Origin: Phycisphaerales bacterium
GTDB lineage: Bacteria; Planctomycetota; Phycisphaerae; Tepidisphaerales; Tepidisphaeraceae
DNA: 59,393 nt
Direction: 5' to 3'
NCBI GenBank assembly: GCA_020847545.1
Contig: JADLBV010000028.1
Coordinates: 1 to 59,393 of the forward strand
The notes under the pieces were generated by a model that saw only the letters and a list, made by a program, of their open reading frames with translations, made no database searches and was not told the DNA's origin. A program made the position numbers and the translations under genes. Of the stretch, positions 1 to 59,393 are shown one piece after another (position 1 is the first letter of the stretch; the number at the start of each line of letters is the position of its first letter).

Positions 1-111
1 ACCTCGTCGCGCTCCATCCTACGTGACAAGATTAACCGATTCCCCTCAATCGCGCGCCCCTGAAAATTATTGTGACGGTAAACAGTTACGACGCTAGATT
101 TAGTGCCATTA

Positions 112-125
112 GGGTCAGGAAGGTT
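112..125. repeat. Left copy of the RAYT-associated repeat
   Basis: GGGTCAGGAAGGTT lies 39 bases before the transposase start. The same 14 bases recur inside the hairpin just behind the gene, so the transposase is bracketed by its own repeat, as is typical for REP-associated tyrosine transposases. Confidence 0.7.
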
Positions 126-163
126 TTCTTGATTTTTCTCCCCCCACGTGGTAGAAAACGGTC

Positions 164-847
164 ATGCCAAGACGACTGCGCATTGCCCCCGGCGGACTCC
201 TATATCATGTTCTCAACCGCGCTGTAGGACGATCCATCCTGTTTGAATCGCCGGCCGATTATGAGGCGTTTGAACGCGTGATCGAGTTCGCGCATCAGCG
301 GCTGGCGATGCGGATTGTCGGGTACACGCTCATGCCCAATCATTTTCATTTTGCGCTTTGGCCGCGAAAAGAAGGTGAATTGAGCGAGTTCATGCGGCTG
401 TTGACGGTCACGCACACCAATCGCTGGCACGTCCATCATCACACCACCGGCACCGGGCCGCTGTATCAGGGGCGATTCAAAAGTTTCCCCATCGAGCGGG
501 ATGATCATGCATTGACGGTATTGCGCTATATCGACCGCAACCCGCTGCGGGCCGGCAAGGTCAAACGGGCCGAGCAATGGCAATGGGGAAGCCTTCACCA
601 TTACGCATCAAAAAACATTCCACCCTGGCTGATGCAACCCGCGGATTGGCCGGTGGACCGCCGTCGCGACTGGGTGTCATGGGTCAACACGGCCCAAACC
701 GCCCGCGAAGTCGAGGCCATCCAACTGTGCATCAAACGCGGCCGTCCATACGGTTCCGATTCATGGACCAGGCGAACAACCAGCCAGTTGCAGCTCCAAA
801 GCGCCTTCACCCAGCGCGGCCGCCCGAAAAAGCCACAAAACGCCTAA
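164..847 (+). CDS. REP-associated tyrosine transposase (IS200-like TnpA/RAYT)
   Basis: A 227-residue protein of the Y1 transposase (IS200-like) superfamily. The HUH-type metal motif is seen as MPNHFHFALWP (about residues 57-67), and the family block around LYQGRFKSFPI (about 99-109) and LRYIDRNPLRAG is present. Known relatives nick single-stranded DNA at REP hairpins and are usually domesticated rather than self-mobile. No accessory TnpB is nearby. A single GGGTCAGGAAGGTT copy lies upstream and a perfect hairpin containing it directly follows the stop codon, which fits a RAYT with cognate repeats. No strong ribosome binding site is visible before the ATG. Length is normal for the family, so the gene looks intact. 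Confidence 0.9.
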   Translation: MPRRLRIAPGGLLYHVLNRAVGRSILFESPADYEAFERVIEFAHQRLAMRIVGYTLMPNHFHFALWPRKEGELSEFMRLLTVTHTNRWHVHHHTTGTGPLYQGRFKSFPIERDDHALTVLRYIDRNPLRAGKVKRAEQWQWGSLHHYASKNIPPWLMQPADWPVDRRRDWVSWVNTAQTAREVEAIQLCIKRGRPYGSDSWTRRTTSQLQLQSAFTQRGRPKKPQNA

Positions 848-891
848 AACCTTCCTGACCCCTTAAATCTGTAAAAGGGGTCAGGAAGGTT
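848..891. repeat. Perfect 17-bp-stem hairpin (REP-like) behind the transposase
   Basis: Bases 848-864 and 875-891 are exact reverse complements (17 bp), separated by a 10-base loop. The right arm contains the GGGTCAGGAAGGTT of the left repeat. It starts right after the transposase stop codon and may also serve as its transcript terminus. Confidence 0.8.
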
Positions 892-971
892 ATTATGGAT
901 TGCTCCTTCGACATGAGTCTGCAATCGCGTTATCATTGAGACAGGTCCATTGCAGAACAAAGGAGTCCCCC

Positions 972-2102
972 ATGCTCGATGACAAAACCCTCGCCGCGCA
1001 GTTCCCAACTCTTTCATCCATGACCTACCTCAACACCGCCGCCGAGGGGATTCCCCCCCTGCTGGTCGGCCAGGCCCTGCAGGAATATTTCCACGACCAT
1101 CAGCTTGGCATGGCCGGCCGCGATGCCCACTTCGCCAAGCACCTGCTCCTCCGCCAGCGTGCCGCCAACCTGCTCCATGTCGATACCGACGACGTCGCAA
1201 TATGTTCCTGTACATCCGAATCCATGAACCTCGTCCGCATGGCGCTTCGTCTCAAGGAAGGTGATGAAGTCATCATCAACGACCTCGAATTCCCCTCCTC
1301 CGTCACCCCCTGGCTCCCACCCAATTCCCCCGCCACCATCAAACTCTGGAAAGCCCGCGACGGCGCACTACGCCTCGATGATCTGCTCCCCCTGCTCAGC
1401 CCCCGCACCCGATTCATCGCCTTTTCGTGGGTCAGCTTTTACAACGGTTACCGCCAGCATCTCAAACCCATCGTCGACGCCGTCCGCAAACATTCCCCCG
1501 CCCTGATCGCGGTCGATGTCACCCAGGGCCTCGGCCGCGTCCCCATCGAAGACGCCCCCGTCGATCTCTTCGTCAGCAGCACCCACAAATGGCTCGTCAG
1601 CACCCACGGCGGCGGCATCGTCGCCATCCCCAAGGCATCGCGCGACCGCTGGTCCGTCCCCGCCGGCGGCTGGTTCAACATCACCAACGCCTTCGACGCC
1701 GACCGCTTCCAACATGCCCTCGTCAAACCCGGCGCTGCCGGCTTCTCCGTCGGCATGCCCAACTTCCCCGCCATCTACGCCATCGCCGCCGGTGCCGGCT
1801 ACATCTCCGACATCGGCGTCGAATCCATCGACAAATTCGCCCGCCCATTGGTCCAACAAGCCCACGCCGAATTGCGCAAACTCCCCCTCGAAGTCATCAC
1901 CCCCGATGACCCCTCCACCCTCTCCGGCATCCTCGCCTTCCGTCACCCCGCCGCCGAAAAAATCAACCAGCACCTGGTGAAAAACAACGTCCACCTCATG
2001 TGCCAGGCCGGCCGAATGCGCATCAGCATCCACGGCTACAACCGCCCCAAAGACATCCAGACCCTCATCACCCACCTGCGGGAGGCTCTCAACCATGTCT
2101 GA
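972..2102 (+). CDS. Class V aminotransferase (cysteine desulfurase/epimerase-like, PLP-dependent)
   Basis: A 376-residue fold-type I PLP enzyme. The ATG at 972 is chosen because AAAGGAG ends seven bases before it; an earlier in-frame start at 900 has no such site. The Schiff-base lysine is K206 in STHKWL, and the upstream D in IAVDVTQGLG contacts the pyridine ring in the family. The protein resembles the selenocysteine lyase/isopenicillin-N epimerase branch, with no conserved active-site cysteine loop obvious near the C terminus, so desulfurase activity is not assured. The stop overlaps the next gene by eight bases, which implies co-translation with the amidohydrolase. The substrate is unknown. 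Confidence 0.85.
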   Translation: MLDDKTLAAQFPTLSSMTYLNTAAEGIPPLLVGQALQEYFHDHQLGMAGRDAHFAKHLLLRQRAANLLHVDTDDVAICSCTSESMNLVRMALRLKEGDEVIINDLEFPSSVTPWLPPNSPATIKLWKARDGALRLDDLLPLLSPRTRFIAFSWVSFYNGYRQHLKPIVDAVRKHSPALIAVDVTQGLGRVPIEDAPVDLFVSSTHKWLVSTHGGGIVAIPKASRDRWSVPAGGWFNITNAFDADRFQHALVKPGAAGFSVGMPNFPAIYAIAAGAGYISDIGVESIDKFARPLVQQAHAELRKLPLEVITPDDPSTLSGILAFRHPAAEKINQHLVKNNVHLMCQAGRMRISIHGYNRPKDIQTLITHLREALNHV

Positions 2103-2940
2103 TCGCGCCGACTCCCACATCCACCTGTTCCACCCCGGCTACACCGCCGAGCTGCCGCCCACTTGTCGTCGCATAAACCCCGACGAACCAACGCTTTATG
2201 AAGCATTGGCCCAAAAACACAACATCAAACAGGCATTGGTTGTCGGCTACGAGGCCGAAGAACCCTATCGCGGCAACAACGACTACCTCGCCACCCTGAT
2301 CCCCACCCGCCCATGGGTTCGCGCCGTCGCATTTTTCGACAACCCCGCATCAATCACCGTTGAATCCCTCAAATCCCGTCAATCACAAGGATTTGTCGGC
2401 ATCAGCCTCTATCAATTCGACCAAACCGAATCCCGATTAAACGCCGTCCCCGATGCCGTCTGGCGATGGCTCTGCGACCATCGCTGGCTGTTAAGCGTGA
2501 ATTCCACCGCCGAACATTGGCTCCCCTGGCAAGGTATTTTGCAAAAATTCCCCGATCTTCGACTGCTGGTTTCCCATCTTGGCCTGCCCAAAATCCCCGC
2601 CACTCCCGAACTAGCCGCCGAGATTCTGGCAACCGTCACCAACTTGGCCAAATTTCCTCAGGTTTATGTCAAACTCAGTGGTTTTTACGCCCTCAGCAAC
2701 CCCGCCCACGACTACCCCCACCAATCCGGCTGGCCGTTGGTTCCTGTATTATTGGATCATTTCGGCGAAAATCGACTCTTATGGGGTTCAGATTTCTCCC
2801 CCGCGCTGGAATTTGTCAGCTTCCGCCAAACACTGGATGTGCTGCAACATCTCCCCTGTCTCAATCCCGGCTCACGAAAGCAAATTGAAGGAGAAAATTT
2901 GATTCGACTCTTAACTGAAATCTCAACATCTCAGCCGTAG
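2095..2940 (+). CDS. Amidohydrolase family (amidohydrolase_2) TIM-barrel hydrolase
   Basis: A 281-residue metal-dependent hydrolase of the amidohydrolase_2 type (relatives: ACMSD-like decarboxylases, lactonases). DSHIHLF near the N terminus gives the first metal-binding HxH. The later strand LLVSHLGLPK supplies another metal histidine, and LLWGSDFSP carries the conserved aspartate near residue 230. Its ATG lies inside the end of the aminotransferase gene, so the two probably act in one short catabolic or salvage route. The reaction cannot be specified from the sequence. The 3' end overlaps the oppositely directed small gene by ten bases. Confidence 0.8.
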   Translation: MSDRADSHIHLFHPGYTAELPPTCRRINPDEPTLYEALAQKHNIKQALVVGYEAEEPYRGNNDYLATLIPTRPWVRAVAFFDNPASITVESLKSRQSQGFVGISLYQFDQTESRLNAVPDAVWRWLCDHRWLLSVNSTAEHWLPWQGILQKFPDLRLLVSHLGLPKIPATPELAAEILATVTNLAKFPQVYVKLSGFYALSNPAHDYPHQSGWPLVPVLLDHFGENRLLWGSDFSPALEFVSFRQTLDVLQHLPCLNPGSRKQIEGENLIRLLTEISTSQP

Positions 2941-3146
2941 GCATCGATATTTGCCCCCAGCCCCGTCGCGGCGGCCGTCAGTGCATCGCTCGCCTGAGAG
3001 GCCCCCTTGGTCGCCGCTTCGATCAACTTGATCGCCGCCGACCCCTGCAACTGCTGCATGTCCAACACCTTGCGCGCAACCGCAAACTGCGCCTGCGACA
3101 TCGTCTTGGCCGCCTGCAAATTGCTGATTCCGATCGCCAGATCCAT
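2931..3146 (-). CDS. YjfB-like putative motility protein
   Basis: A 71-residue, alanine- and glutamine-rich helical protein matching the YjfB_motility family (short proteins of unknown biochemical role, often near flagellar genes). AAGGAG precedes the ATG by five bases, which favours it over the TTG one codon earlier. The pattern MDLAIGISNLQAAKTMSQAQ, followed by a central VLDMQQLQGSAAIKLIE, is characteristic. No flagellar gene is in the window. It converges on the amidohydrolase with a ten-base overlap and is divergent from lexA. Confidence 0.7.
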   Translation of the reverse strand: MDLAIGISNLQAAKTMSQAQFAVARKVLDMQQLQGSAAIKLIEAATKGASQASDALTAAATGLGANIDAYG

Positions 3147-3188
3147 CAATACTCCTTCAATTTACTTATCGACCAACCCCATCGCCAA

Positions 3189-3245
3189 AAATTGATCGAA
3201 CTTTGTAAAAATCAATTTGACTTTCCATTTATGTTAGGGTAATGT
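3189..3245 (+). promoter_or_regulatory. lexA promoter with overlapping inverted-repeat operator candidate
   Basis: TTGACT (3217-3222) and TAATGT (3240-3245) with a 17-base spacer form a good sigma70-type promoter. The inverted repeat AAATTGAT (3189-3196) / ATCAATTT (3211-3218) covers the -35 element. Because lexA genes are normally autoregulated, this is a reasonable LexA operator candidate, although it could also control the divergent yjfB-like gene. Confidence 0.55.
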
Positions 3246-3291
3246 TCCTTTTAACACCCCCCGAACAGGGTGCAGGGAAGGATTCCCGCGG

Positions 3292-3693
3292 ATGGCATTG
3301 GATGCCAAAATTTCGGATGCCGAATCGCTCGAGGATTTCATCGAGAACGATCCGGACCTCGCGCCGCGCGGCCCATCGGCGTTGCTGGTGCAATCGTCCA
3401 TTCTGGACCCCGCCGAAATCCGTGCCCTGCTCGATGGGTATGACCCGGATTTTTCATCGGGGGATTACAACTCAGGGAGCTGTCATGAATCTCACGCCGC
3501 GCCAAGTGGATGTGATCGTCGCGATCCGCAACTACCGCCATCTCCATGGCTATTCGCCCACGATGCAGGAGCTGGCCGACCAGCTCGGCACCAGCAAGGT
3601 GACCATCTTCGAGCACGTCGGCGCTTTGGAAAAAAAGCGCGTCCTGCGCCGCGACAAGCACAAGGCTCGCTCTTTGGAGATCATCGCCGATAG
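3292..3693 (+). CDS. Uncharacterised acidic frame upstream of and overlapping lexA
   Basis: This frame starts at an ATG nine bases behind GGAAGGA. Its first about 60 residues look like real protein (acidic, balanced: ALDAKISDAESLEDFIEND, then SSILDPAEIRALLDGYDPDF). It then reads on for about 70 residues inside lexA in another frame, where the composition becomes arginine-rich and unconvincing. Either a short protein with an unusual C-terminal overlap, a leader that couples translation to lexA, or a gene truncated by a frameshift would fit. I do not recognise a family. The alternative upstream extension in the lexA frame is arginine/proline-rich and not protein-like. Confidence 0.4.
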   Translation: MALDAKISDAESLEDFIENDPDLAPRGPSALLVQSSILDPAEIRALLDGYDPDFSSGDYNSGSCHESHAAPSGCDRRDPQLPPSPWLFAHDAGAGRPARHQQGDHLRARRRFGKKARPAPRQAQGSLFGDHRR

Positions 3694-4096
3694 CAAACTG
3701 CCCGATGAAAACCGCGGCACCAAGCTGCCGATGCTCGGCGCCATCGCCGCCGGCTCGCCGATCCTGGCGGTCGAAAACCGCGAGGAACTCGATCTGGAAC
3801 AGATGTTCAATGCCCGCCAGGGTGTCTATGTCCTCAAAGTCCGCGGCGATTCCATGATCGAGGACCACCTGTGCGATGGAGACTATGTCGTCATCGAACG
3901 GCGCGAAACCGCCCGCAATGGAGAACAGGTCGTCGCGCTGCTCGACACCGGCGAGGCCACCCTCAAACGCTTTTACCGCGAAGGGGCCAAAATCCGCCTC
4001 CAACCCGCCAACAGCACCATGGAACCGCGGATCGTTCCTGCTGACCAATGTAAAATACAGGGCGTTGTCATCGGGGTTCTTCGTACTTACAACTGA
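3485..4096 (+). CDS. lexA: LexA repressor (SOS regulator, S24 self-cleaving protease)
   Basis: A 203-residue protein with an N-terminal winged HTH (LTPRQVDVIVAIRNYRHLHG, then TMQELADQLGTSKVTIFEHV) and a C-terminal S24 peptidase domain. The self-cleavage bond is A89-G90 in GAIAAGSP. The catalytic dyad is S123 (RGDSMIEDH) and K161 (ATLKRFYREG). The start at 3485 is supported by GGGAG just upstream and by the normal distance to the HTH. In the cell it represses DNA-damage genes until RecA filaments trigger cleavage. A promoter with an overlapping inverted repeat lies about 240 bases upstream, and an extra frame occupies the leader. Confidence 0.95.
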   Translation: MNLTPRQVDVIVAIRNYRHLHGYSPTMQELADQLGTSKVTIFEHVGALEKKRVLRRDKHKARSLEIIADSKLPDENRGTKLPMLGAIAAGSPILAVENREELDLEQMFNARQGVYVLKVRGDSMIEDHLCDGDYVVIERRETARNGEQVVALLDTGEATLKRFYREGAKIRLQPANSTMEPRIVPADQCKIQGVVIGVLRTYN

Positions 4097-4197
4097 GGCT
4101 CCATTTTTTTATTGTCCGGTTTGCGGTTACTTGAGTATGCTGTTGGCCAACGTCGGCGATTGTGCCGACGACATACAACCCATTCTCAGGGAACATT

Positions 4198-4641
4198 ATG
4201 AACACACGGGCAGAACGAACGCTGCTTGATCTGGGACTGTTGCTCATCCGCCTGGTGTTGGCGGCGGTCTTTATTTTTCACGGCGGACAAAAACTCTTTG
4301 GCTTCTTTGATGGATTAGGCCTGCAAGGCACGGTCAAGTTCATGGAAAACATCCAAGTCCCAATGCCCATGGCCAGCGCCGTGGTGGTCGGCATCGTCGA
4401 ATTCTTCGGCGGCATCGCCCTGGCCTTGGGACTGTTGACCCGCCTGTTCGCCTTTATGATCGCCTTCGACATGACCGTGGCGATCCTCAAGGTGCATCAC
4501 GGCTCATTTGGTCTCCCATCCGGCATGGAATTTGTCCTGATGCTTGGCGTAACGTCGCTGGGACTGGCATTGATCGGCCCCGGCCGGCTGTCGCTGGATC
4601 ATGCGATCTTCCGCAAACGCACCGTCGTCGCCACGGCCTGA
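4198..4641 (+). CDS. DoxX family membrane protein
   Basis: A 147-residue protein with four predicted membrane segments. The DoxX hallmark runs from LLLIRLVLAAVFIFHGGQKLF at the N terminus through VGIVEFFGGIALALGLLTRLF in the centre. The ATG at 4198 follows CAGGGAA; an earlier in-frame ATG at 4162 adds a non-conserved leader. DoxX proteins are subunits or partners of quinone-linked oxidoreductases in some archaea and of oxidative-stress complexes in mycobacteria, but most bacterial members have no defined activity. It stands alone between lexA and the comM-like gene. Confidence 0.85.
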   Translation: MNTRAERTLLDLGLLLIRLVLAAVFIFHGGQKLFGFFDGLGLQGTVKFMENIQVPMPMASAVVVGIVEFFGGIALALGLLTRLFAFMIAFDMTVAILKVHHGSFGLPSGMEFVLMLGVTSLGLALIGPGRLSLDHAIFRKRTVVATA

Positions 4642-4753
4642 GTGCCCACTGGCCTCCAATTTCGCTCCACGCTGACGACAGGAGCAATTTCTTTGGCCTG
4701 AACATCCACTTTGCGGATATACTTTCGCCCGGTTCCACATTGGACGGCATCTC

Positions 4754-6256
4754 TTGTTGACCAAGGTCCATTCGTTCGTCCTGATCGGCATCGACCCGCT
4801 GCGCTGCGAGGTTGAGGTGGATGTGGCGCAGCGCGGCCTCAACAAGACGATGATCGTCGGGCTTCCGCAGGCCGCGGTAAAGGAATCCATCGAGCGCGTC
4901 CGCAGGTCGATCATCAACAGCGGATACGCCTTCCCCATCCATGCCCTCCTGATCAATCTCGCCCCGGCCGATGTCAAAAAGGAAGGGGCCGCGCTCGAAT
5001 TGCCCATGGCGATCGGCATCCTGCGTGCCACCAATTTCATCCAGAACGACCTGCACCGCGAATTCCTGATCGCCGGCGAATTGTCGCTCGATGGGCGCCT
5101 GCGCAAAATCAAGGGGGCGCTGTCGCTGGCACTGCTGGCCCGCGAAAGCGGGCGGCGCGGCGTCATCTTGCCCGAAGAAAACGCGCGCGAGGCGGCCGTC
5201 GTGGATGGGATCGAAGTCTATCCCGTCTCCAGCCTGTCACAGGCCGTTTCATTTTTGAACGAACAATTGCCGCTGGAGCCGTACGAACTCAATGGCGAGC
5301 CATACCAGTCATCTCAACTCTCATCGGCGATGGATTTCGCCGATGTGCGCGGCCAGGAGGCGGTCAAACGCGCCATCACCATCGCGGCGGCCGGCTCGCA
5401 CAACATCCTGATGGTCGGCCCGCCGGGCACCGGCAAATCGATGCTGGCACAACGATTGGCGGGGATATTGCCCCCTCTGTCACGTTCCGAATCGCTGGAG
5501 ACGACGCGGATTTATTCGGCCTTGGGGTTGTTGCCCGATGGTGTGGCGCTGATGGATGAACGCCCTGTGCGCACGCCCCACCATTCGGCCACCGCACAGG
5601 CATTGATCGGCGGCGGGTCCATGCCACGACCCGGAGAAGTGTCATTGGCGCATCACGGGATTTTGTTTCTCGATGAACTGCCCGAATTTTCGCGATACGT
5701 CCTGGAGATGCTCCGCCAGCCGCTGGAGGCCGGCGAGGTGACGGTGGCGCGGGTTCATGCGGCCATCAAATTCCCCGCGCGGTTCATGCTGGTGGCGGCG
5801 ATGAACCCCACCGCCAGCGGATACGCCTCCGACAATCCCAAGGCGCGCGACAAATACCTGCACAAACTCTCCGGCCCACTGCTGGACCGCATCGACATCC
5901 ACGTCGAGGTGCCGGCCGTCCCCTATCGCGAACTCACCGGCAAACGCCCCGGAACCAGCAGCACCCAGATGCGCCAACAGGTCCTGTCCGCGCGGGCCGT
6001 CCAACACAAACGCTTCGGAGACCAGACCTGCAACGCGCGAATGGATTCAAAACAACTCAAATCCCACTGCGAACTCGATGATGGATGCCTTCTGATGATG
6101 AAACAGGCGATGGATGAAATGGGCCTGAGCGCGCGTGCCTACGACAAAGTCCGACGGGTCGCCCGAACCATCGCCGACATGGAAGGGAGCGCCCGCATCG
6201 CCGAAAGCCACCTGGCCGAGGCGGTGCAATATCGTTTGCTGGATCGAAAGTTCTGA
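4754..6256 (+). CDS. YifB/ComM-like Mg-chelatase-type AAA+ ATPase
   Basis: A 500-residue protein of the YifB/ComM family. The N-terminal S5-like domain begins LTKVHSFVLIGIDPLRCEV. The AAA+ core has Walker A GPPGTGKS at residues 222-229, Walker B FLDELPEF, and the family block LEMLRQPLEAGEVTVARVHA; the C-terminal Mg_chelatase_C region ends SARAYDKVRRVARTIADMEG. ComM in Vibrio is a branch-migration helicase that aids integration of transformed DNA; that role is known for relatives and inferred here. The start is a TTG pair at 4754-4759. The upstream stretch TTTGCGGATATACTTTCG could hold its promoter. Confidence 0.92.
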   Translation: MLTKVHSFVLIGIDPLRCEVEVDVAQRGLNKTMIVGLPQAAVKESIERVRRSIINSGYAFPIHALLINLAPADVKKEGAALELPMAIGILRATNFIQNDLHREFLIAGELSLDGRLRKIKGALSLALLARESGRRGVILPEENAREAAVVDGIEVYPVSSLSQAVSFLNEQLPLEPYELNGEPYQSSQLSSAMDFADVRGQEAVKRAITIAAAGSHNILMVGPPGTGKSMLAQRLAGILPPLSRSESLETTRIYSALGLLPDGVALMDERPVRTPHHSATAQALIGGGSMPRPGEVSLAHHGILFLDELPEFSRYVLEMLRQPLEAGEVTVARVHAAIKFPARFMLVAAMNPTASGYASDNPKARDKYLHKLSGPLLDRIDIHVEVPAVPYRELTGKRPGTSSTQMRQQVLSARAVQHKRFGDQTCNARMDSKQLKSHCELDDGCLLMMKQAMDEMGLSARAYDKVRRVARTIADMEGSARIAESHLAEAVQYRLLDRKF

Positions 6257-6267
6257 CCCTTCTCCCC

Positions 6268-6291
6268 CGGCCGGTCGATGACGACCGGCCG
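6268..6291. terminator. GC-rich hairpin between convergent genes
   Basis: CGGCCGGTCG (6268-6277) pairs exactly with 6282-6291 around a four-base loop. It lies between the end of the comM-like gene and the end of the oppositely directed thioredoxin-like gene. There is no clean T-run on either side, so it is at best a weak bidirectional terminator. Confidence 0.45.
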
Positions 6292-6307
6292 AAGAAGAAT
6301 GAGCCGG

Positions 6308-6544
6308 TCATTTCAGGTCTTTGAGGGCGGCGCCGAAGTTAATGTGGTAGGGATTGCCATCAAGGACCAGCGCGGGGACGGATTGGACGCCTGCGCGTTC
6401 GGCTTCGGGAAGGCGGTTTTTCTGTTTGCCGAGATGGACGACCTCCAGTTCGTATCGCGCGGTGTCCAACGCGTGGGCGACGTGCTGTTCAGCGCTGACA
6501 CAAACCGGACAACCGGCGTGATAAAAAATAGCCTTGCTTTTCAT
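6308..6544 (-). CDS. Small thioredoxin/glutaredoxin-fold protein with CPVC motif
   Basis: A 78-residue protein. The N-terminal beta strand KAIFYHAGCPVCVSAEQ places a CxxC redox pair (CPVC, residues 12-15) at the helix start. VQSVPALVLDG supplies the cis-proline typical of thioredoxin folds, so a disulfide or mixed-disulfide reductase is likely. The ATG at 6544 follows AAGGAG by six bases. It is divergent from an HxlR-type regulator, with a perfect palindrome in the gap between them, which suggests redox control of this gene. Confidence 0.75.
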   Translation of the reverse strand: MKSKAIFYHAGCPVCVSAEQHVAHALDTARYELEVVHLGKQKNRLPEAERAGVQSVPALVLDGNPYHINFGAALKDLK

Positions 6545-6563
6545 GATCAACTCCTTGAAAAAT

Positions 6564-6583
6564 ATTCAGCACCATTGCTGAAT
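6564..6583. promoter_or_regulatory. Perfect 8+4+8 palindrome, candidate HxlR operator
   Basis: ATTCAGCA, a four-base spacer CCAT, then TGCTGAAT form an exact dyad 20 bases upstream of the thioredoxin-like start and 68 bases before the HxlR-type gene. Dimeric winged-helix regulators bind such sites in the shared promoter of the gene they control. Confidence 0.6.
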
Positions 6584-6650
6584 GAATCAAACCCTAGCGA
6601 TCGTATGGAGAGGGTTTCAAGCGGGTACCGGAAAGTGTGGTGGGTACAAA

Positions 6651-7007
6651 ATGGTAGATAACGTGGAAAATCCATCGAAAAAAAATTTATTGCGAGAGGG
6701 CGTTCCGGAGGTGCATCTGATGTTTGAAAGCTGCATCGGGTGCAAATGGACCTTGCATGTGCTCAGCCAGATTCGCAAGGGAATCAACCGCCCCGGCGCG
6801 CTGGTGCGGACGGCCGAGGGATTGACCACCAAGGTGCTCAACGAACGACTGGCGAAGCTGGTGCGGTTTGATGTGCTGGAGAAGATCAGTTTCCCGGAAG
6901 TTCCGCCGCGGGTGGAATATCGATTGACCGGGTTTGGAGAAAAATTCGTGGGGGTGTTGGATCAGATTGAGCGATTGGGAAAAGTGTGGGAGAAAAATAC
7001 GAAGTAA
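6651..7007 (+). CDS. HxlR-family winged-helix transcription regulator
   Basis: A 118-residue regulator. The HxlR signature is CKWTLHVLSQIRKGINRPGAL, followed by the recognition region TTKVLNERLAKLVRFDVLEK and the wing PPRVEYRLTGFGEKF. Two cysteines (CIGC) sit just before the conserved W; related HxlR proteins (HypR, QorR, YodB) use a cysteine near this position to sense oxidants or electrophiles. The M at 6651 is preferred over a start at 6582, which would lie inside the palindrome. The adjacent divergent redox protein is its probable target. Confidence 0.82.
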   Translation: MVDNVENPSKKNLLREGVPEVHLMFESCIGCKWTLHVLSQIRKGINRPGALVRTAEGLTTKVLNERLAKLVRFDVLEKISFPEVPPRVEYRLTGFGEKFVGVLDQIERLGKVWEKNTK

Positions 7008-7047
7008 TATCGAACGCGCGGCTCAACATTCATCGTGAAAGACGCCC

Positions 7048-7473
7048 TCATTCAACACTTCCAAGAAAGAACGACAACAGAAGTAAAAGCAGCACCAGGC
7101 TGGTGATCACCACAAATTTGGGATCGCGTTCATAAATGAATGCGAAGATGGAGACGGCGACGCGCAATACAGGCGTGGCGATCAACGCCAACAAGCCGAC
7201 CATCACCACCGCGCGCCCCTGGAGTTGCATCAGTCCATCCCAGACCTGCGGCAGGGTATGTGGAAATTCGGCGTCATTGCTGACGAGATGTTTCAATTCA
7301 TCGGCCGACTCGCGATAACCCGAATGATGTCTGAAACTCAGCATCATCCCCAATACAATGATGCACAGGCTGGTCAGCACGCCGATGCGCAACAACCGGC
7401 TGATGAGCAGCTCAACCTGCCGGACGCGATGGGCCTGTTCCGTGGGCGAAAGTGAAATCTCGTGATCGTTCAT
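7048..7473 (-). CDS. DUF1634 membrane protein, partner of the TSUP transporter
   Basis: A 141-residue protein with three likely membrane segments (LLRIGVLTSLCIIVLGMML; AVVMVGLLALIATPVLRVAV; FVVITSLVLLLLLLSFFL). This matches DUF1634, a family commonly encoded directly behind TauE/SafE-type transporters. Its ATG overlaps the stop of the TSUP gene by four bases (7470-7473), so the two are translationally coupled. The role is unknown; a regulatory or structural subunit of the exporter is the natural inference. Confidence 0.8.
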   Translation of the reverse strand: MNDHEISLSPTEQAHRVRQVELLISRLLRIGVLTSLCIIVLGMMLSFRHHSGYRESADELKHLVSNDAEFPHTLPQVWDGLMQLQGRAVVMVGLLALIATPVLRVAVSIFAFIYERDPKFVVITSLVLLLLLLSFFLGSVE

Positions 7474-8312
7474 CGCCAGAAAGTCCCTTTCCAGAGCATC
7501 TGCGCGGAGACCCACAACAGCACAACGACAAAAAGCAGCCGAATCCATTTCCCCTGCAATCGTCCCAGCAGATGCGAACCCGCCCACGCCCCCAACAACA
7601 CCCCGGCCGCGACCGGCGCGGCGATGAATGGGTTGATCTCACCACGCGAAAAATAGACCCCCGCGCTGGCGGCGCCGGTCACGCCGATCATGAAATTGCT
7701 CGTCGCGGTCGAAACCTTGATCGGCAGCCGCATCCCCAAATCCATCGCGGGCACTTTGAGCGAACCCGAACCGATTCCCAACAAACCACTCACGACACCC
7801 GCAATGTACATCAGCACCAGCCCCAGTGGCGCGCGGGTGACTCGATACGAAATTTCTCGCCCAATCGCCTCGTCATAATAACTCCCATGCAGCTTGAACC
7901 GGTCCGACATCCGATCCGGCGGCACAACTTCGGCCGTGATCTCATGCCGCTTGCGGAACATCGCCAACGCCGAATACCCCAGCACCAGTCCAAAAATGAT
8001 GAAAAGCCACCTTGGCGAGATCACCCCCGCGATCACCGCCCCGCTGATGGCCCCGCTGGTGGTGCCGATCTCCAACAGCATGGCGACGCGCAGATTGGTC
8101 ATCCGCTCCCGCACATAACCGGCCGCCGCCCCGCTGCTGGTGGCGATGATGCAGACAATCGAAGCCCCAATGGCATAATGAATCGGCACCCCCAACAGCA
8201 GCGTCAGCACCGGAATCACGATGATCCCCCCACCCAATCCCAGCAACGACCCCACCACCCCGGCCACGATCGAGGCGCCAAAAGACCACAACGTAAATGC
8301 CACCGGAGTCAT
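7470..8312 (-). CDS. TSUP (TauE/SafE/YfcA) family sulfite/sulfonate exporter
   Basis: A 280-residue protein with about eight membrane helices. The TSUP repeat signature is GASIVAGVVGSLLGLGGGII in the first half and MYIAGVVSGLLGIGSGSLKV in the second, so the duplicated four-helix architecture is intact. The ATG at 8312 is the first in-frame ATG. The TTG 36 bases further upstream would add SISM-type residues that do not look like a helix. Family members move sulfite, taurine breakdown products or other organic anions; the substrate here is unknown. Confidence 0.88.
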   Translation of the reverse strand: MTPVAFTLWSFGASIVAGVVGSLLGLGGGIIVIPVLTLLLGVPIHYAIGASIVCIIATSSGAAAGYVRERMTNLRVAMLLEIGTTSGAISGAVIAGVISPRWLFIIFGLVLGYSALAMFRKRHEITAEVVPPDRMSDRFKLHGSYYDEAIGREISYRVTRAPLGLVLMYIAGVVSGLLGIGSGSLKVPAMDLGMRLPIKVSTATSNFMIGVTGAASAGVYFSRGEINPFIAAPVAAGVLLGAWAGSHLLGRLQGKWIRLLFVVVLLWVSAQMLWKGTFWR

Positions 8313-8385
8313 GGATATGGATATAGGACAATGGGAACAATTCAACAAGCGGTAATTATTTCGCCGTTGCGAACGACACTATTTC

Positions 8386-8415
8386 TTGACCGTACCCCTT
8401 GATGGGCGGTAGAGT
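8386..8415 (+). promoter_or_regulatory. Possible promoter for the coiled-coil membrane protein
   Basis: TTGACC (8386-8391), an 18-base spacer and TAGAGT (8410-8415) lie about 135 bases before the start codon. The -10 match is mediocre. Confidence 0.3.
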
Positions 8416-8551
8416 TAGGTTGAACCGCGGCAGGCGGATTTTGTTGTTGATCCTTCCTCCCGATTCGCGGCCGATTGGTTTTTGTTAGGGTTCCCACGGC
8501 GGCCGTCTGATTGATCACCTGGGCTGACACCGATTTTTGTGGAGGTCTTGT

Positions 8552-10015
8552 ATGCCCCCCGTTTCGCAGCAGAATTCCCGCGCCGGACTGATTTCGGCCG
8601 TGGTGATTTTCACGATTCTTTTTGTCACGGCCACGATTTTCGCCATTTATTACGGCGTAGAGGCCACCCGACTGCAAAAAGACTACGCCGACCTCAAATC
8701 CAAATACATCCCCCGCATCATTCCCGAAGGTGGGTTGACCAGCCCCATCATCTCGGAGCTTGAAGCGGCCCGCTCCGATCCCAACTCCGGCCTACCCGCC
8801 TCCATGGCGCTGCTGGATGTCGCGGTTAAACAACGCGACAACCTCGCACAGGCCATCACCGGAACCCCCGGCACCACGCCCGCCAACGCGCTCGCCGCCG
8901 CCGCCGGGGCATTGACCGGCGCCAAGGACCGCACCAAAGGAGACTCACTCACCCTCCCCTCGTCCGATAATCTCGCCGGCGCGGTCAAAACACTCGCCGA
9001 TGCCGTTGCCTCCCGTGCCGACCAGGTCAAAAACCTTCAGGCACAGGTCGAACAGACCCAAAAGGAAAAAGCCCAACTCATCGCCGACATGAACAAGGCG
9101 CTGGCCCAAAAGGACCAGGACATTCGCGACATCCGCGCCCAGATGGAAAAATCGACCGCGGATGTCGCGGCCTACAGCGCATCCAAAAACCAGTCCGTCG
9201 CCGAAATCGAAAAGAACCGCGATGCCGAACGACAAGCCTCCCAGGAGGCCATGAACAAAAAGGATGTCGAACTCGCCGGCCTGCGCCGCGATCTGGACAA
9301 GGCCGAAAAGGAACTCGACGTTCTTCGCAGCCGGTTGGGCGGCCTTCGCGTCAATCCCAACGAATCGATCGTCCGCCAGGCGGATGGCCAGATCGTCCGC
9401 ATCTCAGGCGATGGCATCGTCTACATCAACCGCGGCACGGGCGACCAGATCGCGCCGGGGCTGACCTTTGAAGTCTACGACAAGACCACCGGCGTCCCCG
9501 CCTTGGGCGACGGCCTGAGCGACACCGACATGCCGGCCGGCAAGGCCTCCATCGAGGTGATCCGCGTCGGGGCAACCAGTTCCGAGGCCCGCGTCGTCCG
9601 CCAGACTCCCGGCAGCCAGATCACCGAAGGGGATCTGATCGCCAACCTCGTCTACGACCCGCACACCAAATACAACTTCGTCGTCTACGGCAAGTTTGAC
9701 ATGGACCACAACGGCGTCGCCACCGCGCAGGATGCGGATGTCATCAAACGCCTGATCTCCCAGTGGGGCGGCCGGGTGGTCGATCAGGTCAACGTGGACA
9801 CCGACTTCATCGTGCTGGGCAAGGAACCGGCCGTCCCAACCTTCAGCGCCGACGAGGAACGCGACCCGATCATTCAACAGAAGATCGCCGCCGCCAAGAA
9901 AGAAGTTCAGGATTATCAGCATGTGCTTCAAATGGCCAGTGAACTGCACATTCCAATCATGAACCAGAACCGCTTCCTCTACTTCACCGGCTATTACGAT
10001 CTGGCGGGACGATAA
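8552..10015 (+). CDS. Membrane-anchored coiled-coil protein with BRCT-like C-terminal segment
   Basis: A 487-residue protein. The N-terminal membrane anchor is AGLISAVVIFTILFVTATIF (about residues 11-30). A long alanine/lysine/glutamate coiled coil covers about 140-265. A beta-rich region follows (IVRISGDGIVYINRGTGDQI, then ASIEVIRVGATSSEARVVRQ). The last about 110 residues show the spacing of a BRCT domain: YGKFDMDHNG, VIKRLISQWGGRVVDQVNVD, TDFIVLG, then LHIPIMNQNRFL. DMDHNGVATAQD within it also resembles an EF-hand loop. ATG 8552 follows GTGGAGG. A strong terminator lies directly behind, so it is monocistronic. I do not recognise the full-length family; the BRCT reading is inference. Confidence 0.7.
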   Translation: MPPVSQQNSRAGLISAVVIFTILFVTATIFAIYYGVEATRLQKDYADLKSKYIPRIIPEGGLTSPIISELEAARSDPNSGLPASMALLDVAVKQRDNLAQAITGTPGTTPANALAAAAGALTGAKDRTKGDSLTLPSSDNLAGAVKTLADAVASRADQVKNLQAQVEQTQKEKAQLIADMNKALAQKDQDIRDIRAQMEKSTADVAAYSASKNQSVAEIEKNRDAERQASQEAMNKKDVELAGLRRDLDKAEKELDVLRSRLGGLRVNPNESIVRQADGQIVRISGDGIVYINRGTGDQIAPGLTFEVYDKTTGVPALGDGLSDTDMPAGKASIEVIRVGATSSEARVVRQTPGSQITEGDLIANLVYDPHTKYNFVVYGKFDMDHNGVATAQDADVIKRLISQWGGRVVDQVNVDTDFIVLGKEPAVPTFSADEERDPIIQQKIAAAKKEVQDYQHVLQMASELHIPIMNQNRFLYFTGYYDLAGR

Positions 10016-10057
10016 ACTGTCTCCGTACCGACCATCGGATATTCCCCGACTTTTCAC

Positions 10058-10089
10058 ACCTCTCCCGATCCATTCGGGAGAGGTTTTTT
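10058..10089 (+). terminator. Rho-independent terminator
   Basis: An 11-bp perfect stem (10058-10068 with 10074-10084) with a five-base loop runs into TTTTTT (10084-10089). It lies 43 bases behind the coiled-coil protein gene. Confidence 0.9.
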
Positions 10090-10158
10090 GTCGCCCGGAT
10101 GTCAAACCCTCTCCTCACGTTTGCTTTGATTCCAACCTCGGCTAAAGTATTCGCTCCA

Positions 10159-10581
10159 ATGTCCGATGCCCCACGAATTTCCGCACCACCCCCTCTGGTC
10201 GCCCTGGCCGCATGGATCATCCCCGGCGGCGGCTACTGGATGATCCGCCAGCGCAACCGCGGCACGGGGATCGGCGTCAGCATCATCGTCTTGTTTCTCC
10301 TGGGCATCCTGATCGGCGGCATCCGCGTCGTCGAAGCCCCCCCGGCAATCTCACAAATCCTTCAACGGCCCTGGTTTATCGGCCAGTTTCTGGTCGGCCC
10401 GCTGGGGCTGATCGCCGCGTGGATCTCCAACGGCCTGGGAACCACCGCCGCCTATGCCGATGTGATTTCCCATTCCCGCATCAACGAGATCGGCACGCTC
10501 TACACCGCCGTCGCCGGCATGTTAAACCTGATGGCCATCATCGACGCCTCCTTTCGCGCCGGTCAGGGGAAGGAAGTTTGA
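10159..10581 (+). CDS. Small integral membrane protein (DUF6677-like)
   Basis: A 140-residue protein with a hydrophobic segment near the N terminus (LVALAAWIIPGGGYWMI) and several more membrane spans. The motif PGGGYWMIRQRNRGTGI resembles the short-loop membrane family in which a proline-glycine turn precedes a conserved tyrosine, as in TM2-like and planctomycete DUF6677 proteins. ATG 10159 (MSDAPRIS) is preferred over an earlier in-frame ATG at 10099, which lies at the foot of the terminator. The stop overlaps the TTG of the next gene. Function is unknown. Confidence 0.6.
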   Translation: MSDAPRISAPPPLVALAAWIIPGGGYWMIRQRNRGTGIGVSIIVLFLLGILIGGIRVVEAPPAISQILQRPWFIGQFLVGPLGLIAAWISNGLGTTAAYADVISHSRINEIGTLYTAVAGMLNLMAIIDASFRAGQGKEV

Positions 10582-10817
10582 TCGCCACCCTGGCCGAACA
10601 CGCACCCCTCTTCATCCGCCCGCTGCCGGTCTGGAATGTCTGGTGGCTGCTGATGCTCCCTTTGTGCATCGGTGTGGCGATCGTCTACAAATCGATCAAG
10701 TGCCATTCAATGAAATCCGTCCCGCGCGAAGCCACCGTCATCGCCATCTGGATCATCCTGGGAATGGTCGCCGCAGCGGCCGCCCTGGCGGGCTTGATGC
10801 ACTTCATTGATCGCTGA
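10578..10817 (+). CDS. Short two-helix membrane protein
   Basis: A 79-residue protein starting at TTG 10578, whose last two bases form part of the preceding stop (TTGA). AGGGGAAGGAAG directly in front is a strong ribosome binding site. Two membrane spans are clear: WWLLMLPLCIGVAIVYKSI and EATVIAIWIILGMVAAAAAL. The pair with the upstream membrane gene is translationally coupled. I recognise no family. Confidence 0.6.
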   Translation: MIATLAEHAPLFIRPLPVWNVWWLLMLPLCIGVAIVYKSIKCHSMKSVPREATVIAIWIILGMVAAAAALAGLMHFIDR

Positions 10818-10839
10818 TGACACCGCAAACACCCCGTAG

Positions 10840-10862
10840 GTCCGGCTGTGCCGGACTCTTTA
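10840..10862 (+). terminator. Hairpin with short T-rich tail
   Basis: GTCCGGC (10840-10846) pairs with GCCGGAC (10850-10856) around TGT, followed by TCTTTA. It lies just behind the two-gene membrane operon and before the convergent TIM44/TerB gene. Confidence 0.5.
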
Positions 10863-10876
10863 TCTGATACCGACGT

Positions 10877-12859
10877 TCATTTCACCTTCCGCGCCTGCCG
10901 AAGCGCCGACTTGGCCGCCTCATAGCGATTGTTCATCTGCCGATTCACCAGCAGTTTCACATCATACGCCGACAACCCATAGTGCGAACCCAGCGTATTG
11001 AGCAACGTCAATTCCTGCGGCTGTACTTTCCCATCCGCCAGTGCTTCATCGGCCATCGCCATCAACCATTCCCGCGCCTCATCGCCATCACGCGGCTCAG
11101 GAATGTCGATCTCACCCGACTGGGCGGCGCTGAACAAAATCTTCAATCGATCCGAAGAAATGTTTCGACGTTTGGCGGCCGTCTCCAGCATCCACATCTC
11201 CTGCTCATTGGCCCGCCCATCCGCCAGCATCATCTTGACCATCCAAACCAACGCCCCCGTCCCTTCCGGCGTCCCATCACCCGTTCCAACGGCCGGCGAT
11301 GATGTTTGCGATATAGGTTCGGATGCGCCATTGAGAATCCGTTGAATCTTATCCTCCGCCAACCCACCCACATCCAGCAAAATCCACCCGTGCGAACCAT
11401 CATTCAACACCGTCCCGCAAAACGGACAGGCGTTGGAATCCCCACCCGTTTCGGGCGCGCCGCAATTGGGGCAATGGGCCGATGAGATGCTCAGTTTCAC
11501 ATCGCTCTTCTGGCCGCTGCGCCGACCAAGCACCAGCCCCGTGCGCGACAACACCCCCTGACCCGTATTGTTCGGCCGACCATCCGCCCCGGTCAAAAAC
11601 CGCGTCCCCGACCAGCGCACCTCCACCACCGCGCGCTGCCACTGACCATCATCCATCATCGCCAGCGTGTTCACCTTCCCCACGCCGCACTCCCCAAACC
11701 ACCAGCGCTGATCACGCCCCTTGAGTTGCCCCTCATACTGCTCACAGAACGGTTCGGAGGCGATCTTTCGCACCGCCTTCACATCCCCTTCGCGTTCACT
11801 GGCGCGCAATCGCCAGAACATGACCGATGCCCGATCCTCCAGCGCCTGCAAATTAAATTCCGGATCGATTTGTCGAATGTTCGCCACCCCCCGAACCTCA
11901 TCCGATGCGATCCCCTCCCATTCCGAATCCTGCGTGATCTCCGCCAACACCCAGTCATATTCCCCGCTGCGCAACAGCGCCTTGCAATGCGTGCAGTTGG
12001 CCGATTCGTTCATCTCGATGGCCGCACCGCAATTTGGGCAATTCCCCTCAATCAATCCCGCCTGATTGGGTTTGGTCTGTGCCCCGCGATGACGCAAAAA
12101 CGACCAGAATTCCGCAAATTCCGCCTCATCGCTCGACCCTCCCACCTTCTGTCCATCCGCCAGCGACACCTCATAATCCACAGCCGAAGCAACAATCCGC
12201 ACCGAGATCTCATCAAACCCGCCGCGCGTCTCCACCGCTCCCAACCCCATCTCCACGATGCGGATATTCTCCATCTTGTCTCGCAAACCCAGAAATTTCT
12301 GTTCGGCGATCTGAAGCAAAAACCGCTCATGCACCCCATCGGAAACAAATGGCCGAACCGTATGCAGATCCTGCGCGCACCACGCCTCCTGAATCTTCAT
12401 AAACGCCGCGGAGACACGCTCCAGAAACTGCTTCTCATCAAAATTCGGATCGTTCCGCCGAAGCTCGGCCAGCGCCGCGTTCTTTCGCACCTCATCCATC
12501 ACCCCGGCCCCACGTCGAATGATGCGTGTGCGATATCCGCTTTTTCCTTTTTTCCCAAGGTAATAAAACAACCCCACCCCACCGGCCGTCACCGGCAAGC
12601 CGATATACGGGTAGGCGATGCAGAAACGAATCCACAGATAAACAATGTAAATTAAATCTCCCCCACCCCCACCACCGCCCCCACCACCGCCTCCACCACC
12701 CCCTCCTCCTCCGCCACCACCCCCACCACCCGAAAAATGCCCCCCACCTCCCGCGCGCCCCCATGCCTGGGTCACCAGCAACAACACCGCCACCACGGGG
12801 ACAATCCCCACCAGCAGCATTCCCCATCCCCGCCACCAATTCGACCATCTCCTCCGCAT
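10877..12859 (-). CDS. TIM44-like domain protein with zinc ribbons, poly-glycine tract and TerB domain
   Basis: A 660-residue multidomain membrane protein. In order: a signal/anchor helix (LLVGIVPVVAVLLLVTQAW), an uninterrupted run of about 25 glycines, two further helices (about residues 69-105), a TIM44-like domain (NFDEKQFLERVSAAFMKIQE onward), a zinc ribbon (CPNCG...CTHC), a second TIM44-like region (EFNLQALEDRASVMFWRLRA), a second ribbon (CPNCG...CPFCG), and a C-terminal TerB-like domain (LADGRANEQEMWMLETAAKR). TIM44-like domains bind membranes or partners in mitochondria; the bacterial role of this architecture is unknown. The ATG follows GGGAG. The gene is monocistronic. Confidence 0.75.
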   Translation of the reverse strand: MRRRWSNWWRGWGMLLVGIVPVVAVLLLVTQAWGRAGGGGHFSGGGGGGGGGGGGGGGGGGGGGGGGDLIYIVYLWIRFCIAYPYIGLPVTAGGVGLFYYLGKKGKSGYRTRIIRRGAGVMDEVRKNAALAELRRNDPNFDEKQFLERVSAAFMKIQEAWCAQDLHTVRPFVSDGVHERFLLQIAEQKFLGLRDKMENIRIVEMGLGAVETRGGFDEISVRIVASAVDYEVSLADGQKVGGSSDEAEFAEFWSFLRHRGAQTKPNQAGLIEGNCPNCGAAIEMNESANCTHCKALLRSGEYDWVLAEITQDSEWEGIASDEVRGVANIRQIDPEFNLQALEDRASVMFWRLRASEREGDVKAVRKIASEPFCEQYEGQLKGRDQRWWFGECGVGKVNTLAMMDDGQWQRAVVEVRWSGTRFLTGADGRPNNTGQGVLSRTGLVLGRRSGQKSDVKLSISSAHCPNCGAPETGGDSNACPFCGTVLNDGSHGWILLDVGGLAEDKIQRILNGASEPISQTSSPAVGTGDGTPEGTGALVWMVKMMLADGRANEQEMWMLETAAKRRNISSDRLKILFSAAQSGEIDIPEPRDGDEAREWLMAMADEALADGKVQPQELTLLNTLGSHYGLSAYDVKLLVNRQMNNRYEAAKSALRQARKVK

Positions 12860-12887
12860 ACTCCCATCCTACACTCCCATACCCAAG

Positions 12888-12926
12888 CCCCAAAATAAAA
12901 CCGGCCGCCCACAATCGGACGGCCGG
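12888..12926 (-). terminator. Terminator for the sorting-tail protein gene
   Basis: CCGGCCGCCC (12901-12910) pairs with 12917-12926 with one mismatch. Read on the - strand, the stem runs into TTTTATTTTGGGG, a T-rich tail. It lies 24 bases behind the gene that ends at 12950. Confidence 0.7.
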
Positions 12927-12949
12927 CAAGGCATTAATTCTTCCCGCCT

Positions 12950-13786
12950 TTATCCTTCTCGTTTACGCATCCTTTTCCCCATCCACATCGCCAACCCCGC
13001 GCCGGGTATGAACATCAACGCCGCGGCCGGTAACGGAATGGCCGCCGGTGGTGGCGGAGGAGGCGGCGGGGGTGGTGGCGCAGGCGCCAATGGATCATTT
13101 GCCCGATCCGCGATCTCCGAATCGCTCAACACCCCATCCTGCAACCGGATCAACGCCACACGCCCATCGGCAAATTCAGTTTCCGCCGGCCCACCCAGAT
13201 TATTATCAATAAAAAACGACACCACCGGGTCCAAAATGTTCAATTTGTCGGTTGGGGAATTGAGTTCCAATTTCCCGTCAAAATAGGCTTTGACCGAATT
13301 GTTCCCCACCGTCATCACAATGTAATGAAATTCGTTGGTCACGAAATTCGTCGTGCCGGTGACATCGTTGTACACCTGCAACCGATCCCCCGGTTCAACA
13401 TAAAACCCCGTGTCCGCCTGTCGGCCGGTGGTGTCGAATATCCGTCGCCATGAACCGGTGTCCTCGGTGAACTCAAACACCATTTCCAAGCTGTACGCTG
13501 TTGGATCGGTGATGATCCCCGTCGTGTCCAGCGTCAATCCCGCCTGTTCACTGACGGGCGAGCGATTCCCATCCCACTTGAAGACAGGCCGGTTGACGCC
13601 AAACACAACCGCGTTTTCAAATCCGTTTTTCCCCAACGGATCCACTGACACCAGCGCCGGCACCCCCGATTCATCGGCCGACAGCGAATTTTCAAAATTA
13701 AACGTCGCCGACCCCGCCGCCAACGCAAAACCCGACCCCATTCCCACTATCCCGGCCGACACGACCAGCATCGCTTTGGTCACCAT
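12950..13786 (-). CDS. Exported LamG/concanavalin-like protein with C-terminal PLPAA sorting tail
   Basis: A 278-residue exported protein. The signal peptide (MLVVSAGIVGMGSGFALAAG) is followed by a LamG/concanavalin-A-like jelly roll (about residues 25-225: ATFNFENSL, YSLEMVFEF, FHYIVMTVGNNSVKAYFDGK, VALIRLQDGVLSDSEI). Then comes an 11-proline linker and a C-terminal tail: IPLPAAALMF, a hydrophobic helix and KRMRKREG. The tail has the motif-helix-basic order of PEP-CTERM substrates, with PLPAA replacing PEP, so exosortase-type processing is likely. The ATG follows GTGGAGG. The 178-base AT-rich region upstream is the likely promoter. The enzyme that processes the tail is not in this window. 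Confidence 0.8.
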   Translation of the reverse strand: MVTKAMLVVSAGIVGMGSGFALAAGSATFNFENSLSADESGVPALVSVDPLGKNGFENAVVFGVNRPVFKWDGNRSPVSEQAGLTLDTTGIITDPTAYSLEMVFEFTEDTGSWRRIFDTTGRQADTGFYVEPGDRLQVYNDVTGTTNFVTNEFHYIVMTVGNNSVKAYFDGKLELNSPTDKLNILDPVVSFFIDNNLGGPAETEFADGRVALIRLQDGVLSDSEIADRANDPLAPAPPPPPPPPPPPAAIPLPAAALMFIPGAGLAMWMGKRMRKREG

Positions 13787-13964
13787 GATATCCTCCACAT
13801 CACAACTGAAATGAACACACCCACGAAACGCACCAGCATTTTACATACGTCCGATAATCTCCAGCAAGGGAAAAAAATATAATCTGTGAATGTCTGAAAA
13901 CGGTTGTAACTATATATTTAACAAAGGAATACGCTCACATCGAACGAAATCGACCCGCCGTAAT

Positions 13965-15119
13965 TTACTTCCTCATCCCCACGATTCGTTCATAAACCCC
14001 CATCAATTGCTCCACATGATGATCCTGCGACAACGCTCCCCGCAATGACAAACAAGCCTTGGCCATCGTTTGACGAATCCCCGAATCAAGCAATTGCCCC
14101 ATCGCCCCCGACAGCGCCTCAACATCGCTCGGATCATCCATCACAAAACCATGCCGCCCATCTTCCATGATCTCGCACGCCCCGTTGAATTTTGTGCTGA
14201 TCACCGGCAATCCCATCGCCAGCGCCTCCAATACCACCAGGCTGCACGGATCATGTCGAGTCGGCAACACAAACGCATCCGAAGCGGCATAAAACGCCGC
14301 CGGCTCATCGGTCTTCCCCACAAAACGCACCCGATCACCCACCCCAAGTCTCTTTGCCATCGACTGATACAACGCGATCTTCCCCTTCCCCGCCACCACC
14401 AGCACCATTCGTTTGTCTTTCAATTTCGCCAACGCCTCAATCGCATGCCGCAACCCCTTGCGCGCAAAATCCTGCGCGATCATCAACATCACAACCCGAT
14501 CCTCCCCCACCCCCCACCGCTGACGGATCATTTGCCGCTGATCCACCACCCGCCCCGGATCAAACCGCCTCAAATCCACCGCGTTAAAGAGTCGAACCAT
14601 CTTCTCTTCCGGCAATGGATAATGCCGTCGAACCTCCCCCTTCACATAATCCGACAAGCAGATCACCACCGGCACAGACTTCTGCTCCAGCAACCGCCGT
14701 TCGGTCCGAACAAACGCCCGCCGTTTAAGATTGATCTGATTGACCGCGCGGGACAAACCCCGCTTGATCGCACCCGAATGTTTCAAATGCCCGCTGCGAA
14801 CCGCCTCGGCCGCGATCCCCGCGTGCGGATGATACACATCACACCCCCGCACCGGCAGCATCGCATGAACCACATCGTACGAAGCAATCCGAAGATGACG
14901 ATCCAACGCCCCCAGAAAATCCGAATATCCCCCCAACCGCCCCGCCGACCGCGCGGGCAATTCCACTCCCTTCAATTCCTCCGGCAACCCCCTCAAATCC
15001 TGCGCCACCAACGAAACCTCCACCCCGCGCTGCGCCAGCGCCATCCCCAAATCCACGGTATACCGCTCCGCCCCTCCCCGCGCGGGATCCACCCTCAAAA
15101 TGACCAGTGCAACTTTCAT
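13965..15119 (-). CDS. Glycosyltransferase family 4 (GT-B fold, WaaG/RfaB-like)
   Basis: A 384-residue retaining glycosyltransferase. The N-terminal Rossmann half starts VALVILRVDPARGGAERYTV with the acceptor-loop GGAER. The C-terminal donor half has VMLMIAQDFARKGLRHAIEAL and the EX7E region DAFVLPTRHDPCSLVVLEAL. RfaG-type enzymes add hexoses to the inner core of lipopolysaccharide; the same role is likely here but not proven. The downstream gene on the same strand starts after the AT-rich gap at 13964. A repeat element (15139-15264) separates its start from the GT39 gene. Confidence 0.88.
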   Translation of the reverse strand: MKVALVILRVDPARGGAERYTVDLGMALAQRGVEVSLVAQDLRGLPEELKGVELPARSAGRLGGYSDFLGALDRHLRIASYDVVHAMLPVRGCDVYHPHAGIAAEAVRSGHLKHSGAIKRGLSRAVNQINLKRRAFVRTERRLLEQKSVPVVICLSDYVKGEVRRHYPLPEEKMVRLFNAVDLRRFDPGRVVDQRQMIRQRWGVGEDRVVMLMIAQDFARKGLRHAIEALAKLKDKRMVLVVAGKGKIALYQSMAKRLGVGDRVRFVGKTDEPAAFYAASDAFVLPTRHDPCSLVVLEALAMGLPVISTKFNGACEIMEDGRHGFVMDDPSDVEALSGAMGQLLDSGIRQTMAKACLSLRGALSQDHHVEQLMGVYERIVGMRK

Positions 15120-15138
15120 CGAATTTCCGGGGAAGAAT

Positions 15139-15264
15139 GTGCCACGGCTCGACTGAGCTCGCCGAAGTCAGAGGCACAGAGATCACAGAGAAGAAAATTA
15201 TTTCTAATATCTGTTATCCGATCTCCTGTCTTTCCTCTGTGCTCTCTGTGTCTCAGTGGCACAC
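15139..15264. repeat. MITE-like dispersed repeat between two glycosyltransferase genes
   Basis: This element begins GTGCCAC (15139) and ends with GTGGCAC (15256-15262). Internal CACAGAG units at the left face CTCTGTG units at the right, so the whole element is an imperfect palindrome. Its left 43 bases recur as an exact inverted copy at 21094-21136. Its right 38 bases (15227-15264) recur with four changes at 22660-22697. Confidence 0.8.
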
Positions 15265-15272
15265 CTCTATTT

Positions 15273-17117
15273 TCATCCATCAACCCGCTCCAACACCTCC
15301 ACCGTCACCACCTGGCCATCATCCGAATAATTCCACCCCTTCAATCGATCCACCGACCGCCATTGCCGCTGAATCTCCGCCGGGCATTTCTGCCACAGGT
15401 CATCCTGCATCACCAACCACCTCGGCCATTGCTCCCGCGGCCGCCTGATCAGAAAACCCTCGGCCGCATCGTCAATCGTCCCACCCTGATAAAACGCCAG
15501 ACTCTGCTCCTTGTATCCCATCATCAGCACATCCCGCTCGCCAATCGCCCCATGATCCACCAGCACCTTCGCAATTCGCGGCGACAGTCGCATAAACCCC
15601 GCCCCCGGCAAATAAACCCCCCACGCCAGCACAACCACAACTCCCATCCCCACCCCCATCGCCCCCAGCGCCGTCCGCGGCCTCTTGTGCCACAGGAAAA
15701 ACAGCACACTCCCCGCATACACCAACCCGGCCGCGCTCAATGCAATCCCCGCCCCCACCGGCGCATCCTCAAACTTCCAAACCGCCACCCACGGCAGCGC
15801 CGCAAACCCCACCACCGCCACCGACCAGATCATCGCCCCGATAAACGTCGCCCGATTTTTCAAATCCCCATACCGCCCCCGCAGACATCGCACCACCGCA
15901 TCGGCCGTCAAAAAGGCCAGCGGCGGGAAAATCGGCAACACATAATGCACCAGCTTCGTCTGCACCAATTCCATCATGATCCACGGCCCAATCACCGCCG
16001 CCAGCGCAAACCGCACAAACACCAGCTTCCGATGCCGCCACGCAATCACCACCGTCAACGGCAACAGCAGCGACCACGGAAACCACGTCCCCCAAATCGT
16101 CGCCAGATAAAACCCCGGCGGCCCCTTGTGCCCCTCCAACGCCGACCCCACCCGCTTCACCACATCATGCCGAATCGTCGTGGACAAAAACTCCGGCGCC
16201 CTCATCTGCAACGTCACCAACCAAGGCGCCACAATGACAATCAATATCCCCACCCCCACCAGCGGCCGCGTCTTCTTCCACCACCCAATCGCCTCCCCCC
16301 ACGCCCGCATCGACCGCCACGACCGTACATCAAAAATGGCCAATATGACCATCGTCATCAACTGCACCCCCACCACCACCGGCCCCTTGGTCAACCCCGC
16401 CAAACCCACCGCCACCCACAACCCAATCACCCATCCCCACCCCCTACCCCACCCCCTACAACCACTGATCCTCCGTTTATCCCCACCTCTTGTACTACCC
16501 TTATCCCCTCCCCCGGTACTCCGGGGGATGGTTAGGGTGGGGGTTGATTGTTCCGCTGATCCACCTCGCCCCATCCTTCCCTTCCCCTCCCCCAAAATGC
16601 GGGAGGATGAAAATAAGTTGCTTCTCCGATGTGAAAAATAAATCGCAAACAAACAAATCTGCGCAATCGTCACCCACAACAACAATATCGCATCCGTAAT
16701 GCACATCTTCGCCGCCGCGATCACCATAGCGCCGCTGGCCAATACCCCCACCGTCCAAATCGCCCGCCTCGGACTGACCCGCCACACCCCCCACCCCACC
16801 ACCACCAGCACCAGCGCCATTCCCACGGCCGAAGGAAACCGCGCCGCAAAAACCGTCGGCCCAAAGACCATCATCGCCCCCGCCTGACACCAATAAGTAA
16901 AGACCGGCTTGGCCGTCCGAGGTGTCCAAGGCTCCTGCCCCCACCCCACCCTCGGCACCACCCAATCCCCACTCATTTCCATCCACCTCGACGCCATCGC
17001 ATATCGCGGCTCATCGCGATCCCACAGCGCCACCCTCCCATTTCCCACCAGATACACCCCCGCCGCCGCCCCAATCACCGCAATCAAACCCAGAATGAGC
17101 CTGCCTCGACAAACCAT
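15273..17117 (-). CDS. Glycosyltransferase family 39 (ArnT/PMT-like) with internal repeat insertion
   Basis: A 614-residue polytopic lipid-linked sugar transferase. The first periplasmic loop VALWDRDEPRYAMASRWMEM with SGDWVVP is the GT39/ArnT hallmark, and the D in DRDEPRY is the expected catalytic aspartate. About twelve membrane segments follow. Between two of them (after LFAIYF, before WVIGLWVAVGLAGLTKGP) lies about 65 residues of glycine/arginine/serine-rich sequence encoded by a dispersed repeat (16440-16632), with the frame kept open. This stretch is not expected in the family and should form a cytoplasmic or periplasmic loop. Start ATG 17117 is the first ATG; earlier TTG is possible. 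Confidence 0.85.
   Translation of the reverse strand: MVCRGRLILGLIAVIGAAAGVYLVGNGRVALWDRDEPRYAMASRWMEMSGDWVVPRVGWGQEPWTPRTAKPVFTYWCQAGAMMVFGPTVFAARFPSAVGMALVLVVVGWGVWRVSPRRAIWTVGVLASGAMVIAAAKMCITDAILLLWVTIAQICLFAIYFSHRRSNLFSSSRILGEGKGRMGRGGSAEQSTPTLTIPRSTGGGDKGSTRGGDKRRISGCRGWGRGWGWVIGLWVAVGLAGLTKGPVVVGVQLMTMVILAIFDVRSWRSMRAWGEAIGWWKKTRPLVGVGILIVIVAPWLVTLQMRAPEFLSTTIRHDVVKRVGSALEGHKGPPGFYLATIWGTWFPWSLLLPLTVVIAWRHRKLVFVRFALAAVIGPWIMMELVQTKLVHYVLPIFPPLAFLTADAVVRCLRGRYGDLKNRATFIGAMIWSVAVVGFAALPWVAVWKFEDAPVGAGIALSAAGLVYAGSVLFFLWHKRPRTALGAMGVGMGVVVVLAWGVYLPGAGFMRLSPRIAKVLVDHGAIGERDVLMMGYKEQSLAFYQGGTIDDAAEGFLIRRPREQWPRWLVMQDDLWQKCPAEIQRQWRSVDRLKGWNYSDDGQVVTVEVLERVDG
16440..16632. repeat. Repeat cluster inserted in frame in the GT39 gene
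   Basis: The top strand is a purine-poor stretch with CCCCTCCCCCGGTACTCCGG and CCCTTCCCCTCCCCCAAAAT. The same style of sequence occurs as intergenic repeat elsewhere (CCCCTCTCCCTGGGTACAGG at 29163 onward). Here it interrupts the membrane protein without breaking the reading frame. Confidence 0.6.
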
Positions 17118-17216
17118 CGCCACAGCGTAAGCCCACAACCGAACGTGAACAAGCCGCCCCCACGACGATCCCAATCAAAAATCAAAAATCAAACATCAAA
17201 AATGAAAAATGAACCC

Positions 17217-17864
17217 TCATCCCCTCACCACCGTCGGCCAAATCGCCGCCGTACACAACCCATGCCCCATCCGGTCCCAAATCTCCACCGACCTCACCTG
17301 CCGCTCTCCCGCCAACACCTCCTGGCGCGCCAACAACATCTCAAACAACTCCACATCCTTCTCCAAAACCTCCGCCGACTCATTAAACACAATCAACAAC
17401 ATCCCCGCCTGTCTGATCCGCACCTCCTGATCCATCTTCATCAAATCATCAATGATCCCCTTTTGCCATTGCGCCCCATATCGCTCATCACGCTGTTGCG
17501 GCAACCGAAACTGATGCGCCACCTTCACCTCCAGCCACAACGCCCCCTCCGGTTCGGTCGGCTCGGCCGGATCAAACAACGTCGGCGCCGATCGATCCAG
17601 CTTCAACGGATGCCCCAACGCCGACAACACCAGATCGCACCGCTTCCGATGCGTCAATTTGTTCCCCACCGATGATGGATAATGCACCTCGCGCGCCACC
17701 TCGTAATCCCCCCGCAACCCCTCCGCCAGCATTGGATGCCACTGAATCTCCTCCATCGCATCCAACCCATACACCGCCTGTTCCAGCCGAAGCCTCTCCT
17801 CCGCCCCGCGCAAAACCTCCCCAATCCGGTCGGCCAACCTCGAATAATCCCATTCCATGCCCAT
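17217..17864 (-). CDS. Uncharacterised protein with PD-(D/E)XK nuclease-like motif
   Basis: A 215-residue soluble protein. Residues D77 (KRCDLVLSAL) and E112-x-K114 (ALWLEVKVAH) are spaced like the D...ExK metal site of PD-(D/E)XK nucleases, each in a predicted beta strand, with helices on both sides. This is motif-level evidence only. The protein could equally be a non-catalytic member of the superfamily. It starts 14 bases behind the thiol-disulfide gene and probably shares its transcript. There is no recognisable methyltransferase or target-recognition gene next to it. Confidence 0.55.
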   Translation of the reverse strand: MGMEWDYSRLADRIGEVLRGAEERLRLEQAVYGLDAMEEIQWHPMLAEGLRGDYEVAREVHYPSSVGNKLTHRKRCDLVLSALGHPLKLDRSAPTLFDPAEPTEPEGALWLEVKVAHQFRLPQQRDERYGAQWQKGIIDDLMKMDQEVRIRQAGMLLIVFNESAEVLEKDVELFEMLLARQEVLAGERQVRSVEIWDRMGHGLCTAAIWPTVVRG

Positions 17865-17878
17865 CACTCAATCATCCA

Positions 17879-18247
17879 TCATCGAATCGAACACGCGCCC
17901 CCCGCGCAACCCCGATGCCTGGCCACCCACCCATACACCGCATGACCCACCCGACTCACCCCCGGCCGGCGCATCAACCCAACCACCATCCTCCCCACCG
18001 CAAACGCCCCCACCAGCAACACCACCCCATCATATCCCCCACACAACTCCTCCCCCGGCGTCAATACATACATCCGCTGCCGCGCCGCCATCGGATTCAC
18101 CCGCGGATATTCCTGCATCAAATCCATCCGCGTCGAATCCACCAGCAACGCCCGCTGTGCGCCCAGCAATCGCCGAACCGTCATGGCGCTCGCCCTGCAA
18201 AAACGGCAATGTCCATCAAAAAAGATGATGTATGGCTTCTCTTTCAC
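17879..18247 (-). CDS. DCC-family thiol-disulfide oxidoreductase (DUF393)
   Basis: A 122-residue protein. FFDGHCRFCRAS near the N terminus is the DCC-family motif (family consensus YDGxCxxC), giving the CxxC redox pair, and YDGVVLLVGAF is the second conserved block. GTG 18247 puts the motif about ten residues from the N terminus, as usual in the family; an upstream GTG at 18313 would add an unlikely leader. It is divergent from the holB operon and co-directional with the nuclease-like gene. Confidence 0.75.
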   Translation of the reverse strand: MKEKPYIIFFDGHCRFCRASAMTVRRLLGAQRALLVDSTRMDLMQEYPRVNPMAARQRMYVLTPGEELCGGYDGVVLLVGAFAVGRMVVGLMRRPGVSRVGHAVYGWVARHRGCAGGACSIR

Positions 18248-18321
18248 GCTTGTGTTGTAACTTAACCCAAATCCCACCCCCTTTCTCCCCACCCAAGCCA
18301 CAATTCGATACACTATCCGGC

Positions 18322-18441
18322 ATGTTCCGCCGATTACGCTACCTGCGCTTGGCCTATTTTCTGATCACCACCACCCTCCTGATCGTGGTCATCTGGTACT
18401 TTCTCCGCTACATCCATCTCGTGGACAGCCTCACCCGATGA
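18322..18441 (+). CDS. 39-residue single-span membrane peptide leading into holB
   Basis: The peptide MFRRLRYLRLAYFLITTTLL continues to WYFLRYIHLVDSLTR. It has a positively charged N terminus and one membrane helix. Its TGA overlaps the ATG of holB in ATGA (18438-18441), so it may be a small membrane protein coupled to holB or a translated leader. No convincing ribosome binding site is visible. Confidence 0.45.
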   Translation: MFRRLRYLRLAYFLITTTLLIVVIWYFLRYIHLVDSLTR

Positions 18442-19502
18442 ACACCCTTGCCGACATCTTCTCCCAGGACCACGCCATTCAACTCCTCTGTCGCGCCTAT
18501 CGCGCCAATCGACTCCCCCACGGCCTGATCTTCTCCGGCCCCTCCGGCATCGGCAAAGCCACCACCGCCACCGCACTCGCCACCCTCTTCCTCTGCCCCA
18601 ACCCCATCATCCCCAAAAATGACCACGAAATCCCCACACCCTGCGGCCAATGCGAATCGTGCCGACTCTGCGCCGCCGACAAACACCCCCACCCCGATTT
18701 TCACCTCGTCTACAAGGAACTCATCCGCTTCCACGACAAAACCGGCAAATCCAAGGGAATCAATCTCTCCATCGACGTGATTCGCGCTGAACTGATCGAA
18801 CCGGCCGCCCACAAACCCAACCTCAACCACGGCAAAATCTTCATCATCGAACAAGCCGACACCATGACCTCCGCCGCACAAAACGCCATGCTCAAAACCC
18901 TCGAAGAACCGTCCGAACAATCCCTCATCATCCTCCTGACCGACCAACCCACCTATCTCCTGCCCACCATCCGCAGCCGATGCCAGTTGATAACTTTTTC
19001 CCCCATCCCCACCCAAACGATTCAACAACAATTGATCCAACGAAACATCGACCCCCATCTCGCCTCCGAAGCCGCCCAATGGGCCGAAGGCTCCCTCGGC
19101 GCCGCCCTGAGTTGGATCAACGATGACCTGCTCACCCCCGCCACCCAGATCCGCCAAATAATCTCCCAATTCCTCGTCGGCCGGCCACCGGCAGCCGACC
19201 TCCCCGATTGGTTCAAAAAAGCCGCCGACCATTACGCCGAAATCCAACTCACCCGCGACCCCCTCTCCAGCAAGGACCAGGCCACCCGCGAAGGCCTAAA
19301 CCTCTACCTCCGTTTCGCCGCCCAACCCCTGCGCCAACAACTCCGCACCGAATCCAACCCCGCCCGCCTCGAACGCCTCTGCCAGGCCATCGACGCCCTC
19401 TCCCGCGCCGCCGACGACCTCGACGCCAACGTCAACATCTCACTGGTCTTTCATCAACTCTCATCCCTGTTGCAACGACAATTTTTATCCCCCACCGGCT
19501 GA
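18438..19502 (+). CDS. holB: DNA polymerase III subunit delta' (HolB)
   Basis: A 354-residue clamp-loader AAA+ subunit. Walker A is GPSGIGKATT (about residues 34-43). The zinc module is CGQCESCRLC (about 74-83). FIIEQADTMTSAAQNAMLKT is the Walker B/sensor region, and LLPTIRSRCQLITF carries the SRC motif that inserts into the neighbouring ATPase site. The C-terminal third is the collar-type helical domain. It acts in the replisome to load the beta clamp. Codons are strongly C-rich on this strand, in line with the surrounding region. It is followed by truA 26 bases downstream. Confidence 0.9.
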   Translation: MNTLADIFSQDHAIQLLCRAYRANRLPHGLIFSGPSGIGKATTATALATLFLCPNPIIPKNDHEIPTPCGQCESCRLCAADKHPHPDFHLVYKELIRFHDKTGKSKGINLSIDVIRAELIEPAAHKPNLNHGKIFIIEQADTMTSAAQNAMLKTLEEPSEQSLIILLTDQPTYLLPTIRSRCQLITFSPIPTQTIQQQLIQRNIDPHLASEAAQWAEGSLGAALSWINDDLLTPATQIRQIISQFLVGRPPAADLPDWFKKAADHYAEIQLTRDPLSSKDQATREGLNLYLRFAAQPLRQQLRTESNPARLERLCQAIDALSRAADDLDANVNISLVFHQLSSLLQRQFLSPTG

Positions 19503-19528
19503 TCCCTGTCGCAAACCAATAATTATTC

Positions 19529-20350
19529 ATGCCCTCCCAACGCTACAAACTCACCCTCTCCTATCGCGGAACCGCCTACCACGGCTGGCAAACCCAATCC
19601 CTCGTCCCCACCTACAAAGGCCCCACCCCTCTCCCCGGCCACGGCATCCCCACCATCCAGGAAATCCTCTCCCGCGCCCTGGGCCGCATCATCCGCCATC
19701 CGATCACCCTCGTCGGCTCATCCCGCACCGACGCCGGCGTCCACGCCAAAGGCCAACTCGCCCATTTCGACACCGATCAAACCCAAATCCCACCCGAAAA
19801 CATCCGCCGGGCACTCAACCATTCCCTCCCCCCCGACATCCTCGTCCGCCGAATCGAACCCGTTGACGATTCCTTCAACGCCGTCACCAGCACCACCGAC
19901 AAACGCTACCAATACGTCCTCTGGAACGCCCCCGACCGCCACCCCTTCGCGGCCGACCTGATGTGGCATCGCTGGCAAAACCTCGACCTGCCCGCCATGC
20001 AATCCGCCGCGGCCCACCTCGTCGGTACCCACGATTTCGCCTCCTTCGCCCGTCCCGGCCACGGCCGCGAATCCACCATCCGAACCCTCCTCGATTGCTC
20101 CATCTCCCAACGCGGCCCACTGATCGTCATCGCCGTCCACGGCACCGGTTTCCTCTGGAACATGGTCCGCATCATCGTCGGAACCCTCGTCGAAGTCGGC
20201 CAACACCGCATCCCACCCACCGACATCCCCAACATCCTCGCCGCCCGCACCCGCACCGCCGCCGGCACTACCGCCCCCCCCCACGGCCTCTACCTCCACT
20301 GGATCCGCACCCGCCCCACAACCCTTTACCCCACATCAAGCCCTACCTAG
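19529..20350 (+). CDS. truA: tRNA pseudouridine synthase A
   Basis: A 273-residue enzyme that converts U38-U40 of tRNA anticodon stems to pseudouridine. The catalytic aspartate is D68 in SSRTDAGVHAKGQ. Other family blocks are YKLTLSYRGTAYHGWQTQ at the N terminus, TDKRYQYVLWN, HDFASFARPGHGR, and GTGFLWNMVRIIVGTLVEVG near the C terminus. Length is normal. Together with holB it may form a short housekeeping operon, and the next exported protein follows after eight bases. Confidence 0.95.
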   Translation: MPSQRYKLTLSYRGTAYHGWQTQSLVPTYKGPTPLPGHGIPTIQEILSRALGRIIRHPITLVGSSRTDAGVHAKGQLAHFDTDQTQIPPENIRRALNHSLPPDILVRRIEPVDDSFNAVTSTTDKRYQYVLWNAPDRHPFAADLMWHRWQNLDLPAMQSAAAHLVGTHDFASFARPGHGRESTIRTLLDCSISQRGPLIVIAVHGTGFLWNMVRIIVGTLVEVGQHRIPPTDIPNILAARTRTAAGTTAPPHGLYLHWIRTRPTTLYPTSSPT

Positions 20351-20357
20351 ACTCTTT

Positions 20358-21038
20358 GTGATGCGTTACTTCCTCCTCCCTCTTTTACTCCTCTGCTCAT
20401 CCCTCCACGCCGACACATCCCCCGCCACCCAACCCGCCATCGGCCAATTTCCCCACATCCAAGTCGACCTGAAAAAACGCCAGGTCCGCATCGAATGCCA
20501 ATCCCTCAACCCCACCATGCCCCTCGAATTCTTCTGCGTCAAAACCGGCACCAGCGAACACGAATCGGTCCTCCGCACCCAAGCCCTCCCCGAACACCTC
20601 CACACCGCCCTGCTCATGCTCGGCCTCCAACCCGGCACCCCCCTCCATTACGACCCCGCCACGGACAAATGGATTCCCCCCCACGGCCCACCCCTGCACA
20701 TCTATTGCGAAACCCAAAAAGACAACAACCCTCTCATCTCCCCCGCCTATCTCTGGATGCGAAATGTCAAATCCAAACAACCCGCCCCACCCTTCACATG
20801 GGTATTCACCGGCTCGCGCCTGACCGACAACGGAACCTACGCCGCCAACCTCACCGGCTACATCGTCTCGGTCGTCAACTTCGACCTGACCGTCATCGAC
20901 ATCCCCCAACTGGCCAGCAGCGACAACCAAACCCTCCAATGGGAATTCAACCCCGACCTCGTCCCCCCCACCGGTTCCCCCGTCACAATGATCCTCGAAC
21001 CCGCCGAACAACCTCCATCCACCCAACCCACCCAATGA
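20358..21038 (+). CDS. Exported YdjY-domain-like protein
   Basis: A 226-residue protein with a clear signal peptide (MMRYFLLPLLLLCSSLHADT). The mature part begins with a beta strand region (IQVDLKKRQVRIECQSLNP), and the block EHESVLRTQALPEHLHTALLMLGLQPGTPLHY matches the planctomycete YdjY-type domain. YVWTF-like strands follow. The C terminus ends in a TQP-rich tail. The last codons overlap the following membrane protein (ATGA at 21035-21038). The function of the domain is not known. Confidence 0.7.
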   Translation: MMRYFLLPLLLLCSSLHADTSPATQPAIGQFPHIQVDLKKRQVRIECQSLNPTMPLEFFCVKTGTSEHESVLRTQALPEHLHTALLMLGLQPGTPLHYDPATDKWIPPHGPPLHIYCETQKDNNPLISPAYLWMRNVKSKQPAPPFTWVFTGSRLTDNGTYAANLTGYIVSVVNFDLTVIDIPQLASSDNQTLQWEFNPDLVPPTGSPVTMILEPAEQPPSTQPTQ

Positions 21039-21808
21039 CCACCCACTCCTCCAAATTCTCCTCTGACTTCGGCGAGCTCAGTCGAGCCGTGCCCTCTGTG
21101 CCTCTGACTTCGGCGAGCTCAGTCGAGCCGTGGCACACTTTTCTTCTATCCGTACTACCACCCTTCATCCTATCAGCAGCCGCCTTCCTCCTCTGCCGAT
21201 CCATCACCACAACCCTCCCCCTCTATTTCTGCCCATTCGCAATCATCACGCTCATCCTCCCCGCCACCACCCTCTCCCAAAGCACTCTGTTCCGCCAAGC
21301 GCTCTGCGCCGCCGCTCCGGTCGATGCCATCGCCCTACTCACTCTGCCGGCCCTCTTTTCCGCCACGATCTCCCCAACCCAATGGATTCTCTACTATTTA
21401 TTATTAACCATTTACGCCGCCACCCTCTGGGGAATTGTCCGCCTATTCATCTCTCTCCGCCTCTCCCCCCCGCTCGCGGCCGCAACCACCATCCTCCTCT
21501 CCTTCGCATGGCTCACCTGGCCCCTATGGACCAGTGCCTTCATCACCGCGCCCATCATCACATGGTTGATCCCACCCCATCCCATCTTCGCCACCAATTC
21601 ACTACTGCACCCCCCCTTCGGCATCTGGACCGAATCCCCCTTCCCCTATCGACTGACCACACTCAATCAGGACCTCCCCTACTCCCTCCCCGCCACCATC
21701 CTCCCCGCACTGATCACCCACACCATCTTCGCCGCCCTCTCCCTCACGGCCGCGCTGTTGCTCTCTTCCCGTCGTCATTCGTGCGAACCACCGCCCGCGA
21801 ATCAATAA
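21035..21808 (+). CDS. Multi-pass membrane protein with repeat-derived N terminus
   Basis: A 257-residue protein with about six membrane helices (first TFLLSVLPPFILSAAAFLLC, last ILPALITHTIFAALSLTAAL). Its ATG overlaps the stop of the exported protein. The first about 32 residues (SSDFGELSRAVPSVPLTSAS, then SVEPWH) are encoded by two tandem copies of a dispersed repeat, so the native N terminus has been replaced or extended by repeat sequence, in frame. I recognise no family. It could be part of a membrane complex with the upstream exported protein. Confidence 0.6.
   Translation: MTTHSSKFSSDFGELSRAVPSVPLTSASSVEPWHTFLLSVLPPFILSAAAFLLCRSITTTLPLYFCPFAIITLILPATTLSQSTLFRQALCAAAPVDAIALLTLPALFSATISPTQWILYYLLLTIYAATLWGIVRLFISLRLSPPLAAATTILLSFAWLTWPLWTSAFITAPIITWLIPPHPIFATNSLLHPPFGIWTESPFPYRLTTLNQDLPYSLPATILPALITHTIFAALSLTAALLLSSRRHSCEPPPANQ
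21061..21136. repeat. Tandem dispersed repeat inside a coding region
   Basis: A 31-base unit (CTCTGACTTCGGCGAGCTCA, then GTCGAGCCGTG) occurs exactly at 21061-21091 and 21102-21132. Bases 21094-21136 are an exact inverted copy of 15139-15181. Confidence 0.85.
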
Positions 21809-21900
21809 ACCAGATCGACACCCCCGCCAACAAAACCAACACCAGATACGCCAACACCTTCCGCCACATCGGCCAGCATTTTTTCACTTCCGTCATCGTC

Positions 21901-22647
21901 TCACCTGCTCGCCTCTTCCACCGGCCGTGTCGTCGCTCCCAAATTCTTTTCCATCAAGATCGGCGCCACCACCTCCTCCACAAAACGCCTCATCATCCCC
22001 CCAATATGATCCCCATCATTCCCATATCGCGTCCACGCCGGGTCATACGGAATCTCCACCACCTTTCGATACGCCTCCTCATCCGCACACGCCGGCCGAA
22101 CAAACCCCACCTTCCCCGCCGCCTCCACACGCTTGCGATCAATTGTCCCAAACAGTTTCGCCCCCACCCCCAGCACCAGCGAATCAAATTGACTGTAAAA
22201 CACATACACCTTCCCCCGCACATGCCCAAGCGCCTTCGTCAAATCATACCCCGGCGACAACGCCGGCGCGATCATCACCACATCCTCCACCATCACCCCC
22301 TCCGGCAACCGCTCCAACGCCCACACCGCCAACCCCGACCCCCCACTATGCGAAGTAATCCGCACGGTGACATCCGGATGTTTCTCCTTCACCTCCACAA
22401 TCAGCCGGGAAATCTTCCCCGCCTCCTTCAAATTCCTTTTCAGCGCCCGCAGTGCCGGCAACCCCGGATCCCCACAAGTCCAATTATAAATCTCAATTTG
22501 CCCCTCAACGCCCCCATCCCGCAACCCCTTCACCAACTCATCATCCATATACAAATGCCCCCCAATCCCCGGCAAGTGCAACACAATCCCCTCTCCCCCC
22601 CGCGCCACCCCAACCAAACCCAGCAGCAAAAATAACCCAACGAACAC
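21901..22647 (-). CDS. Exported alpha/beta-hydrolase-like protein
   Basis: About 248 residues after a GTG start at 22647, beginning directly with a signal peptide (FVGLFLLLGLVGVARGGEG). LHLPGIGGHLYMDDELVKGL resembles the oxyanion strand of alpha/beta hydrolases, and the nucleophile elbow is probably SHSGGSG (serine flanked by glycines). A late GDHIGGM could contain the catalytic histidine. An earlier start at 22719 would read through a dispersed repeat (residues SVPQRHGEHRGKTK) and is unlikely to be native. The gene tail to tail with membrane protein 21035-21808 leaves a 92-base gap. The substrate is unknown. Confidence 0.6.
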   Translation of the reverse strand: MFVGLFLLLGLVGVARGGEGIVLHLPGIGGHLYMDDELVKGLRDGGVEGQIEIYNWTCGDPGLPALRALKRNLKEAGKISRLIVEVKEKHPDVTVRITSHSGGSGLAVWALERLPEGVMVEDVVMIAPALSPGYDLTKALGHVRGKVYVFYSQFDSLVLGVGAKLFGTIDRKRVEAAGKVGFVRPACADEEAYRKVVEIPYDPAWTRYGNDGDHIGGMMRRFVEEVVAPILMEKNLGATTRPVEEASR

Positions 22648-22659
22648 CCCATTATTCTT

Positions 22660-22697
22660 TGTCTTTCCTCTGTGTTCTCCGTGCCTCTGTGGCACAC
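22660..22697. repeat. Dispersed repeat at the 5' end of the hydrolase-like gene
   Basis: These 38 bases match 15227-15264 with four substitutions. They lie in frame immediately upstream of the hydrolase's probable start and would encode repeat-derived residues if an upstream ATG were used. Confidence 0.7.
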
Positions 22698-22715
22698 TAA
22701 TCTTCATCTTCATCT

Positions 22716-23708
22716 TCATCTCATATTCGTACTATGACCCGGAAAGATATTCGCCCCCGGCTCCAGATAATGTTTCGCATGATTCGCCGCGATCGCCGCC
22801 TCCGAAAACCCCGTCACGATCAATTTCAACTTCCCAGGATACGTCGTCACATCCCCGGCCGCGAAAATTCCCGCCAAGTTCGTCTGCATCATCGAATCCA
22901 CCTTGATCTGCGGCCCCTCCAACTCCAATCCCCATTCCCTGATCGGCCCCAGCGAACTTTCAAACCCGATATTGACCAAAACCGCATCGACTGACAGCGT
23001 GTCCGACACTTTACTGCGATTGTCATAGATCACCGCCCGCTCAATGGTCTCATCCCCCTCAATCGCCTTAAGCTCATAAAATACCTTGATTTGCGTTGGC
23101 CCGGATCGCATTTTCTCCACGCTATCTTCATGGGCGCGAAATCCATCCCGACGATGAATCAAAGTCTGCTTGTCTGTCACGTCTGACAGCATGTTCGCCC
23201 AGTCCACGGCACTGTCTCCCCCGCCGACGATCAACACCCGCTTGCCCCGAAGCGGCTCGGCCGACTGCACAAAATAGTACAGCCCCTTCCCTTCAAACTC
23301 TTGTGCATTATTCAATGGCAGCTTTTTGGGCGCGAACGCCCCCATCCCCGCCGAGATCAAAATTGTCCGCGCCGGATATTCTCCCTTGTTGGTCATCACC
23401 CGATAGACCAACTTCCCCCCATCGTCCGACACCTCCAGCCGCTCCACCTGTTCTCCCAACCGAACCGTTGGTTTATGCTGCAACCCCTGCTTGATTAAAT
23501 CCGCCACCAGGTCCTTGGCCAACACCTTCGGAAACCCCGCCACATCATAAATGTATTTTTCCGGATAGAGCGTCGCCAACTGTCCGCCAAGCACATCCAG
23601 CGAATCCAGAATCGTGACCGACATCCCCCTCATCCCCGCATAATACGCCCCAAACAAACCCGTCGGCCCCCCGCCCACAATCACCATGTCGGACATGTCA
23701 TTTCTCAT
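22716..23708 (-). CDS. Ferredoxin/flavodoxin-NADP reductase of the thioredoxin-reductase-like type
   Basis: A 330-residue flavoprotein. FAD is bound by MVIVGGGPTGLFGAYYAG (GxGxxG) and NADP(H) by VLIVGGGDSAVDWANML. The second FAD motif is IFAAGDVTTYPGKLKLI. There is no CxxC in the central domain, which separates it from thioredoxin reductase and places it with YumC-type ferredoxin-NADP reductases. It should move electrons between NADPH and ferredoxin or flavodoxin. It lies 56 bases downstream of the membrane HTH gene on the same strand. A TGTCTGACA palindrome sits in that gap. Confidence 0.88.
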   Translation of the reverse strand: MRNDMSDMVIVGGGPTGLFGAYYAGMRGMSVTILDSLDVLGGQLATLYPEKYIYDVAGFPKVLAKDLVADLIKQGLQHKPTVRLGEQVERLEVSDDGGKLVYRVMTNKGEYPARTILISAGMGAFAPKKLPLNNAQEFEGKGLYYFVQSAEPLRGKRVLIVGGGDSAVDWANMLSDVTDKQTLIHRRDGFRAHEDSVEKMRSGPTQIKVFYELKAIEGDETIERAVIYDNRSKVSDTLSVDAVLVNIGFESSLGPIREWGLELEGPQIKVDSMMQTNLAGIFAAGDVTTYPGKLKLIVTGFSEAAIAANHAKHYLEPGANIFPGHSTNMR

Positions 23709-23748
23709 AACATGCTCATATATAAGAACTTATAATATGTCATCCCTC

Positions 23749-23757
23749 TGTCTGACA
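23749..23757. promoter_or_regulatory. TGTCTGACA palindrome upstream of the ferredoxin reductase gene
   Basis: This nine-base dyad lies 40 bases before the reductase start and eight bases behind the membrane HTH gene. The same motif recurs at 28187-28195 and 28844-28852, and near-copies flank the HTH gene at 24536-24556. Confidence 0.3.
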
Positions 23758-23764
23758 TCAACCA

Positions 23765-24442
23765 TCAAAACCCCAGCCAAGCCCTCAACCCTGTCGGACG
23801 GGTTGTCGGTTCTTCCTTTTTCTTCGCCTCGGCGATCCGCCTGGCCGCCAGCTCACCCTCCGCCCGTGCCGCCGAGATACGCGCGAATTCCGCATCCCGA
23901 CGCAGCGTGTCAGCCTCGCGTACTTTCACTTCCGTTGTGGCGGACAATGACTGCACCTGGGTGGATAGATTCCGCACCTCGGCCGACGCGGCCGTCAGAC
24001 GATGAGTCGCCCATATGACAGACAATGTCAGTGCCACCGCCATCGCCCCCGTCAAACCCCACGCCACCCTCGATCCCACCCGCAATCGACGCGCATCCGC
24101 GGCCGCCACGTTGACCGACTGCTGATACGCCATAATCGCAAGGTCTGTCCGCCTCAACCGATCTTCATGTATCGCCAGGACGGCATGACTGACATGTTCC
24201 GGCAACTCATGCTCCTCCGTGCCGGACACCTCGACACCGGCCGACACCCCGTCCGCCACTGTCCGCCCTCCGATCGACACATCCGCCGCCGGCTCCGGTT
24301 CGACGATCTCCACCAACACCTCGCGTCGGCCATTGTTCAGCCGTGTCTGCACCTCACCCTTGGTGATCCGTCGATGCAATGTCCGCGATGACACTCCGAG
24401 CGTCAGTGCCGCTTCTTCCAATGTCTGCCAAGCGCTTGCCAT
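23765..24442 (-). CDS. Membrane-anchored helix-turn-helix protein
   Basis: A 225-residue protein. An N-terminal excisionase/MerR-like HTH (ASAWQTLEEAALTLGVSSRT, then LHRRITKGEVQT with a basic wing) precedes a linker, a predicted helical stretch (IMAYQQSVNVAAADARRLR), one membrane span (VAWGLTGAMAVALTLSVIW) and a C-terminal coiled coil ending in a basic segment. The ATG at 24442 follows GGAGG by five bases. This architecture would put a DNA-binding domain at the cytoplasmic membrane. It is encoded just behind parB in the origin-like region. It could tether chromosomal DNA or act as a membrane-bound regulator; neither role is demonstrated. Confidence 0.65.
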   Translation of the reverse strand: MASAWQTLEEAALTLGVSSRTLHRRITKGEVQTRLNNGRREVLVEIVEPEPAADVSIGGRTVADGVSAGVEVSGTEEHELPEHVSHAVLAIHEDRLRRTDLAIMAYQQSVNVAAADARRLRVGSRVAWGLTGAMAVALTLSVIWATHRLTAASAEVRNLSTQVQSLSATTEVKVREADTLRRDAEFARISAARAEGELAARRIAEAKKKEEPTTRPTGLRAWLGF

Positions 24443-24536
24443 GTCAGCCTCCATGCCTATGGCCAATAAAAACAGGTATGTTCCTTGAATCGGCCATCCT
24501 GACCAATTCCAATGACTACAATACCGTCCGCCACCC

Positions 24537-24555
24537 GTCTGACAAGCCGTCAGAC
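24537..24555. promoter_or_regulatory. Inverted repeat GTCTGAC-5-GTCAGAC upstream of the membrane HTH gene
   Basis: GTCTGAC (24537-24543), AAGCC, GTCAGAC (24549-24555) is a perfect dyad about 95 bases before the HTH gene start and 45 bases behind parB. It could be a binding site for the HTH protein itself. Confidence 0.4.
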
Positions 24556-24599
24556 ATCAATAATCCATGAAATATTATGCAAATAGCAAGAATACGATA

Positions 24600-25550
24600 T
24601 TATTCGTCCGCCTTGACCCCCATCCGCGACAGCAACTCATCAAATTGATCCAATGATGCAAAGTGCAGGATCATCTTCCCCTTCCCTTTCTTCCCGGATT
24701 TGATCTGTGTCCTTAGACCCAACTGCCGGGAGAGCGAACGCTCCAGGTCCGCTATATGAGCCACCGGGCCGGTTGATTTTGACGGTTCTGATACAACAGT
24801 CGGCTTGGCCCCCTGTTGCATCATCCGTTCCAGATTCCGTACAGACAAAGACTGACTGACAACCAGATTCGCCAGCCGTTCCTGTTCAATCGTATCCGAA
24901 ATCCCCGCCAGCAATTTCGAATGACCCAGGGTTAATTGCCCTTCGCGAACCAGTTCCTGCACACGATTGGCCAATTCCAACAGCCGCAAATAATTGGCGA
25001 TGGATGAGCGATCTTCCCCCAACCGGCCAGCCAATTCCACCTGCGTCAGGCCAAGTTGTTCCATCAAATTTCGATAACTCAACGCCCGATCCAGCGGATT
25101 CAGGTCTTCTCGCTGGATGTTTTCCACCAACGCCATCTGAGCCTGAGTCCAGGCATCGACTTCGCGAATAATGGCCGGAATGGTGGAAAACCCGGCCAAT
25201 TGAGCCGCCCGCATTCTCCTTTCTCCCGCGATCAATTCATATCCATCGGCCACTTTCCGCACGATGATGGGCTGGATCAACCCATTGGTCTTCAGGCTGG
25301 CCGCCAACTCCGCCAAGCGGGATTCATCCATCGACCGCCGCGGTTGATGCGGATTTGGCCGGATGGATGTGATCGGAATTTCACTCTCTTGCACCAGCCG
25401 GTGGGGCGGTTGAGATATCGATTCTCGTGTCGGCGGGGGGGTTACATCTCCCTTTGGAACATCGCGAATCTCCGCCTGCACCGGCAGATCGGACATCGAA
25501 ATCAAGCTGCTCAACCCTCTGCCAAGCCTGGGCCGTTGCACTTTGGACAT
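24600..25550 (-). CDS. parB: Chromosome-partitioning protein ParB (CTPase, parS-binding)
   Basis: A 316-residue ParB/Spo0J protein. Conserved order: N-terminal RPRLGRGLSSLI, box I (PNPHQPRRSMDESRLAELAASL), the CTP-binding GERRMRAAQLAG, box III/HTH (LTQVELAGRLGEDRSSIANYLRLLEL) and a short C-terminal dimerisation domain. A perfect parS palindrome lies 59 bases upstream. It loads onto parS as a CTP-gated clamp and organises the origin with SMC. No parA is adjacent, which is unusual, since parAB normally lie together. The gene is read away from nuoD. Confidence 0.95.
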   Translation of the reverse strand: MSKVQRPRLGRGLSSLISMSDLPVQAEIRDVPKGDVTPPPTRESISQPPHRLVQESEIPITSIRPNPHQPRRSMDESRLAELAASLKTNGLIQPIIVRKVADGYELIAGERRMRAAQLAGFSTIPAIIREVDAWTQAQMALVENIQREDLNPLDRALSYRNLMEQLGLTQVELAGRLGEDRSSIANYLRLLELANRVQELVREGQLTLGHSKLLAGISDTIEQERLANLVVSQSLSVRNLERMMQQGAKPTVVSEPSKSTGPVAHIADLERSLSRQLGLRTQIKSGKKGKGKMILHFASLDQFDELLSRMGVKADE

Positions 25551-25608
25551 GCTTCCACTCCATCCAACCGGCGTCCCATCTTCGACGCCAGCTCACAAAA
25601 AAACGCAA

Positions 25609-25624
25609 TGTTCCACGTGGAACA
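25609..25624. promoter_or_regulatory. parS: parS centromere site
   Basis: TGTTCCACGTGGAACA is a perfect 16-base palindrome. It differs from the canonical TGTTTCACGTGAAACA in two symmetric positions, and this variant is common in other phyla. It lies 59 bases upstream of the parB start. Confidence 0.9.
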
Positions 25625-25671
25625 TTTTAATTTTCTCATCATATGCACATCGACTTCACAATCAAAAAATA

Positions 25672-25700
25672 TTTTCATTCCAAAATGTCTGTTTTATAAT
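25672..25700 (+). promoter_or_regulatory. Promoter candidate for nuoD
   Basis: TTTTCA (25672-25677), a 17-base spacer and TATAAT (25695-25700) lie 116 bases before nuoD. A second TATAAT at 25773-25778 lacks a convincing -35. Confidence 0.45.
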
Positions 25701-25815
25701 CATAAATTATTGTGCGCCAAATTCTTCCCAAATTCCTACATTGTGAATGATGGAACGAATCCCCCAAACCGCTATAATCCCCTGCCCACAATTGTGGTTA
25801 TCTTGAGGATCGCCA

Positions 25816-27090
25816 ATGCCTTATACAATCGCCCCAGCGGACCCTGAATTGCTCCCACCCGATCAGCAGGGGGGCGAGTCAAGCAATCGCTGGACCTTGA
25901 ACTTCGGCCCGCAACACCCGGCCACCCACACCACCCTTCGTCTGGTGCTGGAACTGGATGGCGAACGCATTCTCCGCTGCACGCCGCACATTGGTTATCT
26001 CCACAGCGGCTTTGAAAAGCTCGGCGAGCATCTGAATTACAACCAGTATGTCACCATCGTGGACCGCATGGATTATTCGGCCCCGATCTACAACGAACTG
26101 GCCTGGCACGGGGCAACCGAAAAACTGATGGGGATCGAATTGACGCCGCGTTGCAAGGTGCTGCGCACCATCGCGGGGGAGCTGGGACGAATTCAGTCGC
26201 ACCTGCTGTGCATCGGGGCGGCCGGATTGGACCTGGGCGCTTTCACGGCCTTCTTATATGGCTTCAACGAACGCGAAGTCATCTATGACATCGTTGAATA
26301 CATGAGCGGCCAGCGCTTCCACACCAGTTGGACGCGGGTGGGGGGGCTGAACATGGATCTGCCGGATGAAAATGTCTTTAAGGAGATGGTCAAAAAATTC
26401 ATCAACGGCCCATTGCCCAAGGCGGCCGATGATGTTGAAGCATTGTTGACCAAAAACCGAATTTTCATCGACCGCACTCAAGGCGTCGGCACGCTGACCA
26501 AGGAAGAGGCCACCGCCTGGAGTTTGACCGGCCCGTTGGCGCGCGCCAGCGGCGTCCGCCGCGATATCCGCAAGGATGAACCGTATCTGTGCTTCCAGGA
26601 CAACTGGGATGGACAAGGCGCGCCCGCGGTCGATTTCAAAGTGCCGATCATGAACACCGGCGATGTGTACGCACGCTATCTGGTCCGACTCGAAGAACTG
26701 CGCCAATCCATCAAGATCATCAACCAGCTCATCGACAACATCCCGCAAGGCCCGGTCAATGTCAGCCCCGAAGGGAAGGATGTGCTTCCTCCCAAGGATC
26801 AGGTCTACAGCAGCATCGAAGGATTGATCCAGCACTTTGAACTGATCATGACCAACCGAGGTTTCACCGCCCCCAAGGGAGAAGTCTACGGCTGCATCGA
26901 AAGCGGCAACGGCGAACTCGGTTATTACATCGTCAGCGACGGCGGCAACGTCCCCTGGCGTGCGCGCACCCGACCCTGCTCATATATCAATTACCAGAGC
27001 TTTCCCAAACAGATTGAAGGCCACATGATCAGCGACGTGGTCGCGGTCCTGGGATCCATCAACGTCATCGCGGCGGAGTTGGACCGATAA
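25816..27090 (+). CDS. nuoD: NADH:quinone oxidoreductase subunit D (NuoD)
   Basis: A 424-residue 49-kDa-type subunit of complex I. The family start NFGPQHPATHTTLRLVLELD is present near residue 30, with HIGYLHSGFEKLGE, DRMDYSAP and the C-terminal GELGYYIVSDGGNVPWRART and EGHMISDVVAVLGSINVIAAELDR. It forms the quinone-binding peripheral arm with NuoB. It is not fused to NuoC, and nuoA-C are not upstream; instead parB is divergent. The stop codon shares one base with the ATG of hicA. The sequence upstream offers a good -10. Confidence 0.97.
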   Translation: MPYTIAPADPELLPPDQQGGESSNRWTLNFGPQHPATHTTLRLVLELDGERILRCTPHIGYLHSGFEKLGEHLNYNQYVTIVDRMDYSAPIYNELAWHGATEKLMGIELTPRCKVLRTIAGELGRIQSHLLCIGAAGLDLGAFTAFLYGFNEREVIYDIVEYMSGQRFHTSWTRVGGLNMDLPDENVFKEMVKKFINGPLPKAADDVEALLTKNRIFIDRTQGVGTLTKEEATAWSLTGPLARASGVRRDIRKDEPYLCFQDNWDGQGAPAVDFKVPIMNTGDVYARYLVRLEELRQSIKIINQLIDNIPQGPVNVSPEGKDVLPPKDQVYSSIEGLIQHFELIMTNRGFTAPKGEVYGCIESGNGELGYYIVSDGGNVPWRARTRPCSYINYQSFPKQIEGHMISDVVAVLGSINVIAAELDR

Positions 27091-27350
27091 TGTCGATGGG
27101 CTCGGCTGGAAAAATTCTCGAACGGATATTGCGCGGCCAGTCTGATGCCAATATCGCTTTTCGAGATGTACGCAATTTGTTGTTGTACATGGGATTTGAG
27201 GAGCGAATCAGCGGTAGTCACCATATTTTTCGCAAGCAAGGTATTCGCCAATTGATCAATCTTCAGAAAGATGGGAATCGTGCCAAGCCGTACCAAATTC
27301 GTCAGATACGTCATATCATTCTTGAGTACAAGCTGACGGGAGTTGTTTGA
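27090..27350 (+). CDS. hicA: HicA-type mRNA interferase toxin
   Basis: An 86-residue protein of the HicA double-stranded RNA-binding fold. FRDVRNLLLYMGFEERISGS with SHHIFRKQG carries the conserved G-S-H-H-I-F, including the catalytic histidine, and the C terminus has KPYQIRQIRHIILE. Its ATG overlaps the nuoD stop by one base and its TGA overlaps the hicB ATG, so it is translated from the nuo transcript. The base composition is less G-rich than in the flanking nuo genes. It should be a toxin neutralised by HicB; it lacks its own promoter. Confidence 0.8.
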   Translation: MSMGSAGKILERILRGQSDANIAFRDVRNLLLYMGFEERISGSHHIFRKQGIRQLINLQKDGNRAKPYQIRQIRHIILEYKLTGVV

Positions 27351-27562
27351 TGAACAAATACGAAATCATCCTCTACTGGAGTCAGGATGACAAAGCGTTT
27401 GTCGCGGAAGTACCGGAGTTGGCAGGATGTATGGCGCATGGCACTACGCAGGAGCGTGCGTTGGCGAATGTTCGCAAAGCGATGAAGCTGTGGATCAAGA
27501 CCGCCGAAGAATTCGGCGATCCGATCCCTGAGCCGAAGATGCGACGGTTGATGTTGGCGTGA
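27350..27562 (+). CDS. hicB: HicB-type antitoxin
   Basis: A 70-residue protein with the HicB RNase-H-like fold: YEIILYWSQDDKAFVAEVPE, LAGCMAHGTTQERALANVRK, AMKLWIKTAEEFGDPIPEPK. It has no C-terminal DNA-binding HTH or ribbon-helix-helix, which means it may not autoregulate, and that fits its use of a host operon promoter. ATG 27350 overlaps the hicA stop in TGATG. It should bind and block HicA. Confidence 0.8.
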   Translation: MNKYEIILYWSQDDKAFVAEVPELAGCMAHGTTQERALANVRKAMKLWIKTAEEFGDPIPEPKMRRLMLA

Positions 27563-27585
27563 ATGTGAGCGAGGTAATTTAAATC

Positions 27586-28167
27586 ATGGCTTGGATAGTT
27601 GAAGATCGTCGGGTGGCTGATTATGAGAAGCGCGAGGAGCCGTATTTGACGGAGGCGCTCAAGAAGCATCTGACGGAGAAATACATTCCGCGGTATCCGA
27701 CCAAGCGGGCGGTGTTGTTGCCGGCGTTGCATCTGGTGCAGCACACTTACAATTGGATACCGACGCAGGCGCTGGAGGAGGTGGCGGCGTTTTTGGAGAT
27801 TTCGCCGGCCGAGGCGCTGGATACGGCCAGTTTTTATGAAGAATACTGGTTGAAGCCCAAGGGGAAATATCTGGTGGGGGTTTGTCGGTCGCTGGCTTGC
27901 GAGATTTGCGGATCACGCGACATCACGGATCGGCTGAAACAGAAGTTGGGCATCGAGGTGGGGGAAACGACCGCCGATGGGCGGTTTACATTGATCGAGA
28001 TGGAGTGTCTGGGTTCGTGTGGGACGGCGCCGGTGGCGCTGGTGAATGAAGTGTTGGCCGAGGAGATTGATCCCAGGAAGCTGGAGGAGGTTCTGGATCG
28101 CCTGCCGGCCGATCCGCATGATTACAAGGATCCGACGATTGACTGGGAGGAGAAGGGGGGCCACTGA
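27586..28167 (+). CDS. nuoE: NADH:quinone oxidoreductase subunit E (NuoE)
   Basis: A 193-residue 24-kDa subunit with the 2Fe-2S (N1a) thioredoxin-like fold. Ligands are CRSLACEICG (C x4 C) and later ECLGSCGTAP. The helical N-terminal part (LLPALHLVQHTYNWIPTQALEEVAAFL) is typical. A C-terminal DPHDYKDPTIDWEEKGG tail is present. In complex I it works with NuoF at the NADH entry site. It follows hicB by 23 bases and is itself followed by a phosphatase gene rather than directly by nuoF. Confidence 0.95.
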   Translation: MAWIVEDRRVADYEKREEPYLTEALKKHLTEKYIPRYPTKRAVLLPALHLVQHTYNWIPTQALEEVAAFLEISPAEALDTASFYEEYWLKPKGKYLVGVCRSLACEICGSRDITDRLKQKLGIEVGETTADGRFTLIEMECLGSCGTAPVALVNEVLAEEIDPRKLEEVLDRLPADPHDYKDPTIDWEEKGGH

Positions 28168-28208
28168 TTTATTTGAGATGAAAGGTTGTCAGACACAGGC
28201 AAGGCGTG

Positions 28209-28838
28209 ATGGATCAGCAAGTTGAGACAAAATCGAAAAAGGGTGTCAGCCTGATGGCGGTCATTGCCATTGGGTTGGCGGTGTTGTTTGGTGCGGGGGT
28301 GTATTTTGAATTTTTCGATGTTTATCGGCTCGAAACCGTGAAGAAGGGGGTGTTGTATCGTGATGGGATGCGCAACACGCGGGAATTTGGGACGGCGATT
28401 CGCGAGGTGAAGCCAAAGACGGTGGTGAATCTGGTGACGGAGGCGGAGTTTATCAATCCGGACAAGGGTGATTTTCAGGGAGAGGCGAAATTGCTGGAGA
28501 GGGAGGGAATTGAGCTGGTGCGGATCCCGATCAAGACCGGCGGGCCGCCGACCGAGGCGGATATTGAAAAGTTTTTGTCGATTGTGAAAGACCCGGCCCG
28601 TCAGCCGGTGCTGGTGCATTGTGCCCAGGGAATTGTGCGAACCGGGATGATGGTGGCGGCGTTTCAGAAGGATGTGCTGGGATATGACAAGCAGCAGGCG
28701 CTGGAGGCGGTCAACATCTTCGGCAAGGGTTGGCAGCGCGGGGCGCGGGTGAAATGGTTCATCGAGCGATATTATGATGAAGGCAAGGCGCCGGTGACGA
28801 CGGCGGATGCGCCCCTGAACGATCCGTTGGATGAGTAA
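28209..28838 (+). CDS. Membrane-anchored dual-specificity/tyrosine-type phosphatase
   Basis: A 209-residue protein. An N-terminal anchor (GVSLMAVIAIGLAVLFGAGV) is followed by a DSP-like domain. YRDGMRNTREFGTAIREVKPKTVVNLVTE is the substrate-binding front, and HCAQGIVRTG holds the P-loop with C138 and R144. An acid residue on the WPD-like loop could be in IPIKTGGPPTEAD. It should hydrolyse phosphotyrosine or another phosphoester at the membrane. It sits between nuoE and nuoF on the same strand, which is unusual for complex I clusters. ATG 28209 is preferred over the GTG one codon earlier. A 15-base leader motif precedes it and the next gene. Confidence 0.75.
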   Translation: MDQQVETKSKKGVSLMAVIAIGLAVLFGAGVYFEFFDVYRLETVKKGVLYRDGMRNTREFGTAIREVKPKTVVNLVTEAEFINPDKGDFQGEAKLLEREGIELVRIPIKTGGPPTEADIEKFLSIVKDPARQPVLVHCAQGIVRTGMMVAAFQKDVLGYDKQQALEAVNIFGKGWQRGARVKWFIERYYDEGKAPVTTADAPLNDPLDE

Positions 28839-28852
28839 AAGGTTGTCTGACA

Positions 28853-29134
28853 ATGGTGGCTGACATGGCGGACAAGATCACGATTACGTTGAAAAAAGCG
28901 ATGCCGGCCGCGATGGATTGTCTGCCACACGCGGCGATGAACCTTGGGAAGGGTGGCGGAGCGGGTTTGCGGCCGGTGGGGGGGATGGTGAGTCGGCTGG
29001 TGATTGAGAAGCAGTTTGATAACTGGGTTTTTTACCGGTTGGATGAGGCGGGGGGGTTTGTGGCGGATACCTGGCATGGGAGCAAGGAGGATGCGCTGAT
29101 GCAGGCGAAGAAGGAGTTCGGAGAGGGAATGTAA
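28853..29134 (+). CDS. Small conserved-looking protein inside the nuo cluster
   Basis: A 93-residue protein. The second half (LVIEKQFDNWVFYRLDEAGG, FVADTWHGSKEDALMQAKKE) forms a compact alpha/beta pattern seen in short proteins of planctomycetes. I cannot assign a function. The ATG at 28853 abuts a TGTCTGACA dyad, and an alternative start at 28865 would avoid this. It lies 14 bases behind the phosphatase stop. Confidence 0.5.
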   Translation: MVADMADKITITLKKAMPAAMDCLPHAAMNLGKGGGAGLRPVGGMVSRLVIEKQFDNWVFYRLDEAGGFVADTWHGSKEDALMQAKKEFGEGM

Positions 29135-29150
29135 GATACAAATGCAAGAA

Positions 29151-29196
29151 CCCTCTCCCCTGCCCCTCTCCCTGGGTACAGGGAGAGGGAGAGTGG
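29151..29196. repeat. Pyrimidine-rich dispersed repeat with hairpin
   Basis: CCCTCTCCCT (29164-29173) pairs with 29180-29189 around GGGTAC. The element fills the gap between two small genes of the nuo cluster and resembles the stretch inserted in the GT39 gene. Confidence 0.6.
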
Positions 29197-29202
29197 TGAA
29201 AC

Positions 29203-29406
29203 ATGACTGGACGGCGGAAAAAAAGTTTGGTGGGGTGGTTGGGGAGGCAGGTTGGTCATGTTCGGGCGGCGTTGGCGACGCCGGTGTCGGATAAGCGGAT
29301 TTATCGTCGGAAACGCACCGAGCAAAAGCAGGTGCCGGGCCGGCCGGATGTGATGGTTCGGCGGACCGTGATTGATGAGTTGATTGTGGAAAAGGATCAG
29401 CCGTAA
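29203..29406 (+). CDS. Small basic protein upstream of nuoF
   Basis: A 67-residue, strongly basic protein (MTGRRKKSLVGWLGRQVGHV, then RRKRTEQKQVPGRPDVMVRR, ending VIDELIVEKDQP). No domain recognised. It lies 26 bases before nuoF on the same strand. Confidence 0.45.
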   Translation: MTGRRKKSLVGWLGRQVGHVRAALATPVSDKRIYRRKRTEQKQVPGRPDVMVRRTVIDELIVEKDQP

Positions 29407-29432
29407 TTGGTTGAACAGAAAAGAGAATTTTC

Positions 29433-30785
29433 ATGGCGTTCACAGAGCCGGTATTGACCAAGCGTATTCCGTTGGATCCCAGTCAGCGCAAAGCGATCTG
29501 GTACGATGATTATGTCGTCACGGGAGGTTATGGGGCGCTTCGCAAGTCGTTGGAGATGGGGCCTGAGGCGATCATCAAGACGGTGATTGAGTCGGGATTG
29601 CGCGGGCGCGGAGGGGCGGGGTTCAGCGCGGGGCAGAAGTGGTCGTTTATTCCCAAGGAGAAGAAGGGGCCGCATTACATGGCGGTCAATGCGGATGAAT
29701 CGGAGCCGGGGACGTTCAAGGACCGGTATCTGATTGATTACGACCCGCATCAGATGCTGGAGGGGATTGCGATCGCCTCAATCGCGACACAGTGCGATGT
29801 GGCGTACATTTTTATCCGGGGTGAATATCATCGGCAGGCGAAGGTGTTGGAGAAGGCGATCGCCGAGGCGTATGAGAAGGGGATTTTCGGACAGCAGGGG
29901 ATATTTGGAAGCAATTTCAAGCTGGAATGTTATCTGCATCGCGGGGCGGGGGCTTATATTTGCGGTGAAGAGACGGGATTGCTGGAGGCGTTGGAGGGGA
30001 AACGCGGCTGGCCGCGAAACAAGCCGCCATTTCCGGCAATCGCGGGTGCCTTTGCCCGGCCGACGGTGATCAACAACGTGGAGACACTGTGTTGTGTGCC
30101 GCACATCATTGAGCGCGGGCCGGCCTGGTTTAAGACGATGGGGACGCCAAGTTCGCCGGGGCCAAAGCTGTATGGCATGAGCGGGCATGTGAACAAGCCG
30201 GGGGTGTATGAGGATGAGTTGGGGATCACGCTGGATTATGCGATCAACAAGTTATCGGGCGGGATGAAGGGTGGAAAATACAAGGGGGCGATCTGCGGCG
30301 GGATTTCGATGGGGGTGCTGGGTCCAAATCAGCTCGATATCAAGCTGGATTTTGATGATGTTCGGTTTCGGGGTGGATGTCTGGGGTTGGGGACGGCCGG
30401 CATGATCGTGATGAATGAGCACACGGACATGGTATTGGCGTTGCGAAACTGCGTGCGGTTTTATGCGCACGAAAGTTGCGGGCAATGCACACCCTGCCGC
30501 GAGGGGAGCGCGTGGATGAGAAAGATTCTGGATCGGATCGTCGCGGGGATGGGAAGGGCGAAGGATCTGGAGATGTTGTTGGAATTGGAAAAGACGATGG
30601 GGATCATGCCGGGAACGACGATCTGCGGCCTGGCGGATGGGACGGCGTGGGCGACGCGTACCTTTATTAATAAGTATTATGAGGAGTTCGCGGGCAAGTG
30701 TCCGGAGGAGCCGCTGGTGGGGGTGACGATCAATCGCGGCAAGCGGAACGTGACTACGCCGATGGGGAGCAATACCAGACGATAA
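29433..30785 (+). CDS. nuoF: NADH:quinone oxidoreductase subunit F (NuoF)
   Basis: A 450-residue 51-kDa subunit. NADH/FMN binding: GRGGAGFSAGQKWSFIP and YICGEETGLLEALEGKRGWP. The 4Fe-4S (N3) site is ESCGQCTPCREGSAWM with the distal cysteine in GTTICGLADG. It oxidises NADH and passes electrons to NuoE and NuoG. No nuoG follows in the window, so the rest of complex I is encoded elsewhere or the operon is split. The 240 bases behind it hold nothing I can identify. Confidence 0.97.
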   Translation: MAFTEPVLTKRIPLDPSQRKAIWYDDYVVTGGYGALRKSLEMGPEAIIKTVIESGLRGRGGAGFSAGQKWSFIPKEKKGPHYMAVNADESEPGTFKDRYLIDYDPHQMLEGIAIASIATQCDVAYIFIRGEYHRQAKVLEKAIAEAYEKGIFGQQGIFGSNFKLECYLHRGAGAYICGEETGLLEALEGKRGWPRNKPPFPAIAGAFARPTVINNVETLCCVPHIIERGPAWFKTMGTPSSPGPKLYGMSGHVNKPGVYEDELGITLDYAINKLSGGMKGGKYKGAICGGISMGVLGPNQLDIKLDFDDVRFRGGCLGLGTAGMIVMNEHTDMVLALRNCVRFYAHESCGQCTPCREGSAWMRKILDRIVAGMGRAKDLEMLLELEKTMGIMPGTTICGLADGTAWATRTFINKYYEEFAGKCPEEPLVGVTINRGKRNVTTPMGSNTRR

Positions 30786-31025
30786 AAGGAGAGGGAGAAG
30801 AAAAGGGGGAAATGCAGGTCCGATAAAAAAGGGGTGGGCGCGAGTGGGGCGGGGGCGGGGTTTTCGCGCGGATTGAAGCAAGAATTCGCATCGGGTGTGA
30901 AGCGGGACGGTTTGTGCCGGAAGGTGGGTTTCGGTGCGTCCGGTAATGATTAATTTGGGTTTATCAGCATGAAAAAGGGGGTTTTGGGGGTTAATCAGTG
31001 AAGTTAATGAGCCGCTGTAAGCCGT

Positions 31026-33278
31026 ATGAAGAACATACGGCAGAAAAACATCGAGCGAGCGGTCGTGGAGACGTTGGAGGGGCGGAACTATCTGTCATCC
31101 GCGTATTTCAGCGATGGCATTCTGACGCTGGTGGGGGACAGCAACGCCACGAATTACTTCCGGGTGGTCGTTGGACGCAACGGCAAGGTGGCGTACGGGT
31201 TGGCGAACAACGCCGTGCGTTCGGTGCTGGTGTCGCGACTGAAGGAGATTCACGTCATTGGGTCCGATAATCCCAGCGCGGTGATTTTGGATGACCGGTT
31301 GAAGCAGGGTGTGAAGGTGCAGACCGGTTCGGGGAATGACACGATCTGGGGGGGCGGCGCCAACGACACGATTTTGTCGGGGGCGGGCAATGATGCGATC
31401 AATGGCCGCGCTGGCAATGACATCATCAATGGTGGAATTGGGCGCGACAGCATGAATGGCGGCGGCGGACAGGATACGGTGATTTCGGGCAACAGCCCGG
31501 ACCCGCTGGGTAATTCAAATGGTGGCGGACAGGGTACGACACCCACTCCGACACCAACGCCCAGTCCCAAGCCGACACCGACGCCGGTGCCGACTCCGAC
31601 ACCCAAACCGACGCCGACGCCGCAGAAGCCTTCGGGCGATAATGTGTCGGCCAACGATCCGTTGGCGCCCAAGCCGGTGATTTCGCTGATGTCGGAGACG
31701 GTGATGGCCGGCAGCGGCGTGCATGTGAATGGGTTGGAATCGAAATTGGGCGCTGGGTCGCTGTTGGATGCGAAATTCAACTGGGATTTTGGCGACGATG
31801 GGGCGCATTCGCAGTTGACGGGTTGGAACGCCGGCCATGTGTATGACAAGGCCGGGACGTACACCATCAAATTGACGATCACCAATGCGCAGAACAAGAC
31901 GGTGACGATCAGCAAGAACGTGACGGTCGCGGCCGACACGCGCAAGACGATTTATGTCGATGCGGTGAACGGCAATGACAACAACAGTGGTTTGAGCGCC
32001 TCGCAGGCGTTGCGCTCGGTTGGCCAGGCCAACAAGATGCTGGGTGACAACACCAAGCTGCTGCTGAAGCGCGGGCAGACGTTTGATGTGTCCGCCAGCG
32101 TGAATCTTGGATATCAGAACGTGGTGATTGACGCGTATGGATCGGGTAGAGGCCCGGTGATGCGCTGGACGGTGGATGGTGACAACAAGGTGATGTTGTC
32201 GACCAAGAGCAACAGCCGGGACATCACGATCCAGAACGTGACGTTTGATTCAAAGAATCTGAACGGCACCAGTGAATGGGGCATGATGCAGGCGATCGCG
32301 GCCAACGGTCAGAACATCACGGTGCGCGGCTGCACGTTTTTGAACGTGGGTTATGCGATCAACGCCAACGGTTCGCCCAAGGGTTTGATCGTGATGGACA
32401 ATGATGCCCCGCTGGAGACGGGCATTCGCGGATATTTCACCTGGTTTGAAGGATCGGACGGGGTGTTTGTTGGCAACACGGTCGCCAACGTGACGCGCGA
32501 GCACGTGGTGCGGATGACGTACTATGACCGCGTGTTGTTCAGCGACAATGATTTCACGAACCTGGATCGGCGCAAGAAGGGCGATCCATCGGACTATGCG
32601 AAGGGTTCGATCGTGGCGCAGGCCGGCGATTACGTCTACATCACCAACAACAAGGTGAGCGACGGCGGGATCGGCATCGGGCCGCTGGGCGCGGACAACG
32701 CGCCCAAGCAGGATCGCACGCACTGGGCGGTGGTGGAGAACAACACCGCCGAGGGGGCTGAGATCGCGGTGCTGCACGGCGCTGAGCATGTGATGATCCG
32801 CGGCAACTATGTGCAGCGGGACAACACGGCGTCGATCCGCATTCAGGGTTATGACGACACGTATCAGCGCGGCGTGACGGATGTGTCCGTGGAGGACAAT
32901 CTGGCGGTCGATTACGGTGATTACGGCAACTTCCTGAAACTGGAAGGGAAGGCCAATGGGATCACGTTGAACGACAACACGTTCTACGCGCCGAATTTGA
33001 CGGCCGGCGACGGCGATCACGCGGCGGTGAACGTGTATGACTATGACCTGGGCAGCTTCCGGCAGATCGACGGAAACAAGTGGATGATGAAGGCATCGAC
33101 GCTGGTGACCGGTTCGTATCTGTATGTCTGGAAGGGTTGGAACGGCAACGGTCTGCTGACGCTGGATCAGTGGAACGGCAAGTCGCAGGTCGGCACCGAT
33201 TCCTCGGTGGATTTGACCAGAGGGTCGAGTGTGGATGTTGGAACGTTGATCAAGGATTTTGGCGCCAAGCAGGCATAG
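31026..33278 (+). CDS. Exported RTX/PKD/beta-helix protein with planctomycete LEGR signature
   Basis: A 750-residue mosaic protein. It begins KNIRQKNIERAVVETLEGRN with YLSS, the planctomycete N-terminal LExRxLLS-type export signature. Domains in order: hemolysin-type Ca2+-binding nonapeptides (GSGNDTIWGGG, GAGNDAINGRAGND, residues about 98-150); a threonine-proline linker (about 168-200); a PKD domain (VISLMSETVMAGSGVHVNGL through WDFGDDGAHSQ and YDKAGTYTIKLTI); then a right-handed parallel beta helix (about 310-690). Beta-helix proteins are commonly polysaccharide lyases or adhesins; no catalytic triad was identified, so activity is uncertain. It ends before a strong terminator. Its leader contains no obvious ribosome binding site. 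Confidence 0.85.
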   Translation: MKNIRQKNIERAVVETLEGRNYLSSAYFSDGILTLVGDSNATNYFRVVVGRNGKVAYGLANNAVRSVLVSRLKEIHVIGSDNPSAVILDDRLKQGVKVQTGSGNDTIWGGGANDTILSGAGNDAINGRAGNDIINGGIGRDSMNGGGGQDTVISGNSPDPLGNSNGGGQGTTPTPTPTPSPKPTPTPVPTPTPKPTPTPQKPSGDNVSANDPLAPKPVISLMSETVMAGSGVHVNGLESKLGAGSLLDAKFNWDFGDDGAHSQLTGWNAGHVYDKAGTYTIKLTITNAQNKTVTISKNVTVAADTRKTIYVDAVNGNDNNSGLSASQALRSVGQANKMLGDNTKLLLKRGQTFDVSASVNLGYQNVVIDAYGSGRGPVMRWTVDGDNKVMLSTKSNSRDITIQNVTFDSKNLNGTSEWGMMQAIAANGQNITVRGCTFLNVGYAINANGSPKGLIVMDNDAPLETGIRGYFTWFEGSDGVFVGNTVANVTREHVVRMTYYDRVLFSDNDFTNLDRRKKGDPSDYAKGSIVAQAGDYVYITNNKVSDGGIGIGPLGADNAPKQDRTHWAVVENNTAEGAEIAVLHGAEHVMIRGNYVQRDNTASIRIQGYDDTYQRGVTDVSVEDNLAVDYGDYGNFLKLEGKANGITLNDNTFYAPNLTAGDGDHAAVNVYDYDLGSFRQIDGNKWMMKASTLVTGSYLYVWKGWNGNGLLTLDQWNGKSQVGTDSSVDLTRGSSVDVGTLIKDFGAKQA

Positions 33279-33303
33279 GGCGCGACGACAAAGGAGGTTT
33301 GAC

Positions 33304-33345
33304 GGCCGGCCGCCGACGAAATGCGTATTTCGTCGGCGGCCGGTT
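33304..33345 (+). terminator. Strong hairpin terminator
   Basis: CCGGCCGCCGACGAAAT (33306-33322) pairs perfectly with 33327-33343 around GCGT, followed by TTATATT. It lies 25 bases behind the beta-helix gene. Confidence 0.85.
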
Positions 33346-33380
33346 ATATTATGGGGTTGAAGATTTAACAGGAGAGATTT

Positions 33381-34442
33381 TTGTCGATGCGGGCATTTTG
33401 CAAGTTGGCTCAGCCGGATTCGTATGTGGCGTGCCGGTGGGATCTGGCGGTGGATGAGGAGGCGCGGGTTTATTGGATTGGGTTTTTCAAACGGCACCTG
33501 GAGATCGTTTTGAAACTGGGGGTGGAGGTGGCACAGCGGCGGGGGGAGGGGCGCGATGCGAACATCCGGGCGGATCGATGTCGGGAGGAATTTGTCACCT
33601 ATTTTGATTCAATTCCGCGCCGGATGAACGCTGGGCAGCGGGTGACGATTCTGACACTCGACCAATGGCGGGATGCGATATTGCGGCGGCATGGGTTTGT
33701 GGATGCGTTTATCGATCTGAAAAACCGCGAGAATGAGAAGATGCTGCCATTGCTGGCGGAGGTGTGTCGGCAGATTGATGCGTTGGGTGGTGAGGCGCAG
33801 TTGCTGGCGGTGGTGGAGGGGGTATTCGCGGGGACTATTTTTGACATGGGGGCCGAGGCGACGACGAAACAATTTCTGGGGAAGAGCCCGGATTTTTTTG
33901 CGGTGAGAAAGACGCTGCCGGCGCGGCCCTGGTTGATTGATGATTTTGATTTGCTGCGGAGTCGGTTGCGGGATGGGCCGGCGCACCGCAAGGCGGTTTT
34001 TTTCATCGACAATGCGGGGAGTGATTTTTTGTTGGGGGCGATTCCGATGATGCGCTGGTTGGGCCGGCGCGGGACTCGGATCGTTCTGGCGGCCAATGAA
34101 CGGCCGACGCTCAATGACATGACGATCCATGATGTGAATGCGTGGTGGGGGAAAATTCTGGAGGCGGAGCCATCGTTGAGGGAATTGGAGATTCAGCGGA
34201 TTTCGACCGGCACGGGGGAGCCGTTGATTGATTTATCGGCGGTGTCGGATGAGTTGAACGAGGCATCGGCCGATGCGGATTTGGTGATTCTTGAGGGGAT
34301 GGGTCGGGGGGTGGAGAGCAATCTGGAGGCGCAGTTCAGTTGCGATGCGTTGAAACTGGCGATGATTAAAGATGAGCTGGTGGCGCGCCGATTGGAGGGG
34401 AAAGTGTTTGATGTGGTTTGTCGATTTACGCGGGGGATTTGA
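33381..34442 (+). CDS. DUF89 (ARMT1/PANK4-type) damage-control phosphatase
   Basis: A 353-residue protein of the DUF89 metal-dependent phosphatase family, subfamily II-like. The hallmark is KAVFFIDNAGSDFLLGAIPM with MRWLGRRGTRIVLAANERPT and LNDMT: N and D of FIDNAGSD bind the metal. Near the C terminus, ADLVILEGMGRGVESNL supplies the third conserved block. Such enzymes remove damaged sugar or pantetheine phosphates. The start is TTG 33381, with GGAG at the best distance; ATG 33387 is the alternative. It is followed 82 bases later by clpP. Confidence 0.8.
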   Translation: MSMRAFCKLAQPDSYVACRWDLAVDEEARVYWIGFFKRHLEIVLKLGVEVAQRRGEGRDANIRADRCREEFVTYFDSIPRRMNAGQRVTILTLDQWRDAILRRHGFVDAFIDLKNRENEKMLPLLAEVCRQIDALGGEAQLLAVVEGVFAGTIFDMGAEATTKQFLGKSPDFFAVRKTLPARPWLIDDFDLLRSRLRDGPAHRKAVFFIDNAGSDFLLGAIPMMRWLGRRGTRIVLAANERPTLNDMTIHDVNAWWGKILEAEPSLRELEIQRISTGTGEPLIDLSAVSDELNEASADADLVILEGMGRGVESNLEAQFSCDALKLAMIKDELVARRLEGKVFDVVCRFTRGI

Positions 34443-34524
34443 CATTAGCCCGGCGGGGTCGATTGACGCTGGTGTTGGAGCCGCATAACATCCGACGCTC
34501 ATTGATTTGCCAGCGAGGAAACTC

Positions 34525-35235
34525 ATGCGTGATATGGAAATGAATCAGACAGACCCGCGACTGGTCGCCCCGACGATTATTCCCGGACGCGGGCCGATTT
34601 CGATGCCGGTTTCGATGCCCGGGCCGGGCGGACAGGGCGGGGGGTACAATCGCTACCGTGAAATGACACTGGAGGAGATGCTGCTGGAAAACCGCGTGGT
34701 TTTTCTGGTGGGTGAAATCAACCATGTCAGCGCCTCGCGTTGCATCATGCAAATGCTTTATTTGCAAAGTGTTAAGCGCGAAGCGGACATCAACTTGTAC
34801 ATCAACAGCCCCGGCGGCGTGGTGGATGACACGCTGGCGATTTATGACATCATGAAATTTTTGACCTGCGACATCGCCACCTATTGCATCGGTCGGGCCG
34901 AGAGTGGCGGGGCGGTGGTCTTCATGGCGGGCAAGAAGGGGAAGCGGTTTATTTTGCCCAATGCCAAGGTGATGATTCACCAGCCGTTCGGGGGCGTGTA
35001 TGGGCAGGCGGCCGACATCGAAATTCAGGCCGAGGAGATTCTCAAGACCAAGGACACACTGGTCAATGTGATGGCCAAATGCACGGGGCAGACGCCCGAT
35101 CGCATCCGCGAGGACAGTGAGCGGGACCGGTTTTTTGGCGCCAAGCAGGCGGTTGAATACGGGATTTGCGACGAGGTGCTCGGTGAGGATGCACAGGCGG
35201 CGCAGACGGCGGCCGATGCCAACAAGCCCAAATGA
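34525..35235 (+). CDS. clpP: ATP-dependent Clp protease proteolytic subunit, first copy
   Basis: A 236-residue ClpP. The nucleophile is S127 in GRAESGGAVVF (the usual GxAASM is replaced by RAESG), with H152 in MIHQPFGG. A further catalytic acidic residue should lie in the RDRFFGAKQAVEYGICD region. The N terminus has a glycine/proline-rich extension of about 40 residues (PGRGPISMPVSMPGPGGQGG) not present in standard ClpP. It forms the tetradecameric chamber fed by ClpX or ClpA, possibly together with the second ClpP. The AESGG context differs from classical ClpP, so this paralogue may be specialised. ATG 34525 follows GAGGAAA. Confidence 0.9.
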   Translation: MRDMEMNQTDPRLVAPTIIPGRGPISMPVSMPGPGGQGGGYNRYREMTLEEMLLENRVVFLVGEINHVSASRCIMQMLYLQSVKREADINLYINSPGGVVDDTLAIYDIMKFLTCDIATYCIGRAESGGAVVFMAGKKGKRFILPNAKVMIHQPFGGVYGQAADIEIQAEEILKTKDTLVNVMAKCTGQTPDRIREDSERDRFFGAKQAVEYGICDEVLGEDAQAAQTAADANKPK

Positions 35236-35250
35236 TGGCATGGTGATGTG

Positions 35251-35646
35251 ATGCAATACAGCGCGATCGACCATTTTGCCATTGCCTGTCACGACACCCG
35301 CAAGATGTCGCAGTGGTATTGCCGACATCTGGGGATGAAGGTGGTGGCACAAAGCGAGAGTGATCCGCCGATTTTCATGGTGGGATATGATTCCACCGTC
35401 AGCGGCGGGGCGATGATCGAGCTGATGCCGGCGCGGGAAGCAGGGCCGGAGCCGGCCGAGGCGAAGCGGTTTCAGCCGGGGGTGAGGCATTTGGCATTGC
35501 GTGTGAGTGATTTTGAACAGGCGTATTTGGCGCTCAAGGCATTGGGCGTGACGTTTTTAATGGAGCCGACGGCGGCGATTGGCGGCGGTAAGCTCGTCAG
35601 TTTTCGCGACCCGGAAGGTAACGAACTACAAATTGTTCAACGATAG
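35251..35646 (+). CDS. VOC-superfamily (glyoxalase/bleomycin-resistance fold) protein
   Basis: A 131-residue paired beta-alpha-beta-beta-beta fold. IDHFAIACHDTRKMSQWYCRHLGM and the second half RHLALRVSDFEQAYLALKAL are the two modules. Metal ligands could be H (DHFAIAC), E (ELMPAR), H (RHLALRV) and E (GNELQIV). It may be a lyase or epimerase, but the substrate cannot be inferred. It is set between two clpP genes, 15 bases after the first and 48 before the second. Confidence 0.8.
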   Translation: MQYSAIDHFAIACHDTRKMSQWYCRHLGMKVVAQSESDPPIFMVGYDSTVSGGAMIELMPAREAGPEPAEAKRFQPGVRHLALRVSDFEQAYLALKALGVTFLMEPTAAIGGGKLVSFRDPEGNELQIVQR

Positions 35647-35694
35647 CGGTGATTTGGCCGACCGGGAAGCCGGCCGAACCCGCGGGAAAGACCC

Positions 35695-36342
35695 ATGACC
35701 AGCAATCAACTGATTCCAATCGTCATTGAAAAGTCCGGGCGGGGCGAACGCGCCTATGACATTTATTCGCGGCTGCTCAAGGACCGCATCATCATTGTTT
35801 CGGGTCCGATTTCGGATGAGTCGGCCAATGTGATCGTGGCGCAGTTGCTGTTTTTGTCCAACGACGATCCCAAGACGGACATTCAGATGTACATCAACTC
35901 GCCGGGCGGGAGCGTGTCGGCGGGTTTTGGAATCATCGACACGATGCAGTTTTTGCGGTGCGATGTGGCGACAACCTGCATTGGGATGGCCGCCAGCATG
36001 GGAGCGTGTCTGCTGGCCGCCGGAACCAAGGGGAAACGGGGTGTGTTGCCCAATGCCCAGGTGATGTTGCACCAGCCGTTGATCGGTGGTGTGTTGCAGG
36101 GACCGGCGACCGATTTGGGGATTGAGGCGGCCCACATGCTGCGGTTGCGGGATCGGTTGTATAAGTTGATGGCCGGTTATACCGGCAAGCCGGCCGACAT
36201 GATTCACCATGATTTTGACCGCAACAAGTGGCTGTTTGCCGAGGAAGCGGTGGAATATGGTTGTGCGGATCGCGTGCTGGAGCGTGCCCCCGAAGGGGTG
36301 GTTCGGCCGCGGGCGCAGGATGATGCCGAGGAGCGGGACTAA
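35695..36342 (+). CDS. clpP: ATP-dependent Clp protease proteolytic subunit, second copy
   Basis: A 215-residue classical ClpP. The catalytic serine is S101 in [14 protein letters not shown] and the histidine H126 in MLHQPLIGG; the acidic partner is in [42 protein letters not shown] is the canonical N terminus. Two divergent clpP genes in one operon suggest heteromeric ClpP1P2, as in actinobacteria and some other phyla. A lipoprotein gene follows after 12 bases. Confidence 0.95.
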
Positions 36343-36354
36343 CCCGCTGCGACG

Positions 36355-36984
36355 ATGAATGCGGTGCGATCTTCAGCCTGGGTTGTTGTGGCGGGCTTGT
36401 TGTCGGCCGTGGGGGCGGGGTGTAGTCAGCCCAACCGCGCCAACATTGAGTTGCGCAAACAGAATCAGGCGCTGGCAACGCAAATCGAGGATTTGAATCG
36501 GCTTCACGAGGCCGATCAGGCGACCATTCGGGGATTTGAGGCTCATGTCACAACCCAGCCGACGCTGCCGCGGGAGCGGTTGGCGAGTTTGTATACTGTT
36601 CATGGATTGAGTTTTGGTCGGTTGACGGGCGGGGCGGATCTGGATGCCGGTCGGCCGGGGGATGAGGCGATCAAGGTTTATATTGGACCGATGGATCAGC
36701 AGGGGGATGTGCTGAAGTCGGCCGGCTCGTTTGTGATTGAGCTGTTTGATCTGGAGCAGGCGGATCGGCCGTTGTTGGGGAAGTGGGAATTTTCAACCCA
36801 GCAGGCGGCAAAGAATTGGTTTGGGCAGTCGTTGTTGTATCAATACATTTTGACTTGTCCGTGGCAGCGCGTGCCGGAGCATCAGAAATTGCTGGTGCGG
36901 GTGAGTTTTACGGATGAATTGACCGGGCGGGTGTTTGTTGATCAGCGCGACATCACCATCAAGCCGCCTTCGGTTGGCTCCTGA
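36355..36984 (+). CDS. Exported lipoprotein with coiled-coil start
   Basis: A 209-residue lipoprotein. The signal peptide (VVVAGLLSAVGAG) ends in a lipobox with the acylated C of GCS at about residue 24. The next 40 residues form a coiled coil (LRKQNQALATQIEDLNRLHE). The remainder is a beta-rich domain with an IELFDLEQAD strand and a WQRVPEHQKLLVRVSFTDEL region. It is probably anchored to the inner or outer membrane. Function is unknown. It ends three bases before a 23-bp inverted repeat. Confidence 0.65.
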   Translation: MNAVRSSAWVVVAGLLSAVGAGCSQPNRANIELRKQNQALATQIEDLNRLHEADQATIRGFEAHVTTQPTLPRERLASLYTVHGLSFGRLTGGADLDAGRPGDEAIKVYIGPMDQQGDVLKSAGSFVIELFDLEQADRPLLGKWEFSTQQAAKNWFGQSLLYQYILTCPWQRVPEHQKLLVRVSFTDELTGRVFVDQRDITIKPPSVGS

Positions 36985-36986
36985 TT

Positions 36987-37053
36987 GTAGGGTGGGGTTC
37001 ATCCCCACCATTTGTGATTTCACCAAAAACGGTGGGGATGAACCCCACCCTAC
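36987..37053. repeat. 23-bp perfect inverted repeat with 21-base loop
   Basis: Arms at 36987-37009 (GTAGGGTGGGGTTCATCCCC, then ACC) and 37031-37053 are exact reverse complements. It fills the gap between the lipoprotein and ferredoxin genes. A diverged half-arm (GTAGGGCTGGATTCATCCCG) recurs at 50122-50141. Confidence 0.85.
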
Positions 37054-37056
37054 GGT

Positions 37057-37707
37057 ATGGGTGATGATCCGATCAATCGCAGGGCGTTTTTCCGCACGGG
37101 GTTGCGGCATTTGCTGGACCGCGCGATCACGGCGTCCAATCCGGTGGGTCGATTGGCCGAGCGGCTGGCGGAGATACCGGCGGAGGGGGAGGAGGATAAG
37201 AAGAAAAAGCAACCAACGTCGATTCGTCGTCGCGAGCCGTTGCATCTGCCTTTGCGTCCGCCGGGGGCGTTGCCGGAGAAGCAATTTCTGGAGACGTGCG
37301 AACGGTGCGGGCATTGCGCGACGGCGTGTCCGGCACAGTGCATTCTCATTGATGACACGGCCGGCGGCGCGCCGCACATTGTAATTGATTCCATGCCGTG
37401 CGTGGTATGTGACGGGCTGTATTGCATGAGCAGTTGCCCGACCGGCGCGCTGGTGCCGACGCCGTTGAATGACATTCGCATGGGGACGGCCGTCTGGCAT
37501 GAGGAGAGTTGTTTGCGGGGGGAAGGGGAGTCCTGCACGATCTGCGTGGATCATTGTCCGCTGGGTTCGGCCGCGATTGAGCTGAAAAATGGACAAATCG
37601 AGGTTAAACCACTGGGGTGCATCGGGTGCGGGGTGTGTCAGCACGACTGCCCAACATCGCCCAAAAGCATCGTGATCATCCCGGTGGCGGCGCGACAGCG
37701 GCGATAA
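37057..37707 (+). CDS. Multi-cluster 4Fe-4S ferredoxin (NapF/MauM-like)
   Basis: A 216-residue iron-sulfur protein. Four cysteine blocks are seen: CERCGHCATACPAQC, CVVCDGLYCMSSCP, CTICVDHCP and CIGCGVCQHDCP; together they can bind about three or four 4Fe-4S clusters. An N-terminal basic region with RRAFFRTGLRHLL resembles a twin-arginine-like start but lacks the full motif. It should transfer electrons between a dehydrogenase and a membrane partner; neither is adjacent. The start codon lies four bases behind the inverted repeat, so that repeat replaces its expected leader. Confidence 0.85.
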   Translation: MGDDPINRRAFFRTGLRHLLDRAITASNPVGRLAERLAEIPAEGEEDKKKKQPTSIRRREPLHLPLRPPGALPEKQFLETCERCGHCATACPAQCILIDDTAGGAPHIVIDSMPCVVCDGLYCMSSCPTGALVPTPLNDIRMGTAVWHEESCLRGEGESCTICVDHCPLGSAAIELKNGQIEVKPLGCIGCGVCQHDCPTSPKSIVIIPVAARQRR

Positions 37708-37776
37708 CGTGCATGATCGAATGGCTTTTCGTATACTTTGGCCATTAGCCAATTTAGGGCAAAGGAGAACCACGCA

Positions 37777-38121
37777 ATGATCAAGCGCGCTTTTGAATTG
37801 TTGGTACTGGTGATGGCGGTTGCGAGCCTGTCGGCTTGCGCTCATAAAGGGGCCGGCGGCAACGCCGATGCGGGCAGTAATTCCTTCAGCGGGACGCTGC
37901 GTAATGATGCCGCCGCCGCCAGCAGCGAGAATACCGGGTGGTCACTGGGGACCAGCGCCGGGCAGACGATTGTGATGGTCGATGTGTCGAAAGTGGCCGA
38001 GCAGGCCAAGGCGCTTGAAGGGAAGCGCGTCACCATCACCGGCCAGATGAGCACCAAAAAAGCCGCCAACGACACCACCGTGGCGGTGCTGGTCGCCGAC
38101 GACATTCAGGCGGCCCGCTGA
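37777..38121 (+). CDS. Small lipoprotein
   Basis: A 114-residue lipoprotein with a signal peptide and lipobox (LVLVMAVASLSAC). The mature part ends in a beta-strand pattern (GKRVTITGQMSTKKAANDTT, VAVLVADDI), reminiscent of OB-fold-like small lipoproteins. ATG 37777 follows AAAGGAG. A lone -10 (TATACT) at 37732-37737 is seen upstream without a good -35. Confidence 0.65.
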   Translation: MIKRAFELLVLVMAVASLSACAHKGAGGNADAGSNSFSGTLRNDAAAASSENTGWSLGTSAGQTIVMVDVSKVAEQAKALEGKRVTITGQMSTKKAANDTTVAVLVADDIQAAR

Positions 38122-38185
38122 TCAGCGTGGTTGGGCTGATGTCCGCGATTCGCCATGTTGCGGTTGATGGATAAAATGGCGAATC

Positions 38186-39121
38186 ATGCAACCTGTGGTT
38201 GAACCCACATCGAAATGGGAAAAGCGCGCGGCGATGTTGTCGCTGTGCGTGGCGGTGTTGCTGCTGGGGATCAAGTTTTCCGCTTATTTTTTGACCCGTT
38301 CGGCCGCGATTTTTTCCGATGCGCTGGAGAGCATTGTGAATGTCGTCGCGGCGGCGTTTGCGATGTATTCGCTGTCGGTGGCGCATCGGCCGGCCGATCG
38401 TGATCATCCGTACGGCCACGGGAAGATCGAATTTCTGTCGGCCGGTTTTGAAGGGGGGATGATTCTGCTGGCGGCGGTGGTGATTGTCGTCCAGAGCCTG
38501 GATCTGCTGATCAACGGCACGGGGCATCTGCGGCAGGGTTGGCTGGGTATTTGCCTCATGGTCCTGGCGATGATGATCAATGGCATCGTGGGATGGATTT
38601 TGATGCGAGTCGGCAGTCGGCGGACGAGCATGACGCTGGTGGCCGATGGACAGCATCTTTTGATGGATGCCCTCAGCAGTCTGGCGGTCGTCGCGGGGTT
38701 GTTGATCGTGGTGTTGACCGACTGGCAGGCGGCCGACCCGATCGTGGCGATGCTGGTGGCGGTTTATATCGCATGGATGGGGGGAAAATTGTTGAAACAG
38801 GCGGCCGCCGGGTTGATGGATCGGCAGGATGAGGCGGACACGAAAATGCTCGAGGGGATATTGGAATCACACATGGGGCCGCAGGGTCGGCCGCCGTTGA
38901 TTTGCTCCTATCACAAGCTGCGGCATCGTCATTCGGGGCGATATCACTGGGTGGATTTTCACATCATGGTTCCCGGTGAATTGAACATCGAGCAGGGACA
39001 CCACATCGCCAGCACCATTGAATATGAAATCGAACAGGCATTGCGGATCGGGAATGCCACCGCGCATGTGGAGCCTTGCAAGGATGATGCGTGTGCCGGG
39101 TGTCGCGGCGGGGATAAATAG
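38186..39121 (+). CDS. Cation diffusion facilitator (CDF) metal efflux transporter
   Basis: A 311-residue transporter with about six membrane helices. The CDF signatures AIFSDALESIVNVVAAAFAM (helix II: D and E metal ligands) and DRDHPYGHGKIEFLSAGFEG are intact, and the later helix has D for a second site (QHLLMDALSSLAVVAGLLIV). The C-terminal domain (YHKLRHRHSGRYHWVDFHIM) has a histidine-rich metal-binding region. Zinc or iron/manganese efflux is typical; specificity is not predictable. It is read towards the convergent gdhA gene. Confidence 0.92.
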   Translation: MQPVVEPTSKWEKRAAMLSLCVAVLLLGIKFSAYFLTRSAAIFSDALESIVNVVAAAFAMYSLSVAHRPADRDHPYGHGKIEFLSAGFEGGMILLAAVVIVVQSLDLLINGTGHLRQGWLGICLMVLAMMINGIVGWILMRVGSRRTSMTLVADGQHLLMDALSSLAVVAGLLIVVLTDWQAADPIVAMLVAVYIAWMGGKLLKQAAAGLMDRQDEADTKMLEGILESHMGPQGRPPLICSYHKLRHRHSGRYHWVDFHIMVPGELNIEQGHHIASTIEYEIEQALRIGNATAHVEPCKDDACAGCRGGDK

Positions 39122-39131
39122 TATTTTGCGA

Positions 39132-40415
39132 TCAGGGGAACAATCCCTTTAATTTGGAGGCCTCGGCGACGCGGGAGATGGCGATGCTGTAGGCGGCGGT
39201 GCGGTAGTCGCAGTCGGCGGCGTCCGCCTTGGCGTTGACCTCGTCGAATGCCTGTTCCATCACCTGTTGGAGTTCATCCTGGACGCGCTTGGCATCCCAG
39301 AAGAAATTCTGCAACCCCTGCACCCATTCAAAATAGGAGACCGTGACGCCGCCGGCGTTGGCCAGGATGTCGGGGATGATCGTGACGCCGTTGTCACGGA
39401 GGATTTCATCGGCCTTGGGGGTGGTTGGTCCGTTGGCGGCTTCGACGACGGTGGGTGCCTTGATGTGATAGGCCACCTCCTCGGTCAGCGTGTTTTCCAT
39501 CGCGGCGGGGATCAGAACATCGCAGTCGCAGACGAGCAGGTCTTCGTTGCTGATCGCATCGGCGCCGGGGAATTCATCGAGCGTGCCGTTCTGACGGTAG
39601 TATTGGCCGGCCGATTCGATGTCGATGCCGGATTCATCGAAGATGCCGCTGGCGCGTTCGGTGACGGCGATGATGGTGGCGCCGCGCTGTGCCAGCAGGC
39701 GGGCCGTGTGGTAGCCGACGTTGCCAAACCCCTGTACGGCGATGCGAACATCCGAGAGGGCTTTGTTTCGGGTCGCGAGATATTTTCGCAGGGTGTTCAT
39801 CACGCCCCGGCCGGTGGCTTCCTCGCGGCCGACCGAGCCGCCGAGGGTGACCGGTTTGCCCGTGACCACGCCCAGCTCCTGGTGGCCGATCATCATCGAA
39901 TAGGTGTCGAACATCCATGACATCACCTGTGCATCGGTGCCGACATCAGGCGCGGGGATGTCCTGGTCCGGGCCGATGATGGGCATGATTTCGTAGGTGA
40001 ATCGTCGCGTGAGTCGTTCCTTTTCGCCGAGTGACAGTTTGCGCGGGTCGCACACGACGCCCCCCTTGGCGCCGCCATAGGGGAGTTTGACCAGCGCGTT
40101 TTTCCAGGTCTGGATCATCGCCAGCGCCATCACTTCATCGCGCGACACGCTGGGGTCGTAACGAATGCCCCCCTTGTATGGGCCGCGGGCGCTGTTGTGC
40201 TGCACGCGATAGCCGGTGAAGACTTGAATGCGACCATCGTCCATTCGCACGGGGCAGGAGACCGTCAGGACGCGTTTGGGGGATGAGAGCACCGGCCTCC
40301 AGGTGGGGTCGAGGTTCATCGTGTTGTAGATGCGTTCAAAATAGAGGTGGGCGTTTTGCCAGAATTGCGAATGGGCTTCGGATTTGGGATGCAGCAGGTT
40401 GGTGGTCTCGGTCAT
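39132..40415 (-). CDS. gdhA: Glu/Leu/Phe/Val dehydrogenase (glutamate dehydrogenase)
   Basis: A 427-residue enzyme. The catalytic lysine region PYGGAKGGVVCDPRKLSLGE and the substrate-binding GGIRYDP are present; Rossmann NAD(P) binding is IAVQGFGNVGYHTARLLAQRG. It oxidises glutamate to 2-oxoglutarate and ammonia, or the reverse. ATG 40415 follows AGGAG. It lies 25 bases behind dapF on the same strand, giving a nitrogen/lysine metabolism operon with the HEAT gene. Confidence 0.93.
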   Translation of the reverse strand: MTETTNLLHPKSEAHSQFWQNAHLYFERIYNTMNLDPTWRPVLSSPKRVLTVSCPVRMDDGRIQVFTGYRVQHNSARGPYKGGIRYDPSVSRDEVMALAMIQTWKNALVKLPYGGAKGGVVCDPRKLSLGEKERLTRRFTYEIMPIIGPDQDIPAPDVGTDAQVMSWMFDTYSMMIGHQELGVVTGKPVTLGGSVGREEATGRGVMNTLRKYLATRNKALSDVRIAVQGFGNVGYHTARLLAQRGATIIAVTERASGIFDESGIDIESAGQYYRQNGTLDEFPGADAISNEDLLVCDCDVLIPAAMENTLTEEVAYHIKAPTVVEAANGPTTPKADEILRDNGVTIIPDILANAGGVTVSYFEWVQGLQNFFWDAKRVQDELQQVMEQAFDEVNAKADAADCDYRTAAYSIAISRVAEASKLKGLFP

Positions 40416-40440
40416 GAAATGCTCCTGATGAGAGGCGTGG

Positions 40441-41289
40441 TCAATCCTCCAGCCAGATTCCGCTGAAAACCTCGGTGGCCGGGCCGGTCATGTGGACGTT
40501 GTTGTCGGTCTTGTTCCATTCCAGTTTCAGGTCGCCGCCGGGGAGATGGGCGGTGATTTTGCGGTCGGTGCGGTTGGTCAAAACGCCCGCCACGGCCACC
40601 GCGCACGCGCCGGTGCCGCAGGCCAGCGTGATGCCGCTGCCGCGTTCCCAGGTGCGCATGATGATTTCGTTGCGGTTGACCACCTGCACCCAGTGCGCGT
40701 TGATTCGGCGCGGGAAGGCGCCGTGGTTTTCCACCAGCGGGCCAAGGCGGGTGAGGTCGATTGCCTGAACATCCGGCACAAAGATCACCGCGTGCGGATT
40801 GCCCATCGAGACGAAGACCGCATCGGCCGGGGCATCGGGCAGGTTGAGCCGGTGTGAATGATCGAGGGTCGAAGGGAGCAATTTGGACGCATCGACCGGG
40901 ATTTTGGCCAATTCCAGAATTGGCTGGCCCATGTTGACCGTCACCAGGCGGACCTTGCCACGGTCGATTTCCAGATTGAGCTTCAGGACGCCCCGGCCGG
41001 TCTGGACTGTCATCGGATTGTTTTTGGTCAGGCCGTGGTCGTAGGCGTATTTGGCCACACAGCGCACGCCATTGCCGCACATTTCGCTTTCGGAGCCGTC
41101 GGCGTTGAACATGCGCATGCGCACATCGGCGGTTTCGCTGGGGAGGATGAGGATCAACCCATCACCACCGATGCCGAAATGACGATCGGCCACCCGCTTG
41201 GCCAGACCGGCCGGATCGACAACCGGTTGCTCAAAACCGCTGATGTAGACGTAATCGTTGCCTATGCCGTGCATCTTGGTGAACTTCAT
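40441..41289 (-). CDS. dapF: Diaminopimelate epimerase (DapF)
   Basis: A 282-residue two-domain epimerase. Catalytic cysteines lie in EMCGNGVRCVAKYAYD and ACGTGACAVAVAGV, which act as paired bases on LL- and meso-diaminopimelate. The N-terminal FTKMHGIGNDYVYI is the canonical start. It supplies meso-DAP for lysine and peptidoglycan, which matters because planctomycetes were long thought to lack peptidoglycan. It is followed by gdhA and preceded by the HEAT-repeat gene. Confidence 0.96.
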   Translation of the reverse strand: MKFTKMHGIGNDYVYISGFEQPVVDPAGLAKRVADRHFGIGGDGLILILPSETADVRMRMFNADGSESEMCGNGVRCVAKYAYDHGLTKNNPMTVQTGRGVLKLNLEIDRGKVRLVTVNMGQPILELAKIPVDASKLLPSTLDHSHRLNLPDAPADAVFVSMGNPHAVIFVPDVQAIDLTRLGPLVENHGAFPRRINAHWVQVVNRNEIIMRTWERGSGITLACGTGACAVAVAGVLTNRTDRKITAHLPGGDLKLEWNKTDNNVHMTGPATEVFSGIWLED

Positions 41290-41339
41290 GATGCCAATTG
41301 TAAGCCGACAGGTGGTGGTCGGCCACCGCGATGTGGGGA

Positions 41340-43565
41340 TTACCCTTCATCAAGGCCGGATTGCGGGCGTGAGGCGGAGCGTGGGCCGGTGGTGGCGGGG
41401 GATTTTTGTTTTTCGGACAGTTTTTGTCGGGCCTGGTCGGCAAGTGAATGAAGCACGCTGGTGTAACGCGCATCGAGTGGAGGGGTCATCTTGTCGGCTT
41501 CGGCGACGAGTTTGATCACTTCGGCGAATTCGTTTTCCTGGAGGAGATTGTTGGTCTCAGCGCGGATTTGTGCGCCGATGATCTCCTGATAGGTGGGGTC
41601 TTCCTTGATCAATGGTGCGGCGAATTCGACGGCTGCTTCGTATTGTCGGCTGCGCAGGAGGGCTTCGAGGGTCTGGCGGATCAGACCCTGGGTGACCATC
41701 CCCTTGTCCTGGCGGGATCGCCAAAAGTCCAGCGCGAGCTTGAAATAGGCGGCCGCATCCGCGGGCTGGCTGAGACGCATGTAGACCTGACCGATGTTTT
41801 CGCGGGTGTACGCCAGCGGCTCCTCATCCTTGTCCTTCAACTGTTTTTCGGCCAGCGCCTTGAGGATGATCAGCCGGCGTTCGGGTTGATCGTTGAACCG
41901 CTGCGCCCATTCCGGAAGGGCTTCCTTGGGCGCTTCGGGGAAGAGCAGTTGCAGCAGATTCCAGACCGCGTCGCGGACCTTGGCGCTGGTTTCGTTGGCG
42001 GGGTCCAGTTGCTGATAGAGCGTGGGGGCGATCTCAAAGGTGGCGCATTTTTCCAATGCCCGCACGGCCGCGAGACGGACGGTTTCTTCGCGGTCGTTGA
42101 GCAGCACCTGCACGATCCGATCCACCACCTTGGGGTCGCGATATTCGCCAAGACCATCCAGCGCGGCCCGGCGGATGGTGGGTGTTTCCTGCGGCCGCAG
42201 CAATTTGTAAAAGATGTCGCGCAGCGAGGGGTCGTGCAGCACGACCATTGCCTCGACACACGATTCGCGCAGGGTCTGGTCGCGTGGATCGGTGCGGGTT
42301 TCGACAACCTGTCGCAGCGCGGCGGCGATGCCCAATGCCAGTTTTGGATTTTTGTCGCGGGCCAGCGGTCCCAGTTCACGCAATGCCCGTGCGGCGGCCT
42401 CGGCGACTTTGGGGGAGGAGTCTTGCAACAGTTGAAGCAGCGGATCGATGGCGCGGATGTCGCCGATGGGGGTCAGGGCCTGGGCGATTTCGGCACGGAC
42501 CTGCTCATCGGGTTCCTGGGCCAGTTGGGCCAGCAGGGGTTCGAGGGCTTCGGGGTCGTTGATGACCCGCAGCGCCCGGGCCACTTCCATGCGCACCTCG
42601 GCGGCGCTGTCGCCGACCATCTGGCGGAGTTGCTGCTTGATGGGGGCGGAGATGGCGCGGTTGTTGAGTTTGTCGTTGTAGACGATGCGAGCGCCGACGG
42701 CCCGGATGGATGGCTCAACCGACTTCAGATAGCGGAGCAGCGCCTCGGGGCGCTGGGCATCGGGCATCGCCTGGTATTGGGAAAAGAGGAGCGATTGCGT
42801 CTCATCGCGCATCTGGCTGAGGCGATATTGCAACTGGTCGTAACGAATCGCTCGGTTGTCGAGCAGGTTGACGCGCCATTGGGTTTCGGTCAGGTCGCGG
42901 TTGTCGGTCCACCACTGTTGCCAGCGGGGGGCGTCGCGGCCGATGGTTTCGATGCCGGTCAAGGCGGCCAGCGCATCGGCGGCGGCGTTGTGGATGATGG
43001 GGGGTTCGTTGGCGTCCGTCAGGAGAGTGATGAGGATTTCGGCGGCCCGCTTTTCAATGGAAGTCCCCAGTGCCCGGATCGCGGCCAGACGGGTTTCGCG
43101 TTGGGGGGAGGAGGTCGCCAGCGAGGCCAGCCGGGTGAAGACCTCGGTGTTGTCCTTGAAGGCGCTCAGGGCCTGAATCGCGGCCTCGGTCATGGGGCGA
43201 TCAACGCCGATCAGTGCGAACAGGGGGTTGATGAACTGCGGATCGGGGGCGGGATCGACCGCCAGTGCCTTGGCGACGGCCAATTGGCCGGCACGGTTGC
43301 CGGCGGCCTGTAGAATGCGGTTGAGGATGGTGTTGGCTTCATCCGTATGGCGCAAAACCAATCGTCGGGCGGCCTCATCCCGTTCGGCCTGTGAGGTGGA
43401 GTCATCGGCCAAACGGGATGCGAGCTGGTCCAACTCCCGCTGGAGCATGGTTTTCGGGTCGGGCAGAGGGGCGGTGGAGGGGAGGGTTTGGGCGCATAGC
43501 CGGCCCGCGGTCGCGACAACGACCGACAGGAGCAATCCAGACAAAACCCGGCCATTCAAACGCAC
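41340..43565 (-). CDS. Exported HEAT-repeat protein
   Basis: A 741-residue protein with a signal peptide (GLLLSVVVATAGRLCAQ). Most of the sequence is HEAT/PBS-lyase-type helical pairs (AAEVRMEVARALRVINDPEA; EQVRAEIAQALTPIGDIRAI; SPKVAEAAARALRELGPLAR; ETVRLAAVRALEKCATFEIA). The C-terminal third looks TPR-like (MRLSQPADAAAYFKLALDFW). It is a scaffold for periplasmic interactions. The start is GTG 43565. It probably begins the operon with dapF and gdhA. Confidence 0.8.
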   Translation of the reverse strand: MRLNGRVLSGLLLSVVVATAGRLCAQTLPSTAPLPDPKTMLQRELDQLASRLADDSTSQAERDEAARRLVLRHTDEANTILNRILQAAGNRAGQLAVAKALAVDPAPDPQFINPLFALIGVDRPMTEAAIQALSAFKDNTEVFTRLASLATSSPQRETRLAAIRALGTSIEKRAAEILITLLTDANEPPIIHNAAADALAALTGIETIGRDAPRWQQWWTDNRDLTETQWRVNLLDNRAIRYDQLQYRLSQMRDETQSLLFSQYQAMPDAQRPEALLRYLKSVEPSIRAVGARIVYNDKLNNRAISAPIKQQLRQMVGDSAAEVRMEVARALRVINDPEALEPLLAQLAQEPDEQVRAEIAQALTPIGDIRAIDPLLQLLQDSSPKVAEAAARALRELGPLARDKNPKLALGIAAALRQVVETRTDPRDQTLRESCVEAMVVLHDPSLRDIFYKLLRPQETPTIRRAALDGLGEYRDPKVVDRIVQVLLNDREETVRLAAVRALEKCATFEIAPTLYQQLDPANETSAKVRDAVWNLLQLLFPEAPKEALPEWAQRFNDQPERRLIILKALAEKQLKDKDEEPLAYTRENIGQVYMRLSQPADAAAYFKLALDFWRSRQDKGMVTQGLIRQTLEALLRSRQYEAAVEFAAPLIKEDPTYQEIIGAQIRAETNNLLQENEFAEVIKLVAEADKMTPPLDARYTSVLHSLADQARQKLSEKQKSPATTGPRSASRPQSGLDEG

Positions 43566-43810
43566 GTGCGATCCCGATCCGGCCGTGTCCGACGGCGACG
43601 ATGGAGGTCCAGTACCAGTAAAATCCCTCGCGGGGGCTAAATTACCGGATTTTCACCCTTCGGCAAAGCCAAGAGGCGGAGGTGAAGGGCTTGGGATCGT
43701 GTTTTTCTGATCGACGGTGGTGATTGCTCTTGCCGGAGCGATTGTCCGATGAGTAAAGTAGCAGCGCGGCGAGAGTGGTCCGTGGGTGCCGGAGTGGATG
43801 ATGGTGGGCC

Positions 43811-45130
43811 ATGAATGACTGGAATGAAGCCGAGCAGCGGGTGGAGAAGGCCAGGGAGCTGTTTGAGCAGTGCAAATGGTCCGAAGCCTTGGAGGAATTG
43901 CGCGCCGCCATTGCGATCAATCCATACAACAGCGGGTGGTTTTTCAATCTGGGGTTGACGCTGGATGAGATGGGGCGGTTTGACGAGGCGGCCGATGCTT
44001 ATCGGCAGGCGCTGAGCATCGACGAGGGTGATCTTCAGGCGATGACCCATCTGGGGGTGGATTTGTGCCGTGCAGGTCGATATCAGGAGGCGTTGAAGAC
44101 GTTTGAAAGCGTCGAGGCCCGCGACGCCACGTTTGAAGAATCGTATTGCAACCGCATTCTGGTTTACAGCGAGCTGGGCGATCACGAAAAGGCGGAGGAG
44201 ATGTTTTATCTCGCCCGGCTTTATAAGGAGCAATGCCCGCAGTGTTTTTATGCCATCGGGTGCAGCCTGAGCGCGCGGGGACAATATGACAGGGCGATTT
44301 ATTGTTTTCAGCGGACGTTGGATCTGGATGATGAGCATTCGCAGGCTCATGTGCGCATCGCCGAGGCACAATGGGGCAAGGGTGAACTGGAACAGGCGCG
44401 GCGCAATTTTCTGACCGCGCTGCGACAGGATCCCGGCGACACCGATATTTTGTTGAACCTGGGTGAATTGCTGGCGGAGATGGGTCGGCTGGATGAGGCG
44501 GGGGAAAAATATCGCCGGGCGATTGAGTTAAAGCCTGATATACCGCCACCGCATTATTGCCTGGGTTGCTGGCTGATGCGGATGGGTCGGCCGGCCGAGG
44601 CCAAACAATCTTTTGAACGCGCGCTGGAGTTGGACCCCACCTTTGGCGGAGCGCATCTTCGGTTGGCGCAGATGTGTCATCGCAGGCGTGATGTGGTTGG
44701 GATGCAGTCCCATTTGCGCGCTGAGCTGCTGTTGCGGCCGGATGATGCGGCCATTTTGCGTGATCTTGCCGATTTGTTGTTGGACACGGGTGATGCCCGC
44801 GCCGCGGTTGTCTGTTTGCGCCGGCTGGTGCAGATCGACGGGGATGATGGCAAGGCGTGGCAGAATCTTGGCGTGGCGCAATTTCTGATCGGGCGGTATG
44901 CGGATGGGATCGCCAGCAGCCGACTGTCGCTGCGTCGCGACCCGCAAAGCACGGCCGCGATGCACAATGTCGCGCTGGCATATTGTCATCTCAAACAATA
45001 CAAGCGGGCGATGTTGTGGACCCGGCGAGGGCTGAAATTGTCGCCGCGCGACCGTTCATTGCACGCCTTGCATCTTCGGCTGATCATTTTGCGGGCGGCG
45101 GGCCGTGTGCGCGGGTGGATGGGGAAATAA
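43811..45130 (+). CDS. TPR protein (about nine tetratricopeptide repeats)
   Basis: A 439-residue soluble protein made of tandem 34-residue TPRs: AIAINPYNSGWFFNLGLTLD; DAYRQALSIDEGDLQAMTHL; YRRAIELKPDIPPPHYCLGC; FERALELDPTFGGAHLRLAQ; ASSRLSLRRDPQSTAAMHNV. It has no signal peptide. It acts as an interaction scaffold; no enzymatic domain is seen. It is divergent from the HEAT-repeat gene, separated by a 245-base gap that contains no gene I can support. Confidence 0.85.
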   Translation: MNDWNEAEQRVEKARELFEQCKWSEALEELRAAIAINPYNSGWFFNLGLTLDEMGRFDEAADAYRQALSIDEGDLQAMTHLGVDLCRAGRYQEALKTFESVEARDATFEESYCNRILVYSELGDHEKAEEMFYLARLYKEQCPQCFYAIGCSLSARGQYDRAIYCFQRTLDLDDEHSQAHVRIAEAQWGKGELEQARRNFLTALRQDPGDTDILLNLGELLAEMGRLDEAGEKYRRAIELKPDIPPPHYCLGCWLMRMGRPAEAKQSFERALELDPTFGGAHLRLAQMCHRRRDVVGMQSHLRAELLLRPDDAAILRDLADLLLDTGDARAAVVCLRRLVQIDGDDGKAWQNLGVAQFLIGRYADGIASSRLSLRRDPQSTAAMHNVALAYCHLKQYKRAMLWTRRGLKLSPRDRSLHALHLRLIILRAAGRVRGWMGK

Positions 45131-45189
45131 GCGATTGTTGATCGGCCGCCCCTTGCCAGCGCATCGCATCCATTTATCCTTATTTGACC

Positions 45190-46308
45190 ATGAATGAATC
45201 GCACACGTCTGATTCGTCTCAACATCGCGCCCGTCCCGTCTGGGTGCAGCCGCTGGCGGTGATTTTCTGTTGTACGGTGGTGGGGGCGTTGCTGCTCTAT
45301 TTTTTTGATGCGTTCAGCACGGTGCTGCTGGGGGCTTTGGCGGCGGCGATTGTGGCGTCAACGCTTAATCCATTGTGCCGGTTCATTCCCGGGCCGCGCG
45401 GAGTGTCGGCGGCGCTGTTGGGGTTGGGGCTGATCGTGGGGGTGGCGGGGTTGATCTTGGCGTTGTCCTGGCCATTGGCCGATCCGATTCGGCGCGAGTT
45501 GCACGAATGGCCCGACCGCAAGGTCAAGATTGACACCCTGTTGCAGGAATGGAGCACCAAGCTGCAACTGGACGAGGTGGTGACGGTTGATGCGCTGTTC
45601 GTCAACGTCGGGCGGTTTTTTGCCGGTGAAAGCGGGCCGCGATTTTTCACGCGCGGGGCGGATGTGCTGCTGGCGATTCTGATCTGGCTGGCGTTCATCT
45701 TCATCGGGTCGATTTTCATGCTGGCCGACCCGTGGGACAGTTTGTTGCTGCCGGCGTTGCGCACCGCGTCGCCGACGCTGCGCCCGCGATTGGAGGAATT
45801 GCTGGCCAATCTCGGCCCGCGGCTGCGCCGATGGGTGATCGGCACGTTCATCAGCATGTGCATCGTCTTCACGGCGTCGCTGATCGGATACAGTTCGATC
45901 GGGCTGAATTTCGCGTTGCCGCTGGCGATGCTGGCGGGGATGTGCGAAATCGTCCCCACCGTCGGGCCGGCCTGCGCGGTCATCATCGCGATCCTCTTTG
46001 GCGCCACGCAGAGTGGGCAGGTGGTGATCGGGGTGATCTGCGTTTATGCGATCATCCAGAGCATCGAGGCGTATGTGATTTTGCCGATGATCATGCGCGG
46101 CGCGGTGAACATTCATCCGGCCGTGACCCTCTTTTCGGTGGTCCTGTGGGGCAAAATTTTCGGTGTGCCGGGGATGATGCTGGCGATACCGATCAATCTG
46201 ACCATCGCCAGCGTGGTGGATCATCTTTATGTCCGCCCACGCGACCGGCGGCTTGAAGCCGCACGTCCGGCCGTCGTTGTGTCGCCACCGGCCGAACTGG
46301 TTGTGTAA
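45190..46308 (+). CDS. AI-2E family (PerM-like) permease
   Basis: A 372-residue membrane protein with about eight helices. The C-terminal block LAGMCEIVPTVGPACAVIIA is the family hallmark (IP-x-VGP), followed by PMIMRGAVNIHPAVTLFSVV and WGKIFGVPGMMLAIPI. Family members export AI-2 or act as Na+/H+ antiporters; the function cannot be chosen here. ATG 45190 is taken; a TTG six bases earlier is possible. It converges on the sigma-like gene with a six-base gap. Confidence 0.85.
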   Translation: MNESHTSDSSQHRARPVWVQPLAVIFCCTVVGALLLYFFDAFSTVLLGALAAAIVASTLNPLCRFIPGPRGVSAALLGLGLIVGVAGLILALSWPLADPIRRELHEWPDRKVKIDTLLQEWSTKLQLDEVVTVDALFVNVGRFFAGESGPRFFTRGADVLLAILIWLAFIFIGSIFMLADPWDSLLLPALRTASPTLRPRLEELLANLGPRLRRWVIGTFISMCIVFTASLIGYSSIGLNFALPLAMLAGMCEIVPTVGPACAVIIAILFGATQSGQVVIGVICVYAIIQSIEAYVILPMIMRGAVNIHPAVTLFSVVLWGKIFGVPGMMLAIPINLTIASVVDHLYVRPRDRRLEAARPAVVVSPPAELVV

Positions 46309-46314
46309 TTCGTG

Positions 46315-46998
46315 TTACAGGTCCAGTCTCTGATAGACCCACCAGCCGGCAAAACTGGCCGCTGCGAGGAGGGCCAGTAGGATCAGCCAACCGACCAGCC
46401 GCAATAGTCGGCGCACCCGAAGATATCGCCGCACGCGGTTTTGCACGGCCGGCAGGTACAGATGCGCATCCGGCAGCAATTTCTCGTATGCGGCTTTCAT
46501 TTGTGACACAAACGCATCGAATTGGCCGCCCGCCAGTTGACGCATGGATTGATCCGCCACCCGCAAATGATTGGCGGCGGCTTCGGTGGAACAATCCATC
46601 GCGGTGGCCAGTCGGCGGTAATCAAATTGCCCGCCGTGGTGCAAAATGAACGCTTCGCGTTGTTGAAAGTGCAGCCCGCGAATGGCGCGGATGAACGCGG
46701 TGTATGGCGCATCGCCGGCAAGATCGGGCGATACAAGCGATTCGTTGTGCAGGTCCGGTTGATAGAGGGCGGTTTGGCGGGTTGCCAAAACCGTGTGATG
46801 TTCAAACCAGCGCGGAGTCGCCAGATGAACCGAGCGTGAGGCGAGGGCCAATCCCCGTTTCATCATCATCCGTGTGACCGAACTGCCCAAATCCGACCGC
46901 CCGGTCAGCGCGAGGGCCATCCGATGCACCACGGGATATTCCTCGGTCAACAGCCGCTCGATCGCATTTCGCGGCGGCGGGGGAAGCGTGCCGGTCAT
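46315..46998 (-). CDS. Sigma-factor-like protein with C-terminal membrane helix
   Basis: A 227-residue protein. LHFQQREAFILHHGGQFDYR with RRLATAMDCSTEAAANHLRV is a sigma region-4-like HTH (QREAF..L...E.....IA....ST...H...). The N-terminal half has no clear region-2 aromatic promoter-melting motif. A C-terminal span (LVGWLILLALLAAASFAGWW) tethers it to the membrane. ATG 46998 is used because a further ATG upstream adds residues of the preceding gap. It is the last gene of a four-gene operon. Confidence 0.6.
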   Translation of the reverse strand: MTGTLPPPPRNAIERLLTEEYPVVHRMALALTGRSDLGSSVTRMMMKRGLALASRSVHLATPRWFEHHTVLATRQTALYQPDLHNESLVSPDLAGDAPYTAFIRAIRGLHFQQREAFILHHGGQFDYRRLATAMDCSTEAAANHLRVADQSMRQLAGGQFDAFVSQMKAAYEKLLPDAHLYLPAVQNRVRRYLRVRRLLRLVGWLILLALLAAASFAGWWVYQRLDL

Positions 46999-47028
46999 GG
47001 TGGGAATCATACACAAGATGAGCCAAAA

Positions 47029-48030
47029 TCACGCGCTCAACCCAACCAGATGCCGGACAACGCCACGGCCCAGGGCGCGCAGGTGATATCCCCCTTCCAG
47101 AAGGCTGATGATCCGCCCTTCGCAATAACGATCGGCGACGGCGACCAGGGCGCGGGTGATCTGCTCAAATCCATCATCGCTCAGGTTGATGTCGGCCAGC
47201 GGATCGTCCCGATGCGCATCAAAGCCGGCGGAAATCAGCAACACCTGCGGGCGAAATTCCTCCAGCTCCGGGACCACGCGGTTGTCCATCACGCGCAGAT
47301 AATCGACATCTTCCGCGCCGGGGTCGAAGGGGATGTTGATGGTGTAGCCGCGCGCCTGCGCGTGGCCGATCTCCCAGTCGTGGCCGCTGCCGGGATAGCA
47401 GGTGCGCGGGTTTTGATGCAGGCTGATGAAGAGCACATCGGGATCATTGTCAAAAACGGCCTGTGTGCCGTTGCCGTGGTGGACATCAAAATCGACGATG
47501 GCGATTTTGTCGATCCCGTACGCCTGTTGAAGATAACGCGCGGTGATGGCGATGTTGTTGAAGAGACAAAATCCCATCGGTCGATTCGGTTCGGCGTGAT
47601 GGCCGGGGGGGCGAATGGCCGCGAACGCCCGGCGGGCCTGGCCTTGCATGACCGCATCGGCACTGCGAATGGCCGCCCCCACCGCAAGCAATGCGATGTC
47701 ATAACTGTCGGGGCCGACCGGTGTGTCACCCTGATCCAGCACGCCGCCGCCGTGTCGGCAGATGCGCTCGATGCGTTGGATCATGTCGATGGGGTGAACG
47801 GTTTGTATCCACTTGGGATCGGCGGGGGTAGGGGTGATTTCCAGAAGTTTGGGCAGCCCCAGTGGATGCAGGCCGAAATTGAAGGAAAAATCGGGGAATG
47901 GATTGGGCGAATCGACCAAACCGGCATCGCGCACGGCTTTGAAAATGGCGCGAATGCGGTCGGGCCGTTCGGGGTGGTGCGGGCCGGTGGGGTGATCGGC
48001 GAAACGGGGGCTGGTGCAAAGGGCGATCAT
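47029..48030 (-). CDS. Histone-deacetylase superfamily (HDAC/AcuC/APAH-like) amidohydrolase
   Basis: A 333-residue arginase-deacetylase fold enzyme. RPPGHHAEPNRPMGFCLFNN supplies the H-H charge-relay pair. The zinc ligands lie in IVDFDVHHGNGTQAVF (D-x-H), with another D in LLISAGFDAHRDDPL. Likely substrates are acetylated polyamines or acetoin-related acetyl-lysine; histones are absent in bacteria. It sits ten bases behind the TVP38-like gene and 30 before the sigma-like gene. Confidence 0.92.
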   Translation of the reverse strand: MIALCTSPRFADHPTGPHHPERPDRIRAIFKAVRDAGLVDSPNPFPDFSFNFGLHPLGLPKLLEITPTPADPKWIQTVHPIDMIQRIERICRHGGGVLDQGDTPVGPDSYDIALLAVGAAIRSADAVMQGQARRAFAAIRPPGHHAEPNRPMGFCLFNNIAITARYLQQAYGIDKIAIVDFDVHHGNGTQAVFDNDPDVLFISLHQNPRTCYPGSGHDWEIGHAQARGYTINIPFDPGAEDVDYLRVMDNRVVPELEEFRPQVLLISAGFDAHRDDPLADINLSDDGFEQITRALVAVADRYCEGRIISLLEGGYHLRALGRGVVRHLVGLSA

Positions 48031-48040
48031 CTGGATGGCC

Positions 48041-48709
48041 TTATTCTATCCCAATTCGTTTGAACCAGTCGGGGTACAGATAACGCAGCGCCAATGGCGT
48101 CAATAATATCAGGTTCATCACCACCTGAAGAAGGATGAATTCCAGCGTGGCGACGCGATGGGGGGCAGCGCCGAGGGTGGCATACAGGGTGATGGCGGGC
48201 AGGTTGCCCAGCAGCGTGCCGGTGGTGACGCCGAGCCATGAAATGCGGGTCAATCCAAAGAGATAATTACTGAGCGAAAAGGGGAGGATGTGGATCAGCC
48301 GAACCGCCATGACCACCATGAAACCGTTGTGGCCCATTTTTTCGTTCAGACGGTGGAGTTTTTGCAGTCGCGGTTCGATTTTGGCGTGATACCAGTCGGC
48401 CGACAGCCAGCGGGCCAGCAGCAAAGTCAGGCCGGAGGCCAGCGTGGCGGCGATGTCGCACCAGATGATGCCCCACACGATGCCGAACCCGCAACCCGCC
48501 AGCACCTGTATCCACCAGACCGGCAGCATCAGCAGCGTGGCGGCGATGTAGATGGCGATGACGATCAATGGAGAGAGGTAGGGATGGGCCGTCGTCCAGA
48601 CCTGAACATCGTGGCCGATGATCTGGGGATGATGGGCGATGATTCGCCCGCGTTCGGTTCCCAGCAGAAAAACCAGCGCAACCACCACGGCGCAGATCAG
48701 CAGGCACAA
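48041..48709 (-). CDS. TVP38/TMEM64 (DedA-like) membrane protein
   Basis: A 222-residue protein with about five or six helices. The family core is LPVWWIQVLAGCGFGIVWGI with IIWCDIAATLASGLTLLLAR, followed by VVMAVRLIHILPFSLSNYLF and GLTRISWLGVTTGTLLGNLP. The true start is unclear: TTG 48709 has no ribosome binding site, whereas ATG is lacking upstream to the stop. It should be a phospholipid scramblase or flippase of DedA/VTT type. It is the second gene of the operon, 37 bases behind the zinc-ribbon gene. Confidence 0.8.
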   Translation of the reverse strand: MCLLICAVVVALVFLLGTERGRIIAHHPQIIGHDVQVWTTAHPYLSPLIVIAIYIAATLLMLPVWWIQVLAGCGFGIVWGIIWCDIAATLASGLTLLLARWLSADWYHAKIEPRLQKLHRLNEKMGHNGFMVVMAVRLIHILPFSLSNYLFGLTRISWLGVTTGTLLGNLPAITLYATLGAAPHRVATLEFILLQVVMNLILLTPLALRYLYPDWFKRIGIE

Positions 48710-48746
48710 AGAAATGCGTCGAATCGTTTGCAGGATGAGTTCCTCA

Positions 48747-49478
48747 TCAGGCGTTGGCGTACATCATGTTGCGCATGGCGATCCAGTAGGTCCAAAAGAG
48801 ATAACCGGCCGACAGGATGATCTCGCCGCAAAGCAGATAAAGATAAACCGTTGCCGAATCGGCGCCGAAATATCCTTTGTGCAGCGTCCATTGATACCCC
48901 AGCACGGTTGTCGTCGCCAACAGGCCGGGGGGAAGATAATGGATGGTGTGAAAGTTCATTCCGCGCCGGACGACATTCAGCGGCAGACGAAGGCCGCGAT
49001 AGGCCGCCTCCCAGGAGGACAATCGGGCCGCCAGTGATGTGACGCCGACCAGAAATCCATCGGTCAGGATCACCAGAATCAACCAGGAGAGGATCAGGGG
49101 AAAACGGGTGCCGGTCAATTTCAAAAACCAGTCGAGATGAAACGCGGCGGCCGTCGCGAAGAGCATCGATGCGATCCAGAAATAAATCCGGCCAAACAAT
49201 CGCTCGCGCGGGGTGGATAACCGGGTGGCCAAGGTCCGATAAAATCGACTTGGACGGAACAATACCGCGGTTGAGGTGAGAAAAAATCGTCCCATCCGGC
49301 CGCCGAGTGGTTCGGTTTGTTCCCATGTTGCTCGGTGACGCAATTGGGGCAAACTGTCGGCCACCGGCCGACCACATTCGGGGCAATTGCCATCGGGCGG
49401 CAATCCGGTGAGGTTATAGCCGCAATTTTCGCACAATAAGGCGTTGTCGGCGGGAATGTCGGCAGCCGCGCGGGTCAT
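48747..49478 (-). CDS. Zinc-ribbon membrane protein
   Basis: A 243-residue protein. An N-terminal zinc ribbon (CENCGYNLTGLPPDGNCPEC) precedes five or six membrane helices (IYFWIASMLFATAAAFHLDW; LSWLILVILTDGFLVGVTSL; LYLLCGEIILSAGYLFWTYW). Ribbons of this short CxxCGYxLxGL type are characteristic of planctomycete membrane proteins. Function is unknown. It is first in an operon with TVP38-like, HDAC-like and sigma-like genes. Confidence 0.65.
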   Translation of the reverse strand: MTRAAADIPADNALLCENCGYNLTGLPPDGNCPECGRPVADSLPQLRHRATWEQTEPLGGRMGRFFLTSTAVLFRPSRFYRTLATRLSTPRERLFGRIYFWIASMLFATAAAFHLDWFLKLTGTRFPLILSWLILVILTDGFLVGVTSLAARLSSWEAAYRGLRLPLNVVRRGMNFHTIHYLPPGLLATTTVLGYQWTLHKGYFGADSATVYLYLLCGEIILSAGYLFWTYWIAMRNMMYANA

Positions 49479-49502
49479 GGCAATATGGTATACTTGCAGG
49501 AG

Positions 49503-50123
49503 ATGAGAATCGAAATGGGGATATTCGTCCGAAGCTTGGCCCGCACCATCTGCATGGTCGGGCTGATGCTTGCGATCGGATGTGAGCGCAAACCCGCGCC
49601 GCCGGGTGATTCACAATCGACGCCGGCCACACAGCCATCAACGCAACCCGCCACCGGCCCATCGACAGTGCCTTCGACGGAGCCGACGGCGTCATTGATG
49701 GTGATCGATCAGCGGATCGTATCCTTTCCACCCGCAAAGTTGCGTGTGCGGCAAAAACGGGCAGGTGATCCGGTGGTGGCGGTGTTGTTCAGCGACGATC
49801 CGAAAGCCGCCATCGACGACAATTACACCGGCAACAGTTATTACCTGGAAATGACATTGGACATCGCCAACCCCGGCGATCTGGCGCAGGGGGTCTGGAC
49901 GTACAAATCGCCCACCAGCGAGCGGGCCAATTCAACCAACGGTATTTTTCTGGATGGAACCCATGTCCAGCTTCAGCCGTTGGAGGTGCGCGTTGAATTT
50001 GAACAGCGCGGCAATGAGATCGGCGTGATGTTGCAGGGCCATTTCCTGCAATTTGACGCCAACGACCCCAACATCGGCCGGATGGTTCAGGTGTCGGCCA
50101 ATTTGACCGCGAAGCTGCCGTAG
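49503..50123 (+). CDS. Lipoprotein with TQP-rich linker
   Basis: A 206-residue lipoprotein. The signal peptide ends MVGLMLAIGC with the acylated C at about residue 22. A long STQPATGP-type linker follows, then a domain rich in beta strands (VVAVLFSDDPKAAIDDNYTG, YYLEMTLDIANPGDLAQGVW). The start is uncertain between ATG 49503 and ATG 49515. It is divergent from the zinc-ribbon gene; a TATACT (49489-49494) sits in the gap. Confidence 0.6.
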   Translation: MRIEMGIFVRSLARTICMVGLMLAIGCERKPAPPGDSQSTPATQPSTQPATGPSTVPSTEPTASLMVIDQRIVSFPPAKLRVRQKRAGDPVVAVLFSDDPKAAIDDNYTGNSYYLEMTLDIANPGDLAQGVWTYKSPTSERANSTNGIFLDGTHVQLQPLEVRVEFEQRGNEIGVMLQGHFLQFDANDPNIGRMVQVSANLTAKLP

Positions 50124-50152
50124 GGCTGGATTCATCCCGCCGTCTTGAATTT

Positions 50153-51424
50153 TCAACCCAACAACTTCTTCAAATCAAACTTCGGATCCTTGATCGATTC
50201 CTCATTCCCATTGATCGGCAATCGCCGTTTGACCAACTCCTGCAACAACTCATCCTCACCCGCATGCGCGATGGCCGCGACCTGCGCGATTCGACCGTCG
50301 GCCGCGACGCCAATCTCTACAAAATCAGGCGATTCAACGTTGGGCGTTCCACGCAAAAGCCTTCGATCCACCGCGCGCGCCTCCCCCCAGACCGAAATCG
50401 ACAGCGAAAACACATCACTGAAAAAATACCCCGTGCCATCGTACGCATCGTTCTGTCCGGCCATGTTTCGCCCCGCCAGCCGGCCGGTGGTGATGGCGTT
50501 GTCCCAGTGGTCCATCGTGCGGTGTTTGCCGAATCGCGGGTCAAAGATCGCGGCGCAATCGCCGGCCGCGAAAATGCCGGGGACATTGGTTTGCGCGTGT
50601 TCATCGACCAGGATCGCGTTTTCGGCTCGCACGGGAGTGCCGCGCAGCAGATCGCGGTTGAGTCGCATCCCCACCGCCGCGATGACAAGATCGCATTCGA
50701 GCGCCGGGCCATTGGGCAGCACCACCCGCTGAACGCGCCCATCCCCTTCCAAGGCGCTGGGACGACTGCCACAGACCAGACCAACGCCGTGTTGTTCAAG
50801 ATAGCGTGATAAAAATTGAGAGGTCGATTCGCCGGCGAAGCGATTCCACAACGGATGTCCATGCACCAGTTGCACCGCCAACCCGCGCTGGGTCAGCGTG
50901 GCGGCCAGTTCCACGCCAAGAAATCCGCCGCCGATGACCACCGCCTTGCCGCGGCCGCGCTCGTGGCGTTGTCCTTCGCGCAGGGCCTTGTCCACCGCGT
51001 AACTGAGCCGTTGGGTGTCATCCACGGTGCGAACATAAAAAACATTGGGCAGTTCAGCGCCCGGTATCGTCATGTGCAGCGCCGATCCACCGGTGGCGAT
51101 CAAAAGACGGTCAAAGGAGATTTCCTGTCCATCATCCAGCGTGGCGGCGCGGCGTTCGGTGTCCAATTGTGACACACGCCGGCCGGTGCGCAGTTCCACC
51201 TTGTGTTCGTCAAACCAAGGCAGGGGCAGCGTGAACAATTCCTCGCGACGTTTTTCGCCGCGCAAAAATTCCTTGCTCAATGGAGGGCGGTGATAAGGAC
51301 GAATCGATTCCTGCGCCACCAGCAGCATGGAACCGGCTTGGTCGAGTTCGCGAATCGCCTCGGCGGCCGAACTGCTCGCCAGCCCGCCGCCCACAAGAAG
51401 ATATTTGACGTGTTGTTTGTTCAT
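50153..51424 (-). CDS. FAD-dependent pyridine nucleotide-disulfide family oxidoreductase
   Basis: A 423-residue flavoprotein resembling AIFM3/rubredoxin-reductase-type NAD(P)H oxidoreductases. FAD: KYLLVGGGLASSSAAEAIRE. NAD(P): AVVIGGGFLGVELAATLTQRG. FAD site 2: VPGIFAAGDCAAIFDPRFGK. RPYHRPPLSKEFL is a family motif. It lacks the redox-active disulfide. The C-terminal domain (GTGYFFSDVFSLSISVWGEA) is normal. It could deliver electrons to a Rieske or ferredoxin protein; none is adjacent. It is divergent from the GT39 gene. Confidence 0.85.
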   Translation of the reverse strand: MNKQHVKYLLVGGGLASSSAAEAIRELDQAGSMLLVAQESIRPYHRPPLSKEFLRGEKRREELFTLPLPWFDEHKVELRTGRRVSQLDTERRAATLDDGQEISFDRLLIATGGSALHMTIPGAELPNVFYVRTVDDTQRLSYAVDKALREGQRHERGRGKAVVIGGGFLGVELAATLTQRGLAVQLVHGHPLWNRFAGESTSQFLSRYLEQHGVGLVCGSRPSALEGDGRVQRVVLPNGPALECDLVIAAVGMRLNRDLLRGTPVRAENAILVDEHAQTNVPGIFAAGDCAAIFDPRFGKHRTMDHWDNAITTGRLAGRNMAGQNDAYDGTGYFFSDVFSLSISVWGEARAVDRRLLRGTPNVESPDFVEIGVAADGRIAQVAAIAHAGEDELLQELVKRRLPINGNEESIKDPKFDLKKLLG

Positions 51425-51534
51425 ATCATTTATATCGCCATTGAATCATAGGCGCTTCAAACCTCCCAGGTGAAGGAAATGCAATTATCGGACCACTATT
51501 CGTTCCATCTGGTATGGACCGTTAAACTGATTCC

Positions 51535-53133
51535 ATGTCGCAGCGTGCCAATAAGCATGAATTCGTAAAATTGCCGCTTGTGGCGTTGATTTTGGCATTG
51601 GGCGCGGGTTTGGTGTTGCGCTGGTGGATGTTGGGATCGCAGAGCCTTTGGTTTGATGAGGGGTATACCGCGTGGGTTTCAAAGCGCTCTGTTGCGCAAA
51701 TTGTGCGTGTGTTGCGCAACGATGTGGGTGGACCGTTGTATTACGGGTTAATGCATTTCTGGCAGGGCATTGCCGGTAATTCGGAATGGGGGATGCGGTC
51801 ACTGTCCGCATTCTGTTCTTCCATCGCGTTATTGGTGTTTGTCGATCTCGCCCGGCGGGTGTTGCATCGACCCTGGGCGGTCGCGATGGCGACGGGATTG
51901 TTCGCGTTGTCGGCGATACAGGTTCAATATGCTCAGGAAGCCCGATATTACGGGGTATTATCGCTGTTGTCGGTGGTGGCGCTCGATTGCATCGCCATCA
52001 GCGCGGCCAATCGCCGGCCTTTTGCATTGATCGGCCTGGCGTTGTGCCTGTCGGCGTCGATGTACACACACAATGTCATGTTGTTGTATTGGGTGGGATT
52101 GAACGGGGCGTGGATTTTCTGGCCCGGCAGACCATTCAGGCAGCGCATCGTCGAAATTCTGCTGGTCAATGTGGCCGTGGCGTTGTTGTACGTTCCTTGG
52201 ATTCCCATCCTGCTGGCTCAGGTGCATTGGGCGCACGGCCGGTTCTGGCAATCCGCGCCAACGACTTTGGATGGTTGGTATGCGTTGGCGGTGTTGCTGG
52301 GGATCAAGCCCTATCTTTTGACTGGATTAGTAGGAAATCTCCATTTCGCAAATGCGGCGAATTTGAGTCGACTGGCGGCGTTGTTGTTGGCGGCCGCGTT
52401 GATCATCGGCCTATGGCATCGCCAATCGCGTCGGATTTGGATGTCGCTGGTTTGTGCGGGATTGTTGCCGGTGGTGATCGGTTTTGTGCAAAGCCACATC
52501 AGCCAGCCGATTTTCATGGATCGAATTTTTATCGCATCGTGCGCTCCGTTGGCGCTGCTGATGGCTTTGTCGATGTGCCAAATCGGTCGGGCAAGGCTCT
52601 TTGTCGTGCCAAGTGCTTTGTTGATTGTGGGGGCGGGATTGTCGGCGATTTTATTTTTGTCGCGATTTGAAAAGGAGGACTGGCGTGGGGCATACGACAT
52701 TTTGTCGCAGGATCGGTCATCTTCACGGCTGATCGTTTTTGTCGCCAATGAAGGGCAATTGCCGTTTGATTATTATCGAGAGAGGGGTGGGGATGTTTTA
52801 GTTGCCGATGAGACGGGTTTGCCACAAGGGTTTTTTGACATCGATCCACCACAGACGGTTCAACGGGTGATGGATGAAGGGGATTTGTTGCGATTGAAGC
52901 AGGCGATGGAGGGAGGGCGTTATCGCCGCATTGATCTGGTGCGTTCGCACGACTGGTTTGCCGATCCGAAAAACCTGGCCATCGCAGCGCTGCACGAGCG
53001 ATGGCGATGGATCGGCCAAGTGACGTTGCGCGACATCCGGATCGACCGTTATGTTTCCCCCGATTCAGTGCGGCAATCGCAGGTTACCGCAGGCCCATCG
53101 CTCCAACCGCCAGCAGCACCGCCGCCGCGATGA
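51535..53133 (+). CDS. Glycosyltransferase family 39-type membrane protein
   Basis: A 532-residue polytopic protein. The first loop SLWFDEGYTAWVSKRSVAQI has the catalytic D of DEGYT, matching GT39/PMT-like families. LYYGLMHFWQGIAGNSEWGM is the second conserved block. About ten further membrane spans and a C-terminal soluble domain follow. It should transfer a sugar from a lipid-phosphate donor to a lipid or protein in the periplasm. It is not linked to the 15-17 kb glycosyltransferases, so it forms a separate locus. Confidence 0.8.
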   Translation: MSQRANKHEFVKLPLVALILALGAGLVLRWWMLGSQSLWFDEGYTAWVSKRSVAQIVRVLRNDVGGPLYYGLMHFWQGIAGNSEWGMRSLSAFCSSIALLVFVDLARRVLHRPWAVAMATGLFALSAIQVQYAQEARYYGVLSLLSVVALDCIAISAANRRPFALIGLALCLSASMYTHNVMLLYWVGLNGAWIFWPGRPFRQRIVEILLVNVAVALLYVPWIPILLAQVHWAHGRFWQSAPTTLDGWYALAVLLGIKPYLLTGLVGNLHFANAANLSRLAALLLAAALIIGLWHRQSRRIWMSLVCAGLLPVVIGFVQSHISQPIFMDRIFIASCAPLALLMALSMCQIGRARLFVVPSALLIVGAGLSAILFLSRFEKEDWRGAYDILSQDRSSSRLIVFVANEGQLPFDYYRERGGDVLVADETGLPQGFFDIDPPQTVQRVMDEGDLLRLKQAMEGGRYRRIDLVRSHDWFADPKNLAIAALHERWRWIGQVTLRDIRIDRYVSPDSVRQSQVTAGPSLQPPAAPPPR

Positions 53134-53185
53134 AGACACCCACTTCGGCCACCTGCGAGAAAACCCAAAAGGTGCGGGAAAGCAT
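53084..53185 (-). CDS. 33-residue single-span membrane peptide
   Basis: The peptide MLSRTFWVFSQVAEVGVFIA continues to AAAVLLAVGAMGLR and forms a single membrane helix. GGAGG stands seven bases upstream of the ATG, a very good ribosome binding site. Its 3' end overlaps the last 50 bases of the oppositely directed GT39 gene. No family known to me. Confidence 0.5.
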   Translation of the reverse strand: MLSRTFWVFSQVAEVGVFIAAAVLLAVGAMGLR

Positions 53186-53468
53186 TTTGCATCCTCCGGT
53201 AAAACCGTGACACTCGCCGCCGGCCGCAACCGCGGCGTTTGGCCTCTCCTTCCCAGCATCGACGAAACGAATCATGTCTCTGTGCGGATTTTCCAATACA
53301 TCGCGCCGAATCGGAAATAAATTTTCCGATCACGCCAATTTGTATTGAATATGCCACCATCGATACATAACGGCGGTGGTTATGGGACGTACGACGTGCG
53401 CGGGGGAAATGTTTATGGGACGTGAAATATTTTGACGAACCGGGATCATTCGGTTCAGATGTCCCGCC
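53186..53468. promoter_or_regulatory. Control region upstream of the BglII-like endonuclease gene
   Basis: The exact direct repeat TTATGGGACGT occurs at 53380-53390 and 53413-53423, 33 bases apart (about three helical turns). Further on, GAACCG (53437-53442) faces CGGTTC (53451-53456) across GGATCATT. These are candidate operator elements for the endonuclease gene that starts at 53469. The AT-rich stretch 53318-53352 could hold the promoter. No other gene is visible here beyond the small membrane peptide. Confidence 0.4.
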
Positions 53469-54059
53469 ATGGGGCTGCATCAGATACCCAAAGACCTCGC
53501 AAGACGATACCGATTTGAGGAATGGAACCATGCCGCCGCAATCCTGGCGGGTGATTTTCCTGAACAATGGGTCGATCTTCTGGGTTGCCTGAAGGCGTTT
53601 CGTCTTCGCAGGAGCGCCATCATCATTGGAGGGGGCGGACGTTCACAAATCCCTCAACAACTTGATGGATACCTGTCAAAACGCGGTTGGGCAGAGCATC
53701 AGTTTGACATCGGGATCCGTGTTGACGGTCGCGAGATTGATGTGCCGACGCACAAGATCGACAATTTCAAAGGGGGTGTCGGCGTTGAGGTGGAATGGAA
53801 CAACAAGACAGAATTTTATGACCGCGATCTGAATAACTTTCGTTTGCTTCACCAGTTACAGGTGATGTCTGTCGGTGTCATTATCACTCGCGTATCAGGG
53901 TTACAGGTGTTGTTCGATGAGTTGGGCATCGGCCATAAGTATGGCAATTCGACAACGCATTTGGACAAATTGCTGCCGAAGGTCAACGGCGGTGGGGCGG
54001 GAGGATGTCCGGTACTGGCGATCGGAATCGAAAGAGCCTGTTATGATGCGAACATGTAG
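53469..54059 (+). CDS. Type II restriction endonuclease, BglII/BstYI-like
   Basis: A 196-residue protein. The family block HKIDNFKGGVGVEVEWNNKT followed by EFYDRDLNNFRLL matches BglII-type enzymes (consensus VEWNNKDPxFDRDLxNF). D98, E107 and E109 are spaced as D84, E93 and Q95 in BglII, so the metal site looks intact, with E replacing Q at the third position as in BamHI. Specificity should be close to RGATCY, but this is inference. It has no C-protein gene beside it. The 3' end overlaps the convergent methyltransferase by 19 bases. The gene is small and AT-richer than neighbours, which suggests recent transfer. Confidence 0.8.
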   Translation: MGLHQIPKDLARRYRFEEWNHAAAILAGDFPEQWVDLLGCLKAFRLRRSAIIIGGGGRSQIPQQLDGYLSKRGWAEHQFDIGIRVDGREIDVPTHKIDNFKGGVGVEVEWNNKTEFYDRDLNNFRLLHQLQVMSVGVIITRVSGLQVLFDELGIGHKYGNSTTHLDKLLPKVNGGGAGGCPVLAIGIERACYDANM

Positions 54060-54688
54060 GCGCTGGATTCGTCGCTGTCGTACATTGGGTGAACATCGCG
54101 TTTTTCCGCGTAGCTGTCCAACTCCATGCCCCACTGTTCCCATCCCTTGATGCGTTCGCGGGCAAACAGTTCAAGGAACGGGCCGGGGCTGCATCGTTCG
54201 ATCAAGCCATAGACGGCGGACGGCTTGCGCGAATGTTCGCGCTTGCGCGTGGCGATGATGTTGACCTGCGTGCGGCCGGGCTGGAGCGTGCGCATCTTTC
54301 CGCGTGTGCCGAACAACAACAGCTCCGTGACGTTGCGGAAATAGAACCCGACGCCGCGACCATCAGGCCCACCGTCCTTGCGAACCTTGTACCAGACAAT
54401 ATTCCCCTTGTATTGGAAGCCCCATGCGTCCATGACGAGCAAGCCCCACGGCAACAGCGCGTTTGGAACCCATAGATACAGATGGGCGGGATTTGTCGAG
54501 TGCGAGGCAACAGGCATCGCGCAGATATCCTCGATGCTCATCGTTTCGTATCGGCGCAATCGAACGTGTTCGGGAGCAACCTTGCCCGTGCGGTTTTGAA
54601 ACCGCCAAGGCGGATCGGCAAGAATCGTGGAAAACCGGCCTGTTAACCCCGGCAGGCCTTCGGTCGGCTTTTGCATGTGTGTAACCAT
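54041..54688 (-). CDS. MT-A70-type N6-adenine DNA methyltransferase
   Basis: A 215-residue methyltransferase. The catalytic DPPW is residues 25-28 (ILADPPWRFQN), the S-adenosylmethionine region lies towards the C terminus (GPFLELFARERIKGWEQWGM), and LYLWVPNALLPWGLLVMDAW is the family core. These MT-A70 (IME4-like) enzymes methylate adenine N6. M.BglII is, as I recall, an N4-cytosine enzyme, so pairing with an adenine methylase would be an unusual solo or swapped combination. ATG 54688 is preferred; an upstream ATG at 54730 adds 14 residues. The last 19 bases are shared with the endonuclease. Confidence 0.85.
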   Translation of the reverse strand: MVTHMQKPTEGLPGLTGRFSTILADPPWRFQNRTGKVAPEHVRLRRYETMSIEDICAMPVASHSTNPAHLYLWVPNALLPWGLLVMDAWGFQYKGNIVWYKVRKDGGPDGRGVGFYFRNVTELLLFGTRGKMRTLQPGRTQVNIIATRKREHSRKPSAVYGLIERCSPGPFLELFARERIKGWEQWGMELDSYAEKRDVHPMYDSDESSAYMFAS

Positions 54689-54738
54689 ACTCGAATCGCT
54701 TAACAGAATCCAAAATAGTCTACCATCCATGATTCAAA

Positions 54739-55908
54739 TTACTTGCCGCCGAAGAGCAGCAGGACCACGTCGATGATGAAGAGCAGTACGATCATGACTT
54801 CCAGCAGGAGCATCCAGCGGTTGGTCTGGTCGTGGCGCAGGATTTGATAGAGGTCGTCGAGGGTTTTGAGTTTTTCGTCGATGGTGCGGTGCCAGTCGGA
54901 AAGATGGAATCGTTGTGATAGGCCCTGGTAGATGCGGGCCAGGTGCCAGTCGCCGAAGAATTTGGTGATGTTGGAGAGTTCATCGCTCAGTCGGGCGAAG
55001 TCGATGCGGATTTCCTGCAGTTCGCGTTGCACGCGGTTGTTTTGCCGGCCGCGCAGTCGGCCACCGCCACCGCCGATGTCGCGATAGGAGCGGTCCACGG
55101 CGTTGTCCAAAATGCGGTCATAGGCTTCCAGTTCGGCCAGTTGGAGATTGGCCAGTTCCATGATGTGCAGCACTTCGTCAAAATAGCGCGGCTCATCGAT
55201 GATCAACGCCGCATCCCAATCGACCACCACCAAATCCTGCTCGTAATAGCTGTAATATTTGGAGGTGGATTCATCGGCCTCCTGATCGGAGAGTTGCCGT
55301 GGGCGGGTTTCTTCGGTCAACAGGGCCGCCACCGACTGGCGGTGGTCGCCAAGCCATTGCTCGGCGCTGATTGGTTCGCCGGCTGCATCCCGCATGGGGG
55401 AATGGACGCAGAATACCGTGTACGCCTCCTCATCGGACAACTGCGGCATCGGGCGAATGAATTGCGGCTGCAATTCACGGCGAGCATCCTCGGCCAGTTG
55501 CCGAACCTCATCGTATAGATAAGTCCCATCATTGAATTGCAGGTCGTGGTATGGGACCAGGTCCTCCAGCTTGTCCACTTCAAAAGGCACGCGCACGGTG
55601 ATGCTGATCGCGCCGACCGGCAGGAGTTTGATCGTCCGCTGCAAGCGTAACGGCCCGCGCGGGCCGATTCGTTCCAGAGGAGGGAGCCGCACCATGTTCG
55701 GGCGATAGAAAAAAAGTTGGCGGGGGCTGCGTTTGGAGGCATCGACCACAAATTGAGCCACCGGCTGGCCGAGCAGTTCCCGCAGAGGCCGCTGGATCAA
55801 TTCGTAGGCGACATCAAAGGCGTAAATGTAAACAACTTCCCCCACATACCGCATCGTCCTGGGATTGGCGGATGAACCGACGGCCCGAATGGGGAGTGCC
55901 TGTGTCAT
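54739..55908 (-). CDS. RMD1/DUF155-like membrane protein
   Basis: A 389-residue protein. The C-terminal half follows the DUF155 plan: FDEVLHIMELANLQLAELEA, ELQEIRIDFARLSDELSNIT, WHLARIYQGLSQRFHLSDWH, LKTLDDLYQILRHDQTNRWM and a membrane segment LLLEVMIVLLFIIDVVLLLFG. In yeast RMD1-like proteins act at mitochondria in meiosis; the bacterial role is unknown. The N-terminal 250 residues are less conserved. It lies 51 bases upstream-side of the methyltransferase gene on the same strand, so it may be host or defence-associated. Confidence 0.6.
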   Translation of the reverse strand: MTQALPIRAVGSSANPRTMRYVGEVVYIYAFDVAYELIQRPLRELLGQPVAQFVVDASKRSPRQLFFYRPNMVRLPPLERIGPRGPLRLQRTIKLLPVGAISITVRVPFEVDKLEDLVPYHDLQFNDGTYLYDEVRQLAEDARRELQPQFIRPMPQLSDEEAYTVFCVHSPMRDAAGEPISAEQWLGDHRQSVAALLTEETRPRQLSDQEADESTSKYYSYYEQDLVVVDWDAALIIDEPRYFDEVLHIMELANLQLAELEAYDRILDNAVDRSYRDIGGGGGRLRGRQNNRVQRELQEIRIDFARLSDELSNITKFFGDWHLARIYQGLSQRFHLSDWHRTIDEKLKTLDDLYQILRHDQTNRWMLLLEVMIVLLFIIDVVLLLFGGK

Positions 55909-56010
55909 CTACCTTATTGTAGGCGATGTCCGATGATGGGGAGACGGATAAAACGGATTGTCGTAAACCTATTTATAGAAACAACTTACGATGGGCGGGA
56001 GAGTCTGATT

Positions 56011-56829
56011 TTATGGCTGTGTGGTGGGGGCGGTGGTGGGTGTGGCGGCCTGGGCCGTGGTGGGTTGGGTGGCTGGTTGGGAGGAAGGTTTGGCCAGCAG
56101 GATGGGATTTTGTAACTGGGCGAGGATGGTCAGGCGAACGCTGGCCTGCGTTTTCAAGGCGGTGGGGACATCAGGATCGTTGGCGATGGTATCGTAATAG
56201 GTGCGGGCCTTGGTCCAATCCTTGTTGTTTTCGGCGATGGCGGCCAGTCCAAATCGTGCGGCGATGGCGGCGATCCGCTGTTCACCATAATGGCTTAGCA
56301 CCTGTTGATACGACTTTTCGGCCAAATCCAGCGCCTTGGCCGGTTCGGGTTCGAGATTTAATGATGGGCGGGTGGTGGCGGCGGGGACGGGGGGGAGTGT
56401 CGCCACCAGCCAGTTCAGATCCCCCTGTGCCACCAATGCGGCGGCCATGATTTGCGTATCGCCGGTCTGGCCAAGGGCGACACTCAGTCCATTACGGGCT
56501 TCTTCGGTCAATTGCTGGCGGATGCGGGCCAGGACATCCCCTTCGGGGGTCAGGTATTGGAAGGTGTTGAAAGAGCGCAATTCGGAGAGGGCGTACTGGG
56601 CGGAGGCGAGGCCTTCGTGAGCCGCCTGCGCGGCCGCCCGGCGGGCGTGAAGACGGTTGAGGATGATCACCACCACCAGCACCACCAGAATGACACCCAG
56701 AAGAATGCGCGTGCCATATCGGCGGGCCATGTCGGGCAGATGTTCCAGCCCGCGGGCCATGTCGTTGGTTTTCAGCTCGTGCCGCCGCTCGGATTTCATA
56801 AGATGGGGCATCGTAATGGGGGGTTCCAT
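56011..56829 (-). CDS. Membrane-anchored TPR-like protein
   Basis: A 272-residue protein: an N-terminal membrane span (TRILLGVILVVLVVVIILNR) followed by a helical region with TPR-like pairs (AAQAAHEGLASAQYALSELR; ALDLAEKSYQQVLSHYGEQR; IAENNKDWTKARTYYDTIAN) and a QPATQPTTAQA-type C-terminal linker. It resembles YfgM/BamB-type assembly partners or tetratricopeptide scaffolds. Start ATG 56829 is chosen; MKSERR at 56799 is the alternative. Divergent from the rluD-like gene, 33 bases apart. Confidence 0.6.
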   Translation of the reverse strand: MEPPITMPHLMKSERRHELKTNDMARGLEHLPDMARRYGTRILLGVILVVLVVVIILNRLHARRAAAQAAHEGLASAQYALSELRSFNTFQYLTPEGDVLARIRQQLTEEARNGLSVALGQTGDTQIMAAALVAQGDLNWLVATLPPVPAATTRPSLNLEPEPAKALDLAEKSYQQVLSHYGEQRIAAIAARFGLAAIAENNKDWTKARTYYDTIANDPDVPTALKTQASVRLTILAQLQNPILLAKPSSQPATQPTTAQAATPTTAPTTQP

Positions 56830-56862
56830 GCAAAGCAATCTCAGTGCGTATAAGATATTGGC

Positions 56863-57936
56863 GTGGCAGAAGATGAATCGACATTGGAAGAATCGGGCGT
56901 TTTGCCGGTTGAGGAGGGCGAAGCGGATGTGGAGCATTTCCACTGGCGGGTTTCCAAGAACCTGACCCGTCGGATCGACCAGTACCTGGTGGATCGGGTG
57001 GGGTATTTGTCGCGGGCGGGGGTGCAGCGGCTGATTGATGAGGGGTTGGTCAAGGTCAATGGCCGGGTGGTCAAGGCCAGTTATCATCCCAAGGATGGGG
57101 ATGAGGTGGAGATGGTCGCCCCGCCCGAGCCGGTGGCGCAGATCGTCCCGGAGCCGATCCCGCTGGAGATCATCTATGAGGATGAGCATTTTCTTGCGAT
57201 CAATAAACAGGCGGATCTGATCGTCCACCCGGCACGAGGCAAATGGACCGGCACGCTGGTCAACGGGCTGGTCCATTACGGCAAAAAATGGTCAACCCTC
57301 AATGGAGACTGGCGGCCGGGGATTTTGCACCGGCTGGACCGCAACACCACGGGGGTGATGCTGGTTGCCAAGTCGGATGAGGCCCACTGGCGGCTGGCGA
57401 GGCAGTTTGAGAACCGGACGATTCAAAAGACCTATATGGCGGTGGTGCATGGGGTTCCGGAGCTGAAATCGGATGTGATCGACATGCCGATCGGAAAGGA
57501 CCGGTATATTCGTGAAAAACAGGCGGTGCGAAAGGTCGAAAACGGCGGCCGGCCGGCGGTGACGCGGTATGAGATCCTGGAACAGTATGACACTCCGCTG
57601 GAGGCGACATTGGGGGAGTCCCCCTTTGCCACGGATCGTCGGTTGCCGGCCCCGCCGGCGCGGTATGCGCTGGTCAAATTATCACCTAAAACCGGCCGTA
57701 CACATCAGTTACGGGTGCATTTGTCTCATTTGGGATACCCCATTGTGGCCGATACGATGTATGGGGGGCGGATCTTTGAGTTTGCCGATTATCGGCTGGA
57801 ACGACAGGCTTTACATGCGTTTGAGATCACATTTGTGCATCCGGGGACACTGGAGACGATGACGTTGCAGGCCCCATTGCCGGCGGATTTGACGCGGTTA
57901 TTGGAGATTTTACGCAATCCGGTAACAATGGGTTGA
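56863..57936 (+). CDS. rluD: RluA-family 23S rRNA pseudouridine synthase (RluD-like)
   Basis: A 357-residue enzyme. An N-terminal S4 RNA-binding domain (RRIDQYLVDRVGYLSRAGVQ with RLIDEGLVKVNG) is followed by the catalytic domain. The active-site D159 is in LHRLDRNTTGVMLVAKS. The RluD end block TGRTHQLRVHLSHLGYPIVA is intact. It should modify large-subunit rRNA uridines near 1911-1917. The start is GTG 56863. Next comes tatA. Confidence 0.9.
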   Translation: MAEDESTLEESGVLPVEEGEADVEHFHWRVSKNLTRRIDQYLVDRVGYLSRAGVQRLIDEGLVKVNGRVVKASYHPKDGDEVEMVAPPEPVAQIVPEPIPLEIIYEDEHFLAINKQADLIVHPARGKWTGTLVNGLVHYGKKWSTLNGDWRPGILHRLDRNTTGVMLVAKSDEAHWRLARQFENRTIQKTYMAVVHGVPELKSDVIDMPIGKDRYIREKQAVRKVENGGRPAVTRYEILEQYDTPLEATLGESPFATDRRLPAPPARYALVKLSPKTGRTHQLRVHLSHLGYPIVADTMYGGRIFEFADYRLERQALHAFEITFVHPGTLETMTLQAPLPADLTRLLEILRNPVTMG

Positions 57937-57993
57937 AAAATCGACTATAATGAATAGTCAGGCGGCGACATGCCGCTGGATGAGAGGTTTATC

Positions 57994-58317
57994 ATGACAC
58001 TGTTGGCATTGGGTTGGCCTGGGCCGTTTGAATTGTTGATTCTGGCGGGGCTTGGGTTGTTGATCTTCGGCAAGCGACTGCCGGAGGTGGGGCGCAGCAT
58101 CGGCAAGACCATCGTGGAGTTCAAAAAGGGGATGAAAGAGGTCGAGACCGAGATTTACGAGAATGATGAGGAGCAGACGCAGGCCGGTGCGCCACGCAAG
58201 AACATCGGACAGACGGCCCGGTTTGATCCGTATACCGGCAAGCCACTGCCGAGGACATCGGAGACGGTGGAGAGCAAGGCGGGTTCGGGGCACAGTGAGT
58301 CCGGCCAGTCGAGTTGA
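57994..58317 (+). CDS. tatA: Sec-independent protein translocase TatA-type subunit
   Basis: A 107-residue TatA/E-like protein. FELLILAGLGLLIFGKRLPE is the N-terminal membrane helix with the conserved FGKRLPEVGRS amphipathic start, and IGKTIVEFKKGMKEVETEIY is the amphipathic helix. A long acidic/polar C-terminal tail follows. It oligomerises to form the export pore for folded proteins. The ATG follows GAGAGG. No tatC is in the window. Confidence 0.9.
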   Translation: MTLLALGWPGPFELLILAGLGLLIFGKRLPEVGRSIGKTIVEFKKGMKEVETEIYENDEEQTQAGAPRKNIGQTARFDPYTGKPLPRTSETVESKAGSGHSESGQSS

Positions 58318-58320
58318 GCC

Positions 58321-59043
58321 ATGATCGGCAGATGGATCGGGATGATCGTGATCGCGGCGGGGTTGGCGCTGGCGGGCATCAGCCGGGGGGCGACATCACA
58401 AGGCCGGGGTGGGTTAAGCATCATCTTGCCGGAGTTGAGGTTTGAGCAGACGCCGATGGGGGAGGTGTATGATTTTTTGCGGGATGTGGCGGGGATCAAT
58501 CTGCATGTGAACTGGCGGGCGCTGGAGGAGGCGGGGGTGTCGCGAGACATGCCAGTCAATATCCATCTCAATGGCGTGTCGGTGCGGAAGGTGCTGGATT
58601 TGATCTTGGCAGAGTCCGGATCGGCGGATCGGTTGACGTGGTATGTGGATGATGGGGTGGTGGAGGTGACCACGCGCGAGGTGGCTGATCGAAGAACGAT
58701 GATGCGGGTCTATCCGATTGATGATCTGATCATGGAAATCCTCGACTTCGTGGGGCCGGCGCTGGACCTGAGCAGCGCCACCCAGGGCGGCAGCCGAAGC
58801 GGCGGAGGGGGCGGGAGCGCCTCGGGCGGCAGCCTGCTGAAAGACACCGGCAACGAAGACCGCGACCAGCCCCTCACCAAGGCCCAGCGCGTGCAGGCCC
58901 TGATCGACCTGATCACCCAGACCATCCAGCCGGACATCTGGCGCGTCAACGGCGGCACGGCCACGATCACTTATCTCAACGGTTCGCTGATCGTCAACGC
59001 TCCTCGCTCGGTGCAGGAGGCCATCGGCGGGCCGGTGGATTAG
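58321..59043 (+). CDS. Secretin-type STN domain protein
   Basis: A 240-residue exported protein. The signal peptide is MIGRWIGMIVIAAGLALAGIS. An STN-like domain follows: LRFEQTPMGEVYDFLRDVAG with INLHVNWRALEEAGVSRDMP and VRKVLDLILAESG, the fold that opens secretins and TonB-dependent receptors. The central linker is glycine/serine-rich (GGSRSGGGGGSASGGSLLK). The C terminus (LIDLITQTIQPDIWRVNGGT, then ATITYLNGSLIVNAPRSVQE) resembles the domain found at the end of planctomycete secretin-like proteins. It is not followed by a secretin beta-barrel here. It follows tatA by three bases. Confidence 0.65.
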   Translation: MIGRWIGMIVIAAGLALAGISRGATSQGRGGLSIILPELRFEQTPMGEVYDFLRDVAGINLHVNWRALEEAGVSRDMPVNIHLNGVSVRKVLDLILAESGSADRLTWYVDDGVVEVTTREVADRRTMMRVYPIDDLIMEILDFVGPALDLSSATQGGSRSGGGGGSASGGSLLKDTGNEDRDQPLTKAQRVQALIDLITQTIQPDIWRVNGGTATITYLNGSLIVNAPRSVQEAIGGPVD

Positions 59044-59290
59044 AAGTCAACCGTGGTTAAACCCAACAAATCTTTCATTCGCCCCGGCAGGGGCGATGGC
59101 GTGTAGCCACGGGTGAAGCATCGTGGCAAAGCCGCTGATGCGCAACCCGTAGAAGAGAACTCGCCCTCAAATCTGCCCCGCAAGGGGCAGAGGAAAGCTT
59201 CCTTTGCCCCTTGCGGGGCAAGTCGGGGGTTTGTCTTCCACGGGTTGCGCACCGGGATTGATTAAAGGACGTAGCCAATCCCGTTCGGCA
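59044..59290. repeat. Palindromic repeat region
   Basis: This stretch contains a 22-bp stem (59174-59195 with 59199-59220, one G-T pair, three-base loop) with TGCCCCGCAAGGGGCA at its base. Flanking pieces CCACGGGTGAAGCATCGTGG and CACGGGTTGCGCACC are also partly self-complementary. I see no gene in 59044-59334; a dispersed, transposon-derived repeat is likely. Confidence 0.6.
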
Positions 59291-59334
59291 CACCTGTTGT
59301 TGTTTGGAATCCGGGGGTTGATCTCGTTGTGAGC

Positions 59335-59393
59335 ATGGTCGGATGGCGCTGGGGGGGTGGTCTGAATTGGCTGGGCGCGATCGAGGGCGAATA
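59335..59393 (+). CDS. Possible start of a further gene, cut by the window end
   Basis: An open frame of 19 complete codons begins MVGWRWGGGLNWLGAIEGE and runs off the window end. There is no clear ribosome binding site and it follows a repeat. Confidence 0.2.
   Translation, partial: MVGWRWGGGLNWLGAIEGE

Follow-up and report, generated by a model that had tools for sequence, protein, structure and literature searches.

The window considered here, the whole stretch of 59,393 nucleotides from a Phycisphaerales bacterium, contains two convergent open reading frames whose 3' ends overlap by 19 bases (54041..54059), as an earlier, sequence-only reading of this DNA had described. The gene on the plus strand (53469..54059) encodes a 196-residue type II restriction endonuclease of the BglII/BstYI family, assigned from its match to PF09195, its identity to R.Nph3I and its fold. 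That on the minus strand (54041..54730) encodes an MT-A70 family DNA N6-adenine methyltransferase of 229 residues, if counted from the first ATG, assigned from PF05063 and its identity to M.Nph3I. Neither gene is truncated, and every conserved motif is intact. Among the listed open reading frames no gene for a control (C) protein was found between or beside them, and no promoter or terminator was detected above chance at the locus.

Residues 21–188 of the nuclease match the Pfam profile PF09195 (Endonuc-BglII) with E=7.5e-39, well past the cut-off and over the full length of the profile (positions 1–163 of 163), confirming its identification as a BglII-like enzyme. D98, E107 and E109, singled out in the same reading, are found at these positions and form the candidate active site: in the 53 aligned relatives D98 never varies and position 107 is occupied by Glu or Asp, and in the profile alignment the D-x8-E-x-E spacing fits the D-x8-E-x-Q pattern of BstYI and BglII, with ExE in the branch of the window nuclease versus ExQ in that of BstYI and BglII. 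The AlphaFold2 model of the nuclease (mean pLDDT, 91.8; the alignments used for the structure models were rebuilt without phage or plasmid rows) has BstYI (2p0j) and BglII (1d2i) as its nearest folds (VIA Z, 17.7 for both), followed by BamHI (3bam, 14.6), while the next unrelated chain reaches a Z of only 5.7. The nuclease has no match in NCBIfam or PADLOC, and when the PDB was searched by sequence with this protein alone, or with a profile built from the D/E/E branch only, neither BstYI nor BglII was reached; these were retrieved only by a profile including the D/E/Q branch or by fold comparison.

The partner was likewise correctly recognized as an MT-A70 enzyme with a DPPW motif. Residues 33–203 match PF05063 (MT-A70) with E=1.7e-24, well past the Pfam cut-off, and the DPPW motif corresponds to the invariant D39, P40, P41 and W42, so that the partner is an MT-A70 protein rather than the SPPY-containing N6_N4 enzyme of the BglII system proper. 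The type II methyltransferase profile of PADLOC also matches the protein (E=6e-86), with no match in NCBIfam. The best structural matches of its model, which is of modest confidence (pLDDT, 70.5), are METTL3 and the Tetrahymena MTA1 chain. In relatives the methylase starts near what is residue 15–22 of the window open reading frame; the first ATG (54730) is thus probably too far upstream, with the true start at approximately residue 15–22. It is the only MT-A70 gene found in the host genome.

The nuclease and MT-A70 genes are kept adjacent in relatives from several phyla, as for the two genes of a type II restriction-modification system, and chance is far exceeded by this conservation of adjacency. 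The overlap is also exactly 19 bases long in four other loci (L032, L033, L034 and L035), and 42–89 bases long in six further relatives. In the tree, the convergent MT-A70 systems, including the window pair, form one supported clade of 13 (100/99), whose members come from Planctomycetota and Acidobacteriota. Across 26 MT-A70 pairs, distances among the nucleases correlate with those among the methylases (Mantel r, 0.43, a value not reached in any of 5000 permutations), a correlation to which shared species history contributes part. At L034 the convergent MT-A70 pair has another PF09195 nuclease as neighbour (L034:3272-3883, minus strand), which belongs to the BstYI-like branch; this nuclease looks inactive, since its active-site Asp is replaced by Val and its Gln by His.

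The methylase neighbours of 53 related nucleases, drawn from the phylum survey, genome contigs, phages and plasmids, were MT-A70 proteins in 27 cases, D12 adenine methylases in 11 and N6_N4 enzymes in 12, with none found in the remaining three; these counts are not a census, because the window nuclease was the query for part of the set. The 27 MT-A70-linked nucleases, including that of the window, are almost equally divided between convergent (14) and tandem (13) arrangements, and MT-A70 is the commonest partner found in the window nuclease's branch of the family. The notion that the pairing is unusual must therefore be abandoned, also because such pairs are publicly annotated and one has been characterized (PMC10734518). 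The SPPY motif typical of m4C-type enzymes is present in 11 of the 12 N6_N4 partners of the set, or in 12 of the 13 with a readable motif when the count takes in one more, adjacent to a weakly matching nuclease outside the 53 rows, the other having DPPF. The N6_N4 profile is contaminated by nuclease open reading frames, and its weak matches on these were disregarded. All nucleases with N6_N4 partners have Gln at the position of E109 and make up the BstYI and BglII branch.

A D12 adenine methylase takes the place of the MT-A70 protein beside the nucleases of L043, L044, L047, L048, L050 and L052-L054 (contigs) and of L063 and L064 (plasmids). The D12-paired nucleases are approximately 46–57% identical to that of the window, often with Asp in place of the first active-site Glu, and from these comparisons the methylase appears to have been exchanged while the nuclease stayed. 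It may be tentatively suggested that the third active-site residue tracks the type of protection, D/E/Q nucleases being associated mostly with SPPY enzymes and D/E/E or D/D/E ones with MT-A70 or D12 methylases, swapped more than once, a split between m4C and adenine methylation that is read from sequence and from a small number of independent events. Should nuclease sensitivity to m6A obey the D/E/Q versus D/E/E division, the change in the nuclease and that of the methylated base would have gone together. The apparent association of D/E/Q nucleases with m4C-type partners, and of D/E/E ones with two classes of adenine methylase, is the sole mildly new point of the present analysis. With one nuclease family, three methylase classes and two methylated bases, the group is a handy one for studying methylase exchange in restriction systems.

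Indirect information on the target site was obtained from the composition of the host genome. In 712 kb of host sequence RGATCY occurs 256 times, whereas its parts predict 639 occurrences (ratio, 0.40), and in 316 kb all four forms are depleted (observed/expected: AGATCT, 6/35.5; GGATCC, 37/102.7; AGATCC, 28/54.9; GGATCT, 39/66.4). A first depletion score (z, −11) had suggested specificity for RGATCY; however, fixed margins make the deficits of RGATCY and YGATCR equal by construction, so that such a score alone cannot separate the two; control genomes were therefore added, and the signal persisted, although weaker. The GATC-flank odds ratio is 0.20 in the host, 0.32–0.73 in seven other pair-bearing genomes of the phylum and 0.31–1.16 in ten without the pair, the values being lower in the eight genomes with the pair than in the ten without it (one-sided p, 0.017). 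Depletion was also observed in three of the ten genomes with no detected nuclease, and in the host the YACGTR and YAGCTR palindrome classes are slightly more depleted than RGATCY. The depletion fits, in an indirect way, restriction at RGATCY. Among the genomes analysed, RGATCY depletion is most pronounced (odds ratio, 0.18) in another genome of the host's class, G352, as sampled in stretches L125-L129; its PF09195 match (L025) is weak and short.

Searches of annotated phage genomes with each of the two proteins identified the counterpart of the window pair in the Nitratiruptor phages NrS-2 and NrS-3. The window nuclease is 51% identical to NrS3_08 (R.Nph3I) over 192 residues and the methylase is 71% identical to NrS3_07 (M.Nph3I) over 177 columns, and Pfam places the phage proteins in the same families, PF09195 and MT-A70, respectively. 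The NrS-3 enzymes were characterized in vitro in 2023: R.Nph3I cleaves AGATCT, GGATCC, AGATCC and GGATCT, while M.Nph3I, its cognate methylase, yields RG(m6A)TCY, and m6A in the site inhibits R.Nph3I completely (PMC10734518). RGATCY was found to be fully methylated in the Nitratiruptor host and phage, and a relative listed in REBASE, M.Dor12838I, has equal specificity (PMC9723563). The assays of the Nph3I pair answer, for a homologue, the question of whether adenine methylation protects, and make protection by adenine methylation of RGATCY, one of the two possibilities initially considered, very likely right and the best prediction by homology. The other possibility, a different kind of defence, finds no support, the Nph3I pair, which belongs to both families, being a restriction-modification system (PMC10734518). 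The window nuclease gene contains the sole RGATCY site present in either gene, a GGATCC (53713..53718); the Nph3I pair (L061) likewise has one such site, again GGATCC in the nuclease gene, which is probably a coincidence.

By taking into account the families of the two proteins, the nuclease fold, the conserved linkage, the intact motifs and the RGATCY depletion, all observed for the window pair and its host, along with what the homologous Nph3I pair and the family allow to be predicted about dimerization of the nuclease, its target sequence, the base that is methylated and inhibition by m6A, the two genes are best explained as a complete, standard type II restriction-modification system, with RGATCY as predicted site and m6A as predicted protection (probability, approx. 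0.88). The nuclease would act as a dimer with the BstYI/BglII/BamHI fold and cut unmodified RGATCY, a GATC-centred hexamer, as R.Nph3I does. The MT-A70 protein would transfer a methyl group to N6 of the adenine on both strands of the site, forming RG(m6A)TCY, and this mark would block the nuclease, so that the cell's own DNA would be safe and unmarked incoming DNA cut.

The exact site could differ, since the nuclease is only 51% identical to R.Nph3I, and the family includes enzymes specific for AGATCT (BglII) as well as for RGATCY (BstYI and R.Nph3I); the same system might then act on a narrower or different sequence, such as GGATCC or AGATCT only. However, the four RGATCY forms are all depleted in the 316 kb of host sequence and the methylase shares 71% identity with an enzyme acting on RGATCY, which makes a narrower site rather unlikely. 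A decayed or silent system, as may be envisaged from relatives in which the genes are split or frame-shifted (L012, L051 and L029) or the methylase is shortened (L039), is improbable for the window, where both genes are full length and retain all conserved motifs.

A further alternative is that a different host methylase provides the protection against the nuclease, and that the MT-A70 neighbour has another role. The host genome also holds a D12 methylase, several N6_N4 proteins and one C5 methylase; it therefore runs further methylation systems, and another of these enzymes could also act on GATC. The D12 gene (L073; C122:5167-5784, host G000) lies directly beside an open reading frame for a winged-helix protein with an HNH-like motif, and one N6_N4 gene (L066; C112:46489-47145, host G000) is followed by a 383-residue open reading frame with no Pfam match, so that each has a partner of its own; the two are probably further restriction-modification loci. 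No other host methylase is better placed than the MT-A70 protein as the partner of the nuclease. With the MT-A70 gene conserved as a neighbour and co-diverging with the nuclease, and with its homologue M.Nph3I demonstrated to be the cognate methylase (PMC10734518), protection by another host enzyme is highly improbable.

Since a related pair has already been studied in the laboratory, the combination of the two families at this locus is not new. The initial doubt is settled in that BglII-type nucleases normally can have MT-A70 methylases as partners; therefore, the expectation of an m4C enzyme holds only for the BglII/BstYI-like branch. As stated in the earlier reading, the BglII methylase does act on cytosine N4, forming AGAT(m4C)T (PMC4882945), but this concerns BglII itself, in another branch.

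Among the known systems, the Nph3I pair resembles that of the window in the adjacent PF09195 nuclease and MT-A70 genes and in the D/E/E active site; it differs in that the genes are in tandem, nuclease then methylase, on one strand of a temperate phage, whereas those of the window lie on a bacterial contig, converge and overlap at their ends. The BglII system of Bacillus globigii (PMC4882945) shares the family and fold of the nuclease, but is specific for AGATCT only, makes N4-methylcytosine, includes a C control gene and has Gln instead of Glu as the third active-site residue. BstYI, of the closest solved fold and recognizing RGATCY, has a D/E/Q active site and, in contrast to what is predicted here, is not blocked by adenine methylation (PMC10734518). 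The BglII/BstYI-like system of Acinetobacter baumannii A118 (PMC10287943) also combines a BglII-like nuclease with an adenine methylase, with m6A at RGATCY and protection by Dam methylation, but its two genes are separated by one for an HTH regulator; the system of similar layout on the Acinetobacter plasmid pTR3_1 contains a D12-type methylase rather than an MT-A70 protein. A BglII-type nuclease and MT-A70 pair is already annotated in the public record of a Mesorhizobium phage. Finally, the Xanthomonas citri plasmid pXfc37 carries, with NCBI annotation, a convergent pair of a BglII/BstYI-family nuclease and an MT-A70 methylase as in the window, but its nuclease belongs to a separate branch (36% identity) and an 8-base gap takes the place of the overlap.
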